Below, piece after piece: positions 1-64,000 of a DNA stretch of 64,000 nt. The position numbers and the translations under genes were made by a program. The stretch is from positions 186,001 to 250,000 of the forward strand of contig CANRNN010000001.1 of NCBI GenBank assembly GCA_947632025.1, in the 5' to 3' direction. Numbering within the stretch: the stretch's first letter is position 1; each line of letters begins with the position of its first letter. Source of the stretch: an uncultured Clostridia bacterium. GTDB taxonomy: Bacteria > Bacillota > Clostridia > Oscillospirales > Ruminococcaceae. The notes under the pieces were generated by a model. That model saw only the letters and a list, made by a program, of their open reading frames with translations, did no database searches and was not told the DNA's origin.

Positions 1-22
1 CGCTTAAAAAATAGCTTTACAA

Positions 23-247
23 TCACAATCTTCCACCCCGTGCAATGGTTTTACATACATCTCCGATTATACCGCAAATCCAATTTAACAAGAAAATAAT
101 AAAAAAGAGTTGAAGCATAAAAGGCAACGTACCAAAAACAAGATCAGCAAAGGTTACACTCTCAAGCTCACCGGAATGCAAAAGAGCCTTAAACCAATCA
201 CCCCAACCTATAAGCTCCAAAAACTTAACGATAGCCATATCATCCAT
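23..247 (-). CDS. Small phage membrane protein (74 aa)
   Basis: Unrecognised by sequence. It has one strong hydrophobic segment at about residues 40-62 (LPFMLQLFFIIFLLNWICG) followed by a basic tail (KTIARGGRL), the layout of inovirus minor coat or assembly proteins. The start ATG at 247 has a GAAGGTAG ribosome site; a second in-frame ATG is at 238. It overlaps the end of the upstream gene by 8 bases, so the two are probably translationally coupled. By position in an Ff-like order it sits between pVI-like proteins and the expected Zot gene. Function unknown. Confidence 0.6.
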   Translation of the reverse strand: MDDMAIVKFLELIGWGDWFKALLHSGELESVTFADLVFGTLPFMLQLFFIIFLLNWICGIIGDVCKTIARGGRL

Positions 248-923
248 AATATTTAACTACCTTCTTTCTGCGGAAAGCCTTACCCACGAGCTTAAACGCA
301 CCGACGATAAGAAAAATAAGGAGAATACCCTCGGTGACAGTATACTCGCTGATCGGCTTTGTCATAATAGTATAATCATCAGCTGGGGACACTCTCTCGA
401 CGATCTCGTGATAACCTTCCGAACCGACAGGATAAAACGGACTATAAGGCGACACGTCAGGAAGTCCATTATCGTCATCATCGACAAGCCACCCCCAGTC
501 AGACTGACCGTCGCCCGTAAAATCCGGCAAAGGTACTAATACATCATCATTTTCACCGTCGCCGTCAAAATCTACAATAAACCCGTTATCGTTGCCGGTA
601 ACAATATCAGTATCAACATACTCGGAGATCTCGAAACCGTCAAGAACCTTATACTGCGGAATTCCAAGACCTATCTCGTTGCCTTTGTTACACAAGCAGT
701 AGCCATCATCAAGGCTGGGGATCAGGGTATCAAGGGTGTAGATCACCTGCTCGGAATCGTTCGCGCCGTCGCCGTCACTGTCGTACTCATAAACGATCTC
801 GGTAATTATGTTCCCTGCAGCGTCAACTGTCTTTTTGATGATGTAATTTATTCCGGTTTCAATAGCCTTAGTAAGAGCAGCATCTAAAGCTTGTAAAACA
901 AGAGCAATAATTATATCTTCCAT
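240..923 (-). CDS. Phage protein with acidic Asp/Gly repeats and C-terminal anchor (227 aa)
   Basis: No family recognised. Four Asp-rich loops resembling calcium-binding loops are visible: DSDGDGANDSE (about 48-58), DFDGDGENDD (about 118-127), DFTGDGQSD (about 134-142) and DDDDNGLPD (about 147-155). A hydrophobic segment (ILLIFLIVGAFKLVG, about 200-214) and a basic tail (RRKKVVK) close the protein, which predicts the acidic part on the outer face. There is no convincing N-terminal signal peptide. It lies in the virion-structure block of the prophage, so a minor virion or host-contact protein is an inference. Calcium binding is predicted from the loops only. Confidence 0.6.
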   Translation of the reverse strand: MEDIIIALVLQALDAALTKAIETGINYIIKKTVDAAGNIITEIVYEYDSDGDGANDSEQVIYTLDTLIPSLDDGYCLCNKGNEIGLGIPQYKVLDGFEISEYVDTDIVTGNDNGFIVDFDGDGENDDVLVPLPDFTGDGQSDWGWLVDDDDNGLPDVSPYSPFYPVGSEGYHEIVERVSPADDYTIMTKPISEYTVTEGILLIFLIVGAFKLVGKAFRRKKVVKYYG

Positions 924-931
924 AATTTACC

Positions 932-1111
932 TCAATCAAAAATTTTACCTAAAAACCAAGCGACAATGGACAAAACCGCAAAACCTATCAAAAGCCTCAG
1001 AGCAGTAATCTTAAAAGAGCCAAAATCGAACAAAACAGAACCGAAAAAGTTCCGTCCGGTATTAAACAACCACTCCCCTACCTCTTTAAAATTACTCAAA
1101 TCAAATGACAT
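932..1111 (-). CDS. Small phage membrane protein (59 aa)
   Basis: Start chosen at the ATG at 1111 (MSFDLSNFKE), which follows a GGTGAG ribosome site; a longer reading to 1147 would overlap the preceding gene. Residues about 34-55 form one membrane span (ITALRLLIGFAVLSIVAW). It lies 4 bases after the adsorption-type protein, the place of pVI in Ff phages, where pVI caps the virion end together with pIII. The pVI-like role is inferred from position and topology only. Confidence 0.55.
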   Translation of the reverse strand: MSFDLSNFKEVGEWLFNTGRNFFGSVLFDFGSFKITALRLLIGFAVLSIVAWFLGKIFD

Positions 1112-1115
1112 GATC

Positions 1116-2795
1116 TCACCGTCCCAAAATACGACCAAGAACAACAAAAGTCAAACCAATACAAAGTAATGTAAAGATCTCAGGCGGACAAAAATCGAAA
1201 AAAGCAGCAAAAAAATGACGAATACCGCTTGATTCTTCAAGAGCAGAATTAAGATACTCATCAAGAGGGTCTGTATTGACATCTACATCAGGAAGCGCAC
1301 CCGTTCCCCCTGCCCCGCCATTAACGTTGATATTGATATCCGGTACACTAACATTAACATCGACACCGACATCAACGGATCCGCTAACATCAATCTGACC
1401 GCCGACTGTCACATTACCACCAACAGTTCCGCCGGAGGAGCTTCCGCCCTCGTTGGTAACGTAGGTATAATTGTTTGTAATGTACTCATTAACGGTCGAG
1501 CTCTGACCTGTATCGGGATTTGTTATCGTATAATCATACACAGTATCGCCCTCAACAGTAATGTAATAGTTATCGGGTATACGCTGAGTATCAATATGAT
1601 AATCAAGCTCAATAGGTGTAGAGCTGCAAAAATACCCCATATCTTCCCCACTGCCGATATCGCAGGATTCGTCATGAGCCGCGACAGACTTACCAAAATG
1701 AGATCCACCAACAGTAGACATATCAAGAGTTAAGCCTAAATCATCGGCACAAACTAAACTACAAAAAACATCAGAAGGTATAGTAAAATATACACCGGAC
1801 TTACGGGTTCTATTAGAAAAATCTTGCAAAGATAGGTACTGTTCGACATAAAAACGACCCTTAGCACTAGAATCAGAAAGAGAGAAATCGAAGTAAGAAT
1901 AATATGAATCAGTACATATATCTTTGGAACCATTAAAATCCTCAAGAGATGGTTCAAACGCTAACCATTCCAGAAACAAATTACTATCGCCGCCACCACC
2001 GGGAACAAAATCTGATATGCTGAAAACAGCGTGAAACTGAAAAGTACCGAAATACATATGATCGCCATCGGTATAATAAGGGATCATATAAATCTCATCG
2101 CCACCGCCGAGAGGAACAAAACCACCTTGTGATAAACTATACCAAGTAAGGCGGGGACAAGTTAAACTATCCCCCTTTTCTGAATATCGAGGATCATTTC
2201 GCCAGCTCATTATATTTCGCGTGTTCTTTGGGGTGCGGGTGGTGTCGGAAGTAATTACGTCCTTAAAGACTTCTGATGGAACAGTAACTGGATCCACAGT
2301 ATTAGGATTTTTAATATCATACTCAAAATCAGACCCTCCTGCAGCTTCATATAAATAACGAGCCTTTGCATATGTACAAAACTCATCCCAATCAATATGA
2401 TGAGATTGCATATAAGTTTGATAATCATACTCCCATTTATATTGCATTAAATAATCATCTGAAAAAGTACCAGAAGAATCAATCATATCAACAGACTTTG
2501 GAGTAGAAAAGCCACAAGTACGAGAATCATCGTAAATATCATAAGCATTTTCTTTACATAGCCCATACCACAAATCAAAATAATCCGAATCAAACTCACC
2601 AGATTCAATCATAGATCTAATATCATCGCCTTCAGAAACAAGATCTACAAAATAATCTACAAATTTCTGATAAAACGGAGATGTTTTATCTAAAGTGGAA
2701 GGAGATGCTTTGTCTAAAGTAAAAGCGGAAACACTCAAACAAACAGAAAAAAATACAAAAACAGAAACTAAACAAAAAGCAGCCACCCTTTTCAA
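1116..2795 (-). CDS. Secreted, membrane-anchored adsorption-type protein (pIII-like)
   Basis: A large protein (about 559 aa) with a signal peptide (LKRVAAFCLVSVFVFFSVC, cleavage near VSA), a long Cys- and Tyr-containing ectodomain, a Ser/Gly linker (GGSSSGG), a Val/Asp-alternating stretch (QIDVSGSVDVGVDVNVSVP), and a C-terminal hydrophobic anchor (FTLLCIGLTFVVLGRILGR). This is the architecture of inovirus pIII: outer receptor-binding domains, flexible linker, membrane/virion anchor. TTG at 2795 is preferred as start because it follows an AAGGGGG ribosome site and puts the signal peptide at the N-terminus; the frame is open to 2846. Sequence identity to known pIII was not tested. Confidence 0.6.
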   Translation of the reverse strand: MKRVAAFCLVSVFVFFSVCLSVSAFTLDKASPSTLDKTSPFYQKFVDYFVDLVSEGDDIRSMIESGEFDSDYFDLWYGLCKENAYDIYDDSRTCGFSTPKSVDMIDSSGTFSDDYLMQYKWEYDYQTYMQSHHIDWDEFCTYAKARYLYEAAGGSDFEYDIKNPNTVDPVTVPSEVFKDVITSDTTRTPKNTRNIMSWRNDPRYSEKGDSLTCPRLTWYSLSQGGFVPLGGGDEIYMIPYYTDGDHMYFGTFQFHAVFSISDFVPGGGGDSNLFLEWLAFEPSLEDFNGSKDICTDSYYSYFDFSLSDSSAKGRFYVEQYLSLQDFSNRTRKSGVYFTIPSDVFCSLVCADDLGLTLDMSTVGGSHFGKSVAAHDESCDIGSGEDMGYFCSSTPIELDYHIDTQRIPDNYYITVEGDTVYDYTITNPDTGQSSTVNEYITNNYTYVTNEGGSSSGGTVGGNVTVGGQIDVSGSVDVGVDVNVSVPDININVNGGAGGTGALPDVDVNTDPLDEYLNSALEESSGIRHFFAAFFDFCPPEIFTLLCIGLTFVVLGRILGR

Positions 2796-2810
2796 AATAA
2801 AACAACCCCC

Positions 2811-2839
2811 TTGACAAAATCCACCAAAAGTATTATAAT
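2811..2839 (+). promoter_or_regulatory. SigA-type promoter of the moron gene
   Basis: TTGACA at 2811-2816 and TATAAT at 2834-2839 with a 17-base spacer, reading right, opposite to the surrounding phage structural genes. It lies just upstream of the start of the leftward adsorption-type gene. Confidence 0.8.
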
Positions 2840-2859
2840 AATACAAGAGGTGATGATAA

Positions 2860-3153
2860 ATGAGTATAAGCTATATCTTAACAATTGTATACATATTCCT
2901 AATAATACACATTTTCAAAAGTGCAAGCAAAGGAATAAACGCATACAAAGAAAAAGAAGTATTAACATTCATAGGAATAGCAGACGGAATATTGAACTTA
3001 ATATTTGTAATTGTAAGTATTATCAAAGGATCATTTGAAAAAACAATGATAACAACAATAATACTTGCAATTATAATGATAACTTTTTGCTGCCTACTGA
3101 ATAAAATTCAAAAAGCGATAATAGACAACTACTATAAAAAACAACAAAAATAA
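2860..3153 (+). CDS. Moron-like membrane protein (97 aa)
   Basis: Unrecognised. About three membrane spans (near 4-18, 38-56 and 65-83) with Lys-rich loops and tail. The ribosome site is GAGGTGAT before ATG 2860. It reads against the structural genes on both sides and has its own consensus promoter (2811-2839) and its own intrinsic terminator (3159-3181), the classic signature of a moron expressed from the prophage. It is very AT-rich. Superinfection exclusion or another lysogen-benefit role is possible but not shown. Confidence 0.7.
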   Translation: MSISYILTIVYIFLIIHIFKSASKGINAYKEKEVLTFIGIADGILNLIFVIVSIIKGSFEKTMITTIILAIIMITFCCLLNKIQKAIIDNYYKKQQK

Positions 3154-3158
3154 ACTAC

Positions 3159-3181
3159 AGACCGCTTCGGCGGTCTTTTTT
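3159..3181 (+). terminator. Intrinsic terminator of the moron gene
   Basis: 7-bp stem AGACCGC/GCGGTCT with a TTCG tetraloop, followed by a run of T. Confidence 0.9.
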
Positions 3182-3253
3182 CTGCTCTTTCTTAGTCACT
3201 GCCGTTCTGATCGGCGCGGCAGTGATTAAGAAAAAACACAAAATGCGGAAAAT

Positions 3254-3279
3254 AAGGGGCAAGGGTAAACTTGCCCCTT
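3254..3279 (-). terminator. Terminator after the major coat gene
   Basis: 10-bp perfect stem AAGGGGCAAG/CTTGCCCCTT with a 6-base loop, followed on the minus strand by T-rich sequence. It sits directly downstream of the coat gene, as the central terminator after gene VIII does in Ff phages. A further hairpin (CACTGCCG/CGGCAGTG, 3197-3225) lies between it and the moron terminator. Confidence 0.8.
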
Positions 3280-3286
3280 TTCCCTG

Positions 3287-3457
3287 TTAGCGACCACGTC
3301 CGAAAGCAGAAACAATCTTACGCAATGATCTGATTGCAAGACCTACAAACGTTACAGAAAGAAACGCAAGTGCAATCTCATTTTCAGCAGCAGAAGAACC
3401 TACATTAGTAATGAGATTTATGAAAGACGTTGAGCCCGTAGTAATTGTTTCCCACAT
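3287..3457 (-). CDS. Major coat protein, inovirus type (56 aa)
   Basis: Architecture of filamentous-phage pVIII: a short N-terminal part, a hydrophobic span (EIALAFLSVTFVGLAIRSL, about residues 26-44) and a basic C-terminus (RKIVSAFGRGR) that would face the packaged DNA. ATG 3457 has an ideal AGGAGG ribosome site 7 bases upstream. A second in-frame ATG at 3523 also has an ideal GGAGG site and would add 22 residues (MPFNILPLVAMSSS...) without a signal-peptide pattern. I take the short form as the coat, inserted without a leader as in Pf3; the long form cannot be excluded. Confidence 0.65.
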   Translation of the reverse strand: MWETITTGSTSFINLITNVGSSAAENEIALAFLSVTFVGLAIRSLRKIVSAFGRGR

Positions 3458-3524
3458 AGTACCACCTCCTTCCAAAGACGGTGACGAAGACATAGCCACC
3501 AAAGGTAAAATATTAAAAGGCATT

Positions 3525-3746
3525 TTACAACCTCCTTTCAAAAACAAAAACACGAAATAAACTTAAAAGACCATAAAAAGCAGCAGTACCAAATAAAACA
3601 GAAACTATAATGATACACAAAGGATTTTCAAGAAACGAGCTGAACAAACCGCCGATAAAATCAGGAAGATCAGAAAAAGAATCAGCTAGTAACTGCCAAG
3701 CTTCATCACAATATTCACCCAACTGCTCATAATAAGAATCGTTCAC
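3525..3746 (-). CDS. Small phage membrane protein (73 aa)
   Basis: Acidic N-terminal half (NDSYYEQLGEYCDEAW), one membrane span (about 43-62, CIIIVSVLFGTAAFYGLLSL) and a basic end (FERRL). The GTG start at 3746 overlaps the stop of the preceding 35-residue gene. Its end is 2 bases before the upstream coat start at 3523. Position matches pIX of Ff phages, although it is about twice as long. Minor coat protein by inference. Confidence 0.6.
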   Translation of the reverse strand: MNDSYYEQLGEYCDEAWQLLADSFSDLPDFIGGLFSSFLENPLCIIIVSVLFGTAAFYGLLSLFRVFVFERRL

Positions 3747-3853
3747 TACTTACCACCTTTACCGCCTTTGCCGACGAAAAGACCGAGAATAAGAAAGATG
3801 ACAAGAAATAAACCGGAAATAATAGTGAGCCATTGAAGAAAAGTCAACAGCAT
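3746..3853 (-). CDS. Tiny phage membrane protein, pVII-like (35 aa)
   Basis: Almost entirely hydrophobic (LLTFLQWLTIISGLFLVIF...) with a Gly/Lys tail (GKGGKGGK). Start ATG 3853 follows an AAGGTGAT ribosome site, 7 bases after the end of the upstream gene; a longer reading to 3931 would run into that gene. Length and place match the 33-residue pVII of Ff phages, which starts virion assembly. Function inferred from order. Confidence 0.5.
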   Translation of the reverse strand: MLLTFLQWLTIISGLFLVIFLILGLFVGKGGKGGK

Positions 3854-3860
3854 AATATTA

Positions 3861-4139
3861 TCACCTTGCCTTAAGTTCCATCGGTTCCAAAATCTCAAAG
3901 CCACAGATGCGACCATTAAGATCCGAATCAAAATCGACCTGAGAAGATACCATCTGATTTAACGTACCTTCGGAAAGACCCAGAGCATTGACTAACTGAG
4001 AAGAAAGGAACTTCTTATCTGCCTTAGTTCCGACAACATGCTCATTTTTTACAAGCATAAACAGATTTACACCGGTAATCCTCTCATTCTGCTGATTCAA
4101 AAAATCTACCTTCTGATAACCTGTTACAAAAACTTTCAT
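3861..4139 (-). CDS. Candidate phage ssDNA-binding protein (92 aa)
   Basis: A small soluble protein beginning MKVFVTGYQKVDFLNQQ and ending in a short beta-rich stretch (GRICGFEILEP). Similar small proteins are common in Gram-positive inovirus-like and rolling-circle elements next to coat genes, where they take the place of gene V protein, which coats the single strand before packaging. I see no diagnostic residues, so the role rests on position, size and a general resemblance. Ribosome site AAGGAGG lies 6-8 bases upstream of the ATG. Confidence 0.45.
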   Translation of the reverse strand: MKVFVTGYQKVDFLNQQNERITGVNLFMLVKNEHVVGTKADKKFLSSQLVNALGLSEGTLNQMVSSQVDFDSDLNGRICGFEILEPMELKAR

Positions 4140-4233
4140 AATAAAACCTCCTTAAGTACCCTGTTATGGGGTGTTAATGTAATATGCCTTGCGGCTGGTA
4201 GTCGTCGTGACCCGGACGACCAACGGGGAGAGA

Positions 4234-4482
4234 TTAAACTAAGGTTTCACGATAATTAAAGCCGTCAAGAAAAACACGAGCTTCATCTTCTGAGGTAAAT
4301 TCAAAAAAATTAACGACACTATAAGAATCAACAGAATAGAACCCGACAGATTCAACGAAATCCTTAAAATCTACCGCCGGCTCATAACCATTATCAAACT
4401 TAAAAAGATAACCTCTAAAAACAGAATGTCGCAAGCCGGAAATATTCTCTTTCAATACAAAACGATAAACTTTTACAAACAT
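4234..4482 (-). CDS. Hypothetical phage protein (82 aa), first gene of the leftward operon
   Basis: Unrecognised soluble protein rich in Phe, Tyr and Val (MFVKVYRFVLKENISG...), with an acidic segment FTSEDEARVFLDGF near the end. It is the first gene after the repressor-controlled divergent promoter region, so it is probably expressed early in induction. The 94 bases between it and the next gene hold a GTCGTCC/GGACGAC-type hairpin near 4200-4222 but no other open frame that I can support. Confidence 0.55.
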   Translation of the reverse strand: MFVKVYRFVLKENISGLRHSVFRGYLFKFDNGYEPAVDFKDFVESVGFYSVDSYSVVNFFEFTSEDEARVFLDGFNYRETLV

Positions 4483-4547
4483 AATTTTTCTTCCTTTCTT
4501 ACTTACCCGGTACAGGGCGAATAATAGACAAAAACTTGTCTAAAAAC

Positions 4548-4600
4548 ATTATAACATAAATTGTTCCAAAATGGAACTGTCAAATGTTCCAAAAAAGAAC
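4548..4600. promoter_or_regulatory. Divergent phage control region with two operators
   Basis: A leftward promoter has an extended -10 (TGTTATAAT on the minus strand, hexamer at 4548-4553). Upstream, GTTCC-AAAAT-GGAAC (4563-4577) is a perfect 5-bp palindrome and GTTCC-AAAAA-AGAAC (4586-4600) a near copy; their centres are 23 bp apart, about two helical turns. The first covers the -35 region of the leftward promoter. They are the natural sites for the adjacent XRE protein. A TAAAAT at 4623-4628 may be the -10 of the repressor gene. Confidence 0.6.
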
Positions 4601-4648
4601 ACAACGAATTATGCAAAAGTGCTAAAATAGAACTAAGGAGGAGTAAAA

Positions 4649-4867
4649 ATGTTGTTCAAGGAAAATTTTGTAACAAACATAAAACGGGCAAGAAAAGATG
4701 CAAAATTAACACAACAAGAAGTAGCAGATAAAATAAACACATCAAGATCTAACATAACAAAATATGAAATAGGACTGCTTGAACCAAACATAGACACCAT
4801 AGGGCAACTAGCCGAACTATACAATGTTAGTACGGATTGGCTTTTTGGAATTAAAAAAACCAACTAG
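4649..4867 (+). CDS. XRE-family phage repressor (72 aa)
   Basis: A single helix-turn-helix domain of the HTH_3/XRE type: RARKDAKLTQQEVADKINTS then RSNITKYEIGLLEPN, with the usual LYNVSTDWLFG C-terminal motif. At 72 aa it is domain-only, like many small lysogeny repressors of Gram-positive phages. Ribosome site AAGGAGGAG is 6 bases upstream. It is divergent from the structural operon across two operator-like palindromes and probably represses it and itself. Confidence 0.85.
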   Translation: MLFKENFVTNIKRARKDAKLTQQEVADKINTSRSNITKYEIGLLEPNIDTIGQLAELYNVSTDWLFGIKKTN

Positions 4868-4879
4868 GAGGAGAAAAAT

Positions 4880-5272
4880 ATGAAAACAGTAATGAAAATA
4901 ACATCGGTTCTCAACATAATCTTCGGACTACATTACTTAACACTTGCAATTATAACAATTTTTGCAACAGGCTTTACAGCATTATTGAGTCTTGCTACAT
5001 TTTCAACAGCGATCATAGGCGGTACGTTAGGATTAATTATAATGGTACTTTTTTGCTTATTACTTACAATCATATATGGAATGGGAGGTATATGGACATT
5101 AAAAGGAGATAAGAAGAAAGCATTATTATGTATGATGATTGCGTTAGGTATATCATTGATATCACTTATTATTGCAATAATACATCCAAAAATAAAAGTA
5201 TCTTTTGTAGATATAATAGCTCTAATTCTACCCATAGTTCACGGATATTTAGTTATACAAACAGAAGAATAA
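4880..5272 (+). CDS. Four-span membrane protein of the prophage (130 aa)
   Basis: Unrecognised. Hydrophobic segments at about residues 8-30, 33-68, 80-100 and 106-124, with a KGDKKK cytosolic loop. It follows the repressor by 12 bases with its own AGGAGGAG ribosome site, so it is expressed from the lysogeny transcript. Genes in this place often give superinfection immunity, but nothing in the sequence proves that. Confidence 0.65.
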   Translation: MKTVMKITSVLNIIFGLHYLTLAIITIFATGFTALLSLATFSTAIIGGTLGLIIMVLFCLLLTIIYGMGGIWTLKGDKKKALLCMMIALGISLISLIIAIIHPKIKVSFVDIIALILPIVHGYLVIQTEE

Positions 5273-5281
5273 AAATACCTC

Positions 5282-5310
5282 TTGACACTTTCATCAAAAA
5301 GTGATATAAT
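5282..5310 (+). promoter_or_regulatory. SigA-type promoter of the 45-aa gene
   Basis: TTGACA 5282-5287, 17-base spacer, TATAAT 5305-5310. Confidence 0.8.
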
Positions 5311-5353
5311 AATCTTACCAAAGATAATGAAATTTGAGTAAGGAGGTGTTCTT

Positions 5354-5491
5354 ATGAACATGACAGAAGTTGCACGCTTGATCCAAGGACTGAGATCTGC
5401 AGGCTGGACTGAAAAACAGATTAACGATTTCCTTATGTGGATCGAATCCGGAGAAGAACAATATAAACCTAAGGATTCAGAGAAAAAGTAA
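5354..5491 (+). CDS. Small conserved-looking protein (45 aa)
   Basis: Reads MNMTEVARLIQGLRSAGW, then TEKQINDFLMWIESG and a charged tail. The first part looks like a helical pair (two short amphipathic helices around AGWTEKQI), as in small DNA-binding or adaptor proteins. It has a perfect promoter (5282-5310), an AAGGAGGTG ribosome site and a dedicated terminator (5498-5525), so it is a complete monocistronic unit. No family name is offered. Confidence 0.65.
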   Translation: MNMTEVARLIQGLRSAGWTEKQINDFLMWIESGEEQYKPKDSEKK

Positions 5492-5497
5492 ATTTTC

Positions 5498-5525
5498 ATT
5501 CTCCCCAAAAAGGGAGAATTTTTTT
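5498..5525 (+). terminator. Intrinsic terminator of the 45-aa gene
   Basis: 8-bp stem ATTCTCCC/GGGAGAAT followed by seven T. Confidence 0.9.
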
Positions 5526-5630
5526 ATTGTCAATTAAATGACATTTTTTTACTTTTCTAAATTTGTAATATATTTCCAATAGCTTATAATTCGTTTTATA
5601 ATGCCATTTTACAATTGTTTGTTTGTAATT

Positions 5631-5735
5631 TGTATGCCCGTATTACTATACGGGCATACAAGCGCCGCTGCGCGGCGGGACGCACGCCCCAGAGGGGTGC
5701 GCTCTCCCCGCCGCGCCGATGAGCGAGGCGGCGCT
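5631..5735. repeat. Two adjacent strong hairpins in non-coding phage-end DNA
   Basis: The first is a perfect 12-bp stem TGTATGCCCGTA/TACGGGCATACA (5631-5660) with loop TTACTA. The second (5661-5735) has three nested helices: AGCGCCGC/GCGGCGCT (outer), GCGCGGCGGG/CCCGCCGCGC (middle) and CGCACGCCCC/GGGGTGCG with one bulge (inner). Its GC content is far above that of the neighbouring phage genes. It could be a packaging or replication signal of the phage, or a dispersed palindromic repeat. The open frames across it look like low-complexity shadows. Between 5526 and 5630 I see nothing. Confidence 0.6.
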
Positions 5736-5779
5736 TTCTCCGTTTTCCCTCGTTTTCCGTCGTGTAATGCTGTCTTGTT

Positions 5780-5998
5780 GTCCATTGACCTCATTATGAG
5801 TTATAGCACATCTGAGAGCATCCGTCAAGGGACGGGTAGTATTTTTTGCTTTGCAAAAAATCTCCACCCTCTGAAATTCGTTTCTGCAAGCTGATAATAC
5901 AATGAAATAACGCGGACAAGACTTAACGCTTGCAGACGTATTTCGCCCTTGACTGATGTTCTCAGATGTGCGTTTTGCTGGTTATGAGGTCAATGGAC
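5780..5998. repeat. Long imperfect inverted repeat with 15-bp perfect ends
   Basis: GTCCATTGACCTCAT (5780-5794) is repeated exactly in inverse at 5984-5998. Inside, GCACATCTGAG (5806-5816) pairs with 5961-5971, a GTCAAGGG block (5824-5831) with 5947-5955, and a further block ending CTGCAAGC (about 5872-5891) with 5929-5945. The whole 219-bp unit folds as one interrupted hairpin. It is coding-free, as in MITE-like elements or phage origin/packaging structures. Confidence 0.65.
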
Positions 5999-6011
5999 AG
6001 ACACGACAAAG

Positions 6012-6037
6012 AGCCCGAAGGGGAAGCTCTTCGGGCT
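6012..6037 (-). terminator. Hairpin downstream of the 19-aa reading frame
   Basis: 9-bp stem AGCCCGAAG/CTTCGGGCT with an 8-base loop. The T-run after it on the minus strand is weak (CTTTGTCG), so termination is only probable. Confidence 0.5.
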
Positions 6038-6067
6038 GTGTGTTATGTCGATCTGGTGGGGGCTTGC

Positions 6068-6127
6068 TTATCCGTCGTCCGCATCGGCGCTTATAACTTC
6101 AAAGTCGAGCCAATCTACTTCTTTCAT
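6068..6127 (-). CDS. Possible 19-residue acidic peptide gene
   Basis: ATG 6127 follows a strong AAAGGTGGTGAT ribosome site and reads MKEVDWLDFEVISADADDG to a TAA; a terminator-like hairpin follows at 6012-6037. Eight of 19 residues are Asp or Glu. It lies between the long inverted repeat and attR. No promoter is clear upstream because that sequence is the tRNA fragment. Short length makes chance plausible; the ribosome site is the main support. Confidence 0.35.
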   Translation of the reverse strand: MKEVDWLDFEVISADADDG

Positions 6128-6153
6128 ATAATCACCACCTTTCTTTTAATCAG

Positions 6154-6187
6154 GGTGTCCCGGGTTCGATTCCCGGGTGGATCACCA
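6154..6187 (+). other. tRNA 3'-end duplicate, probable attR
   Basis: A T arm with perfect stem CCGGG-TTCGATT-CCCGG (6160-6176), the 3' acceptor strand GTGGATC, discriminator A and CCA (6177-6187), with no D arm or anticodon arm upstream. A tRNA-style terminator follows at once. This is what integration into a tRNA 3' end leaves at the distal junction, with the restored intact tRNA at the other junction, left of the window. The acceptor strand predicts a tRNA beginning like G(A/G)TCCAC or GGTTCAC; tRNA-Glu is one option but the identity is not determined. Confidence 0.7.
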
Positions 6188-6193
6188 ACTTAT

Positions 6194-6224
6194 CCCGACG
6201 GAAGTTTCTTTCGTCGGGGTTGTT
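6194..6224 (+). terminator. Terminator after the tRNA 3' fragment
   Basis: Stem CCCGACG/CGTCGGG (6194-6200/6212-6218) extended by A-T pairs, followed by GTTGTTGTTT. Probably the original host terminator of the interrupted tRNA gene. Confidence 0.75.
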
Positions 6225-6263
6225 GTTTATTCTCAGAGCGTGCCTTTTCTCGCTCTTCTATAT

Positions 6264-6340
6264 GCGTCTGTAGCTCAGCTGGATAGAGCAATAGCCTCCG
6301 ACGCTATGTGTCGTGCGTTCGAATCGCATCAGGCGTACCA
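6264..6340 (+). tRNA. tRNA-Arg (anticodon CCG)
   Basis: Full cloverleaf: acceptor GCGTCTG/CAGGCGT (7 pairs with two G-U), D stem GCTC/GAGC, anticodon stem ATAGC/GCTAT with loop CTCCGAC (anticodon CCG at 6298-6300, reads CGG), T stem GTGCG/CGCAT with loop TTCGAAT, discriminator A and encoded CCA (6338-6340). Confidence 0.95.
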
Positions 6341-6391
6341 GCCGGTATGACCGGCAGCAAGTTCGTCTCGCAGATCGCTGCGGGACGTTTT
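6339..6391 (+). terminator. tRNA-Arg terminator, copy 1 of a 53-bp direct repeat
   Basis: Two hairpins: GCCGGTATGACCGGC and GTCTCGCAG/CTGCGGGAC (6365-6386) followed by GTTTTGTTTT. The 53-bp unit recurs at 6435-6487 with four differences. Confidence 0.75.
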
Positions 6392-6434
6392 GTTTTCTCT
6401 CGACTTCTGGGCAATCTTTTTTGCAAAGGTTAGA

Positions 6435-6487
6435 CAGCCGGTATGGCCGGCGGCAAGTTCGTCTCGCAGGTCGCTGCGGGACATTTT
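6435..6487 (+). repeat. Second copy of the 53-bp terminator unit
   Basis: Same two-hairpin unit as 6339-6391 (four mismatches in 53), followed by ATTTTCTTTT. No tRNA body precedes it; the 43 bases between the copies contain no gene that I can see. Probably a duplication that lost its tRNA, or a dispersed terminator. Confidence 0.7.
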
Positions 6488-6575
6488 CTTTTACTCGGAT
6501 TTTGTGTTATCTTTCCCGGTAAAATTTAGGGAAGCTGCAGTACCGCCAATGACATAACACTTACTATCTTACCTC

Positions 6576-6604
6576 TTGACTTTTTTTAAGCAATATGATA
6601 TAAT
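6576..6604 (+). promoter_or_regulatory. SigA-type promoter upstream of the radC-like gene
   Basis: TTGACT 6576-6581, 17-base spacer, TATAAT 6599-6604. The predicted transcript starts near 6611. Confidence 0.8.
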
Positions 6605-6610
6605 ACTTAA

Positions 6611-6712
6611 TGGTTGAATAAGGGATTTTTCACTTGACAGATTTAATTTGGTTATTTCAGAAAATATTATTAAGTTAATGAAAGACCCCTCGCTTGCGGG
6701 GGTTTTGTTATC
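6611..6712 (+). ncRNA. Short leader RNA ending in an intrinsic terminator
   Basis: From the predicted start (about 6611) about 100 bases of AT-rich leader end in a hairpin ACCCC(T)CGC/GCGGGGGT followed by TTTTGTT (6685-6708), before the next gene begins at 6739. This is either an attenuator leader of the radC-like gene or a small RNA. No open frame is inside it. I recognise no known riboswitch. Confidence 0.4.
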
Positions 6713-6738
6713 TTAAGTTTTAGAGAGGATTGTTTGTT

Positions 6739-7455
6739 ATGGAATCCAAAAATAAATCGGAGCTGCACAAAAATCACCGAAAAAGAATGTACGAAAAATT
6801 TTTAAGAAACGGAATAAGTTTCTTTTCCGAACATGAAAAGCTTGAAATCTTCATGTATGAAATGATATCGAGAAAAAATACAAATGAAATTGCTCATATG
6901 CTGATAAATAAATTCAAATCTCTGGATAATGTATTTGCCGCCGACCCGGACAAGCTTCAGGAGATTGAAGGCGTCGGTCCGGCAGTATCAAAAAAATTAT
7001 CCGAAGCCGGAAAGGAAATTCTGGCTTTGCGCAAAGAAAAACCGAATAAGGTTCGTCTGAACAGGCTAAACATCATATTCGATTATTGTTTAAATAATCT
7101 CAGCAAAAACGAATACAGCTGCTATATCATCACACTCACCGAAAGAATGTATGTCTTTCAATTACACGGAACAAACTACAGTATCCGGAAGTATCACGAT
7201 TATTTGAATTTTCTTAGCTCTCAGGAAAAGATGAACGGATGCAAAAAAATCATAATTGTCTGGAAAGTAAATGCTGACAACACGGCTCTTGTGAATCTTG
7301 CCACAAAGTCTTGTACAATTGCCCGCCGCTTCAGCAAAGCGCTTAACAAAACAGGCGTTGACCTACAAGAATGCATTTTAATGAACGACACAACGTGTCT
7401 GACGCTTTTGGACGATCTTTTGTATATCCGCAAGAAACGCAAAATGTATATCTGA
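6739..7455 (+). CDS. RadC-like protein lacking the JAMM metal site (238 aa)
   Basis: The N-terminal half matches RadC/UPF0758: HRKRMYEKFLRNG..FSEHEKLEIFM and a helix-hairpin-helix (IEGVGPAVSKKLSEAG). In RadC the C-terminal JAB/MPN domain carries an HNHPSGD-type zinc site. Here the corresponding place reads IIIVWKVNADNT and neither histidine is present, so zinc-protease or nuclease-type activity is unlikely. ATG 6739 is chosen over the upstream TTG 6730 because the GAGAGG ribosome site is 10 bases before the ATG. It stands 20 bases before uvrB, which suggests co-transcription with excision repair. RadC function is unsettled in any case. Confidence 0.75.
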   Translation: MESKNKSELHKNHRKRMYEKFLRNGISFFSEHEKLEIFMYEMISRKNTNEIAHMLINKFKSLDNVFAADPDKLQEIEGVGPAVSKKLSEAGKEILALRKEKPNKVRLNRLNIIFDYCLNNLSKNEYSCYIITLTERMYVFQLHGTNYSIRKYHDYLNFLSSQEKMNGCKKIIIVWKVNADNTALVNLATKSCTIARRFSKALNKTGVDLQECILMNDTTCLTLLDDLLYIRKKRKMYI

Positions 7456-7475
7456 CCGTCGGATAAAGGAGTTTT

Positions 7476-9446
7476 ATGGATAAATTTGAGCTTCATTCCG
7501 AATATAAACCTATGGGCGATCAGCCCGACGCTATCGCTATGATATCGGAGGGAGTCCTCCGCGGCGACAAGGAGCAGACTCTTCTCGGCGTTACGGGTTC
7601 AGGAAAAACATTCACAATGGCGAACATCATCGCCAACGTCAACAAGCCTACACTGGTTCTTGCTCACAACAAGACGCTTGCGGCACAGCTTTGCTCTGAG
7701 TTCCGAGAGTTCTTCCCGAATAACGCTGTGGAATTTTTTGTAAGCTATTACGACTACTATCAGCCTGAAGCCTATATTCCTTCTACAGACGCTTATATCG
7801 AAAAAGACAGCGCTATAAATGACGAAATAGACCGTCTGCGGCACTCGGCGACAGCCTCTCTTGCAGAGCGCAGAGATGTAATAGTCGTGTCAAGCGTGTC
7901 CTGCATTTATTCTCTCGGAAGTCCCGACGATTACCGCTGCAACACACTGTCCATACGTCAGGGACAGGAAATTTCCCGTGATGATGTAATTGCACGACTT
8001 GTTGAAATGCAGTACGAACGCAATGAATTGAATTTTGTACGCAACAAATTCCGCGTAAAAGGAGATACCGTAGAAATATTCCCCGCGGGAAGCACCAACG
8101 AATGTGCCGTCCGCGTGGAATTTTTCGGAGATGAAATTGACCGCATAAGCGAATTTGAGGTAGTTACGGGAAACACCCGCGCGGAGCTTCTTCACGCTAT
8201 GATATTTCCTGCGTCGCATTATATTATCGGACGGGATAAAATGGAAGACGCACTTAACGAGCTTGAAGATGAGCTTGAGGAACGGATAAAATTCTTTAAG
8301 GATAACAACAAGCTCATCGAGGCTCAACGCATAGAACAACGAACACGCTATGATATGGAAATGCTGCGCGAAATAGGTACTTGCAAGGGCGTCGAAAACT
8401 ACTCACGGGTACTTGCCCGCAGACCTCCCGGAAGCACTCCTATAACACTTATCGACCACTTCCCCGAAGATTTTCTGCTTATGGTGGACGAAAGCCATGT
8501 TACTCTTCCGCAGGTTCGCGGAATGTACGGCGGAGATGTCGCACGCAAGAAAAATCTGGTGGACTACGGATTCAGGCTTCCGTGTGCATACGACAACCGA
8601 CCGCTGAACTTTGACGAATTCTACTCAAAGATACCGCAGGCAGTGTTTGTTTCGGCAACTCCGGGAGAATTTGAGAAAGAGCATTCCACCCAGATAGCCG
8701 AGCAGATAATCCGTCCGACGGGACTTTTAGACCCTGAGGTCATTGTAAAGCCGACCACAGGGCAAATTGAGGATCTGATTTCTGAAATAAACACCCGCGT
8801 CGCGAAAAAACAGCGTGTTCTTGTCACTACTCTCACCAAAAAAATGGCGGAGGACCTGACGGATTACCTTGATAAGGCGGGCATACAGGTACGCTATATG
8901 CACCACGACATTGACACTATCGAGCGTATGGAAATAATACGCGATTTGCGTTCGGGGGAGTTTGACGTGCTTGTCGGGATTAACTTGCTGCGAGAGGGTC
9001 TGGATATCCCCGAAGTGTCGCTGGTGGCTATTCTTGACGCGGATAAGGAGGGATTTCTCCGTTCGGAAACATCTCTTGTACAGACGATAGGACGCGCCGC
9101 GAGAAACGCTGAGGGGACGGTTATTATGTACGCTGACGAAGTTACGCAGTCAATGGAAGCGGCGATTACCGAAACACTTCGCCGACGGGAAATTCAAAAA
9201 CGCTACAATGAGGAAAACGGAATAATTCCGAAAACTATCATCAAAGAAGTGCGTGACGTTCTCGAAATTACCAAGAAAGACGACGGCAAAAAGAAGGGCA
9301 AAAAGTCCGATCTGCGTAAGCTGCCGAGAGCGCAGCGCGAAAAGCTTATCGCGCAGTATACTTCCGAGATGAAAAAAGCCGCGAAACTGCTTGATTTCGA
9401 GCATGCGGCATATCTGCGCGATAAGATAAAGGAGTTGCAGGAATGA
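7476..9446 (+). CDS. uvrB: UvrABC excinuclease subunit B
   Basis: Full length at 656 aa. It is the damage-verification helicase of nucleotide excision repair, loaded by UvrA and partnering UvrC. Visible: Walker A GVTGSGKT (about 38-45), the beta-hairpin [12 protein letters not shown] that clamps DNA, the DEAD-like [10 protein letters not shown], helicase motifs [14 protein letters not shown] and QTIGRAARN, and a C-terminal UVR domain ([20 protein letters not shown]) that contacts UvrC. Start ATG 7476 with AAAGGAG upstream. The next gene overlaps its stop by 4 bases. Confidence 0.98.
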
Positions 9447-9733
9447 ACACGGATCTTTCAAAAATCACTCCTTGCGGCGGCAGCTGCGAAACGTGCGGTT
9501 TTTTCCACGACGGCGGCTGCGTCGGCTGCCGCGAAAACGGCGGGAAATGCGTTAAAATGTGGGAAAACGAGTGCAGGATATTCAAGTGCTGCGAGGAACA
9601 CGGCGCATTTTTCTGCGGGCTTTGTCGGGTTTTTCCGTGCGAATATATAAAAAGCAAGGTCGCAGAGTGGGATAAAAACGGCGTTTACAAGCTTAAAGAG
9701 TTGGCGGAGGAATTTTACAACCAACAAAAATAA
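9443..9733 (+). CDS. Cys-rich DUF3795-type protein (96 aa)
   Basis: Twelve or more cysteines in clusters: [33 protein letters not shown] and [13 protein letters not shown]. This is the pattern of the DUF3795 family, small proteins presumed to bind zinc or an iron-sulfur cluster; no activity is established. The ATG overlaps the uvrB stop (ATGA), so it is translationally coupled to uvrB and sits in the uvrB-uvrA operon. Confidence 0.8.
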
Positions 9734-9760
9734 AGGATAATATGAAATCAGGAGATAACA

Positions 9761-12598
9761 ATGGCAAACGATAAGATAATCATTAAAGGCGCGAGGGAGC
9801 ATAACCTCAACAACATTGACGTTACTATCCCGCGCGACAAACTGGTCGTGCTTACGGGGGTTTCGGGTTCGGGGAAATCCTCGCTTGCGTTCGATACTAT
9901 TTTTGCGGACGGTCAGCGGCGTTATATGGAGAGCCTTTCGTCCTACGCGAGAATGTTCCTCGGTCAGATGGAAAAGCCGGACGTGGACAGCATTGACGGG
10001 CTCTCCCCCGCTATTTCCATCGACCAGAAGACAACATCTAAAAATCCGCGTTCCACTGTCGGAACGGTCACGGAAATTTACGATTATCTGCGTTTGATGT
10101 ACGCGAGGATAGGTATTCCTCACTGCCCCGTATGCGGAAGAGAAATACGCCAGCAGACCGTAGATGAGATAGTAGACCGTGTTCTGGAGCTTCCCGAAAA
10201 AACAAAGTTTCAGGTGCTTGCCCCTGTCGTCCGCGGGCGCAAGGGGGAGCATAAAAAGGAATTTGAATCCGCAAAAAAAGCGGGCTTCGCAAGAGTACGC
10301 GTCGATGGGATAACATATGATCTGTCCGAAAAGATCTCTCTCGAAAAGAACATCAAACATTCCATTGAAATAATAGTAGACCGCCTTGTAATAAAAGACG
10401 GTGTAAAGTCCCGCCTTGCAGAATCAATTGAAACGGCAGGGGCGCTTACGGGCGGACTTATCTACATCGATGTTATCGGCGGTGAGGAGCTACATTTTTC
10501 ACAGAGCTACTCCTGCCCCGAACACGGCGTTTCGGTGGACGAGCTTGTACCGAGAATGTTCTCGTTCAATAATCCGTTCGGCGCGTGTCCGGAATGTACG
10601 GGAATCGGAAGCTACCGCAGAATAGATCCTGACCTTATTTTGCCGAATCCCGACCTGTCGATAAGGGACGGCGCGATCAAGGGCTATGGCTGGACTTATA
10701 ACGAGGGTTCTATAGCGGCTATGTATTTTGACGCTATCGCCGAGCGTTATGGATTTTCCGTTGACGATCCCGTGTCCTCGATCCCGGAAAAGGCGGTTGA
10801 CGAACTGCTTTACGGCACCAAAGGCGAAAAGATCCTAATAAAGCGTCCGAGGAATCAAGGCGGCGGGCAGTATTACACGGATTTTGAGGGAGTAGCCAAC
10901 AATCTTCAAAGACGCTACAACGAATCGCAGGTCGGTCAGTATGCCCGCGACGCTCTTGAGGATTTTATGAGCGATTCCCCCTGCCCCAAATGTCACGGTG
11001 AAAGGCTTAACGACACGGCTCTTGCGGTAACTGTCAGCGGAAAAAATATCAGCGACTTCTGCAAGATGTCGGTTGTGGCAGCACTGGATTTTATCGACAA
11101 TATAAACCTCTCGGAGCGTGAAAAGCTTATTGCGGGACAGATCCTCAAAGAAATAAAAAATCGTCTGGGATTTTTGAAAAGCGTGGGACTGGAGTATCTC
11201 ACCCTCTCACGTAGCGCCGGAACACTGTCGGGCGGAGAAAGCCAGAGAATACGTTTGGCGACTCAGATAGGCAGCGCCCTTACTGGAGTGCTTTATATTC
11301 TCGACGAACCGAGTATCGGACTTCACCAACGTGACAACGACAAGCTTATCGCAACGCTTAAAAATCTTCGTGACCTTGGAAACACGCTTATCGTGGTCGA
11401 ACACGATGAGGACACAATGCGTGCCGCCGACTGGATAGTCGATATAGGTCCCGAAGCAGGCGTAAACGGCGGAAACGTCGTGTACAGCGGCGAAGTCGCC
11501 GGTATCCTTAAATGCAAAAATTCCATTACGGGGAAATATCTGAGCGGAAAGCTTATCATTCCTGTTCCCGAAAAACGCCGTCCGACCGGCGATAGGTGGC
11601 TTAAGGTTATCGGCGCGGAGGAGAATAATCTCAAAAAAATCAATGTGGAAATCCCGATAGGGGTCTTTACCTGCGTTACGGGAGTTTCGGGAAGCGGGAA
11701 AAGCTCGCTCGTCAACGAAATAATTTACAAACATCTGTTCGGGAAACTCAACAGAGGACGCGTAAGAGCGGGAAAATTCAAGGATATGAAAGGGCTGGAA
11801 AATCTCGACAAGGTAATTATGATAGACCAGTCGCCTATCGGAAGGACCCCGCGTTCAAATCCCGCGACATATACGGGAGTTTTCACCGATATCCGCGACC
11901 TGTTCGCAAAGACCACAGACGCAAAGCAGCGCGGCTATACTTCGGGAAGATTCTCCTTCAACGTTAAAGGCGGACGCTGCGAAGCCTGCGAGGGCGACGG
12001 AATAATTAAGATCGAAATGCACTTTCTGCCTGATATTTTCGTACCCTGCGAGGTCTGCAAGGGACACCGATACAACCGCGAAACACTCGAAGTGAAATAC
12101 AAGGGAAAGAGTATCTATGATGTTCTCGATATGACGGTTTCGGAGGGCGTGGAGTTCTTTAAGAATATTCCGAGAATATACAGCAAGCTGCGCACACTTG
12201 AGGACGTGGGTCTGGGATATATCAAGATAGGACAATCGTCCACTACCCTTTCGGGCGGCGAAGCCCAGCGTATAAAGCTTGCGACGGAGCTTTCAAAACG
12301 CTCCACTGGAAAGACTATCTATATTCTCGACGAGCCGACGACCGGACTCCATTCCGCAGATGTGAAAAAACTTATCGACATTCTACAAAAGCTGACAGAT
12401 GCGGGAAATACCGTGCTTGTTATCGAGCATAATCTCGACGTGATAAAAACAGCCGATTATATCATTGATATGGGCCCTGAGGGCGGAGATAACGGCGGAA
12501 CAGTGATAGCCGCGGGTACTCCCGAAGAAATAGCAAAATGCAAAAAGTCCTATACGGGCGAATATTTGAAAAGAATGTTGAAAAATCTTGACAAATAG
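9761..12598 (+). CDS. uvrA: UvrABC excinuclease subunit A
   Basis: 945 aa, full length. Dimeric ABC ATPase that scans DNA for damage and loads UvrB. Two ABC modules: Walker [15 protein letters not shown] near residue 34 and [14 protein letters not shown] near 645; signatures [14 protein letters not shown] and [14 protein letters not shown]. Zinc sites: the first has CPEHG paired with CPECTG (a CxxH variant common in Firmicutes), the second CEACEGDG and CEVCKGHR. Starts 27 bases after the DUF3795 gene. The mscL promoter -35 lies inside its last codons. Confidence 0.98.
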
Positions 12599-12616
12599 GA
12601 TTTTTTGTGATACAAT
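12588..12616 (+). promoter_or_regulatory. SigA-type promoter of mscL
   Basis: TTGACA 12588-12593 (inside the 3' end of uvrA), 17-base spacer, TACAAT 12611-12616. Confidence 0.75.
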
Positions 12617-12653
12617 TATATTGTGAATTTATTTTGAAAGGACTGCTTTAGTT

Positions 12654-13145
12654 ATGGCAAACGAAGAAAAAAAGCCTAACGCTTTTAAGCGCATCGGCAA
12701 GGAATTCCAGACGTTCATTTCGAGAGGAAATGTTCTCGATATGGCGGTCGGTGTTATCATCGGCGGAGCGTTCACGGCGATAGTAAATTCGCTGGTAAAC
12801 GACATTTTGATGCCCGTTATCGGACTTATTATGGCGGGCATAAATGTAAAGGACTGGAAACTGACGCTTCCGTGGACGATCGGAGATGGCGCTCCTGTCG
12901 AGATACTTTTCGGAAGCTTTATTCAGGCGATCATTACGTTTTTCTTGACGGCACTCTGCGTTTTCATGATAGTAAAAATTATGAATACTGTCAAGGACAA
13001 GGCAACAAAGAAAAAGGAAAAAGAAACACCTCCTCCCGAACCTCCCAAGCCCGACCCGCAGCTGGTTTTACTTACTGAGATACGCGATCTACTTAAATCA
13101 CAGAACGAAAGTCTTTCCGTAAACAGCGACGACGATGCAGAATAA
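12654..13145 (+). CDS. mscL: Large-conductance mechanosensitive channel MscL
   Basis: 163 aa. Pentameric channel that opens under membrane tension to release solutes on osmotic downshock. N-terminal cytosolic helix (FKRIGKEFQTFISRGNVLDM), pore span TM1 (AVGVIIGGAFTAIVNSLVND), periplasm-side loop, TM2 (FIQAIITFFLTALCVFMIV) and a charged C-terminal helix after a Pro/Glu linker. Slightly longer than E. coli MscL (136). Own promoter and terminator. Confidence 0.97.
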   Translation: MANEEKKPNAFKRIGKEFQTFISRGNVLDMAVGVIIGGAFTAIVNSLVNDILMPVIGLIMAGINVKDWKLTLPWTIGDGAPVEILFGSFIQAIITFFLTALCVFMIVKIMNTVKDKATKKKEKETPPPEPPKPDPQLVLLTEIRDLLKSQNESLSVNSDDDAE

Positions 13146-13150
13146 TTTTT

Positions 13151-13176
13151 TCCCGCCCTATCGGGCGGGATTTTCA
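13151..13176 (+). terminator. mscL terminator
   Basis: 8-bp stem TCCCGCCC/GGGCGGGA with a 4-base loop, then TTTTCATTTT. Confidence 0.9.
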
Positions 13177-13212
13177 TTTTACGTTGCGTTTGTGCAACTT
13201 GCGGGAATTTTC

Positions 13213-13241
13213 TTGACATTTCTTGTCGTATATGATATAAT
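13213..13241 (+). promoter_or_regulatory. SigA-type promoter of the 116-aa gene
   Basis: TTGACA 13213-13218, 17-base spacer, TATAAT 13236-13241. Confidence 0.8.
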
Positions 13242-13277
13242 TCTATCAGTAAAGTAGTATTTAAGGAGAATTCAGAA

Positions 13278-13628
13278 ATGTTTCAATGGGTGTCCTGCAG
13301 AAAACCGAATACTTTTGAAGTCGACATTGATTACTGGGAATTTATCGGCAATATGGACCCATTTCACGATTTTGTTTTCGCTTATGCCGCAAAATACGAG
13401 CTTGAAGTGAAAACTGTTGATTTCCTTTACCAATACAAATTCGTTGATGATGAATATGATATCAGGATCTACTGGTTCTCATCGTTCTCAATTTTCATTT
13501 ATATTCCCAATCAAAGAAATATGGAAATCATCAAGCACAGAATTATTGAGGTCATAAACGACCTCAACGATCTGCTCAGAGATCAAAAAGCACAACAACA
13601 AAAGCCTAAAAGCCAAAGACGATACTGA
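13278..13628 (+). CDS. Hypothetical protein (116 aa)
   Basis: Not recognised. Soluble, aromatic-rich (WVSCRKPN, DYWEFIGNMDPF, YWFSSFSIFIYIP), with a C-terminal helix (IKHRIIEVINDLNDLLRDQ) and a Gln/Lys tail. It has an AAGGAG ribosome site, its own consensus promoter and its own terminator, so it is a real monocistronic gene. Confidence 0.7.
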   Translation: MFQWVSCRKPNTFEVDIDYWEFIGNMDPFHDFVFAYAAKYELEVKTVDFLYQYKFVDDEYDIRIYWFSSFSIFIYIPNQRNMEIIKHRIIEVINDLNDLLRDQKAQQQKPKSQRRY

Positions 13629-13647
13629 ACAAAATAAATAAAATAGA

Positions 13648-13676
13648 ACGCCGGCGTTTTCACGTCGGCGTAATTT
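13648..13676. terminator. Terminator between the 116-aa gene and aspS
   Basis: Stem ACGCCGGCG/CGTCGGCGT (one G-U pair) between convergent genes, with AT-rich flanks on both sides; it can serve both. Confidence 0.7.
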
Positions 13677-13700
13677 ATTGTAAATTAAAGGCAGGCAAAA

Positions 13701-15473
13701 TCAATTCTGTTTTCTTACCTTGATGTGAACCTCACGGAGCTGCTGCTCTGTTACCTCTGTAGGAGCGCCGAGAAGCAGATCCTGCGCGTTGGAGTTTAGC
13801 GGGAATGCGATGATCTCGCGGATACTCTCCTCCTCCGTGAGAAGCATTATCATACGGTCAACACCGGGAGCCATACCCGCGTGAGGCGGCGCTCCGAACT
13901 TGAAAGCGTTATACAGCGCTCCGAATTTGCTTGCTACGTCCTCTTCGGTATAGCCAGCGATCTCAAATGCCTTTATCATAATGTCAAGGTCGTGGTTTCT
14001 GACCGCTCCGGACGAAAGCTCAACGCCGTTGCAGACGATATCATACTGATATGCGAGAATATCCAACGGGTCTTTATTCAAAAGCGCGTCAAGACCGCCC
14101 TGCGGCATAGAGAACGGATTATGCGTGAAGATTATCTTGCCTGTTTCCTCATCAAGCTCGTACATCGGGAAATCCACTATAAAGCACATCTCGAAACGGC
14201 TTGTATCAATAAGGTCCATACGCTTTGCGACCTCCGTGCGTATCTGACCCGCGAATTTCGGAGCGTTTTTCTTGCTGTCAGCAATAAAGTAAAGAACATC
14301 ACCAACTTCAAGCTCGCAGCGTTTTGCAAGCTCATCCCTCTGGTCGTCGTTTAGGAATTTGTCGATAGGACCGTTATACTTAAATCTCCCGTTCTCGCCC
14401 TCTTCAACTTTGAAGTAACCCAAACCCTTCATTCCGACTTCGTTTACCGCGAAATCCTCCATGTTTTTGAAAAACGTCTTGGACTGTGAAGCCATTTTCG
14501 GAACACGGATACCGCGGACAGTCTTGTTGCAGAACGGCTTGAAATCGCTGTCTACAAACAAGTCGGAAAGCTCTTTGATAACAAGCGGATTACGCAGGTC
14601 GGGCTTATCCGTTCCGTAGGTCAGCATTGACTCCTCATACGGAATTCTTTTGAACGGTGTGGGGCTTACTTTTTTATTCGAGAACTTTGCAAAAGTTGCC
14701 GAAAGCACCTCTTCCGCTGCTGCGAAAACGTCTTCCTGCGTTGCGAAAGACATTTCAAAATCAAGCTGATAGAACTCTCCCGGCGAACGGTCGGCTCTAG
14801 CGTCCTCGTCACGGAAGCAGGGAGCTATCTGGAAATACTTATCGAATCCCGACACCATATAGATCTGCTTGAAGATCTGCGGTGCCTGCGGAAGCGCATA
14901 GAATTTCCCGTGATGTTTGCGGCTCGGAATAAGGTAATCTCTTGCGCCCTCCGGAGAAGAAGTCGAGAGGATAGGTGTTTGAAGCTCCAGAAAACCCATT
15001 TCGGTCATTTTATTTCTCAAAAACGAGATTACCTGCGAACGGAACACGATATTATCGTGCATTTTTTTATTTCTCAAATCGAGGTAACGATATTTAAGGC
15101 GCAAATCTTCTTTAGTTTTTCTTGATTCGTCAACCTCAAACGGGAGCTGCTCTGTTACTTTTCCGAGAATACGAACCTCCTCGGCTTCTATCTCGACAGT
15201 ACCCGTTTCGATCTTATCATTGTATGTGCTTTCGTCGCGCTTTAGAACGGTTCCCGTAATAGAAACCGCACACTCCTTGTGAAGTCCCTCAAGAAGCGAT
15301 TCGTTATGAAATACGACTTGTACTTCTCCGTAATGGTCGCGAAGGTCAACAAACATAATTCCGCCATGGTCACGGATATTCGCTACCCAACCCGCAGCGC
15401 GGACTTTTTTCCCGACATCTTTTTCACTCACCGCGTTGCAATACTGCGTGCGGTATTCATTTTCATAAAACAC
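13701..15473 (-). CDS. aspS: Aspartyl-tRNA synthetase
   Basis: 590 aa, class II bacterial-type AspRS, which charges tRNA-Asp (possibly also tRNA-Asn if GatCAB is present). OB-fold anticodon-binding domain at the N-terminus (GWVANIRDHGGIMFVDLRDHYG), motif 2 (FRDEDARADRSPGEFYQLDFEMSF), a GAD insertion domain in the middle and motif 3 (GVDRMIMLL) near the end. It is transcribed alone from a leftward promoter at 15528-15556. Confidence 0.97.
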   Translation of the reverse strand: MFYENEYRTQYCNAVSEKDVGKKVRAAGWVANIRDHGGIMFVDLRDHYGEVQVVFHNESLLEGLHKECAVSITGTVLKRDESTYNDKIETGTVEIEAEEVRILGKVTEQLPFEVDESRKTKEDLRLKYRYLDLRNKKMHDNIVFRSQVISFLRNKMTEMGFLELQTPILSTSSPEGARDYLIPSRKHHGKFYALPQAPQIFKQIYMVSGFDKYFQIAPCFRDEDARADRSPGEFYQLDFEMSFATQEDVFAAAEEVLSATFAKFSNKKVSPTPFKRIPYEESMLTYGTDKPDLRNPLVIKELSDLFVDSDFKPFCNKTVRGIRVPKMASQSKTFFKNMEDFAVNEVGMKGLGYFKVEEGENGRFKYNGPIDKFLNDDQRDELAKRCELEVGDVLYFIADSKKNAPKFAGQIRTEVAKRMDLIDTSRFEMCFIVDFPMYELDEETGKIIFTHNPFSMPQGGLDALLNKDPLDILAYQYDIVCNGVELSSGAVRNHDLDIMIKAFEIAGYTEEDVASKFGALYNAFKFGAPPHAGMAPGVDRMIMLLTEEESIREIIAFPLNSNAQDLLLGAPTEVTEQQLREVHIKVRKQN

Positions 15474-15527
15474 TTAAATTCAATCCTCCCGAAACACAGA
15501 ATCCCGTGTAATAATATTTAACAATTT

Positions 15528-15556
15528 ATTATACCACTTTTTCCCGAAAAAGTCAA
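15528..15556 (-). promoter_or_regulatory. aspS promoter
   Basis: On the minus strand TTGACT (15551-15556), 17-base spacer, TATAAT (15528-15533). Confidence 0.8.
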
Positions 15557-15637
15557 GTGTTTTTGTGCAATACTCCGAAAATGAGCGACAAATTGTGTTC
15601 ATTTTTTCAATATTACAAAAATGTAATGAAAAAGCTC

Positions 15638-15666
15638 TTGACATTTTTGAAAATATTTTATATAAT
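15638..15666 (+). promoter_or_regulatory. Promoter of the flippase-like gene
   Basis: TTGACA 15638-15643, 17-base spacer, TATAAT 15661-15666, divergent from the aspS promoter. Confidence 0.8.
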
Positions 15667-15701
15667 AAAATGTGTATGCGGCGGAAATGCAGGTGAAAAT
15701 T

Positions 15702-16772
15702 ATGGAAAAATCCAAGAAAAAAGGCGTAAAGATCAATCTTATAATATGCGCGGCAGCTTTTATTATTATGCTTGTGTACCTTTTCGCGGTCGACAAACCC
15801 GAAAATATTATCGGGGCTCTTAAAACGATAAATCCGCTTTTCTTGATAATCGCAGCGTTGTTTATGGGCGGGTACTGGCTTTGTGAAAGCGCTGTTATCC
15901 ACTCGTTGCTTAAGGGTATCGTCCCGAAGGTTAAATTCCGGTACTGTTGGACAAATACGGTGATAGGACAGTATTTTAACTGCATTACACCGTTCGCGTC
16001 GGGCGGTCAGCCGATGCAGGCTTATTATTTCACACAGTTCGGCATTCCTCTCGGAGCGGGGCTTACAGCGCTTTTGTCAAGATTTATCGTGTACCAGTTC
16101 GTGTTGACGTTATATTCGGCGTTTACTCTCGCCGTAGGATTCGGACAATTCGGCAATGATTTGACGGAAAAGGGACTTATGCCGTTCGTACTTATCGGAT
16201 TTGCAGTAAACCTCGTGGTGATGGTTTTCCTTGTAGGGATCGCTGTGTGGACAAAAGGTACATTAAAGTTTACTAATGCGGTCATAACACTGCTTACAAA
16301 AATGAGGATCATAAAGGATCCTATCTCAAAGCGGCTGTATTTTACGAGAGAGATCCACAAATTCCACAAAAATTTTATGTTTCTGAAAAATAACGTCCGT
16401 ATAATAATTAAATCGTGTTTTTTCACGTTTTTGCAGTTTACGCTTCAGTTAAGCATTTCCTACATATTGTACCTCGGATTCGGTCTTGAAACATCGGGAT
16501 ATCTTCAAATAATCTCGTATCAGGCATACGTCCAGATGATCTCAGCGTTTATCCCGTCGCCGGGAGCCATGGGAGCGGCTGAACTCGGATTTGCGGGATT
16601 TTTCAAGAATATTTTCGGAAGCCTGACGGGCGTCACAATGATGTTGTGGCGGATCATAACGTTCTATTTGCCTATAATCGTGGGAATGATACATATGCTT
16701 CTCCTTAAAAAAATAGGCTATGCCGAACCGTCAAAGTCCGATCTTGAAAATATTTCGGAACGCGATGCGTAA
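15702..16772 (+). CDS. Lysylphosphatidylglycerol synthase/UPF0104 membrane domain protein
   Basis: About 356 aa with around eight membrane spans. Matches the LPG_synthase_TM (UPF0104, YbhN) family, the flippase-like part of MprF without its lysyl-transferase domain: conserved features include FNCITPFASGGQPMQAYYF and IPSPGAMGAAELGF. Probably moves or presents a lipid; the substrate is unknown. ATG 15702 is taken (AGGTGA site 8 bases upstream) over the earlier in-frame ATG 15672, which would start at or next to the transcript start. Confidence 0.85.
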   Translation: MEKSKKKGVKINLIICAAAFIIMLVYLFAVDKPENIIGALKTINPLFLIIAALFMGGYWLCESAVIHSLLKGIVPKVKFRYCWTNTVIGQYFNCITPFASGGQPMQAYYFTQFGIPLGAGLTALLSRFIVYQFVLTLYSAFTLAVGFGQFGNDLTEKGLMPFVLIGFAVNLVVMVFLVGIAVWTKGTLKFTNAVITLLTKMRIIKDPISKRLYFTREIHKFHKNFMFLKNNVRIIIKSCFFTFLQFTLQLSISYILYLGFGLETSGYLQIISYQAYVQMISAFIPSPGAMGAAELGFAGFFKNIFGSLTGVTMMLWRIITFYLPIIVGMIHMLLLKKIGYAEPSKSDLENISERDA

Positions 16773-16806
16773 AAATTCGGTGTGTACTGCACACCGAATT
16801 TTTTTC
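16773..16806 (+). terminator. Terminator after the flippase-like gene
   Basis: 12-bp stem AAATTCGGTGTG/CACACCGAATTT, 5-base loop, T-run. The prfC promoter begins at once. Confidence 0.9.
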
Positions 16807-16809
16807 TCC

Positions 16810-16838
16810 TTGACTTTTTGAGAAAAAAGTGGTATAAT
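16810..16838 (+). promoter_or_regulatory. prfC promoter
   Basis: TTGACT 16810-16815, 17-base spacer, TATAAT 16833-16838. Confidence 0.8.
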
Positions 16839-16872
16839 AAAGTGTTAAAAAAATTTTTTCAGAGGAAAACTT

Positions 16873-18477
16873 ATGAACGATTATAAACAAGAAATTGAAA
16901 GACGACGCACGTTTGCGATAATCTCTCACCCGGATGCGGGAAAAACTACGCTTACGGAAAAGTTTCTGCTGTACGGAGGAGCTATCTCACTTGCGGGCGC
17001 TGTCAAAGGAAAAAAGAATGCACGCCACGCTGTTTCCGACTGGATGGAAATTGAAAAGCAGCGCGGAATTTCCGTTACGTCGTCGGTTATGCAGTTCAAC
17101 TACAACGGCTACTGCATAAATATCCTCGACACGCCGGGACATCAGGACTTCTCGGAGGACACCTACCGCACTCTTATGGCGGCGGATTCAGCAGTTATGG
17201 TGATAGACGCGGCAAAGGGCGTTGAAAATCAGACGCGAAAGCTCTTTAAGGTCTGCGTTATGCGGAATATCCCTATTTTTACTTTTATCAACAAAATGGA
17301 CAGAGAATCCCGAAATCCGTTTGACCTGCTTGACGAGATAGAAAACGAGCTGGGTATAAAAACCTACCCCGTAAACTGGCCTATCGGTTCGGGAAAAGAG
17401 TTTAAGGGAGTTTACGACCGAGAACACAGACATATACTTTCGTTTGAGGCAAATAACGGCACGCGCGAAGTCGAAAAAACCGAGATCGACCTTAATGACG
17501 ACAAGCTCGCGGAGCTTATCGGCGAAACAAACTGCCACACTCTCCGTGAGGACGTGGAGTTGCTTGACGGAGCCGCTGAAGAATTCAATTCGGAGCTTGT
17601 CGCAAATGGAAAGCTCTCGCCGGTGTTCTTCGGGTCGGCGCTTACGAATTTCGGCGTTGAGCCGTTTTTGGAAAACTTTTTGAAGATGACTCCTCCCCCG
17701 CTCCCCAGAAATACCGAGGACGGCGTGGTCGACCCGTTTGATGAGAATTTCTCCGCATTTATTTTCAAGATCCAAGCGAATATGAACAAGGCTCACCGCG
17801 ACAGAATTGCGTTTATGAGGGTTTGCAGCGGGCGTTTCGACAAGGATATGGAGGTTTTGCACGTTCAGAACGGGCGTACAATGCGCCTGTCACAGCCGCA
17901 GCAAATTATGGCAAACGACCGAGAAGTAATCTCCGAGGCATACGCAGGAGATATTATGGGAGTTTTCGACCCCGGAGTTTTCTCAATAGGCGACACAGTC
18001 TGCTCACCGAAAAAGAAAGTGACGTTTGAGGGAATTCCAACGTTCGCGCCTGAACATTTCGCGAGGATACGCCAGAAGGATACTCTCAAGCGTAAGCAGT
18101 TTATAAAAGGCACTACTCAAATCGCGCAAGAGGGCGCAATCCAAATATTCTCCGAGCCGCAGAGCGGTTTTGAGGAAGTAATTGTCGGAGTGGTGGGAGT
18201 GCTTCAGTTTGAAGTTTTGGAATACCGCCTGAAAAACGAGTACGGAGTAGATATTATCCGCGAGGACTTGTCTTACGAATACATTCGTTGGATAACCAGC
18301 GAAAAACACCTTGCAGGCGGGCTTGACGAGCTTAGAAAACTGGTTCTCACATCTGATACAAAACTAATACAGGACGTTAAGGGAAACTACCTGCTCATTT
18401 TTACAAGCGAGTGGAATATAAAATGGGCGCTTGACAAAAACGAGGGTCTGGAGCTTGCGGAATTCAACCGCGATTGA
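16873..18477 (+). CDS. prfC: Peptide chain release factor 3
   Basis: 534 aa translational GTPase that recycles RF1/RF2 from the ribosome after termination. G1 HPDAGKTTLTE (near residue 19), G2 RGISVTSS, G3 DTPGHQDF, G4 NKMD; the middle segment PPPLPRNTE and C-terminal domain III follow the RF3 rather than the EF-G layout. Own promoter; a terminator follows at 18500-18540. Confidence 0.96.
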   Translation: MNDYKQEIERRRTFAIISHPDAGKTTLTEKFLLYGGAISLAGAVKGKKNARHAVSDWMEIEKQRGISVTSSVMQFNYNGYCINILDTPGHQDFSEDTYRTLMAADSAVMVIDAAKGVENQTRKLFKVCVMRNIPIFTFINKMDRESRNPFDLLDEIENELGIKTYPVNWPIGSGKEFKGVYDREHRHILSFEANNGTREVEKTEIDLNDDKLAELIGETNCHTLREDVELLDGAAEEFNSELVANGKLSPVFFGSALTNFGVEPFLENFLKMTPPPLPRNTEDGVVDPFDENFSAFIFKIQANMNKAHRDRIAFMRVCSGRFDKDMEVLHVQNGRTMRLSQPQQIMANDREVISEAYAGDIMGVFDPGVFSIGDTVCSPKKKVTFEGIPTFAPEHFARIRQKDTLKRKQFIKGTTQIAQEGAIQIFSEPQSGFEEVIVGVVGVLQFEVLEYRLKNEYGVDIIREDLSYEYIRWITSEKHLAGGLDELRKLVLTSDTKLIQDVKGNYLLIFTSEWNIKWALDKNEGLELAEFNRD

Positions 18478-18499
18478 CACTGTACCTTAAAAACAAACA

Positions 18500-18540
18500 C
18501 AAATATGCCGATTTCGACAACCGAATTCGGCATATTTTTA
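18500..18540 (+). terminator. prfC terminator
   Basis: Stem AAATATGCCGA/TCGGCATATTT separated by about 15 bases, then T-rich. A Spo0A-box-like heptamer lies in the loop. Confidence 0.7.
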
Positions 18541-18559
18541 TGTTCGGGAGAATTATAAT
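18513..18559 (+). promoter_or_regulatory. Candidate Spo0A-controlled promoter of spoIIGA-sigE
   Basis: TATAAT at 18554-18559 has no good -35 at the usual distance. Upstream lie an exact Spo0A box TTCGACA (18513-18519, inverse of TGTCGAA) and a weaker TTCGGGA (18543-18549). In Bacillus subtilis the spoIIG promoter is a SigA promoter with an abnormal spacer activated by Spo0A at such boxes; the same is inferred here. Confidence 0.45.
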
Positions 18560-18583
18560 TAAAGTACAAGCGAGGTGGCGTGT

Positions 18584-19417
18584 GTGACGATTTACGCGGA
18601 CGTTCTGGTCATACTGAATCTCTACATAAATTACTTCCTGATAAGGTCAACGGCGCTTGCTCTAAGGCGTGACGCAAGCGCGAAAAGATGTCTGCTCGGC
18701 GCGTTTATCGGAGCGCTTGGGGCGCTTGTGATACTTCTTCCGGAATTACCTTTTTTTGTTGTAATATTCTGGAAGATAGCTCTCGGAGCGCTTATTACCT
18801 TCGCCGTTTTCGGGAAGCAAAAACCTGCCGATTTTGCTGTGTGCGCGTTGTTTTTTCTGGTTGTGAGTTTTCTGTTCGCGGGACTTGCCCTAGCGCTGTG
18901 GACGTTTGCTGCGCCTTACGGTATGATCTGCGGCAACGGATTTTTCACGTTCAACATTCCCCTTGCAGCGATAGCGGCATTTACGGCTGCGGGATATTTT
19001 ATTGTAAAACTCGTGAAGTTTTTTTCGGATAAAAGACTTAGGCAGACAAGGCTGTGTGCTGTGAAAATATTATCGGACTTGCCGGAAAGCACGGAGATCT
19101 CTTTATGCGGACTTTGCGATACGGGAAACGAGCTTCGTGATATTTTCAGCGGAAAGGGAGTTATAATCTGCTGTGAAAATAAAGTTTCGGAAATAATTCC
19201 CGAAAACATACGCCGATACCTAAACGGTGATCCCTGCAGCGAGGGAATAAAGCTAATTCCCTGTAAAACAGTGTCGTCCGAGGCTCTTATTCCGATATTC
19301 AAACCGAAGAAAATAATTATTGACGGAAAGCCCGCGGACGCTCTTCTGGGAGTTACAAAAAATCCTCTTGGAGAGGACGTTGACTGTATTCTGAATCCAA
19401 AAATAATTTCGATATGA
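18584..19417 (+). CDS. spoIIGA: Pro-SigE processing protease SpoIIGA
   Basis: 277 aa. Membrane aspartic protease that cleaves the pro-sequence of SigE in the mother cell when signalled from the forespore. Five N-terminal membrane spans (to about residue 150), then a cytosolic domain with the aspartic protease motif CDTGNEL and the DCILNP ending. The GTG at 18584 is chosen ([16 protein letters not shown], the usual SpoIIGA start) with AGGTGG 5 bases upstream; GTG 18575 is also in frame. sigE follows after 16 bases. Confidence 0.93.
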
Positions 19418-19433
19418 ACACGGAGGAACAGCT

Positions 19434-20153
19434 ATGCTTAAACAATTTTTTACGGAGCTATCAATAAAGCTCAAGCGTCTTTTTGTTCGGGATACGGGAC
19501 AATTTGTCCACTACATAAACGGCTCGGAGCAGCTGCCTGCACCCCTCACGCGGGAGGAAGAGGAAGCCGCTTTCAAGCTGATGGAAACCGATTACGACAA
19601 AGCCCGTGATACGCTTATCATACACAACCTGCGTCTGGTAGTGTATATTGCGAAAAAATTCGAGAATACGGGAATATGGCTTGAGGACCTCGTTTCTATC
19701 GGAACAGTCGGACTTATAAAGGCAGTGAACACGTTCCGAACGGATAAGAACATAAAGCTTGCTACCTACGCTTCACGGTGTATTGAAAACGAAATTCTGA
19801 TGTATCTTCGGAAGTATTCACAGTACAGGCATGATATTTCCATTGATGAACCTCTTAATGTCGACTGGGACGGAAACGAGCTGCTTTTGTCGGACGTTCT
19901 CGGAACGGACAGCGACTGCGTAAACTCCAAGATTGAGGAAGAGGTCGAAAAACAGCTTCTCCACGACGCTGTCAACCACCTCGGCGAACGTGAACGAAAA
20001 ATAATGGAAATGCGTTTCGGACTTAACGGGTGCAAAGAAAAAACCCAGAAAGAGGTAGCCGACGAGATAGGAATCTCTCAAAGCTACATTTCCAGACTTG
20101 AAAAACGCATAATAAAACAGCTCCGTGAGGAGCTGGAAAAAGTGTGTAATTAA
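19434..20153 (+). CDS. sigE: Sporulation sigma factor SigE
   Basis: 239 aa mother-cell sigma factor. A hydrophobic/basic pro-sequence ([17 protein letters not shown]) precedes the sigma-70 regions: region 2 ([17 protein letters not shown] and [15 protein letters not shown]) and region 4 with its helix-turn-helix ([23 protein letters not shown]). It becomes active after SpoIIGA cleavage. Downstream the sigG gene faces it, with only one base between the two stop codons and no terminator visible. Confidence 0.96.
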
Positions 20154-20154
20154 A

Positions 20155-20925
20155 TTAAATACGGTTTTTTATTTTGTTTAGCGCACCTTTTTCAAGGCGC
20201 GACACCTGTGCCTGACTTATACCTATTTCCTTTGCGACCTCGACCTGAGTTTTTCCTCTGAAAAAGCGCAGGTTGAGGATCCTTTTTTCTCGGCTTCCCA
20301 ATCCTAAAATAGCCTCTTTAAGCGAAATTTCGTTGAGCCAGTTCATATCGTCGTTATGGTCGCCCAACTGGTCAAGAACATAGATGGTATCTCCCGATTC
20401 CGAAAAGACCGGCTCGTAAAGCGAGATAGGATCGCTTATCGCTTCAAGCGCTATGACCACATCTTTTCGTGGAGCGCCTATTTCCTTGGCGATATCGTCA
20501 ATGCGAGGTTCGCAGCCTTTTTCGACGGTAAGTCGCTCCTTCGCCTGCATAGCTCTGTACGCCAGATCCCGCATTGAACGGCTTACTCTGACGTGAGAAT
20601 TATCCCTTAAATAGCGTCTTAATTCGCCGGTTATCATCGGTACTGCATAAGTCGAAAACCTTACGTCAAGAGAAATGTCAAAATTGTCTATCGCTTTGAT
20701 AAGCCCTATGCAGCCGACCTGAAAGAGGTCGTCCGCGCTTTCTCCCCTGCCCATAAACCGCTGAATAACACTCAGTACCAAACGGAGATTCCCTCTGATA
20801 AGTTCCTCTCTTGCCTGCATATCTCCCTGTTTTACGCGTTTGAGAAGCTCGTTTTTTTCTGATTCCTTCAGCACGGTCAGATTCGCCGTATTCACACCGC
20901 TGATTTCAACTTTATTATAGTACAT
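20155..20925 (-). CDS. sigG: Forespore sigma factor SigG, inverted relative to sigE
   Basis: 256 aa. Closely follows SigG: N-terminal NKVEISGVNTANLTVL (the SigG-specific start), region 2 DDLFQVGCIGLIKAIDNFD and FSTYAVPMITGELRRYLRD, region 4 TQVEVAKEIGISQAQVSRLE. It runs late forespore transcription. In Bacillus and most Clostridia sigG lies directly downstream of sigE on the same strand; here it is on the opposite strand. A SigF/SigG-type promoter lies upstream (20954-20983). Confidence 0.96.
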   Translation of the reverse strand: MYYNKVEISGVNTANLTVLKESEKNELLKRVKQGDMQAREELIRGNLRLVLSVIQRFMGRGESADDLFQVGCIGLIKAIDNFDISLDVRFSTYAVPMITGELRRYLRDNSHVRVSRSMRDLAYRAMQAKERLTVEKGCEPRIDDIAKEIGAPRKDVVIALEAISDPISLYEPVFSESGDTIYVLDQLGDHNDDMNWLNEISLKEAILGLGSREKRILNLRFFRGKTQVEVAKEIGISQAQVSRLEKGALNKIKNRI

Positions 20926-20953
20926 AAAACGCCTCCGACTTGTTTGGTAAAAA

Positions 20954-20983
20954 TATTATGGTCGGATTTGCGTTCCGATATTC
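20954..20983 (-). promoter_or_regulatory. Candidate SigF/SigG-type promoter of sigG
   Basis: On the minus strand GAATA (20979-20983), 18-base spacer, CATAATA (20954-20960), which fits the SigG consensus (GHATR, 17-18, CATNHTA). Autoregulation by SigG is known in Bacillus. Confidence 0.5.
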
Positions 20984-21031
20984 CGAAAAAATCGGGAAAT
21001 TTTTTATAATTTATTCCTGAATAACAAAATC

Positions 21032-21074
21032 GGGGAAAAAACATTTCATAAGCAAATGTGTTTTCCCCGAATAT
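21032..21074 (-). terminator. Terminator after popT
   Basis: CGGGGAAAA.CATTT / AAATG.TTTTCCCCG hairpin (21032-21069) between popT and sigG, with ATTTTGTTATT following on the minus strand. Confidence 0.7.
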
Positions 21075-21101
21075 TATTGCATAAAAAAGTATTTTCAAAT
21101 C

Positions 21102-21953
21102 TTAACTTTCAGATTTTTCCGCCGAGTTCAGCTTTTCTATAAGTACCGACGCAAGCACCCCAAACAAGGCGCATACAAATCCAAAACCCGTTTCAAGATT
21201 GAATCCGAAGCCCTCCGGCAGAATCGCGTAAACCGACCCTATCACCAAGCCCATAAGAGCCGAATAAACCATAAGCTTATTTTTCTTTATAAGCATTGAA
21301 ATCAGCTTCGAGCCGAGAATGATACCTATGACCGCTCCTATCGCGAACGGTATGATTACATATAAATTAAAGCTGTCTAACGCTGAAATTATCGTCTGAT
21401 AAACCCCCAGAAGCATCATAACAAACGAGCCCGAAATTCCCGGAATTATCATCGTTACCGCTGCTATCGCCGCACATACAACAAGCTTTATCGAAATTAT
21501 CAGATCGAAGCCCGTCACCTCGTCTGGAGCTATATCTATAACGTTCATTCTGTCAAGTACTGTAAGTCCTATCACGACAGCCATAGCTATCATAAATGGC
21601 ACGGCGCAGAGCGGTTTCACGCTTTTTTCGGAAGTCCCAAAACGATAAAGTAGCGGCACTCCGCCAAGAATAAGCCCTATGAAAAACATATTCGTCTGCA
21701 CGGGAAAGCTCTTAAACAAAGAGCCGAGAACCTTCGCGGAGAGGAGAATCCCGCCTCCCGCACCCAGCGCGAACGAGATAAGGAAACTTAGGTTTCCGAT
21801 TATTTTCTTGAATCCTGAAATTGCCTCGGTCAGCTTGTCAAAAATTCCGAAAACAACCAGCATTGTTCCGCCGCTTACTCCGGGAATCACGTTCGCGATA
21901 CCGAAAACTATCCCACAAAGAAAAAATCTAAGATGTTCAACTGTCTTATTCAT
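21102..21953 (-). CDS. popT: DUF368/PopT polyprenyl-phosphate transporter family protein
   Basis: 283 aa, about eight spans, with the two repeated motifs of the family: NVIPGVSGGTM (about 21-31) and MIIPGISGSFVMMLLG (about 166-181). DUF368 (PopT) proteins have been linked to returning undecaprenyl phosphate across the membrane for cell-wall synthesis. The start ATG overlaps the end of the upstream pseudo-ATPase gene by 4 bases, so the two are co-translated. Confidence 0.85.
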   Translation of the reverse strand: MNKTVEHLRFFLCGIVFGIANVIPGVSGGTMLVVFGIFDKLTEAISGFKKIIGNLSFLISFALGAGGGILLSAKVLGSLFKSFPVQTNMFFIGLILGGVPLLYRFGTSEKSVKPLCAVPFMIAMAVVIGLTVLDRMNVIDIAPDEVTGFDLIISIKLVVCAAIAAVTMIIPGISGSFVMMLLGVYQTIISALDSFNLYVIIPFAIGAVIGIILGSKLISMLIKKNKLMVYSALMGLVIGSVYAILPEGFGFNLETGFGFVCALFGVLASVLIEKLNSAEKSES

Positions 21954-24409
21954 AGAAGCTCCCTAAGTTTGAAAATATTTTTGATAAAGTAATAAGCCAC
22001 AACGGGAAGAATACCCGTCACAATGCAGATCAAAAGAGCGAGAATGTCAATTGCCGCAAGCCTGAACGCTCTGTTCACAAACGGAATATATACCAACAGA
22101 ATAGGCAGGACAGCGGTTGCGGCTGCGGAGATCTTCGCTATTCCGGAAGCCTTTAAGAATTCCCTCGGAGCCTTAGTATCCAGATGCCGCAGCACTGTAA
22201 ATCCGGAGATCCCGAAGCAGAACGTGATAAGTCCGCAGCTTCTTGCAAATTCGGAATTTGAGCCGTTGTACATAAACAAATACGACGCTATCGCCGGAAG
22301 TCCCGTAAGCAAGCCGAAAAGTCCTGCTCCGCCAAGAAACCGATAATTTATTTTCCGCTGTGCTATAAATTCCGACGGCGGCAAGTACGCCGAAGATTCA
22401 GCGCGGTCATCAATAAACCCTATCGACAAAAGCGGGAAAAATACCATTATCAAAAGTCCCGCAAGCGACGGCGTCGGCATAAGCGGCACTTTGCTGAACA
22501 AATTGATGATCATCATCACGGCAAGCGCAATATATCCCGAAATCAGTATGGAAACCGAGAGCTTTATGTTCCTGTGAAGCCGTCTTGCAGAAAAAATCAT
22601 ATCCGCTATGGCGCTGAAATTGTCGTCGTTCATAATTATATCGGAAGCTTCGAGAGTACTTCCAACCGAAAGCTGCGAAATCGTTATACCGACATTGGCA
22701 GCCTCAAGCACCTCTGCGTCAGAGGAGCGTGTTCCGGTCATAGCGACGACCTCACCCTTTTCACGGAGCTTGTCGATAACATAGAGCTTCTGAGCGGGAG
22801 AAATTTTCGCATATATATCCGCCGAAAGGTCGATAGGAGTTCCGTTTTCCTCTGCTGCAGCAATCTGCTTGCCGGTTACGACAGTATTGCCGTTAAGACC
22901 TATCATCTTGCCTGTGGATTCGGCTACTTCGGGATTCTCCTCCGTAAGCATTACCACCCGCACTCCCGCACGCTTGCACGTCTTTACTGCGGAAGAAACC
23001 GAATCCCGAAGCGGTGCGGAAAATGCCGCAAGCCCTATGAACATATACGAAAATCCTGCCGTTACGTCCATTACACGGCTGTTTGCTTCAACACAGGCAA
23101 CAGCTATAACGCTGCAACCTCTGGAATAATAATCCTCATACTTTCTGCGGATCTCAAGAAGATGCTCGCCGTTCAGCCTGCACATAGGAAGTATCTGTTC
23201 GGGTATACCCCTGATACAGCAGAGCCTGTCGCCGTCGACCTCCCATATTGCTCCGCTGAACATCTCGCCGCTGTCGGGAATTTTCTCGACAAAATTGTTT
23301 TCGGTGTAAACGTCCTTTATATCCTCGTCAAAGAACGCAGCCTTTACCATAAGGGCGTTTATATAAGCGTCCTGTGAATCAGGCTCGCATGAAAGCGCCG
23401 CGACCTTATACAGAAGCTCCTCGCTTCTGGCGAAAATGCCGCGTACTTCAAGCCTGTTTTTGGAAATAGCTCCCTCTTTTTCAACACAAAGTACCGAAAG
23501 CGAATTCAGCTTTTCAATATCGTGGAATGATTTTACAATAGCACCGTTCTTGACCATCTTCATGGCGCATCGTGTATAAAAAGCGCGTATCACAGCACTT
23601 ATTCCGGTAGGAATAAAACAGATGCCTATTGTTACAGCGTCTATAGCAGCAGGGATAATGTCGTTTTCGGATACGATACTCAAAATAAGCGAAACAAGCG
23701 TCATTGCAACTGCCACACAGCCGGCAATAGGAACGATCCCTCGCATTATTTTCTCAACGGAAGTAAAATACGGGTGACGGTCGGGAATATCTCCCTTTTG
23801 CTGATAGAGTTTGGTATCCACAGCCGTAGCGCTCACCTGACAGACTGCCATTCCGGAAAGCACTGTCGTCCCCTCATAAACGAAAGTCTGCTTCAGCTCG
23901 TTCTTGGAAATAGCCCCGACATATTTCGGAACGGGAGTGGGATCTCCCGTAAAAATGCTCTCGTCAACAGTTAGATCAATGCTTTCCTGAATAAAAGCGT
24001 CCGCAGGAACCCGTTCTCCCTCCTGAACGACGATAGTATCTTCCGGAACGATTTTTTCCTTATCAACAAGCTCCAGACGACCGTTGCGTATCACACGGAA
24101 TTTTATAGAGGTGCTGTCCTCTATTTCTTTCAGGCGCTTATCGGACGACTGCCTGAAATAAATTTCCGCGAAAACATACGCACCGTCAATAAGTATTGCC
24201 GCTATTCCCTGTGCTATCTGCAAATTGAAAAAACAAAGCACTCCCGCAATAAACATCAGCAGAACAGCGGGCGACAACAAGACCTCCCAATACGCAAAGC
24301 TTTCAGTCTTGCCGCTGTATGTATTCAGACCGTAAAGCGAAAGTCTTTTTTCGACCTCATGCTCTGAAAGTCCGTAATAATCCTTTTCAAAATTAAAAAA
24401 CTGTGCCAT
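21950..24409 (-). CDS. Catalytically altered P-type ATPase-like membrane protein
   Basis: 819 aa with the complete P2-type ATPase architecture: cation_ATPase_N, TM1-2, A domain, TM3-4, P/N domains, C-terminal spans. Every catalytic motif is changed. The phosphorylation motif DKTGTLT is EKEGAIS (Glu310 for the Asp; codon GAA at 23480-23482), TGES is TGDP (154-157), PEGLP is PTGIS (267-271), TGD is TEE (489-491), and TGDGVND is TGTRSSD (558-564). The frame is intact over 2.4 kb, so it looks selected as a pseudo-enzyme and not decayed. It overlaps popT by 4 bases. Role unknown; a regulatory or scaffold role with PopT is inference. Confidence 0.85.
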   Translation of the reverse strand: MAQFFNFEKDYYGLSEHEVEKRLSLYGLNTYSGKTESFAYWEVLLSPAVLLMFIAGVLCFFNLQIAQGIAAILIDGAYVFAEIYFRQSSDKRLKEIEDSTSIKFRVIRNGRLELVDKEKIVPEDTIVVQEGERVPADAFIQESIDLTVDESIFTGDPTPVPKYVGAISKNELKQTFVYEGTTVLSGMAVCQVSATAVDTKLYQQKGDIPDRHPYFTSVEKIMRGIVPIAGCVAVAMTLVSLILSIVSENDIIPAAIDAVTIGICFIPTGISAVIRAFYTRCAMKMVKNGAIVKSFHDIEKLNSLSVLCVEKEGAISKNRLEVRGIFARSEELLYKVAALSCEPDSQDAYINALMVKAAFFDEDIKDVYTENNFVEKIPDSGEMFSGAIWEVDGDRLCCIRGIPEQILPMCRLNGEHLLEIRRKYEDYYSRGCSVIAVACVEANSRVMDVTAGFSYMFIGLAAFSAPLRDSVSSAVKTCKRAGVRVVMLTEENPEVAESTGKMIGLNGNTVVTGKQIAAAEENGTPIDLSADIYAKISPAQKLYVIDKLREKGEVVAMTGTRSSDAEVLEAANVGITISQLSVGSTLEASDIIMNDDNFSAIADMIFSARRLHRNIKLSVSILISGYIALAVMMIINLFSKVPLMPTPSLAGLLIMVFFPLLSIGFIDDRAESSAYLPPSEFIAQRKINYRFLGGAGLFGLLTGLPAIASYLFMYNGSNSEFARSCGLITFCFGISGFTVLRHLDTKAPREFLKASGIAKISAAATAVLPILLVYIPFVNRAFRLAAIDILALLICIVTGILPVVAYYFIKNIFKLRELL

Positions 24410-24578
24410 ATAAATCTTCTTCCCTATAAAATTATGAGGACATACTCTTTTTTATTATCTCACATACAGATAAAAAAAACAAGTTTTTCGCGAAATTTCA
24501 GTAATTACCGCAAAAAAACCTGTTTTTCCGTATAGTTTTTTAGGCATTATGCCGTATTATCTGTAACGAGTTACATTA

Positions 24579-24887
24579 TTACAATCCGTTCCAGAGATAC
24601 TTTTCAAGGTCAACTGTGTTGTCGGAGCGAACTTCTATACCGTCGGCACGCAAAAGCCGCGACTGCTCATCGTCCCCGCCGAAAGCGAACGCGGGAGCAA
24701 GTCCCCCAAATCGGTTTACTACCCGATAACACGGGATATTTTCAGGGTCGGGATTTGAGTGGAGCGCGTAGCCCACAACTCTTGCCCAGCGCGGATTTCC
24801 TGCCATCATAGCAATCTGTCCGTATGTGGCGACTTTTCCTCTCGGTATCTTTCTCACAACCTCGTAAATTCTCTCAAACGCCCCCAT
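24579..24887 (-). CDS. MGMT-family DNA-binding protein (alkyltransferase-like)
   Basis: 102 aa, only the C-terminal domain of O6-alkylguanine-DNA alkyltransferase: VRKIPRGKVATYGQIA (winged helix with arginine finger), NPRWARVVGYALHSNP and the active-site region IPCYRVVN. The Cys is kept but the usual PCHRV His is Tyr. ATL proteins have Trp in place of the Cys, so this is a small MGMT-like form that may still accept an alkyl group. A short dispersed repeat with its ribosome site lies just upstream. Confidence 0.85.
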   Translation of the reverse strand: MGAFERIYEVVRKIPRGKVATYGQIAMMAGNPRWARVVGYALHSNPDPENIPCYRVVNRFGGLAPAFAFGGDDEQSRLLRADGIEVRSDNTVDLEKYLWNGL

Positions 24888-24888
24888 G

Positions 24889-24930
24889 CTCTACCTCTCT
24901 CTAAACTCTAACTTCTTACCTCTAACTCAT
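24889..24930. repeat. Dispersed AT-rich repeat, copy 1
   Basis: On the minus strand a quasi-tandem of GTTAGAG/GTAAGAA units directly before the ATG of the alkyltransferase-like gene; a similar unit is at 25841-25884. The AGAGAGGTAG end of the unit acts as the ribosome site. Confidence 0.5.
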
Positions 24931-25838
24931 ACTTCCCTTTTGTCGTTGGTGTAAAGGATACGGATATAATCGGAATCCCGCGTGTCCATATCGCCCAGAT
25001 ACATTCTCTGATGTTCGGGAACAGCCTCGTATGCCTCGCGGAGCTTGTTTTTGTGAAACTCCGACGGTTCTGCAAGGTAGTTAAAATACGCCTGACGGGC
25101 ATTTTGGAACGCGTCGGGTTTATTCATCATGCGCAACGACTCGTTTTCAAGCTCCTTTAACTTTTCGGCTTTATTTACATTATAGATAATTTTGCAGACA
25201 GCGTTTCCAAGCGCGCCGAAACTTACACTCTCGTTCTCTTTCGAGGACGTGCAAAGCGTATCTTCATCAAAAAGCTCTTGAATTCTTTCAAGCGAAACAT
25301 ACTCCTCGTCAAAACCGTCAACAGAAAACGTCCCGTCCGCGAAAGCCGTGACCGACGTAAGTAATATTTCCCCGTCTTTGCGGAGAAATACGTTCATCTG
25401 CTTGCCGTTCAGGGTTTCATAGCCGAAATTCCCGCTTACCTTAAACGGCGTAGGGTCTGCGACAAAACCGATATGACGTTCTTTCCACATTTCTTTTTCA
25501 CGCGGCGTGGTTTCGTAGATATTCGCCATTTCGGGATTTATCGTGCGCACGGTATCTTCAATAAACTGCAGATAACTCTCGTTGTCGAAATTCCAGTTTG
25601 CCGAAACGATTTCAAGCGTACACAAGCCGTGAACGCTAAGAGCGCTGCCCGCGGGCACGGAAAACGTCAGCCACCCGCGTTCAAGCTGACGGATAACGTC
25701 GCACAAATCGGTCTTTTCCCAGCAGCTTACCGTTCCGTCCTCGTAGACCGCCATATTATGCCAGAAATACTGTCTGTTATGTATTATCGCAGGCACAGTA
25801 ACGCCCTCAATGCGCTGTTTTCTGTAAACCTTTCCCAT
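24927..25838 (-). CDS. Uncharacterised protein (303 aa)
   Basis: Not recognised. Soluble. The N-terminal part (NRQYFWHNMAVYEDGTVSCWEKTDL) reads like a small beta-rich domain with a conserved-looking WHN..YxDGxVxCW motif; the middle has FLRKDGEILLTSV; the C-terminal third is helical (VNKAEKLKELENESLRMM, FHKNKLREAYEAVPEHQRMYLGDMDTRD). The gene begins right after a copy of the dispersed repeat that supplies its ribosome site. Confidence 0.7.
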   Translation of the reverse strand: MGKVYRKQRIEGVTVPAIIHNRQYFWHNMAVYEDGTVSCWEKTDLCDVIRQLERGWLTFSVPAGSALSVHGLCTLEIVSANWNFDNESYLQFIEDTVRTINPEMANIYETTPREKEMWKERHIGFVADPTPFKVSGNFGYETLNGKQMNVFLRKDGEILLTSVTAFADGTFSVDGFDEEYVSLERIQELFDEDTLCTSSKENESVSFGALGNAVCKIIYNVNKAEKLKELENESLRMMNKPDAFQNARQAYFNYLAEPSEFHKNKLREAYEAVPEHQRMYLGDMDTRDSDYIRILYTNDKREV

Positions 25839-25840
25839 AT

Positions 25841-25884
25841 CCTACCCCTCTCTAATCTCTAACTTCTTTCTTACCTCTTACATC
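25841..25884. repeat. Dispersed AT-rich repeat, copy 2
   Basis: Second copy of the unit at 24889-24930, again immediately upstream of a start codon on the minus strand. The two share an ACTCTAACTTCTT-type core on the plus strand with a small insertion. Confidence 0.5.
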
Positions 25885-25886
25885 TA

Positions 25887-25916
25887 AAAAAGGCAATGCC
25901 GAAGCACCGCCTTTTT
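25887..25916 (-). terminator. clpX terminator (end of the long leftward operon)
   Basis: Hairpin with an 8-bp AAAAAGGC/GCCTTTTT outer stem and a TTCG loop; AT-rich after it. Confidence 0.85.
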
Positions 25917-25921
25917 ACTAT

Positions 25922-27235
25922 TTACCCGATTTTTTTCTTTTTAGTCAGCTTTGCGGATTTTCGGGATTCGTCGCGGGAGATAAGCGGCTTGCCTTCCCCG
26001 TCAATGCACTCCTCTGTGATAGTGATTTTCGCGATAGAAGGGTCGCTCGGTGAAGTGAACATAACGTCACGCAGAACGTTTTCAACTATCGAACGTAAAC
26101 CTCTTGCACCTGTCTTTGTCGCGATAGCCTTCTTTGCGATAGCCCTAAGTGCTTCCTTATCGAATTCAAGGTCGATATTATCCGCCTTGAACAAACACTT
26201 GTACTGCTTGATAAGCGCGTTCTTCGGCTCGTCAAGTATTCTGACCAGTGCGTCCTCGTCAAGTGCTTCAAGCGGTGTCACGATAGGCAAACGACCGATA
26301 AGCTCCGGTATGATACCGAATTTCACCAGATCCTGCTGTGTCACCTGCTTCAGGATATCGGAGCTTTCCTTTTCCTTGGAGGACTTCACGTCCGCTCCGA
26401 AGCCCATAGCAGAGCTTGAAACTCTCTGAGCTATCATCTTCTCTATTCCCTCAAAAGCTCCGCCGCAGATGAACAGGATATTCTTCGTATTCACCTGAAT
26501 GAACTCCTGATGCGGGTGTTTTCTGCCGCCCTGCGGAGGAACGTTTGAAATCGTTCCCTCGACGATTTTCAGAAGTGCCTGCTGAACGCCCTCACCGCTT
26601 ACGTCGCGGGTAATGGAGGTGTTCTCACTTCTGCGGGAGATCTTATCTATTTCGTCAATGTAGATGATGCCTCGCTCTGCAGCTTCGATGTCATAGTCCG
26701 CTGCCTGAACGAGTCTCAGCAGAACGTTCTCCACGTCCTCGCCGACATAGCCCGCCTGTGTAAGCGTAGTAGCGTCCGCGATAGCGAACGGAACATTCAG
26801 AAGCTTCGCGAGAGTCTGCGCCAACATTGTTTTGCCCACGCCCGTCGGTCCAAGCAGCAGAACGTTAGACTTCTGCATTTCGACCTCGTCCTGCTCCTCG
26901 CTGTTGAGGAATGTGCGCTTATAATGGTTGTAAACGGAAATTGAGAGTACCTTTTTGGCTTCCTCCTGTCCGATAATATACTCGTCGAGGTATGCCTTTA
27001 TCTCCTCCGGAGTCATAAGCTCGGACACGTCGTTCAGAAACTCCGAAGAGTGCTTCTGAGGGGATCTGCCATTATCTGATTTCGGAGCTTTAGCGGCGCG
27101 TATGTCACCGTTTTCCACCAGCATATTGTACGAAGTCACGATACAGTCGCTGCAGATCACGGCGTTTCCACCCATACCGTAAAGCATTCTTCCGACCTGA
27201 TTTTCGTTTTTTCCGCAAAAGGAACAAACCAGCAT
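25922..27235 (-). CDS. clpX: ATP-dependent Clp protease ATP-binding subunit ClpX
   Basis: 437 aa hexameric AAA+ unfoldase that feeds ClpP. N-terminal zinc-binding domain [13 protein letters not shown] (residues 4-31), Walker A GPTGVGKT, Walker [10 protein letters not shown], arginine finger region [10 protein letters not shown] and MGFGADV in the ClpP-binding (IGF) position. clpP is 14 bases upstream, the usual clpP-clpX arrangement. Confidence 0.97.
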
Positions 27236-27249
27236 ATACTATTCCTCCG

Positions 27250-27846
27250 TTATTCGCCGCGGTTTTTATATACCTTATCAATAAGTCCGTATTCAAGCGC
27301 TTCCTGTGCGCTCATAAAATTGTCGCGCTCGGTATCGCGGCAAATTGTTTCGTAGTCCTTGCCCGTATTCTCGCTCAGGATATGGTTGAGATTATCTTTA
27401 ACTTTCTGAAGATAATTTGAGCGTATCTGAATATCCGTAACCTGTCCCGAAATACCACCGCCCGAAATAAGAGGCTGATGGATCATAATTTCGCTGTTGG
27501 GCAGAGCTATACGCTTTCCCTTAGTTCCCGATGAGAGCAGGAAAGCTCCCATAGAAGCCGCCATACCCGTGCATATAGTGGAAACGTCACACTTTATATA
27601 CTGCATAGTATCGTATATCGCCATACCGTCGGATACGGAACCGCCGGGGCTGTTGATGTAAAGGAATATATCCTTATCGGGGTCCTGTCCCTCAAGATAA
27701 AGAAGCTGTGCCTGAATAACGCTCGCGGTCGCGGAATTAACCTCGTCATGCAGAAGAATTATCCTGTCATTGAGCAAGCGTGAAAAAATATCATAGGAAC
27801 GTTCTCCGTGACTGCTCTGTTCTACAACATAAGGAATATAAGCCAT
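27250..27846 (-). CDS. clpP: ATP-dependent Clp protease proteolytic subunit
   Basis: 198 aa serine protease that forms the tetradecameric chamber. Catalytic Ser in GMAASMGAF, His in IMIHQPL and Asp in the GLIDKV segment. Between tig and clpX in a common bacterial order. Confidence 0.98.
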
Positions 27847-27872
27847 GGGTTACTCCTTTCACGGACAGCCTG

Positions 27873-29156
27873 TTACTCGGTAACTTCCTCGATGACCGCG
27901 CTGTCCTTAACAAGATTGAGTGCCTTTTCTATTTTGAGATCCTGAATAAGAGTCTTTTCGGAAATTGCCTTTTTAACATTTTCAACGTCGATCTTGTACT
28001 GCTCCGCAAGGTCGCTGTATTCCTTGTTTATATCCTCGTCGGTCACTTCGATATTCTCAAGGTCTGCGATTTTTTCAAGAGCAAGCCTAAGCTCTACCTG
28101 ACGTTTTGCGGGTTCTCTGAAATTGCCGCGGAACTGAGCCATAGTCATACCCGTATACTTCAGATAATCCTTGATATCTACGCGTGTTCTCGCTACCCAT
28201 TCGCGGGAGATTTCGTCTATACGGCGCTCAAACATTACCTGCGGTATTTCGGCTTTCATATTTTCAAGCATTTTGTCCATAAGGTCAGAATCGAGCTTAT
28301 CCTCCGATTCCTCGTCAAAACGCTTGGCAAGATTTTCTTTTATCTCCGCCTTAAGCTCGTCAACTGTATCCTTTTCGGAAACGTCCTTAACAAAATCATC
28401 GTTAAGCTCCGGAAGCTCCTTTTCTTTAATTTCGTGAAGCTTGCACTTGAACACAGCGGGCTTTCCCTTAAGATTTTCGGACTGATAATCCTCCGGGAAA
28501 GTAACGTTTACATCAAATTCCTCGTCGATGTTCTTACCGATTATCTGCTCCTCGAATCCGGGAATAAAGGTATGAGAACCTATTTCAAGCGGGAATTTCT
28601 CGCCCTTTCCACCGTCGAATGCAACTCCGTCAACGAATCCCTCAAAGTCGATAACAGCGGTATCGCCATCTTTAACGGCTCTGCCCTCAACGGTAACTAT
28701 ACGCGCTACTCTCTCGCGCATTTTGTTGATCTCCTCGTCAACGATCTCATCGGTGACAGTCTTGACTGTTTTCTTTACGTTTATTCCCTTATAATCGGAA
28801 ATTTCCACATCGGGCTTTACAATGACATCAGCCTTGATGCTTACGCCGTTCTCCTTGCTGATCTCGGAAACCTCGGTATTTTCGATATCCACGACCTCAA
28901 GCCCCGTCTTTTCAACAATATCCTCGATATGGTCGTTGTAAAGGGTATTTACAGCGTCATCGTAAAAAATATTCTCGCCGTAGTATGCCTCAATTACCTT
29001 TCTTGTTGCCTTACCCTTACGGAATCCGGGGATAGTTATTTTGCCTTTCTGACGGTTGTAAACAGAGTTTACTGCCGTTTCAAACTCTTCGGCGCTGAAT
29101 TTCACCTCAACCGCGTAGGTATTGGTCTTTGTGTTGTTCTGCGAAATAATTTCCAT
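27873..29156 (-). CDS. tig: Trigger factor
   Basis: 427 aa ribosome-bound chaperone and prolyl isomerase. Ribosome-docking motif GFRKGKA (about 43-49), FKBP-type PPIase domain in the middle (DGDTAVIDFEGFVDGVAFDGG), and the long helical C-terminal chaperone arms. Precedes clpP, as in many Firmicutes. Confidence 0.97.
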   Translation of the reverse strand: MEIISQNNTKTNTYAVEVKFSAEEFETAVNSVYNRQKGKITIPGFRKGKATRKVIEAYYGENIFYDDAVNTLYNDHIEDIVEKTGLEVVDIENTEVSEISKENGVSIKADVIVKPDVEISDYKGINVKKTVKTVTDEIVDEEINKMRERVARIVTVEGRAVKDGDTAVIDFEGFVDGVAFDGGKGEKFPLEIGSHTFIPGFEEQIIGKNIDEEFDVNVTFPEDYQSENLKGKPAVFKCKLHEIKEKELPELNDDFVKDVSEKDTVDELKAEIKENLAKRFDEESEDKLDSDLMDKMLENMKAEIPQVMFERRIDEISREWVARTRVDIKDYLKYTGMTMAQFRGNFREPAKRQVELRLALEKIADLENIEVTDEDINKEYSDLAEQYKIDVENVKKAISEKTLIQDLKIEKALNLVKDSAVIEEVTE

Positions 29157-29178
29157 TGTAATATTCCTTCCTGAGTAA

Positions 29179-29868
29179 TTATTTGATTTTTATCGGATTA
29201 AAGCCAACGCCGTCCGCGGAAACCAGCTCATAATACACCCCGCCGCGTTCTCCGCGAACGGCGCGGTTTATACTGCTCCCGTGGAGATGCGCGTAATAGC
29301 ACCTCTTAACGTTGTACTTCCGAAGTATTTCCGTAATAAGTACGTTTTCCTCACTTCCGAGAATAGGCGGATAATGTATGAATGCAACAAGCTCCCCGCC
29401 CAGCTTTACTCCCTCTTTAAGAGAGGCTTCAAGCCTTCCTGCCTCACGGTTAAGTACCTTCAGATCGGCAGGCTCGCCGTTTTCGCTTATCCACCCGCGT
29501 GTTCCGCAAACCGAAAGCCCCTCACACAAAAAAGCGTTGTTGAACAGAAAGCTTATCGTGGAAAAACCGTTCTCCTTTATGAAGTTCAGATTTTTGTTCA
29601 TCGTCGTCCACCAGAGGTCGTGATTCCCTTTCGTAAGGATTTTCCTGCCCTTTAGCTTTTTGTCAATGAAATCCAGATCCTCAAAGGTATCCTCCAACTT
29701 AAGCGCCCACGAATGATCGCCCACAAGCACCACCGTATCATCGTCGGTAATTTTCTCGTTCCAGTTTTTAAGGAGCTTTTCGGTATAATTTTTCCAGCCG
29801 GGGAAAATATCCATCGGCTTATCTTTCACGCCGAATGACAAATGAAGATCGCCTATTGCGTAAACCAT
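29179..29868 (-). CDS. Metallophosphoesterase
   Basis: 229 aa. Calcineurin-like fold with metal-site motifs GDLHLSF, GDHSWA, KGNHDLWW and an HLHG motif late in the sequence. Such proteins hydrolyse phosphodiesters or phosphomonoesters; the substrate cannot be told. Between thrC and tig with short gaps, so co-transcribed with them. Confidence 0.85.
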   Translation of the reverse strand: MVYAIGDLHLSFGVKDKPMDIFPGWKNYTEKLLKNWNEKITDDDTVVLVGDHSWALKLEDTFEDLDFIDKKLKGRKILTKGNHDLWWTTMNKNLNFIKENGFSTISFLFNNAFLCEGLSVCGTRGWISENGEPADLKVLNREAGRLEASLKEGVKLGGELVAFIHYPPILGSEENVLITEILRKYNVKRCYYAHLHGSSINRAVRGERGGVYYELVSADGVGFNPIKIK

Positions 29869-29906
29869 TCAGTGTCCTCCATTTGTTACTTGTCGAAATC
29901 TCAAAA

Positions 29907-31400
29907 TCAGCTTCTGAGGAAATCGAGCAGAGCCTTCGGCATATTCTGCTTTTCTACCGAACCGGTGAATCGTACTTCCTTATTTCCGACAGCCGCAAGC
30001 GGAGCGGGGATCTTCGTTCCCGTTTCCTTTTCGAGTCTTGCTATTATCTCAAACTCATCGTCAGTGTCGATTTTTCCGCCGACAGCTTCATAAACTGTCC
30101 TGCCGAACTTGTACGGATTCGCTGTTGAAGCAATTATCGTCTTTGTGCTGTCACCCGTCTTAGCCTTATAGTCCTCGTAGACCTTGACGGCAACCGCCGT
30201 ATGGGTATCAAGAAGATAATGCTCGTTATTAAAGATATCATGTATCTGCTTTTTGGTTTCCTCGTCGCTGCACCAACCCGCGAAGAACAGCTCACCGAGC
30301 TTATTTTTCACGTCGTCATTTACCTCGTACCTGCCGCTTTCTTTGAGCTTTCCGAACCACTCGCAGATGAGTTTGTCGTTTCCGCCCGTAAGATGATACA
30401 ACAGTCTTTCGAGGTTTGACGAAATGAGTATATCCATTGACGGAGAAACCGTCGTATAGAATTTCCTGTTTCTGTCGTAAACTCCCGTATTTATGAAATC
30501 GGTAAGCACATTATTGCTGTTGGACGCGCAAATAAGCTTGTTTACGGGAATTCCCATAAGCATTGCGTAATACGCCGCGAGAATATTTCCGAAATTTCCC
30601 GTAGGAACGACAATATTTACCTTCTCGCCGAACGCTATTTCCTTATCCTTCACAAGCTGCGCGTATGTCGAAACGTAGTAAACTATCTGCGGCGCAAGTC
30701 TGCCCCAGTTGATAGAGTTCGCGCTCGAAAGCAGAATGTTGTTCGCGGCAAGCTTTTTCGCTATCTCATCATCGGTGAAAATAGCCTTCACGCCGTTCTG
30801 ACAGTCATCAAAATTGCCTTTTACAGCGCATACATTCACATTATTTCCGCTCTGTGTTGTCATCTGTCGCTTCTGCATAGGGCTTACTCCGTCCTCAGGA
30901 TAGAACACGCAGATTGACGTACCGTCAACGTCCTTGAAACCTTCCAGAGCAGCCTTTCCTGTATCTCCAGAAGTTGCCACAAGAATTGAGATATGTTTCC
31001 CGTCAACTGTTTTTTTCGCGGAAGTCGTAAGGAGATACGGCAAGATCTGCAGCGCCATATCCTTGAACGCGCAGGTAGGACCGTGCCACAGTTCGAGAAT
31101 ATACCTCCCGCCGCTGAGTTTAGTTATTTCCGCTATATTGTTTGTATCGAAATTCTTGTCATTGTACGCGCTCTCGACGCAGTGACGAAGCTCTTCATCT
31201 GTAAAATCCGTGAGATACTTACCGAACACAATATACGCTCTCTCAACATAGTTTCTGTCACACAGATCAATTATCTCCTTTTCGGAGAGCTTTGGTATCT
31301 CCCTCGGAACATACAATCCGCCCTCAGCCGACAGCCCCTTGACAATCGCGTGTGCGCTGTCTGCTTTCAGCGAAGAATTTCTGGTGCTTGCGTAATCCAT
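29907..31400 (-). CDS. thrC: Threonine synthase
   Basis: 497 aa, the long ThrC form. PLP enzyme that turns O-phosphohomoserine into threonine. The PLP lysine lies in GPTCAFKDMALQ, and the phosphate-binding loop is TGNFGNILAAYY. N-terminal domain YASTRN..EGGLYVP is typical. It stands 15 bases downstream of yraN; no homoserine kinase or dehydrogenase gene is nearby. Confidence 0.95.
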   Translation of the reverse strand: MDYASTRNSSLKADSAHAIVKGLSAEGGLYVPREIPKLSEKEIIDLCDRNYVERAYIVFGKYLTDFTDEELRHCVESAYNDKNFDTNNIAEITKLSGGRYILELWHGPTCAFKDMALQILPYLLTTSAKKTVDGKHISILVATSGDTGKAALEGFKDVDGTSICVFYPEDGVSPMQKRQMTTQSGNNVNVCAVKGNFDDCQNGVKAIFTDDEIAKKLAANNILLSSANSINWGRLAPQIVYYVSTYAQLVKDKEIAFGEKVNIVVPTGNFGNILAAYYAMLMGIPVNKLICASNSNNVLTDFINTGVYDRNRKFYTTVSPSMDILISSNLERLLYHLTGGNDKLICEWFGKLKESGRYEVNDDVKNKLGELFFAGWCSDEETKKQIHDIFNNEHYLLDTHTAVAVKVYEDYKAKTGDSTKTIIASTANPYKFGRTVYEAVGGKIDTDDEFEIIARLEKETGTKIPAPLAAVGNKEVRFTGSVEKQNMPKALLDFLRS

Positions 31401-31415
31401 AATACGCTCTTCCTT

Positions 31416-31805
31416 TCAGTTTACCGTATAAACGCCCTCGGTATCGAAAGCGTCCTCGTAAATTTCAACCTTGACAATCCTCGGCATTGTGCCGCAGGTT
31501 ATTTCCACCTCAGCAATATCGTACCTTATCCACAAATCGCAGGGATTTTCGGTAAGATAAGCATCGGCGGTAAGAATAATTTTCTTTTTCTTTGCGGAAG
31601 TCACCGCTTCCGCTCCCGAAACCATACTGCCCTTTTTTCTGGTTTTCACTTCAGTAAAGACCAGATAATCGCCGCTTCGGGAAATAATGTCAATTTCACC
31701 TACACGCTTGTGATAATTCCTTGCAACTATCGTATGCCCGCGCCTTTTAAGCTCCTCACATACCGCGTCCTCGCCGAGCTTTCCTTTTTCCTGCTTATCA
31801 CTCAT
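31416..31805 (-). CDS. yraN: YraN/UPF0102 nuclease-fold protein
   Basis: 129 aa. Holliday-junction-resolvase-like fold ([38 protein letters not shown]) with the E-x-K nuclease-type motif intact. Function is not settled in the family. Overlaps rnhB by 8 bases; rnhB-yraN is a common pair. Confidence 0.93.
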
Positions 31806-32502
31806 CTTCGTCTTTCAGGAATTTCTTCAAAAAGCTCTTCCTGTGAACAGGACACAGCCCGTATTTTTCAATCGCTTCATAATGCGCCTTTGTCCCGTAT
31901 CCTTTGTGTTTTTCAAAGCCATATTCGGGATATTTCTCGGCAAGCCTGCACATTTCCTCGTCACGTTCAACTTTTGCAAGAATTGACGCAGCTGCTATCG
32001 CTTCCGACCTTGCGTCGCCGCCTATCACGTTTTTAACTTCTCCGTAATATTTATCCCCGTTATTCATCGGATCGTTGAGTTCGGGAAGCACATCGCCGTC
32101 CACAAGAACGATTTTAGGCTTCACGCAAAGGCCATCAAAAGCCCTCGACATTGCAAGCAGATCAGCCGACAAAATATCGGTTTCGTCTATCTCCTCTACA
32201 AGGGCGCATGACACACTAACCGCAAGTGCCTTGTTCCAGATTTCCTCATAAAGCTCTGCGCGCCTTTTCGGTGACAGCTTTTTGCTGTCGTTCAAGCCCT
32301 CTATCGGATTATTGGGGTCAAGGACTACAGCAGCCGCATACACAGGACCTGCGACAGGACCTCTGCCTGCCTCGTCAATACCGCAGACCACGCCGTACCT
32401 TTCGGACACTATCCTGTCGAACTCGCGCAGATCACCTATTTTATCAAGCTCCACGCCCTCTATTGCAAGGAGAGTTTCACGGCTTTTGTGATGCTTACTC
32501 AT
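31798..32502 (-). CDS. rnhB: Ribonuclease HII
   Basis: About 234 aa. Removes RNA from RNA-DNA hybrids and single ribonucleotides from DNA. Catalytic motif [14 protein letters not shown] and later LVDGD, with [11 protein letters not shown] typical. ATG 32502 is chosen, with AAAGGAGA 6 bases upstream; the longer frame to 32535 would overlap rbgA by 41 bases. Confidence 0.95.
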
Positions 32503-33364
32503 TCGCTCTCCTTTCGGCAACAGGCGGTTTATCAAGCGTTATCCTGCCTATCTTCCCCGCCCGAAACTCATCAAGCAGGGCAGCCGCGGCACGTTCGGTA
32601 TCAGGTTCGCCACCCGTTATCAGCATTCCGCGGGCTTTGGCAATTTCCGTAAGTATATCGCCCTCAAAAGCGATTTTGTATCTTGCCTTCAAAAGCTCCG
32701 GATAATCACGTCTAAGCACTTCTCCCAGCGCTCTTGCAAGCGCCGCCGTATCTACTACCTCGTCCTTAACAGCTCCCGTAAAAGCGAGCTTCTGCGCCGC
32801 GTCCTTATCCTCAAATTTCGGCCACAGGATCCCCGGCATATCCAGAAGCTCCACGTCCCTGTCGATCGACACCCACTGTTTTCCTCTGGTAACACCCGGT
32901 CTGTCACCGACCTTTGTCTTTTTGGAATTAGCCATACGATTGATAAACGATGACTTCCCGACATTCGGTATCCCGACCACCATAACACGAAGCGCTTTTC
33001 CTGCCATACCCCGTGCCTTCCGCCGTTCGATCAGCTCCGACAGCATTTTTTTCACGGAGGGAACAAACCTGTTTATCCCCTTGCCGTTTCGACAGTCGCA
33101 CACGATAACACACGCTCCGCGGCTCTCGTAAAATTTTTTCCATGCGTTTGTCGCAAATTCATCTGCGACATCACACTTATTCATTATTATAATACGCGGC
33201 TTGCTGCCCACCAGCTCGTCCAAAATCGGATTTCTGCTGCTTTCGGGGATTCTGGCATCAATGACCTCGGCGACCGCGTCGACCATTTTAACGTCCGCCT
33301 CAATAAGGCGTTTAGTTTTGGTCATATGCCCCGGAAACCACTGAATATTATCGGCACCGTTCAT
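32495..33364 (-). CDS. rbgA: Ribosome biogenesis GTPase RbgA (YlqF)
   Basis: 289 aa circularly permuted GTPase needed for late 50S assembly. G4 (NKCDV) comes before G1 ([13 protein letters not shown]) and G3 (DMPG), the mark of the YlqF/RbgA family; the N-terminal [11 protein letters not shown] is typical. ATG 33364 overlaps the lepB stop (ATGA). The rplS-lepB-rbgA-rnhB run is shared with Bacillus. Confidence 0.96.
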
Positions 33365-34062
33365 AGCCACTTAAAATCCTTGATTGGAGAATAGCGCACA
33401 AACGCTTTCCCCATTATCAGACCCTTATTCACGAATCCCACGTCCTCAAGATTGCGGCTGTCGTTGGAAACGTTTCGGTTATCTCCCATAACAAACACAC
33501 AGTCTTTCGGAACGGTATATTCCTTGTTGCTCTCGATCCAGCCCACTCTGCGAAAGTGCGTCAGATCTTTGATATAATCCTCTTCAAGAAGCTCACCGTT
33601 GCGGTAAACCTCGCCTTTAGCGAAGTCGATAAGCACGGTGTCCCCTTCCACAGCGATCACACGCTTTATGATGGCTTCTCCGTAAGTACCCGTCAGTTTG
33701 TTGACAAGCCTGTCAGCCTGAAGCACGACAATATCACCGTACTTCGGCTCATAGAAGAAATTCATCACGATGACCTTATCTTGGTCCAGTAATGTATTGT
33801 TCATTGAATCGCCCGAAACGGTGATAGAACGGAACACAAAAAGACTGAGCGCGAGCATCAGCGTCAATGCGAACACAATGCTGTTTACCCATTCTACAGC
33901 ACCCGAAAAGGGCTTTTTCTCCTCTGCGGGGGCTTCGGAGCTGTCTGTATTCTCCGTAATCTTCGTGTTTTCTGCCGATCCGGTGTTTTCCGCTTCCGCG
34001 GAAATTTCGCCCTCGGAAATTTCTTCGTGCGAATTATTTTCCGTATCGTCAAACTCGTTCAT
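33361..34062 (-). CDS. lepB: Signal peptidase I
   Basis: About 233 aa. Membrane serine protease that removes signal peptides. An acidic, low-complexity cytosolic N-terminus (AEAENTGSAENTKITENTD), one membrane span (VNSIVFALTLMLALSLFVF), catalytic Ser in SGDSMNNTL and Lys in IIKRVIAVEGD, then GDNRNVSNDSR. The ATG at 34062 (MNEFDDTE) with a GGGTGAG site is preferred; the frame is open upstream to 34137. Confidence 0.93.
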   Translation of the reverse strand: MNEFDDTENNSHEEISEGEISAEAENTGSAENTKITENTDSSEAPAEEKKPFSGAVEWVNSIVFALTLMLALSLFVFRSITVSGDSMNNTLLDQDKVIVMNFFYEPKYGDIVVLQADRLVNKLTGTYGEAIIKRVIAVEGDTVLIDFAKGEVYRNGELLEEDYIKDLTHFRRVGWIESNKEYTVPKDCVFVMGDNRNVSNDSRNLEDVGFVNKGLIMGKAFVRYSPIKDFKWL

Positions 34063-34133
34063 AAACTCACCCGATTCCTGATTAAATGCGCTCAAATTCC
34101 GACCGCGCACAGCGCAGCCGGAATTTTTCGGGA

Positions 34134-34475
34134 TCAAACCTTGGACTTGACCTTAGCCGCCTTGCCCACTCTGTCACGCAGATAGTAAAGCTTTGCTCTG
34201 CGAACCTTACCGTTTCTCACTACCTCTACTCTGTCAACAGACGGTGAGTGAAGCGGAAAAACTCTCTCAACGCCGCAGCCGTGCGCCACGCGTCTTACAG
34301 TGAAAGTTTCGTTGATACCGCCGTGTTTCTTGGCGATGACCGTACCCTCAAACATCTGGATACGGCTCTTCTCGCCCTCCTTGATGTTTACATACACCTT
34401 TACGAAATCACCGATTTCGATCTTGGGAGCGGCTTCTTTCATGCTGCTCTGCTCAATGAGTTTTAATGCGTCCAT
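34134..34475 (-). CDS. rplS: 50S ribosomal protein L19
   Basis: 113 aa, full length, with [20 protein letters not shown] and [20 protein letters not shown]. Located at the 30S-50S interface. First gene of the long leftward operon, after a structured leader of about 190 bases. Confidence 0.98.
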
Positions 34476-34702
34476 ATTTTTCCTCCGTTACTTTTCGGAC
34501 ATTCTTGGATCCGGCTTTTCCGGACGTTATCTGCCGCAGGTCGTTTCCCGCGTATCCAGCGGACTGTCCGTTTTAATGTTTGGCGTTCAGCCGCGCATTA
34601 ACACACGCTCGGCGGCGGTTTTCCCTTATCCTTTCGGGGAAATTTTCCGCCGGCGGATACTAAATGCCTTATTATTATAACACAATTGCCAAAAAAAATC
34701 AA
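34476..34702 (-). promoter_or_regulatory. rplS promoter and structured 5' leader
   Basis: On the minus strand TTGATT (34697-34702), 17-base spacer, TATAAT (34674-34679). The transcript from about 34667 has a GC-rich leader of about 190 bases with hairpins (CGCCGGCGG.., GTCCGGAAAAGCCGGAT). Firmicutes carry an L19 leader that may mediate autoregulation; whether this is that RNA needs a covariance-model search. Confidence 0.55.
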
Positions 34703-34759
34703 GTGCTTTTTTGCAATTTTCACAAATTTTCCGTAAAAAAGTTGTTTCAAACGCCGAAT

Positions 34760-35929
34760 TCAAGTCGAAAAACTCAAAAAATCAAGATAATTTTTATCAA
34801 ACTTGTGAAACAGCTGCTCGGTTATATCCTTGGAATTTTTCGCTATTTCAAAAGCCTTTTCGAGATTTGAGGGATTTTCGAGGCACATTATTATTCCCTG
34901 CTCGGTCGAGTTCCGACAGAAAGCCGCATTTGAAAACCATTTTGGCAAAGCGTTCAGCTTGTTAAGCGCTTTCAGCCCGTCGGAGGTCGTGAACATTTCT
35001 CCAGAAAGGCAGCAGACCTCGCATTTCGGCAAAAGCGAAAGTGCAGCCGCAAGTCTTGCCTTATCCGTCTGTACGGCGCGAATGTCCGTCTGTGATACAA
35101 AAAAGTCCTCTCCTATCGCGAACAAATCGCGATCAGTAAGTATGCCGTCCTCGTCCAAAGCGCCCGTGTCAAGCATTATACCGACTGCCATTGCAGCCGC
35201 ACAGGGCGAAATGCCCGTGCTGTCGCCGTCGCCGACGACCTCGTAAACTATCGTGCCGTCGCTTTCACGCCGAACAGAATCTATTGCGCCGTTCTCGGCA
35301 GCCATTCCGCTTTCAAGTCCCGTACCGTCGAACGCTCCCATCATCGAAAATGCTGCACATTCAAAGCCATCAGCACCTTTATGAGCTATGCACAGCGTTC
35401 TTCCCAGATCCGCCGCAGCGCACTCCCCGTCAGGCAGCGTAAGCAGCGACGCTGTAAATCTCCCGCTGATACCTGCCGAAATATACGGCACGAAAAATAT
35501 ATCCGTATCGGGAGCAAGATACAATTCTCCCGCTGAGATCTCTCCGTCAAGGCGGCATTCAATATAAAACGGAGCAGCTATCCCCACCGCCCTTATCGCA
35601 GCGCCCGGCAAGCCGAATTCCCGCATAGAGCCGATCATCAGTCTTATCAGCAGCTCTTTTGCGTTTTCGGCATTTATCCCGCCCGAAAGCGCTATCCTCG
35701 CGTACCTGTGCTTCAGTTCGAGGTCATAATACACAACGCTTATAAGATTCGGCGTGATATCGCACGCTATAGCCATTCCGGAGCTTCTTTCGCCCCGATA
35801 TTTTTCACGAAAGACCCGCTGTTCTTCTATCACGTCTATCCCCTTTTCACGTTCCGCGCAAACCGAAAACGACCCGCAATCCCGAAAAACAGTATAACGT
35901 CCCGTTTTGCAAACCTTGCCCTCTTTCAT
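34760..35929 (-). CDS. RACE-like ASKHA protein without an iron-sulfur domain
   Basis: 389 aa. The region AADLGRTLCIAHKGADGFECAA..MMGAFDGTGLESGMAAENGAIDSV follows the C-terminal ATPase-like domain of reductive activators of corrinoid enzymes (DUF4445/RACE), where the family has DIGTNGEI...AGPAFEG..I..GMRA..GAI. The N-terminal [2Fe-2S] ferredoxin domain of RACE proteins is absent and DIGTN has become DLGRT, so electron transfer is unlikely. No corrinoid methyltransferase gene is nearby. Monocistronic, leftward promoter at 35947-35975. Family assignment is moderate. Confidence 0.6.
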   Translation of the reverse strand: MKEGKVCKTGRYTVFRDCGSFSVCAEREKGIDVIEEQRVFREKYRGERSSGMAIACDITPNLISVVYYDLELKHRYARIALSGGINAENAKELLIRLMIGSMREFGLPGAAIRAVGIAAPFYIECRLDGEISAGELYLAPDTDIFFVPYISAGISGRFTASLLTLPDGECAAADLGRTLCIAHKGADGFECAAFSMMGAFDGTGLESGMAAENGAIDSVRRESDGTIVYEVVGDGDSTGISPCAAAMAVGIMLDTGALDEDGILTDRDLFAIGEDFFVSQTDIRAVQTDKARLAAALSLLPKCEVCCLSGEMFTTSDGLKALNKLNALPKWFSNAAFCRNSTEQGIIMCLENPSNLEKAFEIAKNSKDITEQLFHKFDKNYLDFLSFST

Positions 35930-35946
35930 CTTCCACTACAAACTAT

Positions 35947-35975
35947 ATTATACCACTATATTTGGTATTTTGCAA
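35947..35975 (-). promoter_or_regulatory. Promoter of the ASKHA gene
   Basis: On the minus strand TTGCAA (35970-35975), 17-base spacer, TATAAT (35947-35952). Confidence 0.7.
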
Positions 35976-35993
35976 GTAATTTTGCAAAATCTA

Positions 35994-36022
35994 TTGAAAA
36001 TAAATATAAAATATGGTATAAT
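35994..36022 (+). promoter_or_regulatory. Promoter of the trmL-degV-cda run
   Basis: TTGAAA 35994-35999, 17-base spacer, TATAAT 36017-36022, divergent from the ASKHA promoter. Confidence 0.75.
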
Positions 36023-36070
36023 TATTTTGTATGATAATATTTTTCTTTAATTTTAAGGGGAGAAGCTGTA

Positions 36071-36574
36071 TTGGAACTTAACATAGTCCTTGCGGAGCCT
36101 CAGATACCACAGAATACGGGAAACATCGCAAGGACCTGCGCTGTTACGGGTGCAAGACTTCATATAATCAAGCCTATGGGATTCACTCCGGATGACAAAA
36201 AATTAAAGCGTGCAGGACTTGATTACTGGCATTTTCTGGATATAACTTATTATGAAAATTTCGGAGATTTTTTCGGGAAAGCTGACGGGCAGTGCTATTT
36301 TTTCAGCACAAAAGCCCTGAACCGCTACACCGACGTGAAATACCCCGATAAATGCTTTATTATCTTCGGACGGGAGGACGCGGGGCTTCCGGAGAAAATT
36401 CTCTTTTCACATAAAAATGACTGCGTAAGAATACCTATGCTCCCGACATTAAGAAGCCTTAATTTGTCGAACAGCGTCGCCATCGCGGCTTACGAGGTCT
36501 TGCGGCAGTGGGATTTTCCCGAACTGCAGAATAACGGGCAGCTTACAAAATTCGACTGGTCAGCTGCCGAATAG
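36071..36574 (+). CDS. trmL: tRNA (cytidine/uridine-34 2'-O)-methyltransferase
   Basis: 167 aa SPOUT enzyme that methylates the wobble ribose of certain leucine tRNAs using SAM. N-terminal LAEPQIPQNTGNIARTCAVTG and C-terminal trefoil-knot motifs FGREDAGLP and IPMLPTLRSLNLSNSVAIAAYE. TTG start at 36071 with AAGGGGAG upstream. Confidence 0.95.
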   Translation: MELNIVLAEPQIPQNTGNIARTCAVTGARLHIIKPMGFTPDDKKLKRAGLDYWHFLDITYYENFGDFFGKADGQCYFFSTKALNRYTDVKYPDKCFIIFGREDAGLPEKILFSHKNDCVRIPMLPTLRSLNLSNSVAIAAYEVLRQWDFPELQNNGQLTKFDWSAAE

Positions 36575-36607
36575 ACAAAAAAGACAATAAGAAAGGAAAA
36601 CAACATT

Positions 36608-37480
36608 ATGAACGAAAACGTAAGAATAATCACGGACAGCGGGTGCGATATTTCTTCCGAAGCGGAAAAAGAATGGGAAAAATTCCTTGTTGTCATTCCG
36701 TTTGCTGTAACCGTCAACGGAAAAACACTTCTTGACCGAAAGGACATAAAGCCCGATGAATTCTATAAGATACTGAAAGAAAATGACGAGATACCAAAAC
36801 ATTCCCAGATAACACAGATACAGTTTGAAGACAAATACCGCGAGCTGTATGCCGAGGGCGTGAGAGATATCATCGTTGATGTGATAAATTCTCACGGCTC
36901 GCAGACCTGCGCTCAGGCGAAGATCGCGGCGGACAATATCGCAGAGGAGCTTCCGAAGCTTAAAGTCCATGTCGTTGACGGAAGAAATTATACACTGTGC
37001 TACGGATATCCCGTTATCGAAGCCTGTAAAAAACTGTCCGAGGGCGCTGACGTTGAAAGCGTCGTAAGCTACCTTGAGGACTGGGCAAGCCATACAGAGG
37101 CATTCATTATCGGCTTCGAGCTGCGGCATATGAAAAAATCGGGCAGAATCTCGGCTGCGGCTTCCTTTTTGGGGGAGCTTATGGGATTAAAGCCGCTTAT
37201 CGTTCTTTACGACGAGGTAACGGAAGTCCTGCGCAAGGTGCGCGGTGAAAAAGCGATAATAGACGCTGCCGTGGAAACAATTTCCTCGCGTATGACCCCA
37301 AAGACCCCGTACTGTGTTATTACCACCACACGCCCTCAGCAGGAAAAGGAATTCATAGACAAAATGACCAAAAAAGTCGGATACCCGCCCGCTATGGTGG
37401 AAAAATGCGGAGTAGTAGTAAGCTGCAACGCCGGTCCGGAGTTTATCGGCGTAATAATAAGAGGCGCACAGCGCACCTGA
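36608..37480 (+). CDS. DegV family fatty-acid-binding protein
   Basis: 290 aa. DegV proteins bind acyl chains and, in some species, pass them to fatty acid kinase. Features: N-terminal IITDSGCDIS, VIPFAVTVNGKTLLD, SQITQIQFE and the C-terminal segment FELRHMKKSGRISAAASFLG. No fakA in the window. Precedes cdaA by 31 bases. Confidence 0.93.
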   Translation: MNENVRIITDSGCDISSEAEKEWEKFLVVIPFAVTVNGKTLLDRKDIKPDEFYKILKENDEIPKHSQITQIQFEDKYRELYAEGVRDIIVDVINSHGSQTCAQAKIAADNIAEELPKLKVHVVDGRNYTLCYGYPVIEACKKLSEGADVESVVSYLEDWASHTEAFIIGFELRHMKKSGRISAAASFLGELMGLKPLIVLYDEVTEVLRKVRGEKAIIDAAVETISSRMTPKTPYCVITTTRPQQEKEFIDKMTKKVGYPPAMVEKCGVVVSCNAGPEFIGVIIRGAQRT

Positions 37481-37511
37481 GCTTTAAGCTTTTATCTTCA
37501 AGGAGTTTGCA

Positions 37512-38375
37512 GTGGAAGATTTTGTTTTGTATGTAAGAGATATTTTCCAGAATTTTCTGAGAATTATTCAGTCGATAAGCTTTTTCGACGTTCTCGATAT
37601 CCTCATATTGACCTTTTTGCTGTATTACCTTATAAAGCTTGTAAGAGAAACTCAGGCGGTACAGCTTGTAAAGGGAATAGGAATCCTGTTTATCATCTTT
37701 TTGCTCGTACAGGGATTTCAGCTTAAAGCTATGGGATTCCTGTTCGACAACTTCCTTCAGGCGGGGATCATCGCAGTAATTGTCGTATTTCAACCGGAAC
37801 TTCGCCGTATCCTTGAAAAAGTCGGCAGGACAAGAGTAAGCACATTTACTCAATATGTCGAAAATTCCGGTAACACTTCCGCCCGTGACAAAGCCATCTA
37901 CGGAATAGCGGACGCTTGCTCCAGACTTCATGACAGCAAGACGGGTGCGCTTATTGTCATAGAACGCGAAACCAAGCTCGGCGATATTATCGAAAAAGAA
38001 ACCACTAGCATTATCAACGCTGAATGTGAACCGGAATTGTTCTGCAACCTTTTCTTCAACAAAGCCCCTCTCCACGATGGAGCCGTAATAATCCGCGACA
38101 ACAGGATATACGCAGCAGGCTGCTTTCTGCCGAACACACAGAGGGATTCCAACCTCTCTACGGAGCTGGGTTCCCGCCACAGAGCAGCTATCGGAATGAG
38201 CGAAAATTCCGACGCGCTTGTCATTGTCGTATCGGAGGAAACGGGAGCTATTTCAATAGCAAAGGACGGACAGCTCACCCGTGACCTCGGACGCGACGCT
38301 CTGATAAATATCCTCAAATCGCTTATGCCGGCGGAAACCAAAGCAAGAAAAAAGAAGGCTCGTTCCTCAACTTAA
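37512..38375 (+). CDS. cdaA: Diadenylate cyclase CdaA
   Basis: 287 aa membrane enzyme that makes cyclic di-AMP from ATP. Three N-terminal spans (to about residue 85) then the DAC domain with the DGA motif (LHDGAVII) and the RHR motif (GSRHRAAIG). c-di-AMP controls potassium and osmolyte balance and cell-wall homeostasis. GTG start with AGGAG upstream. cdaR follows after 25 bases; glmM, the usual third gene, is absent. Confidence 0.97.
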   Translation: MEDFVLYVRDIFQNFLRIIQSISFFDVLDILILTFLLYYLIKLVRETQAVQLVKGIGILFIIFLLVQGFQLKAMGFLFDNFLQAGIIAVIVVFQPELRRILEKVGRTRVSTFTQYVENSGNTSARDKAIYGIADACSRLHDSKTGALIVIERETKLGDIIEKETTSIINAECEPELFCNLFFNKAPLHDGAVIIRDNRIYAAGCFLPNTQRDSNLSTELGSRHRAAIGMSENSDALVIVVSEETGAISIAKDGQLTRDLGRDALINILKSLMPAETKARKKKARSST

Positions 38376-38400
38376 TAAAACATTATAAGGAGAATACAAA

Positions 38401-39663
38401 ATGAAAACACTCTTGCTTAATTTCATAAACGATATCCGCAAGAACATTTTCAAGCTGATAGCGGCGTTTATACTCGCGTTCGGAGTATGGGTGGTCGTTT
38501 CCATTAACGTATTCCCTACTATCGAGCGTCCGATAACGGGAATCGGCATAGAAGCCCAGCCGACGGATTTTATGGTTCAGAACAACCTCGAAATAGTAAG
38601 CGGGATAGGTAATTCCGCAAATATCACAATAGAGGGAAAGCGCTACGACATAAGCGACCTGCGTGCGGCGGATTTTTACGCAAATATCGACCTTTCCTCC
38701 GTTCGTTCGGCAGGAACATACACCCTGCCGCTGAATGTTCTCGCGAAAACCGATCGTGATTGCACCATCACAGAAACCGAACCACTCGCGGTTACTATCA
38801 CGATTGACGAAATAATCACAAAAGAATTTCCCGTCACGGCGACTGCTCCCGATATAAGCCTTCCTGCCGAATTTTACGCGGGAGAAATAAATCCCTCAAT
38901 AGATACTATATCCATTACAGGATCTTCAAACGTACTTAATTCCATAGCTAAAGTCGAAGCGAGAAGCACTTTCCACGGGGAGCTTTCCGAATCGCACAGA
39001 ACAAACAGCGAGATCTATCTGTACGGCTCTAACGGAACAAGAATACTTCCGGACGGACTGACACTCTCCACAGATAATATTTCAGTGGATATCCTTATCT
39101 ACAAGCAAAAAGAGCTTACGCTTAAATTCTCCGTCACAAATTATCCGAACAATTTTGACATCAGCAGTCTGAAATATGAAATTCAGCCGTCGTCCATTGT
39201 CGTTGCCTCGCCGGACGAATCTATCGACAATCTGAGCGAACTTAATATCGGCACCATAGATATCAATGATATCGAACTTAGCAAAACGTCCTTTATACCC
39301 ATCACTCTTCCCGACGGGTACAAGAATCTTTCGGGAAACAACGTAGCGCGTATTATGTGGGACAATGATACCTACGGAAAACTTGATTTCACCGTAAACC
39401 GCGACAATATCACTATAACCAATATTCCCGATAATTTCGACGTGAGCCTTGTTACAAAGGAGATCACAGTCACGGCGGTAGGTCCCTCGGAAGATATTGC
39501 GAACCTCAGTCCCGACAGCTTCAATATTACCGTAAATCTTCTCGGAGTTACACTGCGTGCGGGAACTCAGGACGTCAGCATCTCCGTACAGATACGCGGC
39601 AGCAACCAGACCTGCTGGGTAACGGGAGAATATACCGTAAGCATAAACGCCTCGGCAGAATAA
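38401..39663 (+). CDS. cdaR: CdaA regulator CdaR (YbbR-domain protein)
   Basis: 420 aa. One N-terminal membrane span (FKLIAAFILAFGVWVVVSINVFP) followed by several extracytoplasmic YbbR repeats of about 80 residues (for example EFPVTATAPDISLPAEFYAGE and KEITVTAVGPSEDIANLSPDS). CdaR binds CdaA and tunes its activity. Directly followed by the flavoprotein gene. Confidence 0.92.
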   Translation: MKTLLLNFINDIRKNIFKLIAAFILAFGVWVVVSINVFPTIERPITGIGIEAQPTDFMVQNNLEIVSGIGNSANITIEGKRYDISDLRAADFYANIDLSSVRSAGTYTLPLNVLAKTDRDCTITETEPLAVTITIDEIITKEFPVTATAPDISLPAEFYAGEINPSIDTISITGSSNVLNSIAKVEARSTFHGELSESHRTNSEIYLYGSNGTRILPDGLTLSTDNISVDILIYKQKELTLKFSVTNYPNNFDISSLKYEIQPSSIVVASPDESIDNLSELNIGTIDINDIELSKTSFIPITLPDGYKNLSGNNVARIMWDNDTYGKLDFTVNRDNITITNIPDNFDVSLVTKEITVTAVGPSEDIANLSPDSFNITVNLLGVTLRAGTQDVSISVQIRGSNQTCWVTGEYTVSINASAE

Positions 39664-39665
39664 TT

Positions 39666-41258
39666 ATGGCAATAATAATTTCACAAATCAAAACCTCACT
39701 TGACGAGCCAAAGGAATACGCGATAAATAAAGCGCTCTCGATCCTGAAGCTCTCCGAAAAAGACGTTAAAGCCTCGTATATCCACAAGACCTCCGTCGAC
39801 GCACGCCACGGAATAACTTTCGTAAGCTCGGTGTGTCTTGAGCTATTCTCGGAAAAAAAGGAAAAATCCCTTTTACAGAAATTCCCGAACGCAAAGCCGT
39901 TTTTAAAGTCTGAACTTAACGTAAAAGCAGGAAGCAGACCCCTTGACGGGAAAATAGTAATTGCGGGATTCGGTCCTGCGGGAATGTTCTGCGCACTGAC
40001 GCTGTGCGAATACGGATTCAAGCCCGTTGTATTCGAGCGCGGAGCGTCAATGGACGAAAGGATCTCCGAGGTTGAAAAATACTGGAAAAGCGGCAAAGTG
40101 AATCCCAATGCCAATGTTCAATTCGGCGAAGGCGGAGCGGGAACGTTTTCCGACGGTAAACTTACAACACGCATAAATGACCCGCTTTGTGCGAGAGTTC
40201 TTGAAAAATTCCGTGAATTCGGCGCTCCCGATGAAATTCTCGTAAAAGCAAAACCGCATATCGGTACAGATAAACTGCGGGACATTGTGAAAAATCTCAG
40301 GAACAGGATAATACAACTTGGCGGAGAGGTGCGGTTTCTCACGTCAGTTGAGAATATCGGGATATCGAATGGAGCGGTGCGATATGTTCGAGTAAATGGA
40401 GAAGATATCTCTTGCGGAGCGCTTGTCCTAGCAGTGGGACATTCGGCAAGGGATACATTTGAAATGCTGCTTGAAAATGGTGTTGAAATTATCCCGAAGC
40501 CGTTTTCAGTGGGCGCGAGGATAGAACATCTTCAAGTGGATATAGACACGGCACTCTACGGGAAATACGCGGGACATCCCACGCTCCCGCCTGCGGAATA
40601 CGCTCTTTCTCATCACGAAAACGGACGAGGGGTGTATACTTTCTGTATGTGTCCGGGAGGATTTGTCGTGGCGTCCGCAAGTGAAAACGGCAGTATAGTC
40701 ACAAACGGTATGAGCTATTTTGACCGAGCAGGCAAAAACGCCAACAGCGCGGTTTTGGTGTCGGTTACTCCCGATGATTTCGGGAAAGAACCGCTTTCGG
40801 GCGTGGAGTTTATCCGAAAACTTGAAGCTAAGGCATACGAAATGGGCGCTGTACACGGAAAAAACGGCTCTGCGCCCGCAATGCTTACAAGAGAATTTCT
40901 CGGAAACGGCTGCGGCTTTTCGCTTGGGAGAGTAACGCCGACATATCTTCCCGGAATACAGCCCTGCGATTTACGGGAGCTTTTCCCCGAATTTGTAAGC
41001 GAAACTCTCTCGGCGGGAATAAGAAATTTTGAGCGTCAGATTCGCGGATTTTCCGATAACGACAGTGTTCTTACCGCGATAGAAACGCGCTCCTCCTCCC
41101 CTGTCAGAATTCCACGAAACGAGGAATTTGTGACTTCAATAGCCGATAATCTCTACCCCTGCGGCGAGGGCGCAGGTTACGCGGGCGGGATAATGTCTGC
41201 TGCAGTGGACGGGATTAGAACTGCCGTGAAAATTATGGGAAAATACAGACCGAAATAA
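39666..41258 (+). CDS. COG2509-type FAD-dependent dehydrogenase
   Basis: 530 aa. N-terminal extension of about 95 residues, FAD-binding GFGPAGMFCALTL, a Gly-rich GEGGAGTFSDGKLTT, a middle segment with CMCPGGFVVASASENG, and a C-terminal GEGAGYAGGIMSAAVDG. This is the uncharacterised NAD(P)/FAD-dependent oxidoreductase family of COG2509. The ATG is 2 bases after the cdaR stop, so it belongs to the cda operon. Confidence 0.9.
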   Translation: MAIIISQIKTSLDEPKEYAINKALSILKLSEKDVKASYIHKTSVDARHGITFVSSVCLELFSEKKEKSLLQKFPNAKPFLKSELNVKAGSRPLDGKIVIAGFGPAGMFCALTLCEYGFKPVVFERGASMDERISEVEKYWKSGKVNPNANVQFGEGGAGTFSDGKLTTRINDPLCARVLEKFREFGAPDEILVKAKPHIGTDKLRDIVKNLRNRIIQLGGEVRFLTSVENIGISNGAVRYVRVNGEDISCGALVLAVGHSARDTFEMLLENGVEIIPKPFSVGARIEHLQVDIDTALYGKYAGHPTLPPAEYALSHHENGRGVYTFCMCPGGFVVASASENGSIVTNGMSYFDRAGKNANSAVLVSVTPDDFGKEPLSGVEFIRKLEAKAYEMGAVHGKNGSAPAMLTREFLGNGCGFSLGRVTPTYLPGIQPCDLRELFPEFVSETLSAGIRNFERQIRGFSDNDSVLTAIETRSSSPVRIPRNEEFVTSIADNLYPCGEGAGYAGGIMSAAVDGIRTAVKIMGKYRPK

Positions 41259-41279
41259 CATATTGCAGAATATAAAAAC

Positions 41280-41355
41280 AGAACCGTTAAGGCACATAGG
41301 GTTCGAGAAAAATTCTCTATCCCGCTCAATCCTTAACGGCTCTGTTGTTTATTTT
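41280..41355 (+). terminator. Terminator of the cda operon
   Basis: Long stem AGAACCGTTAAGG/CCTTAACGGCTCT (41280-41292/41331-41343) enclosing a smaller hairpin, followed by GTTGTTTATTTT. From 41356 to 41514 I see no gene. Confidence 0.75.
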
Positions 41356-41514
41356 AACACAATATTTTCAGCTTGTCAAGACCTTTGACAAAAATGTTTA
41401 CAAAAAACGCACGTTTTTTTAATGAATTTCACTTTTTAACTCTACAAACTTTCGTCCACACTTCTGCCGTACAGAAAAGGGTGTTTGAAAAAAGCCGCCT
41501 ATGCCGGGAAATGG

Positions 41515-41838
41515 TCAAGGGCATTGCCCTTGGTATACTTTTTGGCAATTTTCAAGCTTGGCACATTCGTCTTCGGATATGTAAATTTCCGCGCTTGCCG
41601 AAAGGTCGTTATCAAAAAACTTTTCGGATTTCAGAAGCTCGATGATCTTTTCATAATTTGCAGCGGCGTTTTCCGTTTCCAGCCATATCCCGATCTTCGT
41701 TTCCGAAAGATAATCGTAGCCGTTGTCGCACACCGCATGGTCGGTAAATTCGTCAATACGGTCGGGTAAATCGTAACATATATCCAAGTCGGGATTTTGC
41801 ATTTTCACGGAGTCCAGAACAATAATTATAGTTTGCAT
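41515..41838 (-). CDS. Hypothetical protein (107 aa) divergent from the yeh-like cluster
   Basis: Not recognised. Acidic, alpha/beta-looking: MQTIIIVLDSVKMQNPDLD, then DLPDRIDEFTDHAVCDNGYDY, GIWLETENAAANYEKIIELL and a Cys-containing tail. ATG 41838 is preferred (GGAGG site 6-8 bases upstream) to the earlier ATG at 41907. Own leftward promoter at 41879-41907, back to back with the promoter of the SWIM-MoxR-VWA cluster. Confidence 0.7.
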   Translation of the reverse strand: MQTIIIVLDSVKMQNPDLDICYDLPDRIDEFTDHAVCDNGYDYLSETKIGIWLETENAAANYEKIIELLKSEKFFDNDLSASAEIYISEDECAKLENCQKVYQGQCP

Positions 41839-41878
41839 AATTTCCTCCAAAATCGCTATAAGTTGCACTTTCAAATAC

Positions 41879-41954
41879 ATTATACAACTTTTTACCTTTA
41901 ATTTCAAGTATTTTTCATAAAGCTATTGAAAAATTCCCAAATATAGTGTATAAT
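41879..41954. promoter_or_regulatory. Divergent promoters of the 107-aa gene and the yeh-like cluster
   Basis: Leftward: TTGAAA (41902-41907), 17 bases, TATAAT (41879-41884). Rightward: TTGAAA (41926-41931), 17 bases, TATAAT (41949-41954). The two -35 boxes are 18 bases apart. Confidence 0.75.
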
Positions 41955-41998
41955 GAATTTAGCAGTTTTTTATTTAATTATAATAAGGAGAATTCACA

Positions 41999-43474
41999 AT
42001 GAAAAATATTACGGAACAGTTAATTTTGTCGCTTGCGCCGAATCCCGCTGCCGCGTCAAACGGCAAAAAGATATCGAATTCAGGCAGCTTTGTCAAGCTT
42101 TATCGCTCGGCAGACGAAACTTTCTTTATGGGTGAATGTTTGGGCAGCGGAAAGAATCCTTACATCACCTCGGCGGACTACATAGACGAAAATCACCCCG
42201 TCTACCGCTGCTCTTGTCCGAGCAGGCAGTTTCCCTGCAAACACTCTTTGGGGCTTATGTACGAGATGATGTCGGACAAAACGTTTGAGATATGCGAAAT
42301 CCCTGAGGACATTCTCTCAAAGCGGGCAAAGCTTGCCGCAAAATCTTCAAAAGCTGACGCTCCCGCCGAGGACAGCACTCCTCAAGCCGCTGAAAAAGCC
42401 GAAAAGAAAAAAGCTGCAGCTAAAAAGACTTCTAATTCTGCGAAAAAGAAGAAGCTCGAAAAGCAGCTTGAGGGTCTGGAACTGTGCGAAAAAGCAGTCA
42501 AAGAGCTTATTTCGGCGGGTCTGGGGACTATGGGCGGCACTTCCCTGTCGAGTTATCAGGAACTTTCAAAGCAGTTCGGCGATTACTATCTTATTGGAAT
42601 TCAAAGGCTGTTCAACCGCCTTATTATCGAGATTACCGAGTATCAGAAAGATAATCTCGAAATACACTACGACAATGCCATTGACGTGCTTGAAAAACTC
42701 AACTCGCTTATCAAAAAATCGCGAAAGTACATCACCGAGAAGATCGAAAGCGACGACCCCGCCGCAGACGATACTCTGCTTTACGAGGAGCTTGGAGGAA
42801 ACTGGAAGCTGACCGAGCTGGAAGCTATCGGAAAGTGCGAAAAAGACGCGCGGTTGACGCAATTGTCGTTTAATGTGGTGTTCGACGAAGCAAGGAAAGA
42901 ATTTATCGACACGGGCGTGTGGCTTGACCTCGGAAACGGGAAAATTTTCCAGACAAAGAATTTCCGACCGCTTAAATCGCTGAAACACGTCAAAGCGGAC
43001 GATTCTGTTTCCGGAGCAGTAAACGTGCCGTCAATGGCTGTCTACCCCGGTGACGGAAATGTCCGCGTGCGGTGGGATGCTGCGGAATTTTCCGAGCTTA
43101 CCGAAGAAGATTTCTCAAAAATACGCTCCTTTGCGGCAAATTCCGTCAAGGACGAGATAAAAAGCATACGGAATTTCCTGCAAAACGCCATGTCAAGCCC
43201 CGTGATTTACAAGCTTGTCGCGTTTTCGGAGATTGGGAAAATCGGCGAAAAGACCGTTCTTAAAACCAAGGGCGGCGATACGGTCACTCTAAGCGATTTT
43301 GCCGAATTTGAACCTACGACCGACAAAATTGAAGCTCTGCCGGGTAAAAAGCTCCTCAAAGACGGCGTTATGCTGTGCGGATTTCACTATGACCTCGCCG
43401 AGCGCAGAATAGCCGCCCAACCGCTCTGCATTATCCCCGACGGCGAAAATTCTGTTGTAAGACTGCTTTACTAA
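41999..43474 (+). CDS. SWIM zinc-finger protein (YehQ-like)
   Basis: 491 aa. The SWIM motif CxCx6CxH is at residues 71-82 (CSCPSRQFPCKH), a zinc-binding fold used for DNA or protein contact. A Lys/Ala-rich stretch follows (about 120-155, AEKKKAAAKKTSNSAKKKK), then a long mostly helical part. First gene of a five-gene run with gaps of at most 11 bases. E. coli YehQ is the SWIM protein of the yeh MoxR-VWA cluster; the match is by domain and context. Confidence 0.85.
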   Translation: MKNITEQLILSLAPNPAAASNGKKISNSGSFVKLYRSADETFFMGECLGSGKNPYITSADYIDENHPVYRCSCPSRQFPCKHSLGLMYEMMSDKTFEICEIPEDILSKRAKLAAKSSKADAPAEDSTPQAAEKAEKKKAAAKKTSNSAKKKKLEKQLEGLELCEKAVKELISAGLGTMGGTSLSSYQELSKQFGDYYLIGIQRLFNRLIIEITEYQKDNLEIHYDNAIDVLEKLNSLIKKSRKYITEKIESDDPAADDTLLYEELGGNWKLTELEAIGKCEKDARLTQLSFNVVFDEARKEFIDTGVWLDLGNGKIFQTKNFRPLKSLKHVKADDSVSGAVNVPSMAVYPGDGNVRVRWDAAEFSELTEEDFSKIRSFAANSVKDEIKSIRNFLQNAMSSPVIYKLVAFSEIGKIGEKTVLKTKGGDTVTLSDFAEFEPTTDKIEALPGKKLLKDGVMLCGFHYDLAERRIAAQPLCIIPDGENSVVRLLY

Positions 43475-43485
43475 GGAGGTAAATT

Positions 43486-45309
43486 ATGGATACTACACCT
43501 ATTTTTGAACTTCGCGAACAGCTTCGTTCGGCGGCGATTGCGGGGGCAAATCTGCTTTCGGAGAATTTCAGGCTTAAAAAGGCTGTCGGCGCAATAGAGC
43601 CGCTTAAAAACGCGTCGCCCGTTTTCGGTAAGATATATGAGCTTTCAAACAACCTCGTTTCGGGTAAATGTGAGGACGCTGCAGGCACGCTGCTCGACGC
43701 GCTGACGCTTACGGATTCCGTGACTGTAGCTCTTGCGGGATATGAGGTTCAAGGGGATTTAGAGGAAATTCCCGCGGCAGATTTTTCGGCGAAGGTAACA
43801 AACGCGCCGTATTCAAAGCTCTCCGTGCTGATAAACGCTCTAACCAAACCGGGCAGCGGGCAATATAATATTGTTCGGGACGCTGTCAATGAAAAATCCG
43901 AGTTGTTTGAGGACTACCGCGTTAAGCCCGCGCTTGTAAAGGGCTTGGGAGCGTCTTATTCCGACCTTGCGGATATGGTTTACGAGATAATCGAGGGTAT
44001 GGGGGAAGATATGGTTCCGCTGCTTGAAAAAGGCTTCGATCCTAAAGGCAAAAAGGAAACGATAAGGCGCATTACGCTTATAGATACGCTTGGGAAAGAA
44101 AAAGCTAACGACTTTTATCTGGAAAATATTTTGCTTGCGGAAAAGAATGCAAAAAAGCTGCTTGTTCGCGCGCTACGGCACGACGTGAGCAACGCCGACA
44201 AGCTGATAGAATTCACCAAAACCGAAAAAGGCGCGGTAAAAGAGGAGGCGTTCTACACGCTGGCAAGGCTTGACTGCGACAAGTCGCGGGAATTCTTTGA
44301 GGAAATGGAAAAGAAAAAGCCGCAGGAAACGCTTGAATACTTGCGGTTCAGCACCTCAGACTGGTCAAGCAGGCTTGCCGCAAAGATTGGCAACAGGCTT
44401 CTTGACAACAACGACGGCGGGAGTTACAAAACCGACGGATATGGCGTACATATCGAATACGTCGCGTTCAGCGGGAAGACGGGCAAGGACGTTGCGGACT
44501 TTTTAAGACGTGCCTGCGAAAAGGACGGCGACAAGCAGGAAAAATTGAGCATAAGAGGACTGATCGACATTGCGCTGTGCAATACTGTCGCTATGACGGG
44601 CGACAAGGATATGTGCGCTCTTGCAATGGAGTTTGCTAAAAAATACCCCGACAGGACTTTTGCCGAGTCGGAAATTTATGCTATGATAATCGGCACGGAC
44701 GACTGCACAAATCTTCTCAAACAGCGGATTCTCGAAACCAAAAAGTTTGTTGAACACGACAAGAGGAACGGCGTTGCGGTGGGCTCGGCGATTACCAAAA
44801 TCGAGCGCATAAAGCTTATCAACGGGAAATATTACATGACCTACAAGCTGTACGACAGCCGCGACGCCGAACCCTCGACGCATGAATGCTACTCTATCCC
44901 GTTAAATCAGCCGATACGGGAAAAGTGGATAGATATGCTTATCGACTGCGACTGGTATCAGGCGGATCTGTTCATCGAATATCTTTTCGACAGAAACGAC
45001 AAGAGAATGTACGATAAGGTGAAAGACCACTATGTTAAGAAAATTCTGGAAACCGACGACACAACGACCCGCCTGTGGATGATGGAGAGCTGCGGCATTC
45101 GGAACGTCGAGGGTCTTATAGTCGATTACTTCACGAAAAATCAGCGTAGGGATTTTGACGAGAAGATCTTTATGTCGCACGTTCCGGGCGACAAGCCGTA
45201 TCGATACAAAGAAGCAATGGAAGTGATCTCGCTTATACGCAGCGGTAAGATTAAAGCGAAATTTGACGTTGATGATTTTGAAAATTGGGTAAACATATAT
45301 TGCAGATAA
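43486..45309 (+). CDS. HEAT-like repeat protein of the MoxR-VWA cluster (607 aa)
   Basis: Not assigned to a family with certainty. The N-terminal two thirds are successive helical pairs (for example VKGLGASYSDLADMVYEII, KKETIRRITLIDTLGKEKA and AVKEEAFYTLARLDCDKS) as in HEAT/ARM solenoids. The C-terminal third carries aromatic-rich segments (KYYMTYKLYDSRDAEP, DWYQADLFIEYLFDRND). It sits between SWIM and MoxR genes, where E. coli has MolR/YehI-type large proteins. Likely a substrate-binding scaffold, by context. Confidence 0.7.
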   Translation: MDTTPIFELREQLRSAAIAGANLLSENFRLKKAVGAIEPLKNASPVFGKIYELSNNLVSGKCEDAAGTLLDALTLTDSVTVALAGYEVQGDLEEIPAADFSAKVTNAPYSKLSVLINALTKPGSGQYNIVRDAVNEKSELFEDYRVKPALVKGLGASYSDLADMVYEIIEGMGEDMVPLLEKGFDPKGKKETIRRITLIDTLGKEKANDFYLENILLAEKNAKKLLVRALRHDVSNADKLIEFTKTEKGAVKEEAFYTLARLDCDKSREFFEEMEKKKPQETLEYLRFSTSDWSSRLAAKIGNRLLDNNDGGSYKTDGYGVHIEYVAFSGKTGKDVADFLRRACEKDGDKQEKLSIRGLIDIALCNTVAMTGDKDMCALAMEFAKKYPDRTFAESEIYAMIIGTDDCTNLLKQRILETKKFVEHDKRNGVAVGSAITKIERIKLINGKYYMTYKLYDSRDAEPSTHECYSIPLNQPIREKWIDMLIDCDWYQADLFIEYLFDRNDKRMYDKVKDHYVKKILETDDTTTRLWMMESCGIRNVEGLIVDYFTKNQRRDFDEKIFMSHVPGDKPYRYKEAMEVISLIRSGKIKAKFDVDDFENWVNIYCR

Positions 45310-45319
45310 GGAGAAATTT

Positions 45320-46405
45320 ATGGACAATTCGATTTTAAGACTTCCCGCGGAACAACTCTTCGAGGAAGAACTGAACGCGCTTATCAAAGCGGAAAAAGAC
45401 CCGATACCGGAAGGCTGGAGAATGTCGCCGCGCTCTGTTAAAACCTACATCTGCGGCGGAAAAGTCGGGAAAACCGTTATCACGCCGAAATACATAGGTC
45501 ACGAACGCTTGGTTGAAATAGCGATTGCAACGCTTGTCACCGACCGCGCTCTGCTTCTTATCGGCGAACCCGGAACGGCGAAAAGCTGGCTGTCAGAACA
45601 CCTCACGGCGGCGATAAACGGCAACTCCTCGCGCGTTATACAAGGCACGGCTGGTACTACAGAAGAGCAAATCCGCTATTCGTGGAATTACGCTATGCTT
45701 ATCGCAAACGGACCGTCCGAGGAGGCAATGCTGAAAAGTCCCGTGTTTACGGCTATGGAGGACGGAGCGATTGCAAGAGTTGAGGAAATTTCGCGTTGCG
45801 CGTCAGAAGTGCAGGACACGCTGATTTCTTTGCTTTCGGAAAAGAGAATTTCCGTGCCCGAATTATCTCTCGAAGTCCCCGCGAAAAAGGGCTTTTCGGT
45901 AATTGCTACCGCAAACACCCGCGACAAGGGCGTAAACGATATGTCCGCGGCGCTGAAAAGGCGTTTCAACATCGTAGTGCTGCCCGCGCCGGAAACCCTT
46001 GAAGAAGAAATGAATATCGTTAAAACCCGTGTGGAACAGCTGTCTTCTAGCCTTGACCTTAACGCGGTTTTGCCGAAAGCCGAGGTTATCGAGAAGATAT
46101 GCACGATTTTCCGCGAACTGCGTAACGGCGAAACTCTAGACAATAAACAGAAAGTCAAAACAACCGCAGGCGTTTTGTCTACCGCCGAAGCTATTTCTCT
46201 GCTGTGCAACAGTATGGCTCTCGCGGGGAGCTTCGGAAGCGGCGAAATATCCGATGATGATATTGCGGCGGGACTTCAGGGCGCTGTGGTAAAAGACGAC
46301 GATAAGGACAGCGTCGCGTGGAAAGAATACCTTGAAAACATCATGAAAAAGCGCGGCGCGGCGTGGAGCGGGCTTTATAAGGCTTGCAGGGAGCTTAACG
46401 AATGA
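45320..46405 (+). CDS. MoxR-family AAA+ ATPase (YehL-like)
   Basis: 361 aa. Walker A GEPGTAKSWLSEHL (about 80-93), Walker B in the modified form ARVEEISR (usually LDEINR), sensor 1 VIATANTRD, arginine-finger region MSAALKRRFN. MoxR ATPases act with VWA proteins to remodel or load metal on partner proteins. Overlaps the following DUF5682 gene by 4 bases, so the products are probably made together. Confidence 0.9.
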   Translation: MDNSILRLPAEQLFEEELNALIKAEKDPIPEGWRMSPRSVKTYICGGKVGKTVITPKYIGHERLVEIAIATLVTDRALLLIGEPGTAKSWLSEHLTAAINGNSSRVIQGTAGTTEEQIRYSWNYAMLIANGPSEEAMLKSPVFTAMEDGAIARVEEISRCASEVQDTLISLLSEKRISVPELSLEVPAKKGFSVIATANTRDKGVNDMSAALKRRFNIVVLPAPETLEEEMNIVKTRVEQLSSSLDLNAVLPKAEVIEKICTIFRELRNGETLDNKQKVKTTAGVLSTAEAISLLCNSMALAGSFGSGEISDDDIAAGLQGAVVKDDDKDSVAWKEYLENIMKKRGAAWSGLYKACRELNE

Positions 46406-48696
46406 GCAGCGTGAACTTCTTCGGAATACGCCACCTCTCCCCTGCGGGAGCGTTTTATCTGCGGGAATTTCTAACCGAAAAGCGACCGGAGCTTGTCATT
46501 ATAGAAGCGCCCGCGGATTTCGAGGACACGTCGGACGACATTGTACGACCCGAAACAAAACCGCCGTTCGCGATTCTGGCATACACAAAAAGCGTTCCCG
46601 TGAGAACCATTCTCTACCCTTTCGCGGAGTATTCGCCGGAGTATCAGGCTATTCTTTGGTGCCACGAGAATAATGTTCCGTTTCGGTTTATGGATCTTCC
46701 GTCGGAAACGTTTTTGGCGCTCGCCGACGAGAAGATACGAAAAGCCGAGCAGCTCGACGAAAACGGCGACGACACCGACGAAATTGGCGAAATTGAGCAA
46801 ATCGAACGCAAACCCGACGTTTACGAGCTTCTTGCGAAAAAAAGCGCGGACGGCTCTCACGAAACGTTTTGGGAACGGACGCTTGAACAGTGCGCTGATT
46901 TTTCAGCTTATCACGAGGGCTCTAACCTTTTCGGCGCGAAGATACGGGAATTCTCCGAAAAAGACGAATTTGACGAAAAGGAAACAAAACTGCGCGAAAT
47001 TTATATGCGCTCCGTTATCCGAAATGCGGTAAACGGCGGGATTTCCCCCGAAAAAATAGCAGTAGTTACGGGAGCGTATCACGTTGAGGGGCTGAAAACA
47101 TGGGACGTTCAAGAAGAACTTCCCGAACTGCCAATGCTTACGTCGCTGCACACGCTTATGCCGTACTCGTATTACAGGCTTTCTACTAGGTCGGGGTATG
47201 GTGCGGGAAACAAAGCTCCCGCGTATTACGAGCTTATCTGGGAGGGGCTTATTCGTGGCGACAGACTGTACACCGCAAACGCCTATCTTTCCAAAATTGC
47301 CGAAAAAGTGCGTGAAAACGGCGGCGCTGCGTCCTCGGCGCAGGTCATTGAGGGTGTGCGGCTTGCAGGCTCACTTGCCAAAATGCGCGGAGGGAATATC
47401 CCAACACTGCGGGATTTGCGTGACGCGGCTGAAACTTGTATCGGAGAGGGCAGTTTTGCTTCTATAAGCGTAGCTTCGGCGGACACGGAAATCGGCACGA
47501 AAATCGGCGAACTGCCCGAAGGCGTTTCGAGAACGAGTATTCAGGACGATTTCTATCGTTTGCTAAAAGAACTGAAGCTCGAAAAATACCGCTCTGTGAC
47601 CGCGCAGGATCTGAAACTTGACCTGCGGGAAAATATAAGAGCAAGCTCGGAAAAGTCTGCGTTTCTCGACCTTGACCGCTCCTTTTTCCTGCATAAGCTG
47701 CGCGTACTGGGGATTAACTTTGCGGAATACGTTCCGTCGAAGCAGGAAAACGCTACATGGTCGGAATCGTGGGCGATACGCTGGACTCCCGAAGCGGAGA
47801 TAGCTTTGGTGGAATCCGCACTTAAAGGCGACACTGTCGAGCTTGCAGCAGCGTTTCAGCTTAAAGAAACAGTTGAACATTCAACCGAAATGTCCGTTAT
47901 CGCGGGAGCCATCGAAGACGCTTTCTGCTGCGGAATATCAGCGGCGGCAGGATACGCCGTAGATGCGCTTCAAGCAGCGGCTGTCGACGCTGTATCTTTC
48001 GAGGAGCTTTGCAAGACTGCCTCACGGCTCGCGAATGTTATAAGCTACGGCGATATCCGCCGTGCCGACTGCTCCGCTGTAAAACCGATATTAAAGCAGC
48101 TGTACTACCGCGCCTGCCTTATTTTCACGGGAGCGTGCGTATGCGACGACGCTGCTTCCAAAAATATCGCCGAAGCGGTCAATATGCTGAATTTTGTCGA
48201 GCTTTCACAGGATTTTCTGGAAACGGAAAAGTGGCTCTCCGCTTTGAAAGAAGCCGCTGCGCGTGACGATATAAACACGCGGCTTTCGGGACTGGCGGCA
48301 GCGATTTTACTTGAACGGAATCAGATGACAAACGAGGAGCTTAAAACCGAGGTTTCCCGAAGACTTTCAAAGGGCGTTCCCGCCGACCTCGGAGCGGGCT
48401 GGTTCGAGGGGCTGACACTTAAAAACCGCTACGGGCTTATAGCGCGGCTGTCGCTGTGGGAGAGTCTTGACGAATATCTCGAATCACTTGACGATGAGGA
48501 ATTCAAGCGCGCTTTGGTGTTCCTGAGGCGGGCGTTCGCGGATTTTTCAGCAGGGGAAAAAGATTCCATAGCCGAAAACCTCGGCGAGATATGGGGACTG
48601 AACGGAGAGGAAGTAAGCGAAATTCTGAACGCGAAACTTGACGAAACTTCACAGGAAACAATTGACGCTCTCGCAGATATAGATTTTGATATATAG
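46402..48696 (+). CDS. DUF5682 family protein (YehM-like)
   Basis: 764 aa. N-terminal FFGIRHLSPAGAFYLREFL and the segments LVIIEAPADFED and KIAVVTGAYHVEGL are typical of DUF5682, found beside MoxR and VWA genes. The HxP/GxxH elements of the N-terminal part resemble a TraB/ChaN-like fold, which is only a suggestion. C-terminal half helical. No activity is known. Confidence 0.85.
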   Translation: MSSVNFFGIRHLSPAGAFYLREFLTEKRPELVIIEAPADFEDTSDDIVRPETKPPFAILAYTKSVPVRTILYPFAEYSPEYQAILWCHENNVPFRFMDLPSETFLALADEKIRKAEQLDENGDDTDEIGEIEQIERKPDVYELLAKKSADGSHETFWERTLEQCADFSAYHEGSNLFGAKIREFSEKDEFDEKETKLREIYMRSVIRNAVNGGISPEKIAVVTGAYHVEGLKTWDVQEELPELPMLTSLHTLMPYSYYRLSTRSGYGAGNKAPAYYELIWEGLIRGDRLYTANAYLSKIAEKVRENGGAASSAQVIEGVRLAGSLAKMRGGNIPTLRDLRDAAETCIGEGSFASISVASADTEIGTKIGELPEGVSRTSIQDDFYRLLKELKLEKYRSVTAQDLKLDLRENIRASSEKSAFLDLDRSFFLHKLRVLGINFAEYVPSKQENATWSESWAIRWTPEAEIALVESALKGDTVELAAAFQLKETVEHSTEMSVIAGAIEDAFCCGISAAAGYAVDALQAAAVDAVSFEELCKTASRLANVISYGDIRRADCSAVKPILKQLYYRACLIFTGACVCDDAASKNIAEAVNMLNFVELSQDFLETEKWLSALKEAAARDDINTRLSGLAAAILLERNQMTNEELKTEVSRRLSKGVPADLGAGWFEGLTLKNRYGLIARLSLWESLDEYLESLDDEEFKRALVFLRRAFADFSAGEKDSIAENLGEIWGLNGEEVSEILNAKLDETSQETIDALADIDFDI

Positions 48697-48704
48697 GTGA
48701 AATT

Positions 48705-49883
48705 ATGGACAAAACAGCACAAATGCAGCGCTGGCGGCTGATACTCGGAACGGAAAGCGAAAACCGCCTTTCGGGAATGAAAATGCCCGCCCTTTCGGAC
48801 GAGCAAGCCCTTATGGATTCCGCGCTTGCCGCGATATACAACAAGAGCGAAAACGGCGGCTTCGGAAACAACAGCGGCGCGGGTCACGGTCCGTCAAACC
48901 CGCAGATCTCCCGCTGGCTGGGCGATGTGAGAACGCTTTTTGACAAGGAGATCGTTAAGGTCATACAAAACGACGCTATGACGCGCTGCGGCTTGAAGCA
49001 ACTTATTTTCGAGCCGGAAATTCTTGAAAACACCGAGCCCGACATCTCCCTTGCGAGCGCTATCCTCACGCTGAAAGATATGATCCCCAAACGCTCGAAA
49101 GACAGCGTGCGCGAATTTATCCGGAAGATCGTCGAGGAGATAAACAAGCTCCTTGAACAGGATATCCGCCGCGCCGTCACTGCCGCTGTCAACCGCCGGG
49201 AACATTCTCCGATACCGTCTGCGTCGGCTCTCGACTACAAAATGACGATACGCCGAAACCTAAAGCACTACTCTCCCGAACTCCGCACAATCGTTCCCGA
49301 ACATTTCTACTTTTTTGAGCGCACAGCCGTTTGCGCCGCGAGCAAGTGGAATATCATTCTTGATATAGACCAGAGCGGTTCTATGGGCGAATCGGTAATT
49401 TATTCCTCGGTGGTGAGCTGTATTCTCGCGAGTATGAGCTCCGTTAAGACGCACGTCGTCGCGTTCGATACGAATATAATAGACCTTACCGACAAATGCT
49501 CCGACCCCGTCGACCTGCTGTACGGATTCCAGCTTGGAGGAGGAACGGATATCGACAAATCGGTCGTCTATTGTCAGCAGTTTATCGAAAATCCGAAAAA
49601 GACGCTCTTTTTCCTCATCTCCGACCTTGACGAGGGCGGAAACCGCGCCGCGTTCATTCGGCGAATGGAAGAAATGAAACAATCGGGCGTGACCGTCGTC
49701 TGCCTGCTGGCGCTTGCCGACAGAGGAAAGCCCTACTACGACGCGAACGTCGCGGGGAAACTCTCGTCAATGGGTATCCCATGTTTCGCGTGCAATCCGC
49801 AGAAGCTGCCCGAACTGCTCGGTCTGGTACTCAAAGGAAAAGAGCTTTCGGGCTTTATCAAGGACGCGGAAAAAATCGAGTAA
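48705..49883 (+). CDS. VWA domain protein (YehP/CoxE-like)
   Basis: 392 aa. The VWA domain occupies the C-terminal half, with an intact metal site: DQSGSMGES (MIDAS DxSxS, about residue 222), the Thr in GGGTDIDKS and the Asp in LISDLDEGG. N-terminal half helical with a Gly/Asn-rich stretch (GFGNNSGAGHGPSN). Last gene of the cluster; its stop is 3 bases from that of the convergent cobI. Expected partner of the MoxR ATPase. Confidence 0.88.
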   Translation: MDKTAQMQRWRLILGTESENRLSGMKMPALSDEQALMDSALAAIYNKSENGGFGNNSGAGHGPSNPQISRWLGDVRTLFDKEIVKVIQNDAMTRCGLKQLIFEPEILENTEPDISLASAILTLKDMIPKRSKDSVREFIRKIVEEINKLLEQDIRRAVTAAVNRREHSPIPSASALDYKMTIRRNLKHYSPELRTIVPEHFYFFERTAVCAASKWNIILDIDQSGSMGESVIYSSVVSCILASMSSVKTHVVAFDTNIIDLTDKCSDPVDLLYGFQLGGGTDIDKSVVYCQQFIENPKKTLFFLISDLDEGGNRAAFIRRMEEMKQSGVTVVCLLALADRGKPYYDANVAGKLSSMGIPCFACNPQKLPELLGLVLKGKELSGFIKDAEKIE

Positions 49884-49886
49884 AAT

Positions 49887-50528
49887 TCACTCGTTCTTTA
49901 TTATAAAAGAAGTAAAATATCCCGTATCCGAAATTTCATCTTCGGGGAAAAATAATCTCTCGCCGCCAAGACCAACGTTTTCGGCGGCGTAAATTTTTCC
50001 GCGCACATTTGTAAGGTCAGCCGCGCTTTTCATAACAACGCGTGTGCCGTCTGCCGAGAGCAGAGCGTCACGGCTTTCACAGTGGGCGGGAATTATCACA
50101 AGCGGCTCTTTCCCGCTTACAAGCGGTATTCCGAGAGCAGCAGCGGCAGCGCAGAACGACGTTACGCCCGCAACGCACTCCACCTTAAAGCCCCTTTGCC
50201 GTACTCTCTCCGAAATATAGTGAAATGTCGAATAGACCGAAATGTCCCCCAGACACACAAACGCCGCGTCCTCCTTTTCGAGTATCGCGGAAAGCGCTTC
50301 GGCGGCTTTTTCGTGGGAAATTTCAAGCCCCGCGCGGTCTTTTGTCATCGGAAACGACAGCCGCACTATCTCCTTTCCCAACAAATTTACCGCCTGCCCC
50401 GCTATCGACAGAGCCAGACCGTCGTCGGGCGCGGCAATAACACGGCATTTTTCAAGCACGCGCACAGCTTTAACGGTAAGCAGCTCCGGATCGCCCGCGC
50501 CGACGCTTACTCCGTACAATATCCCCAT
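49887..50528 (-). CDS. cobI: Precorrin-2 C20-methyltransferase-like (CobI/CbiL)
   Basis: 213 aa. Tetrapyrrole methylase fold: YGVSVGAGDPELLTVKAVRVL at the start, LSFPMTKD, CLGDISVYSTFHYI and VAGVTSFCAAAAALGIPL. It adds the C20 methyl in cobalamin synthesis using SAM. No other cob/cbi gene is in the window. Confidence 0.88.
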   Translation of the reverse strand: MGILYGVSVGAGDPELLTVKAVRVLEKCRVIAAPDDGLALSIAGQAVNLLGKEIVRLSFPMTKDRAGLEISHEKAAEALSAILEKEDAAFVCLGDISVYSTFHYISERVRQRGFKVECVAGVTSFCAAAAALGIPLVSGKEPLVIIPAHCESRDALLSADGTRVVMKSAADLTNVRGKIYAAENVGLGGERLFFPEDEISDTGYFTSFIIKNE

Positions 50529-50610
50529 AAAATCACCTCAATTTTATTTTACAATAAAAAGAAAATTTTTTCAAGGGAATAAAATATGTATTTTTTGTGA
50601 ATAATAAAAC

Positions 50611-50634
50611 AGCCCCCCGTTTTCACGAGGGGCT
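50611..50634 (-). terminator. Terminator after the 76-aa gene
   Basis: AGCCCC../..GGGGCT hairpin with a small asymmetric bulge, followed on the minus strand by GTTTTATTATT. Confidence 0.75.
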
Positions 50635-50643
50635 TGAAATTTG

Positions 50644-50874
50644 CTATGCCGAGGGGAAATCCGCTCCGCCGTTTGCAAGTAACGCCAGTATCATGACGGC
50701 GGTCACTCCGAGCATACACAGAGCCGACACCACGTCAACAACGTTTACCGGAACTTCACGACGGGCAGCGGGAAAGGTTCGGATACATTCCAGCGCATTT
50801 TTTCCGAAGGAAGCGAATTTTGTCGTCAAACGATGTATACTGAAACGACGGCGCTTTTTATTCCTTTTGCGCAT
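50644..50874 (-). CDS. Small basic membrane protein downstream of the pilin (76 aa)
   Basis: Very basic N-terminus (MRKRNKKRRRFSIHRL), then one membrane span (VVDVVSALCMLGVTAVMILALLA, about 47-69). Not recognised. Its start is 48 bases after the pilin gene and a terminator follows it, so the pair may be one transcript. Confidence 0.55.
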   Translation of the reverse strand: MRKRNKKRRRFSIHRLTTKFASFGKNALECIRTFPAARREVPVNVVDVVSALCMLGVTAVMILALLANGGADFPSA

Positions 50875-50922
50875 GGATCATCGTCCTTTCTTTAGCGCTT
50901 GATCCTTTTTTGGATCGGCAAA

Positions 50923-51576
50923 TTAGCCAAGTTCTACCTTAGGAGAAGTACCAACAGTAAGACCGGTAGAAGAAATACCAGCGGTGTGAGTATCCCAAGC
51001 AAATACTGTGGGGAAACCACCGTTCTCATCAACTGAAGGGCAGTCAGTTCCCTCAGTCATAGCAGCACTTTTATCAGCGCTGTACGCGCAGCAATTGCAG
51101 TTGCTGCCGCCCTTAAGAACAGCCAAAATAGAAGCATTCTGGAGGCTGGGGAAGTTATCTGCAAGGGTTATAAGAAGCAAACTAGCAGGATTTTTCACAC
51201 CAACCTTAGTCGCTCCGGCTTTTACACCAGTTTCATCATCAGCCCAAGTGAAAGTACCGTTGGACTTGAAATGATCGGCTTTAATTCCTTTAATTTTCCA
51301 TGTTCCAGCAGAAACTGTAATTTCAAGCTTATCAATGTTTTTTGCATTAGACAGCATACCATAACCAGCAGTATCGGCATCAGTCAGGAAAGTGTCGATC
51401 TGCTTGTCAATTTCAGCAGCTGTGGTGTCAGCAGATGTAACTCTGGACTTAGTTACCATACCCAGCATGGTGGGAACGAGAATTGCGGCAAGTACGCCGA
51501 TGATTGCGATAACAACGATCAATTCAACGAGCGTAAAGCCTTTTTTAGCCTTGAGGGCTTGCAGTTTCTTTACCAT
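50923..51576 (-). CDS. Type IV pilin-like protein
   Basis: 217 aa. Class III signal: KKGFTLVELIVVIAIIGVLA, where prepilin peptidase would cut before the Phe and Glu5 of the mature form is present. A long N-terminal helix is followed by a secreted globular part with a Cys cluster (SNCNCCAYSADK). No pilus assembly ATPase, peptidase or platform gene is in the window, so it is an orphan here. Its promoter is covered by two palindromes next to a divergent XRE gene. Confidence 0.9.
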   Translation of the reverse strand: MVKKLQALKAKKGFTLVELIVVIAIIGVLAAILVPTMLGMVTKSRVTSADTTAAEIDKQIDTFLTDADTAGYGMLSNAKNIDKLEITVSAGTWKIKGIKADHFKSNGTFTWADDETGVKAGATKVGVKNPASLLLITLADNFPSLQNASILAVLKGGSNCNCCAYSADKSAAMTEGTDCPSVDENGGFPTVFAWDTHTAGISSTGLTVGTSPKVELG

Positions 51577-51733
51577 AGTAAAGACCTCCTTAAAAGAATT
51601 ACGGCTACCGAGGGAGCCCCCCGATATGCCTATTTAATAAGCGCCCTATGCGCCTATTTCCAAATAATGTCACGGATTTATAAAATAATTTAAAAATTAT
51701 AAGTAAAGCACGAAACTCTAAAAAAATTGTAAT

Positions 51734-51789
51734 ATACTACATAAATGTTGTATTTTCTTTATTATACTACTTTTCTGTTGTATTGTCAA
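51734..51789 (-). promoter_or_regulatory. Pilin promoter covered by two 20-bp palindromic operators
   Basis: Leftward TTGACA (51784-51789), 17 bases, TATAAT (51761-51766). ATACTAC-N6-GTTGTAT occurs at 51734-51753 (around the transcript start) and at 51764-51783 (exactly in the spacer), 30 bp apart. A transcribed leader of about 178 bases runs to the pilin start, with small hairpins but no riboswitch that I recognise. Confidence 0.7.
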
Positions 51790-51849
51790 GGGGGAATTTG
51801 TTATTTCCATAAAATCATTTAAATGCACCAAAAAAGGGAGGAGAAATTT

Positions 51850-52074
51850 GTGAAATTTTACTTTGACAGGCTCCGTGAACTGCGCGAGGGTCACGAGCTT
51901 CGTCAAGCAGAAATCGCAAAATTTCTTGGTCTTACAAACCAACAAGCCTACCAACGGTACGAAAGCGGCAGGGTGATGATGCCAATAAACCTCATCATCA
52001 AAGCTGCGGTTTTTTATGATGTTTCGGTCGATTACGTCTGCGGACTGACGGACGACCGAAGAAAATACTGGTGA
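51850..52074 (+). CDS. XRE-family regulator (74 aa)
   Basis: Single helix-turn-helix protein: LRELREGHELRQAEIAKFLG, then NQQAYQRYESGRVMMP and FYDVSVDYVCGLTDD. GTG 51850 is chosen because GGGAGGAG lies 6 bases upstream; the ATG at 51823 would have no ribosome site. Divergent from the pilin gene and the likely ligand of its palindromes. A hairpin TTCCC/GGGAA with T-run follows (52078-52103). Confidence 0.85.
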   Translation: MKFYFDRLRELREGHELRQAEIAKFLGLTNQQAYQRYESGRVMMPINLIIKAAVFYDVSVDYVCGLTDDRRKYW

Positions 52075-52077
52075 AGC

Positions 52078-52103
52078 TTCCCTCTTTCGGGGAATATTTT
52101 TTT
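52078..52103 (+). terminator. Terminator of the XRE gene
   Basis: 5-bp stem TTCCC/GGGAA followed by a T-run; short but well placed. Confidence 0.6.
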
Positions 52104-52166
52104 GCCCAAAAAACACCGTTGTTAAGCCAAATTTCACAAATTTCCGAAAAAAATTGAAAACTCGCC

Positions 52167-52195
52167 TTGACAAGTGCGTTAATATGTGGTAAAAT
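52167..52195 (+). promoter_or_regulatory. pyrB promoter
   Basis: TTGACA 52167-52172, 17-base spacer, TAAAAT 52190-52195. The leader is only about 15 bases, so there is no room for a PyrR attenuator. Confidence 0.75.
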
Positions 52196-52217
52196 ATATA
52201 ATGAGGTGATGTGTGCT

Positions 52218-53291
52218 ATGAAATACAACCATCTGGTTGATATGGACGACTATTCTGTGCCACAATGGAACGATATTATCGCGCTTGCCGAGAAAATAAA
52301 AATTTCCCCCGAAAAATACTCGGAGGAATGTAAAGGCAAAATTATGGCTACCCTGTTCTACGAGCCGTCTACACGCACACAAATGAGCTTTCAGGCGGCA
52401 ATGATACGCCTTGGCGGAAATATCATCGGATTCGATAACCCGAACAATTCTTCCGTCGTCAAGGGTGAAAACCTTAAAGATACAGTAAAGATAGTAAGTA
52501 CATATTCAGATATTCTGGTAATGCGCCACACGCAGGAAGGTTCGGCAAAGGCGGCGGCTCTGAACGCGGATTGCCATGTGATAAACGCGGGCGACGGCGG
52601 ACACCTCCACCCGACGCAGACGCTTACCGATTTGCTTACGCTGAAATGCGAGCTGGGCAGACTGGACAACCTCACTGTCGGCGTGTGCGGAGATCTGAAA
52701 TACGGGAGGACGGTACACTCGCTTCTGAAAGCGCTGTCCTGCTATCCGAACAATAAATTCGTGCTTATCTCAACGCCCGATCTGGCGCTTCCCTCTTACA
52801 TAAAGGACGTTATCCTCGCAAGAGGAAGCAGCTTTACAGAGGTGCGGACGATAGACGAGTGCATAAAAAACCTCGATATGTTGTATATGACGCGTATCCA
52901 GCGGGAGCGTTTCGCGAGTGAGGCGGAATACGAAGCGCAGAAAGATGTTTACTGCCTTACAAAGGCGAAAATGCAGTACGCACGGCGGGATATGATAGTT
53001 ATGCACCCGCTCCCCCGTGTGAACGAGATAGAAGTCGCCGTAGACAGCGACCCCAGAGCGGCATATTTCCGTCAAGCGAACAACGGAATGTATGTTCGTA
53101 TGGCGCTTATTCTCTACACGCTGAAAAACGAGCCGAAGATCCGCCCGCTGCTCACGGGTGAAATTCACAACAACGTGAAATGCACCAATCCCAAATGCGT
53201 GACGCAGACGGAGCTTTATCTTCCGCACAGTTTTATCAACCGCGGAGATATTCTGGTATGCGAATACTGCGACGAGAGAATTTTGTTATAA
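52218..53291 (+). CDS. pyrB: Aspartate carbamoyltransferase with PyrI-type zinc ribbon
   Basis: 357 aa, about 45 longer than a plain catalytic chain. Catalytic motifs: FYEPSTRTQMSF (carbamoyl phosphate), HPTQTLTDLLT, MHPLPRVNEI. The C-terminal tail holds CTNPKC (about 327-332) and CEYC (about 350-353), the four-Cys zinc ribbon that in the separate PyrI chain joins regulatory to catalytic subunits. The nucleotide-binding domain of PyrI is absent. ATG 52218 is chosen with GAGGTGAT upstream. No other pyr gene is nearby. Confidence 0.93.
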   Translation: MKYNHLVDMDDYSVPQWNDIIALAEKIKISPEKYSEECKGKIMATLFYEPSTRTQMSFQAAMIRLGGNIIGFDNPNNSSVVKGENLKDTVKIVSTYSDILVMRHTQEGSAKAAALNADCHVINAGDGGHLHPTQTLTDLLTLKCELGRLDNLTVGVCGDLKYGRTVHSLLKALSCYPNNKFVLISTPDLALPSYIKDVILARGSSFTEVRTIDECIKNLDMLYMTRIQRERFASEAEYEAQKDVYCLTKAKMQYARRDMIVMHPLPRVNEIEVAVDSDPRAAYFRQANNGMYVRMALILYTLKNEPKIRPLLTGEIHNNVKCTNPKCVTQTELYLPHSFINRGDILVCEYCDERILL

Positions 53292-53295
53292 AAAA

Positions 53296-53327
53296 AAAAA
53301 TCGGACGAGCAGTCGTCCGATTTTTTT
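53296..53327. terminator. Terminator between pyrB and the convergent membrane-protein gene
   Basis: 13-bp stem AAAAATCGGACGA/TCGTCCGATTTTT with a 4-base loop, usable in both directions. Confidence 0.9.
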
Positions 53328-53340
53328 GCCTGAAATTAAA

Positions 53341-53844
53341 TTATCTCAAAATGTAAGTCTGACCTGCAAGCTCGGTTTGACCCAACGACAGAATAACAGT
53401 CATAATTACGTCCGAAATGAAGGTGTAGAGATACGGATTTGAGATGAAGATTACAATCCATTCCGAGAGCTTTGTCGGTCTGATTTTGTAAAAATAAAGT
53501 GCGGAGATTAACAGCGAAGCGAGAATTATCACGAAATTCCCGTTTAAGGCGTTTTCGTAATCGAGAAATTCCGACGTTATTGCAACTACGGCAAATGTGC
53601 TTATGAGAATAAGCAATCTCGGCAGGAAATACTGACCCGTGTTTACCCCGGCGAAGAGCGTAATCAAAAACGGCAGAATTCCCCCGAAAACCACGCCCGC
53701 CAGAGCCGTCCACTGCATTGGCGTCTGCGGCGAAAATCCGTAATAGAGAGAATATATAACGTATCTGTAAATCGAATAAATCACAGTCATTATCGGGAAA
53801 ACAGATGACTCGAAAATTATTCGTGAAGTGAGTTTAAACCGCAT
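53341..53844 (-). CDS. Membrane protein of unknown function (167 aa)
   Basis: Five to six hydrophobic segments (for example VFPIMTVIYSIYRYVIYSLYY, ALAGVVFGGILPFLITLFAG, NFVIILASLLISALYFY). No family recognised. ATG 53844 with GAGGTG upstream is preferred to 53856. Ends next to the pyrB terminator. Confidence 0.7.
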   Translation of the reverse strand: MRFKLTSRIIFESSVFPIMTVIYSIYRYVIYSLYYGFSPQTPMQWTALAGVVFGGILPFLITLFAGVNTGQYFLPRLLILISTFAVVAITSEFLDYENALNGNFVIILASLLISALYFYKIRPTKLSEWIVIFISNPYLYTFISDVIMTVILSLGQTELAGQTYILR

Positions 53845-53863
53845 AAAGCACCTCATAAATTAA

Positions 53864-53891
53864 GGCGTGTAAATCTTTCGACTTACACGCC
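53864..53891. terminator. Hairpin between the SIMPL gene and the membrane-protein gene
   Basis: 9-bp stem GGCGTGTAA/TTACACGCC. The better T-run is on the plus strand, so it is a weak terminator for the leftward genes. Confidence 0.5.
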
Positions 53892-53897
53892 GATTTT

Positions 53898-54545
53898 TTA
53901 TTTTATCTCCCAGACGAAAGTAGCTGAATCGGACGATTCGATATCGTCGGGTGTGAATTCGGGCATTGCCATGTCGTACTTCACGCATTCACTCCTGCAA
54001 TAACGAGTTTCCGACGCAAACACAACTTCTGTCCAGTCGTAATTTATCGCGAGAAGCTCTCCGAGCGTCACACCCGACGCTTCAGCCAGAATCTCGGCTT
54101 TTTCGCGGGCGTTTTTGGCGGCAGACTTCAGAAGCTCCGCCTTGACAGCTTCGGGATTTTTAACCGTGAACCTCACGTCGACCTCCGCCCCAGACGCGCT
54201 TTTTGAGATAGCAATCAGCGTTTCAGAAAGCCTTTCGGCGTTCATATCAAACGAAAGCTTAAGGTCATAAACGCATCTATAACCTGCAAATACGCGCTTG
54301 TAGCGATTGCCCTCCTCAACGTTGTCATATTCTGTTTCAACATTGAACGAACGAGTCTTAAGATCCGTCTTATCAAACCCTATATCGACAACAACTTTTT
54401 CCAACGCGAGAACGCGCTCGTTTGCCCCATTTACGGCGTTTTGGTAATCAACATTGGTTTCACTTACCCGTAGCGATAGGATCACGAAATCGGGCTTTGA
54501 GGACGCCGTACCAACGCCCTTTACTGCGATAGTCCTTTTATCCAT
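53898..54545 (-). CDS. SIMPL (DUF541) domain protein
   Basis: About 215 aa. DKRTIAVKGVGTASSKPDFVILSL is the typical SIMPL start, with the central YRVxxxLxV-like strand (YRCVYDLKLSFD) and the end KAEILAEASGVTLGELLAI. Family function is loosely tied to stress or oxidative damage. Unlike most it has no signal peptide. ATG 54545 preferred over GTG 54557, which overlaps the ribosome site. Confidence 0.88.
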   Translation of the reverse strand: MDKRTIAVKGVGTASSKPDFVILSLRVSETNVDYQNAVNGANERVLALEKVVVDIGFDKTDLKTRSFNVETEYDNVEEGNRYKRVFAGYRCVYDLKLSFDMNAERLSETLIAISKSASGAEVDVRFTVKNPEAVKAELLKSAAKNAREKAEILAEASGVTLGELLAINYDWTEVVFASETRYCRSECVKYDMAMPEFTPDDIESSDSATFVWEIK

Positions 54546-54560
54546 AAAAAACCTCACCCA

Positions 54561-55820
54561 TTAACCGAGAACGGAGAGAAGTACGCCTGCTGCGACTGCA
54601 GAACCGATAACGCCTGCAACATTCGGACCCATAGCGTGCATAAGCAGAAAGTTGGAGGGATTATCCTTCTGACCGACCTTCTGCGATACACGCGCTGCCA
54701 TAGGAACGGCTGAAACGCCTGCCGAACCGATAAGCGGATTTATCTTCTTGCCGGAAATAATATACATAAGCTTGCCGAGGAGAACTCCGCACGCTGTGCC
54801 TATGCAGAACGCGATAAGACCGAGCGCTATGATGAACAGCGTCTTGAAGCTCAGGAAGTTGTCTGCTACTGCTGTAGCACCAACGGTGATTCCGAGGAAT
54901 ATCGTGATAATATTCATAAGCTCGTTTTGAGCAGTCTTTACAAGTCTGTCGCAGACACCAGATTCTTTCATAAGGTTGCCGAACATCAGGATTCCGACAA
55001 GCGGAGCCGCGGAAGGCACGATAAGCGAAACGATGATAGTAACTGCGATCGGGAATACGACTTTCTCGATTTTGGAAACCTCACGCAGCTGACCCATCTT
55101 GACCATACGTTCATTCTTGGTCGTAAGCAGCTTCATTATCGGAGGTTGAATTACAGGCACGAGCGCCATATACGAGTATGCTGCGACAGCTATTGAACCG
55201 AGCAGCTGCGGAGCGAGTTTTGATGTAAGATAGATAGCCGTAGGACCATCCGCACCGCCTATAATAGCGATAGAAGCCGCTTCCTTAAGCGTAAAGGGAG
55301 CTATTCCCGTAAGGTTGAGAACGCAAGCGCCGAGGAATGTGAAGAAAATTCCGCCCTGAGCTGCCGCGCCGAGCAAAAAGCTCTTCGGGTTTGCGATAAG
55401 CGGACCGAAATCCGTCATAGAGCCGATACCGAGGAATATAAGCGGAGGATAGATCTGAAGCTTTACACCGAGGTAAAGCATATCCAAAAGTCCGCCCTCG
55501 TGAAGCACGCGCCCGTAGTCAAGTGAGGTTTCCTTCGTGAAGTTCACGAGAATATTCGCGCCCTGCTCTATATATTCTGGAGCGTAGTACGGGTTAGTCG
55601 CGGGATTCCACAACTCCGGATGATAAAGCCCCGTAAGTGGAAGGTTCGTAAGCATCATACCGAAAGCTATCGGCAGCATAAGAAGCGGCTCGTACTGCTT
55701 TACGATCGCCAGATAAAACAACACGAACGAAAGCAGCAGCATTATGATATTTGTAATGCCGAGCCCCATAAATCCGGACGTATCAATAAGTCCCTTGAAT
55801 GTACTTGTAAATATTTCCAT
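54561..55820 (-). CDS. oadB: Sodium-pump decarboxylase beta subunit (OadB/GcdB type)
   Basis: 419 aa, about ten spans. Uses decarboxylation of a biotin-bound carboxyl group to export sodium. Family motifs: IGGADGPTAIYLTSKLAP (about 191-208), SKIEKVVFPI and NPLIGSAGVSAVPMAARVSQ near the end. The gamma-like gene lies 18 bases upstream; no carboxyltransferase alpha or biotin carrier gene is in the window, so the substrate is not fixed. Confidence 0.93.
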   Translation of the reverse strand: MEIFTSTFKGLIDTSGFMGLGITNIIMLLLSFVLFYLAIVKQYEPLLMLPIAFGMMLTNLPLTGLYHPELWNPATNPYYAPEYIEQGANILVNFTKETSLDYGRVLHEGGLLDMLYLGVKLQIYPPLIFLGIGSMTDFGPLIANPKSFLLGAAAQGGIFFTFLGACVLNLTGIAPFTLKEAASIAIIGGADGPTAIYLTSKLAPQLLGSIAVAAYSYMALVPVIQPPIMKLLTTKNERMVKMGQLREVSKIEKVVFPIAVTIIVSLIVPSAAPLVGILMFGNLMKESGVCDRLVKTAQNELMNIITIFLGITVGATAVADNFLSFKTLFIIALGLIAFCIGTACGVLLGKLMYIISGKKINPLIGSAGVSAVPMAARVSQKVGQKDNPSNFLLMHAMGPNVAGVIGSAVAAGVLLSVLG

Positions 55821-55838
55821 TTTCCGCCTTTTCCTTTC

Positions 55839-56306
55839 TCAGAATTTCTGCATATTTCCGTTAATGCCCGCGAGATTCCAAGCGGAACGGGAGCGCGAGT
55901 CACCGCGTTTTTCAATGCTTCTGATTCTGTAAGAAGTGCCGTCGGCTTCGGCGAATGCTGCGACAGCGGCGCTTATTACGGCGACGATCTCTTCCTCGTC
56001 ATCAAATTCTTCCTCCGCTTCTGCGGTGACAGCAACAGCGGCGGGTGCCACAGGCTTTGCCTCGACAGCAGCAGCTTTTTTCGCGGCTCTCTTTTTGTCG
56101 ATCGTCTTAAACAGCATACCCAGCAGCCAGAAGAAGAAAATAAGTATAGCCAGAATAAGGAATACGACGAGTATACCCGTCAAGGAAATAATTCCGACCG
56201 AACTCCAGTAATCCTTATCGGCAACCTGCTCCGCGGCGGTTTCATAGCCTTGAAGTCTGCTTATTACGTTGCCGCTTTCCGACAGCAAACCAAGCGCAAA
56301 GTTCAT
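55839..56306 (-). CDS. OadG-family decarboxylase gamma-type subunit
   Basis: 155 aa. One membrane span (VGIISLTGILVVFLILAILIF, about 37-57), an Ala/Pro/Glu-rich linker (AVEAKPVAPAAVAVTAEAEE) and an EEEIVAVISAAVAAF helix typical of OadG-like proteins, which assemble and anchor the complex. Leftward promoter at 56361-56389. Confidence 0.8.
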   Translation of the reverse strand: MNFALGLLSESGNVISRLQGYETAAEQVADKDYWSSVGIISLTGILVVFLILAILIFFFWLLGMLFKTIDKKRAAKKAAAVEAKPVAPAAVAVTAEAEEEFDDEEEIVAVISAAVAAFAEADGTSYRIRSIEKRGDSRSRSAWNLAGINGNMQKF

Positions 56307-56360
56307 ATAAAATCTCCTTTTTTACTCGAAAAATCGAGATTTATTTTACAAATCAATATA

Positions 56361-56389
56361 ATTATACTATATTCAGTAAAAAATTTCAA
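56361..56389 (-). promoter_or_regulatory. Promoter of the oadG-oadB unit
   Basis: On the minus strand TTGAAA (56384-56389), 17 bases, TATAAT (56361-56366). Confidence 0.75.
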
Positions 56390-56462
56390 GATAATTTTCG
56401 ATTTTTTAGCACAAAATTTAATCGTGATTTTCAGCGTTTTGCACAAAAAAACAATCCGGAGT

Positions 56463-57095
56463 TTATTCTTTTGTGACAAAATCAAATACTTGTAACACAT
56501 CATTCCCGACAAAAACGGGATTATACTGCGAAAAATCGGCGCAGCAGCCTGTTTTCACACCTGCAAAATCCACCTCTGCGGAGTTTGCCGCCAGAGCGTC
56601 GACCAAGCTGTCGCCTGTGTACAACACTTCCCTTTTGTCAAGCCCCAACAGATCAACGGCTTTCAGCAGACCGTCGGGCGCGGGCTTTTCGCGGGATACG
56701 TCCTCCGCGCCTATGATTACGGTGACTTCAGTTTGCGGGTACTTTCGCAGGATTTCCTCTATTCTGCAGCGGAATTTTGTCGTAACTATCCCGGTTTTGA
56801 AACCTCTTTGCAAAAGCTCGCGCAGCATTTCGTCCGCGCCGTCATACAGCACGGAATTATCGGTCATAACCTCTTCGGAGCGCTTTCTGAACAGCTTTAC
56901 GAAATCCTCCCCGTTCTGCTTGCCCGTGAACGCCGCAAACATTTCTTTCAGCGAAAGACCAACCGTTTTTCTTATCTCGTCGGGCGTTTTCGGCTCGTAT
57001 CCAAGATTTTCCAACGCATAGTTCGTACACATCACAATGCCGTTTGTGCTGTCGCCGAGCGTATAATCGAAATCAAACAGTACCGCCTTATACAT
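56463..57095 (-). CDS. HAD-family hydrolase (phosphoglycolate phosphatase-like)
   Basis: 210 aa. HAD motif I DFDYTLGDS, motif II VTT, motif III K in SREKPAPDGL, motif IV GDSLVDALAA; cap domain of the Gph/PGMB type. Substrate unknown. ATG 57095 overlaps the stop of the SDR gene (TGATG); the longer open frame upstream belongs to the SDR gene read in another frame. Confidence 0.88.
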   Translation of the reverse strand: MYKAVLFDFDYTLGDSTNGIVMCTNYALENLGYEPKTPDEIRKTVGLSLKEMFAAFTGKQNGEDFVKLFRKRSEEVMTDNSVLYDGADEMLRELLQRGFKTGIVTTKFRCRIEEILRKYPQTEVTVIIGAEDVSREKPAPDGLLKAVDLLGLDKREVLYTGDSLVDALAANSAEVDFAGVKTGCCADFSQYNPVFVGNDVLQVFDFVTKE

Positions 57096-57799
57096 CAATA
57101 AAATCCTCCGTCGACTCCCAAAACCTGCCCCGTTATAAACCGGTTTTCGGCAAGCGCACGAACCGCTTTTGCCACCTCGGCGGGCTTTCCGAGCCGTCCG
57201 AGCGGAGTTTCCTCTGCAAGCTCCGACAATTCCCTGTCCGAAAGATGTGCATTCATGGGGCTTTCTATAACTCCGGGCGCTATCGCGTTTACGGTAATTC
57301 CAGACGGACCGAGTTCTTTTGCCATGGCTTTGGTAAATCCGATGACCCCCGCCTTTGAAGCGGAATATGCTGCCTCGCAGGACGCTCCGTAAACTCCCCA
57401 AACAGAGGAAATATTTACCACAGTGCCATTTTTACGTCTTACCATAGACGGTGTGATTGCCTTTGTCACATTAAAAACTCCGGTAAGATTCACGTCGATT
57501 ATTTTTTTCCATTCGTCGCAGGTCGTGTCGTAAAGCGGTTTTATGAGGGATATCCCCGCATTGTTCACGAGAATGTCGATTTTTCCGAACCTTTTCAAGA
57601 TCTCCTTTGCCCCGACCTCAACCGACCCGAAATCCGCCGTGTTCATCTGAACACATTCGCAGCAAAGCCTTTTTTTTAGCTCCATAGCTTCCGATTCGCG
57701 GACGTTATAGGTAAAGATCACATCATCGGTCTTGGAAAATTCCTCCGCTATCGCCGAGCCTATAGCGCCTGTTCCTCCCGTGACAAGTATAACGCTCAT
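57095..57799 (-). CDS. Short-chain dehydrogenase (FabG-like)
   Basis: 234 aa. NAD(P)-binding TGGTGAIG, NNAG in ILVNNAGISL, catalytic Ser/Tyr/Lys in NISSVWG and YSASKAG, and GQVLGVDGG at the end. Resembles 3-oxoacyl-ACP reductase, but it is not in a fatty-acid operon, so the substrate is open. Overlaps the clpE-like gene by 4 bases. Confidence 0.88.
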   Translation of the reverse strand: MSVILVTGGTGAIGSAIAEEFSKTDDVIFTYNVRESEAMELKKRLCCECVQMNTADFGSVEVGAKEILKRFGKIDILVNNAGISLIKPLYDTTCDEWKKIIDVNLTGVFNVTKAITPSMVRRKNGTVVNISSVWGVYGASCEAAYSASKAGVIGFTKAMAKELGPSGITVNAIAPGVIESPMNAHLSDRELSELAEETPLGRLGKPAEVAKAVRALAENRFITGQVLGVDGGFY

Positions 57800-60156
57800 C
57801 GTACCGCGACCGCTATTTCTTCGCCGTTCACGGAAATATCCACAGCCGAAAGCTCCCCTTCGCTGTTTTCTATAAGCAGCTCTGCTATCTTATCCTCAAT
57901 ATCCGAGCGTATAACGCGTCGGATATCACGCCCGCCGAATTTTCCGCCGAACGCCTTTTTCGCGATAACTTTATAAACGTCCTCGGAAATGTTCAGTTCA
58001 AGCTTCTTTTCTGCAAGCGGAGCCTCAAGTTCCTTCAGGTTAAGCTTTGCTATCTTCGCGTAAGATTCCTCGGAAAGCGGCAAGAAAGTCACTATCTCGT
58101 CAACTCGTGCCAGAAATTCGGGACGCAGAAACTCCCGCAAAGCTTTCATTGTACGCTCCTTGGTAATATCCTCCTGCGTTTTTGAAAATCCTATTCCGTT
58201 CATTCCATTGGACGAGCCTGCATTTGAGGTCATAGCTATGATGGTATTCTCGAAGCTTACATTTCTTCCGTGAGAGTCGGTGATTTTTCCCTCATCGAGA
58301 ATTTGCAGCAGAATATTCATAACGTCTGGGTGCGCTTTTTCTATCTCGTCAAAAAGAATAACCGAATACGGCTTGCGGCGGACGCGCTCGGTAAGCTGTC
58401 CCGCCTCGTCATACCCAACGTATCCGGGAGGCGAACCGATTATCTTGGACACGCTGTGCTTTTCCATATACTCCGACATATCAAGCCTTATAAGCGGCTC
58501 GACCGTGTCGAACATTTCACTTGCGAGAACCTTAACAAGCTCCGTTTTGCCCACTCCCGTAGGACCTACAAAAATAAACGAAGCGGGTCTGCGGCGGTCG
58601 GAAAGTCGTACGCGAGTGCGCTTGATAGCCTTTGCAACAAGTTCGCACGCCTCGTCCTGACCTATTATTTTTTCTTTAAGGTGTTGTTCAAGCTCTCCCA
58701 TACGCTTGAATTCCGTTTCGCGTATTTTACTTGCGGGTATACCCGTCCACAGCTCGATAACCTTAGACAGGTCGTCTATGGTGACGCAGACGTTTTCGGC
58801 TTTTTCGCGGTATTTTTCGATATTTTCCTCACATTTCGCAATGGAAGTCTTTATGTCGGCAAGCTTTTCGTAGTCGATATTCGAGTCCCCTGCAAGCTCA
58901 CTTTCCTCAATCCTAAGCGATTTCAGTTCGCTTTTGCACTTCTCGTACTCCGTAATGGAGCTGCTTCCTATAGAAGCACACGCACACGATTCATCAAGCA
59001 GATCTATCGCCTTGTCAGGCAGGAATCTGTCGTTGATATAGCGTTCGGAAAGCACGGCGCACATTTTAACGATCTCGTCGGTCACATGAACCTTATGATG
59101 TTCCTCATAATATCCCTTAATCCCGTTCAGCACGGTGACGGTTTCGTCTATTGTCGGCTCGTTTATGGTAACAGGCTGAAAACGGCGCTCAAGCGCGCTG
59201 TCTTTCTCAATATACTTTCTGTATTCCGAGAAAGTTGTAGCGCCTATGACCTGAAGCTCTCCCCGTGACAGAGCGGGCTTGAACATATTCGCGGCATTCA
59301 TCGAACCGTCCGAATCTCCGCCCGTTCCAACAAGATTGTGTACCTCGTCGACAAAAAGCATCACATTTCCCGCGTTCTTTACCTCGTCGATAAGATTTTT
59401 TACACGGCTTTCAAACTGACCTCTGAACTGTGTTCCCGCAACGAGAGCGGTAAGGTCGAGCAGATAAAGCTCTTTCCCCTGAAGTCTGAACGGAACATCT
59501 CCTGACGCGAGTTTTAGCGCTATTCCCTCTGCTACGGCTGTTTTTCCGACACCCGGCTCACCGATAAGGCAGGGATTGTTCTTCGTTCTTCTGGAAAGGA
59601 TCTGCAGAACGCGGTAGATTTCCTTATCACGCCCTATGATATTATCTATCTTGCCCTCCTTTGCACGTCTGGTGAGATTCGTGCAGTATGATTCAAGGCA
59701 CTTGCGCTTCTTATCCGGTTTTTCGGGCTTTTTGCGGGATTTTTTTTCGGATTGAGCGTCATCGCTTGATTTTTCCGAATCGGAGCCGAAAAGATTCTTC
59801 AGGAAATTCGGCATAGTACCCGCTCCCCCGCGCTCGAAATGATTATCCTCTTCCTTTCTGGAAAAGCCGAACGGGTCGAAATCGTCGATAATATCGGACT
59901 CGTCGGTTTCGTTTTCCGTTTCATCGTTATTGTCATCGGGGTCGTCACCAACGGGATCGGCACTGAAAATATTGTTATATTCGTTCAGATCCATATCGTC
60001 GGTAATTCCCATCTGCTGGAGATAATCATTCACATTCGGAAGACCGAGTTCCTTCGCGCAGCTAAGACAAAGCCCCTTATTGCGGCGCTCTGTTCCTGTC
60101 ATGGTTGATATAAAGATCACAGCGGGATTCTTTTTGCATCTTGAACACATCATCAT
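57796..60156 (-). CDS. ClpE/ClpC-type AAA+ unfoldase with zinc finger
   Basis: 786 aa class I Clp ATPase. N-terminal zinc finger CSRCKKNP..CLSCAKELG (residues 4-36), as in ClpE, replaces the usual Clp_N double repeat. A long acidic linker (DPDDNNDETENETDESDII) follows. Two AAA modules: Walker A GEPGVGKTA and GPTGVGKTE, Walker B MLFVDEVHN and VILFDEIEKAHP. A ClpP-binding loop is expected in the second module (NGIGFS fits). Probably works with the ClpP encoded at 27250-27846. Confidence 0.9.
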   Translation of the reverse strand: MMMCSRCKKNPAVIFISTMTGTERRNKGLCLSCAKELGLPNVNDYLQQMGITDDMDLNEYNNIFSADPVGDDPDDNNDETENETDESDIIDDFDPFGFSRKEEDNHFERGGAGTMPNFLKNLFGSDSEKSSDDAQSEKKSRKKPEKPDKKRKCLESYCTNLTRRAKEGKIDNIIGRDKEIYRVLQILSRRTKNNPCLIGEPGVGKTAVAEGIALKLASGDVPFRLQGKELYLLDLTALVAGTQFRGQFESRVKNLIDEVKNAGNVMLFVDEVHNLVGTGGDSDGSMNAANMFKPALSRGELQVIGATTFSEYRKYIEKDSALERRFQPVTINEPTIDETVTVLNGIKGYYEEHHKVHVTDEIVKMCAVLSERYINDRFLPDKAIDLLDESCACASIGSSSITEYEKCKSELKSLRIEESELAGDSNIDYEKLADIKTSIAKCEENIEKYREKAENVCVTIDDLSKVIELWTGIPASKIRETEFKRMGELEQHLKEKIIGQDEACELVAKAIKRTRVRLSDRRRPASFIFVGPTGVGKTELVKVLASEMFDTVEPLIRLDMSEYMEKHSVSKIIGSPPGYVGYDEAGQLTERVRRKPYSVILFDEIEKAHPDVMNILLQILDEGKITDSHGRNVSFENTIIAMTSNAGSSNGMNGIGFSKTQEDITKERTMKALREFLRPEFLARVDEIVTFLPLSEESYAKIAKLNLKELEAPLAEKKLELNISEDVYKVIAKKAFGGKFGGRDIRRVIRSDIEDKIAELLIENSEGELSAVDISVNGEEIAVAVR

Positions 60157-60185
60157 AAAAATTCACCTTACCTTTACTATGTAAT

Positions 60186-61214
60186 TTACGACAAAAACTT
60201 CAAAAAATCCGCGTAATATAATTTCTTGAAAACAGCTGTCGCGTTTATTGTTGTTTCGTTGAACAGCATAACATCTCCTCCGCCTGCCGAAACGATCAGG
60301 CGTGTAATTATGCATACAAGGCACACTATAACAAAGCCCATTGCTGCGCCGAGCGCTCCTCCGAGAAGAGAATTTGCCTTGTTCAGCACGGGTATCTTAT
60401 CAATAAGTTTTGCGGCGTGAATAATTAACCTCATAACCGCAAGCGCCACAACAAATATAAGTGAAAACGCTATAGTCCTTATGACCGTAACGCACCCCGG
60501 ACGCACCATATTGTCCATAACAGCAGTTTTTACATTGGAATTCGTGTCAAGCATCACAAGTACGAGATTTCGCACAGCTGCGACCTTGACGCTTTCGGAA
60601 TTTCCGTAATTTTTGCTGTTGAGGATATAAGGAGCTACAATATCGTAATACTTGTTAAAATTCGCGAATACTCCGTTCTGGATAAGGCTTACCGCTGCAA
60701 ACTGCGCATAGACCAGTTTTCCCAGACCGTATTTTTCTATATCCGAGCGTGTAAACTCGGCTGTTTTGGCGTTAAGGTTTGAAGGCACGATATGCTCCGT
60801 AAAGCCGAGCGAACGCATATTATCCTCCGTAAGCCCGACCATAACGAAATTCAGTGAAGTAAGGTCGAACACAGCGCTCTGCGTGCCGTTGTAATTCGGC
60901 TCTATCTCACCTACTGAAGTACCGGAAACTTCCACCCTGGAAAAATCCGCTCCCGAATAATCACCCAGATGAAATTCAACAAGTGCATTGTCAATGGTTT
61001 CGCTTACTTTTTCCGTGAGCGGATCGTCAATATAATTGCTGTAGACAGCGTTTGCTATCGGTGCGCTCAAAAGCATTGCCGAAGCAAAAGCCACCGCTGC
61101 GGACGCAAGGCTCAGAACCATTTTTGCAAAGCCCTGCCGCCACCCCGCAAAGAACATACATATTATTACCGCTATTACCGCGATGTCAAACACCGCTGCG
61201 AATTGTTCCCCCAT
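60186..61214 (-). CDS. CvpA family membrane protein
   Basis: 342 aa. N-terminal span pair with the CvpA pattern (CMFFAGWRQGFAKMVLSLASAAVAF), a large extracytoplasmic middle part (about 70-210), and two more spans (about 245-265 and 280-312) with LNKANSLLGGALGAAMGFV, typical of CvpA/colicin V production proteins. Role in envelope homeostasis is loosely defined. Confidence 0.8.
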   Translation of the reverse strand: MGEQFAAVFDIAVIAVIICMFFAGWRQGFAKMVLSLASAAVAFASAMLLSAPIANAVYSNYIDDPLTEKVSETIDNALVEFHLGDYSGADFSRVEVSGTSVGEIEPNYNGTQSAVFDLTSLNFVMVGLTEDNMRSLGFTEHIVPSNLNAKTAEFTRSDIEKYGLGKLVYAQFAAVSLIQNGVFANFNKYYDIVAPYILNSKNYGNSESVKVAAVRNLVLVMLDTNSNVKTAVMDNMVRPGCVTVIRTIAFSLIFVVALAVMRLIIHAAKLIDKIPVLNKANSLLGGALGAAMGFVIVCLVCIITRLIVSAGGGDVMLFNETTINATAVFKKLYYADFLKFLS

Positions 61215-61241
61215 AAAATCCCAGAAAACCGCCTTTCAATT

Positions 61242-62381
61242 TTACAGCGACACCCGCTGAACCGTGTTATAGCCCAACAGATACGCGCTGTTTCCTATTA
61301 TCTTTACATTTGAATATTCGTCGTCAAGCTCATAAGTCCTTATTCCCTCAAGCACGGAATTATATACCGACAGCTTATCCTTGTTGAGGATATAAATTTT
61401 CGAGTCCTTGATATCGTAGTCAGTTGTGTTATCGAGGATAAGAACGTTCTGTTCTTCAAGATCGGAGTTATACACCACCGCTGCTTCACCGTTCGAGGCG
61501 GAATCACGGAACATTATCACCCTTATCCCGTCTTTCTCAGGGATACCGTATATTTTTCGAGTAAAAACGGTATTCGCTGCGACTTCGCCCGTATCGTCGC
61601 TGAACAGGAACGCTCCCGACGAGGTCACGGAATAGACCCCGTCGCCGTCCCACTCCAGATAATACGGAATGGAGTTGCCCGCCGACGCTCTCCAGACTTC
61701 TTTTTCCTCGCCGTTCACGCTGAGGTCGAATTTAATTACATAACTGCAAAACTCGCCGTTTTTTTCGCCCAGAGCTGAAACATACACGCTGTTATCGTTT
61801 TTTCCGAACGCCAAGCCCATTATTTTTTCCTCAGGAGAAGCCCAGCGGAATATTTGTTTTCCCTCTGAATTATACACATAAAGCAGATTTGAGTATCTTA
61901 CCGAGGTAGTCACTACAGCTGCACGCTCCGAATTTCCGATCTTACCGAAAACTATTGTATCATCAACGGAATTTTTGTATATTTCGGCTGTCCTTGAAAA
62001 GAGCTTGAATGATTTTCCGCCTCTGTCATATACCAGTGTCCTTTTGTTGTTGGAATCAGCTTCGGGATTTTGGAATCCGTGCTGTATCCCCGCTATCTGT
62101 GCGCCGCCTCCGTTATATGTATACAGGTAGGTATCCGTAAGCAGGAAAAGGTTATCTCCCATTTCTCCGAGGGTATACTGCGTGCTTCCCGGAAGGAGAA
62201 TCGGAAATCCGCCCTTTCCCGTTTTGAGAGCCGCGTCCTTAAGCGGAGCGAACAGCGCCTCACGGTTTATAATAACGAGCGCCGCTATAAGTATTATCAG
62301 CAGAAATATCCCAAGCTTCAAAAGAAAACTCCTGCGCTTTTTTTTCTGCCGATATTTGTTTATATTATTTTTTTCGTCCAT
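61242..62381 (-). CDS. DUF5711-type beta-propeller-like membrane protein
   Basis: 379 aa. A Lys/Arg-rich start (NKYRQKKKRRSF), one span (LLKLGIFLLIILIAALVII) and an extracytoplasmic part of repeated beta units with YxYNxxGxxI-like strands (LLYVYNSEGKQIFRW, SVYNSVLEGIRTYELDDEYS), like a six- to seven-bladed propeller. DUF5711 is my best family guess. Followed by cvpA after 27 bases. Confidence 0.7.
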   Translation of the reverse strand: MDEKNNINKYRQKKKRRSFLLKLGIFLLIILIAALVIINREALFAPLKDAALKTGKGGFPILLPGSTQYTLGEMGDNLFLLTDTYLYTYNGGGAQIAGIQHGFQNPEADSNNKRTLVYDRGGKSFKLFSRTAEIYKNSVDDTIVFGKIGNSERAAVVTTSVRYSNLLYVYNSEGKQIFRWASPEEKIMGLAFGKNDNSVYVSALGEKNGEFCSYVIKFDLSVNGEEKEVWRASAGNSIPYYLEWDGDGVYSVTSSGAFLFSDDTGEVAANTVFTRKIYGIPEKDGIRVIMFRDSASNGEAAVVYNSDLEEQNVLILDNTTDYDIKDSKIYILNKDKLSVYNSVLEGIRTYELDDEYSNVKIIGNSAYLLGYNTVQRVSL

Positions 62382-62447
62382 TTATTTCACCAAATATACA
62401 GAAATGTGTCATATTCTCCTCAAAGGCAGAAAAACACTCTTGCGTTT

Positions 62448-62476
62448 ATTATATCACTTTGAGTTGAATCTGTCAA
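62448..62476 (-). promoter_or_regulatory. Promoter of the DUF5711-cvpA-clpE unit
   Basis: On the minus strand TTGACA (62471-62476), 17 bases, TATAAT (62448-62453), just after truA. Confidence 0.8.
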
Positions 62477-62488
62477 CTGTAAAGTAAA

Positions 62489-63232
62489 TCAATAGTACAC
62501 TTCGCTCAGATACAGTCCCTCCGACGGGAGTGTTACTCCCGCAAGTGCGCGGTCGCCGTTTTCAAGGGCGTTTTCAATATCCTCAAGCGAACGCCGTCCC
62601 TCGCTTATATAAATAAGCGTCCCCGCGACGATCCTTACCATATTATATAAGAAACCGTTCCCGCGTATCCTTATTTCACAGATCCCATCATTTCGGGTTA
62701 TTTCAAGTTCATAGATCGTCCGAACAGTTGTCTTAACTCGTGATTTTCCCTCTGCGCGGCAGAACGCTGCGAAATCGTGTTCTCCGAGGAAAAGCCCGGC
62801 AGCCTTACGCATTTTCTCATAATCAAGCGGATACGGGTAATGATACGCCAATTTCTGCAAAAACACGTCCCGTGAAGGCTTTGTATTTATAAGGTATACA
62901 TACTCCTTCGCCTTTGCGGCATATCTTGCGTGGAAATCATCAGAAGCGTCCTCGCAGGACAAAACCGCGATACTGTCCGGAAGCAGTGTATTCATTCCCT
63001 TTACAAATCCCGTACAGGGGATTTTGCTGTCAATACGGACATTGAAACAGAATCTCCTTGCGTGTACTCCCGTATCCGTCCGAGAGCAGCCATAAATTAC
63101 GGGCGGCGGAATCTTCAACAGCTTTCCGATTGCCTTTTCAACGACTTCCTGAACGGAAATGGCGTTCTCCTGCCGTTGGAATCCGTGAAAATCCGCGCCG
63201 TTATACGCTATAAAAACCTTAAGGTTACGCAT
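62489..63232 (-). CDS. truA: tRNA pseudouridine(38-40) synthase TruA
   Basis: 247 aa. Catalytic Asp in CSRTDTGVHA, N-terminal YNGADFHGFQRQ and late GNGFLYNMVRIVAGTL. It makes pseudouridine in the anticodon arm. Stands 11 bases after ecfT, the ecfA-ecfT-truA order common in Firmicutes. Confidence 0.96.
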   Translation of the reverse strand: MRNLKVFIAYNGADFHGFQRQENAISVQEVVEKAIGKLLKIPPPVIYGCSRTDTGVHARRFCFNVRIDSKIPCTGFVKGMNTLLPDSIAVLSCEDASDDFHARYAAKAKEYVYLINTKPSRDVFLQKLAYHYPYPLDYEKMRKAAGLFLGEHDFAAFCRAEGKSRVKTTVRTIYELEITRNDGICEIRIRGNGFLYNMVRIVAGTLIYISEGRRSLEDIENALENGDRALAGVTLPSEGLYLSEVYY

Positions 63233-63243
63233 AGAAGCTCCTT

Positions 63244-64000
63244 TTACGGAAGAACGGGAATGAAATTCAGCACGATAACTCCGCCCAACAGCGCGAACAT
63301 CACAGCGATCGCGACATAGTCACGTGGTGCGGTATGAAGCTGCCTCATACGCGTTCTTCCCTCACCGCCGTGATAGCAGCGGCATTCCATAGCGGTCGCA
63401 AGCTCGTTTGCGCGCTTGAACGCCGACACGAACAACGGTATAAGAATAGGTATCAGCGCCTTTGCCCTACGGAAGATATTTCCATTGTCAAGCTCCGCGC
63501 CGCGGGCTTTCTGCGCAGACATTATCTTGTCTGTTTCCTCAACGAGCGTCGGAATAAAGCGCAGTGCTATTGTCATCATCATAGAAAGCTCGTGAACGGG
63601 AAAACGTATCTTTTTCAGCGGGTTCAGAAGCCGCTCGATAGCGTCGGTAAGCATTATCGGCGAAGTCGTGTAGGTAAGCAGGCTCATTCCCACTATAAGC
63701 GCTATTATCCTGAGCAGCATAAATGCCGATGTGCGTATTCCCTCCGGATATATTTCAATTATCCACCATGAAAACAGCGGAGTTTCACCCTTGAGGAACA
63801 GCAGATTCAGTATTGCTGTAAAGATCATCAGCGGCAGTATTGGCTTTATGCTTTTGAGTATCATTATGAATTTTATTCTCGAAAGCATATAGCAAAACAC
63901 TATAAACAGGATACCTATAAGAAGCCCCGTGAATTTCTGCGCCGTGAAAAGTATCACAAGGTACAGAATATCCAGCACCAGCTTTACGCGGCTGTCCATT
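63244..64000 (-). CDS. ecfT: ECF transporter transmembrane subunit EcfT, 5' end beyond the window
   Basis: 251 residues seen. About five spans and the coupling helices with the two Ala-Arg-Gly-type motifs (SAQKARGAEL and CRCYHGGEGRTRM) that contact EcfA ATPases. Together they energise vitamin uptake by S components. The ATG at 63999 opens in the HRLDPRVKL-like segment that is normally about 20 residues inside EcfT, so the true start is probably beyond 64000. Confidence 0.92.
   Translation of the reverse strand, partial: MDSRVKLVLDILYLVILFTAQKFTGLLIGILFIVFCYMLSRIKFIMILKSIKPILPLMIFTAILNLLFLKGETPLFSWWIIEIYPEGIRTSAFMLLRIIALIVGMSLLTYTTSPIMLTDAIERLLNPLKKIRFPVHELSMMMTIALRFIPTLVEETDKIMSAQKARGAELDNGNIFRRAKALIPILIPLFVSAFKRANELATAMECRCYHGGEGRTRMRQLHTAPRDYVAIAVMFALLGGVIVLNFIPVLP

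Follow-up and report, generated by a model that had tools for sequence, protein, structure and literature searches.

Inoviruses of Clostridia are already in print (PMC6813254, PMC9723715, PMC10061712), and the statement in a first-pass annotation of the present DNA that inoviruses of Gram-positive hosts are sparsely described no longer holds to that extent. Laboratory work covers few of these viruses: PMC10061712 counts two Gram-positive inovirus host species handled in the laboratory and then adds five; the Enterocloster and Hungatella inoviruses are given there as 6.5-8.5 kb in size, with 16 kb in one, and Enterocloster filaments of about 6-8 nm were imaged. The pig-virome inoviruses of PMC9723715 are reported to carry a B5-type gpI. 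As far as the accounts in PMC10061712 and PMC9723715 go, the clostridial gut inoviruses and the present element of 9.5 kb have anaerobic Gram-positive hosts, a pI ATPase and direct-repeat flanks in common. In a phage collection with six 'Inovirus sp.' records of the pig type among its entries, the best Zot matches have 23-30% identity, and the adsorption protein of the element has no match there; the Enterocloster genomes are set beside the element by description. The element thus adds a new member to a known, little-studied kind of virus of Gram-positive bacteria.

Four circular genomes named as Inoviridae, Dulem virus 51 (PP511381), Dulem virus 64 (PP511650) and bajarodino viruses 80 (PQ006114) and 52 (PQ006128), encode a related Zot and a Rep_trans-type Rep that is 27-32% identical to that of the element; Dulem virus 51 also has a recombinase. 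They come from faecal viromes. A related coat occurs in three of the four, according to matches made with a mixed coat/73-aa profile, and none matches the adsorption profile. The virion gene order of the Ff phages (M13/f1/fd) is alike by size and topology, with no sequence kinship found; in contrast to Ff, the element has a Rep_trans initiator, an integrase and a repressor, and a secretin gene was not seen in it. The anchored receptor protein of Ff has a Gly-rich linker, as is likewise the case in the element, whereas Ff pI has an outer domain and the Zot of the element ends without one. The pT181-family Rep_trans plasmids share the initiator family PF02486, and their origin is described as an extruded hairpin or cruciform exposing the nick site (PMC5703833, PMC5775427); in the element, by contrast, the candidate origin lies outside rep and has a loop sequence of its own.

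An inovirus genome of approximately 9.5 kb that looks complete straddles the left end of the window, i.e. of the whole 64,000-nt stretch that was analyzed: its right two thirds lie inside, and the rest reaches 3.1 kb further left than position 1. With a probability of roughly 0.92, we read this element as a temperate phage of the filamentous type (inovirus, order Tubulavirales) from a monoderm Clostridia host, where the tyrosine integrase of the phage has inserted it into a tRNA-Lys gene, in the 3' part. The element comprises 9,487 bp between the att copies, is bounded by an exact repeat of 198 bp and has a low GC content (38.5% vs. 46.8% and 48.2%). The left att copy (L001:10656-10853, outside the window) is identical to the right copy (6143..6340, plus strand) over 198 bp. 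The right copy consists of the tRNA-Lys 3' part (6143-6188), a spacer and tRNA-Arg (6264-6340), and the intact tRNA-Lys (L001:10625-10700) and tRNA-Arg (L001:10777-10853) are found on the plus strand at the left end, outside the window. Hence, the tRNA attachment site of the first-pass annotation stands with regard to the tRNA-Lys 3' piece from 6143 onwards, but not with regard to its end at 6187, because the exact repeat continues through tRNA-Arg to 6340. In a second species (G021) the repeat starts at the same point, and the exact repeat measured directly is 216 bp long, of which 46 bp are the portion matching the tRNA query. One contig of a relative (L019 in G003) shows the origin hairpin, followed by the 3' tRNA-Lys, spacer and tRNA-Arg and then by the integrase, the arrangement expected of a circle or a tandem; it could be a tandem prophage. 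The joined flanks were matched in five of 12 sister loci, on the plus strand only, and so was the occupied left side in these loci; because the 198-bp copies are identical, these matches fit an empty and an occupied site alike. Two other candidates were dropped, namely L069 as a circular contig, the ends of which overlap over 949 bp at only 95% identity, and a multi-copy MITE as reading of the inverted repeat at 5771-6008, a second copy of which is absent from the genome.

The gene for the Zot/pI-type export ATPase (282 aa; L001:13178-14026, equal to C1:185178-186026, minus strand) extends into the window with its start (1..26). The Rep_trans initiator (L001:11887-13257, minus strand; PF02486, E 2.5e-30) and the tyrosine integrase (L001:10995-11915, minus strand; PF00589, E 8.6e-34) are situated left of the window. 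Thus, the Zot-type ATPase, replication protein, integrase and intact tRNA-Lys that the first-pass annotation had proposed to look for left of position 1 are all present and, together with the 198-bp att repeat, bear out its assignment as filamentous-phage prophage. The profile searches suggested there succeeded in part: the ATPase matches PHROG 197 'Zot-like toxin' (E 5.6e-9), but reaches 16.5 bits against Pfam Zot, under the cut-off of 20.3, and no coat family was matched. Pfam Zot is matched by ten of the 11 alignment members at E <= 0.01 (best 3.2e-8), the Walker A and B motifs, G-x-GKT and DE-GT, are invariant in all 11 aligned sequences, and 2r2a (E 0.019) was the sole match of the Zot profile in a PDB sequence search. 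A genome search with the Pfam Zot model missed the element's own Zot (0/1), and the model has matches in five of 14 control genomes, including three archaea; therefore, Zot alone proves little. The features that define inoviruses are represented by the pI/Zot-type ATPase with Walker A and B, a rolling-circle initiator and a small helical coat (56/78 aa, and in relatives), the latter recognized by form and place and without homology to a known coat family. Rep_trans initiators are used by many inoviruses, as stated in PMC6668415. The Rep also matches the NCBIfam relaxase MobT (E 3.6e-11) and five of the 11 Zot relatives also match AAA, as would suit a small integrative element of mobilisable or conjugative type, in which Rep_trans acts as MobT-like relaxase and the Zot-like ATPase as an FtsK/HerA-like coupling protein. 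Such an element is very improbable, because the MobT score is 42.5 bits of a 600-bit cut-off and, apart from this score, T4SS and conjugation genes had no match among the 16 ORFs scanned, where a conjugative element would have refuted the first-pass annotation. Moreover, genes of coat, adsorption and minor-coat type accompany Zot repeatedly in different species, and circular genomes deposited under Inoviridae contain relatives of the Rep.

The virion-type genes of the putative inovirus are located on the minus strand. The leftward operon starts with the gene for an 82-aa protein (4234..4482), followed by that for a 92-aa protein (3861..4139), which stands where the ssDNA-binding protein pV would be expected. 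This 92-aa protein has relatives in L024 and L028 and also in Dulem virus 64 (profile E 1.8e-7), but family profile searches gave no convincing match and its fold model, made from a single sequence, is unusable (pLDDT 42.2), which leaves the earlier ssDNA-binding label unconfirmed. A 35-aa membrane peptide (3746..3853; pVII/pIX-like by size), the 73-aa putative minor coat (3525..3746) and the putative major coat (3287..3523) come next. The major coat has a membrane helix, a basic C-terminus (GRGR) and two in-frame starts (3523 and 3457) for 78 or 56 aa, each with AAGGAGG 7 nt upstream. Judged from their profiles, the major coat and the 73-aa minor coat are paralogues (profile-profile comparison, 92.7%, E 4.4e-7). 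This statement rests on unmixed profiles, in which the coat row of the element is without its first residue; a mixed iterative profile, in which the two families absorbed each other, was left out of it. The 576-aa adsorption-type (pIII-like) protein (1116..2846) has a signal segment, variable front and middle parts, a Gly/Val/Asn-rich linker and a C-terminal membrane anchor ending in GR. A PDB sequence search with its profile gave nothing, and its fold model from four sequences is likewise unusable (pLDDT 36.5). Further left are a 71-aa small membrane protein (932..1147), pVI-like by place only, and a 227-aa membrane-anchored protein (240..923) with Asp/Gly-rich repeats that look calcium-binding-like by eye and a C-terminal anchor, in which relatives retain a YTVTEG-like motif. 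The last is a 74-aa hydrophobic membrane protein (23..247), for which clear homologues are limited to the relatives closest to the element (L017, L018, L019) and to L067 and L068 from IMG/VR. The 92-aa, 35-aa, 73-aa, coat and 576-aa genes, the terminator and the small membrane protein are placed as in the first-pass annotation, and its parallel to the Ff order V-VII-IX-VIII-III-VI is one of order, size and topology only; among the virion-type genes of the element, none matched a coat or pIII family known from inoviruses.

Between the divergent genes, three operator-like palindromes (4563-4577, 4586-4600, 4619-4633) precede the gene for a cI/Cro-type repressor of 72 aa (4649..4867, plus strand; HTH_3, E 4.9e-16), which agrees with the repressor predicted before. 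Allowing up to three mismatches, the whole window contains seven such palindromes vs. 2.87 expected; because 5 of 100 shuffles also reach seven, only the clustering is notable, and to this extent the predicted operators are retained.

The candidate replication-origin hairpin at 5629..5662 has the stem TTGTATGCCCG and the loop TATTACTATA. Hairpins with a variable stem and the kept loop core T[AT]TTAC were detected in 10 of 38 scanned loci; a perfect stem of at least 8 is present in eight of ten elements vs. 0.02 expected from first-order resamples, a figure that goes back to a search pattern chosen after the motif was seen. Among seven aligned hairpins, 98.6% of the cells are paired, seven of ten stem pairs have changed on both sides, and the covariation score was reached by none of 500 shuffles. 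The hairpin with the loop core also exists in three of the four named circular Inoviridae examined (Dulem virus 51, Dulem virus 64, bajarodino virus 80), where the core is CCGTATTAC, as in the element. When the hairpin pattern was taken exactly as in the three closest prophages, it had no match in IMG/VR, as is expected if stems drift. These comparisons make it likely that the hairpin is the replication origin; this conserved candidate origin is new in the present analysis, and its loop could mark the non-coding end of such phages. Kinship of the loop with CRESS-type nonanucleotides is not claimed, since the strand that carries TATTAC, seen from the genes, is not the same in the two groups but the opposite one, as far as compared. 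Ff packaging signals are hairpins as well, and GC-rich inverted repeats come after the hairpin, up to about 5736, hence it might instead serve as packaging signal or transcription feature and not as the nick site of the initiator. This alternative is rather unlikely, because a loop kept while the stem varies is the pattern expected of a nicked loop and the hairpin stands just upstream of rep in bajarodino virus 80 and Dulem virus 64. Furthermore, Rep_trans plasmid initiators are described to nick at such site-exposing cruciforms (PMC5703833, PMC5775427).

With the hairpin as probable origin, we infer a life cycle in which the repressor would hold the leftward operon off, and the phage would excise as a circle upon induction. 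Rep_trans would nick the loop of the hairpin and release single strands by rolling circle, which the 92-aa protein may coat for packaging. At the inner membrane face, the Zot/pI ATPase would exchange the 92-aa protein for the small coat proteins, and the filament would be extruded, capped by the 576-aa adsorption protein and small partners. The host was described beforehand as spore-forming and Gram-positive, which is in agreement with the detection of Spo0A_C (E 6.5e-46) for the former and with zero matches to secretin PF00263 in its genome for the latter, while the control search found secretin in six of 14 genomes. Among features for wall passage, no secretin, no hydrolase and no outer domain on Zot were recognized. 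Because nothing recognizable was found for this step, passage of the thin filament through gaps already present in the wall is the simplest assumption. It is possible, with the odds somewhat against it, that the element represents a family-level lineage of monoderm inoviruses, in which export relies on membrane motor and coats alone and the filament crosses the thick wall unaided. Such a lineage would have the fixed-loop/drifting-stem origin in common with gut circular Inoviridae, and the adsorption domain and the whole initiator (Rep_trans, G2P-type or SF3-helicase-bearing Rep) would be swapped between members. With its att boundaries, its repressor and a candidate origin defined by sequence, and with about ten relatives within a single genus, the element offers concrete things to test, such as the nick position of the initiator, the function of an export ATPase without outer part, and the host-range domain.

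The Zot family is represented in 10 of 43 genomes at the level of the genus, in 32 of 297 at that of the family and in 16 of 391 at that of the class, own genome counted. A single-protein search of IMG/VR with Zot gave nothing; the Zot alignment retrieved nine contigs, the Rep alignment one more and the adsorption alignment no new ones. Where contigs allow, the order of coat, adsorption-like gene, small membrane proteins, Zot, Rep and integrase is repeated in relatives of the same genus and family. In two prophages of one genome (G021), a block of 847 bp with 93% identity is found inside the adsorption-like gene, pointing to a domain swap. Eight pairs of co-resident prophages were compared in this respect, and G021 and G267 are the only pairs in which the adsorption profile recognizes the gene twice, once in each prophage; G267 shows no swap (adsorption genes 25% identical). 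In G381 and G257 the adsorption gene is not on at least one of the contigs, because it has less than 1.3 kb before Zot. The G324 elements have a 410/390-aa gene in like place, which is not recognized by the profile and is 40% identical between them, with 81-90% identity of the DNA on either side. No such block occurs in the pairs of G328, G165 and G337, and 100% blocks in G267 and G165 are overlaps of two clipped windows and not swaps. Therefore, the swap is one clear case, and its status as a rule between co-resident prophages was rejected after the eight pairs. The relatives also bear on the idea of a decayed inovirus that has lost particle formation and is retained on account of its repressor and accessory membrane proteins. 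The element is a single copy in an uncultured host, but its att copies are identical, the listed core frames are open, several of them begin with ribosome-binding sites, and the same gene set exists in relatives, one of which has the circle-or-tandem junction; hence, decay appears quite improbable compared to an intact temperate phage.

Finally, the element carries several further genes. The moron proposed in the first-pass annotation was recovered as gene for a 97-aa membrane protein (2860..3153, plus strand) with its own promoter-like site (2811-2839, 12/12 match) and terminator, an intrinsic-terminator-like hairpin (3159..3176) found on both strands; promoter-like sites number 28 in the stretch vs. 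10.6 expected. A homologue of this gene is located beside the repressor in L030. In the element, the repressor is adjoined by the gene for a 130-aa membrane protein (4880..5272, plus strand), with a homologue in the same place in L026, and a 45-aa small protein (5354..5491, plus strand) has homologues in L023 and L129. Close to the right att copy, a micro-ORF of 19 aa (MKEVDWLDFEVISADADDG; 6068..6127, minus strand) has a strong ribosome-binding site and is followed by a terminator-like hairpin at 6012-6037.

The inovirus prophage at the left end of the window is real, bounded and complete with regard to its expected gene content, and it belongs to an already known kind of virus. The genes placed by the first-pass annotation at 23-4482 on the minus strand and 2860-5491 on the plus strand have open frames, and the leftward operon extends beyond position 1 into the flanking DNA of the source genome (2.36 Mb, 31 contigs; window C1:186001-250000, with window positions equal to those of L001, a 20-kb piece spanning its left end, minus 14000). 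The genes anticipated there were indeed present, namely a Zot-like ATPase (L001:13178-14026, 282 aa; PHROG 197 Zot-like, E 5.6e-9; Pfam Zot 16.5 bits, under the cut-off of 20.3), an initiator (L001:11887-13257, 456 aa; Rep_trans, E 2.5e-30) and an integrase (L001:10995-11915, 306 aa; Phage_integrase, E 8.6e-34), then tRNA-Arg and tRNA-Lys. Family searches also identified the repressor gene (HTH_3, E 4.9e-16) and gave no convincing match for the remaining genes of the element. Interest is added by the candidate origin, the apparently modular adsorption gene, the paralogous coats and the sparse export set, each of which is directly testable.

The longest exact repeat between the element ends comprises 198 bp (L001:10656-10853, equal to window 6143-6340); it starts within tRNA-Lys, which is whole at the left copy and represented by its 3' part alone at the right copy, and ends with the final base of tRNA-Arg. 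Interior and one repeat together measure 9,487 bp, with a GC content of 38.5% vs 46.8% in the remaining window and 48.2% on the left side. A related prophage in genome G021 (locus L017, Zot 80% identical) also adjoins tRNA-Lys and is bounded at ~11.0 kb by an exact repeat of 216 bp with the same tRNA-Lys start base; however, this repeat extends beyond the tRNA to cover the 3' end of an integrase frame, whereas that of our element continues into tRNA-Arg. On a contig of genome G003, the order is origin hairpin, 3' tRNA-Lys, spacer, tRNA-Arg and integrase. These three structures place the crossover in tRNA-Lys, and the attachment region includes the adjoining tRNA-Arg(CCG) in two of the three phages. 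Since tRNA-Lys and tRNA-Arg are also adjacent in sister genomes (e.g. G016, G032 and G014; ~79% over that stretch), the tRNA-Arg piece is of host origin. REP-like hairpins in tandem (AGCCGGTATG(A/G)CCGGC..GCGGGAC) were recognized by eye at window 6340-6520, immediately to the right of the prophage. The host sequence that follows there has, as seen by eye, a diverged counterpart behind the left tRNA-Arg as well, which suggests that the host DNA carried by the phage extends beyond the exact repeat.

A micro-ORF of ~15-20 aa, which has a strong ribosome-binding site and encodes the motif DW[LI]D...DAD, adjoins att at window 6068-6127(-), where a terminator-like hairpin comes after it, at L019:562-609(-) in G003 and at L017:16361-16420(-); these three tRNA-Lys prophages were the only carriers among 38 scanned loci. 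In the circular form it would sit just downstream of the integrase, with attP dividing the two. In G021, the 216-bp repeat runs right of the prophage into a 57-aa integrase remnant (L017:16444-16746), and this flank resembles the left end of a second phage. Between origin and att of our element, a long imperfect inverted repeat (window 5771-6008; arms of ~60 bp, 83%, core of 115 bp) had no further copy in its own genome, nor any in 60 others that were searched. Another inverted repeat of 11-17 bp, with the core ATT(G/T)CGTAAAA...TTTTACG(C/A)AAT, occurs near int in L020, L022, L023, L024, L030, L067 and L068, at or before the other integrase type of ~350 aa, and is a possible attachment or binding site.

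Zot protein matches were found in 13 of 150 genomes, and searches with an alignment of 11 Zot sequences (the others 38-80% identical to our copy) yielded 10/43 genomes in the genus, 32/297 in the family and 16/391 in the class, own genome always included; one sister genome is an uncultured Clostridia bacterium MAG (CAMNXF010000005.1). On long enough contigs, the order coat, adsorption-like, p71 (here 932-1147(-)), p227 (240-923(-)), Zot, Rep and Int recurs, with partial matches in L025, L027, L028 and L029. IMG/VR yielded ten contigs of 4.4-9.7 kb. In the phage collection, Zot matched 13 records (23-30% identity) and Rep five (27-32%), four of which were fetched and are all deposited as Inoviridae, while the adsorption protein had no match there; the plasmid collection gave 12 Zot matches below 60% identity, mainly in Streptococcus. 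The excerpted text of a pig virome study reports 344 inovirus contigs, 272 of them circular, with B5-type gpI in 181/344 and predicted Firmicute hosts (PMC9723715).

A perfect hairpin is located at window 5630-5661. With up to 3 mismatches allowed, the pattern of this hairpin was found in 3/43 genus genomes, once each and always in a prophage, with none for the reversed control. Scanning 38 loci with TATTAC or TTTTAC required in the loop gave 19 rows, ten of which share the form CCG-T[AT]TTAC[CT]A-...-GG (our element G000, L017, L019, L020, L021, L023, L024, L026, L028 and L030), the other nine being hairpins without it. The CGG closure exists in 8/10; L020 and L021 have a mismatch there and shorter loops. 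In seven of the ten, besides G000, the contig also carries a repressor frame or the hairpin is placed beyond it. Perfect stems of at least 8 pairs occur in 8/10 vs 0.02 in all from first-order resamples, the pattern having been chosen after the fact. Among the seven equal-loop hairpins, 98.6% of cells are paired, both sides changed in 7/10 pairs, and covariation was 0.757 vs 0.167, with 0/500 shuffles as high and slid controls at or below 0.281. Of the four fetched Inoviridae with related Rep, three (Dulem virus 51, Dulem virus 64 and bajarodino virus 80; scan without shuffle control) carry the core CCGTATTAC[CT] within a hairpin; it was absent from hairpins of bajarodino virus 52, MT839279 and the other 14 loci of the same scan. 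According to the consulted sections of two papers, a cruciform exposing the nick site is the substrate of Rep_trans plasmid initiators (PMC5703833, PMC5775427). We take the hairpin as the likely double-strand origin and infer a nick.

Many inoviruses use Rep_trans, and replication modules are exchanged, as stated in PMC6668415. Upstream of its coat gene, the L017 prophage of G021 encodes another Rep_trans protein (L017:12828-13619(-)), which includes Rol_Rep_N and is shorter than the full Rep already present. In two related clostridial inovirus-like elements, Rep includes an SF3-type helicase part (PF00910; L118:5700-6722(-) in G267 and L120:11112-12332(+) in G328), the former also with Viral_Rep (PF02407) under the cut-off; both loci hold hairpins with TAGTATTAC, and another element within L118 has a G2P-type Rep. 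Roux 2019 (PMC6813254) mentions an S3H motif for one of the inovirus Rep families.

Regarding export, the most hydrophobic 17-residue stretch lies within the first 45 residues in 10 of 11 Zot proteins (1.18-1.97; the exception, L022, has 0.94 there and 1.14 elsewhere). Past residue 45, no such stretch exceeded 1.18 in any of the 11, hence neither a C-terminal membrane segment nor an outer domain appears evident. The search for a secretin gave 0/1 in the host genome (control 6/14 genomes), and 16 scanned ORFs contained no wall hydrolase domain; negative family searches carry little weight here, because most virion genes match no family. Filaments secreted by Clostridia are described in the portion seen of an Enterocloster study (PMC10061712); among the matches listed for inovirus origins, wall passage and related gut hosts, no paper was plainly on origin or wall passage in this group (subscription journals and preprints were outside the scope).

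The unmixed profile of the major coat (3287-3523(-); 6 sequences) matched that of the 73-aa minor coat (3525-3746(-); 5 sequences) with 92.7% probability (E 4.4e-7), the remaining nine pairings of five membrane-segment profiles reaching at most 11.6%; the two coats are thus paralogues. By eye, coat leaders are Sec-like in L022, L023 and L026, and missing or reduced to a short remnant in G000, L017, L030 and L024. Among 13 loci viewed, the coat frame of G000, L017 and L030 has both an outer and an internal start, either one with its own ribosome-binding site; L026 has the internal one.

In the 576-aa adsorption protein (1116-2846(-)), a signal segment is followed by a front part that varies, a middle that is beta-rich according to an unreliable model, a linker rich in Gly, Val and Asn, and an anchor. 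Between G000 and L017, identity is 80% for Zot, 54% for Rep and 29% for the adsorption protein. The two prophages of G021 (Zot 46% identical) have in common an 847-bp block of 93.3% identity inside the adsorption gene, the next best blocks elsewhere reaching 76% over 358 bp and 79% over 137 bp. Eight co-resident pairs were compared; the test is clean in just two of them, with a swap in G021 and none in G267. This divergence and the shared block, one clear event, point to a modular and fast-changing receptor domain. In L030, a 50-bp sequence that contains the hairpin GTCCG..CGGAC is found in ~4 intergenic copies (3408-3459, 5141-5189, 6030-6083 and near 4040), and once more in the co-resident prophage.
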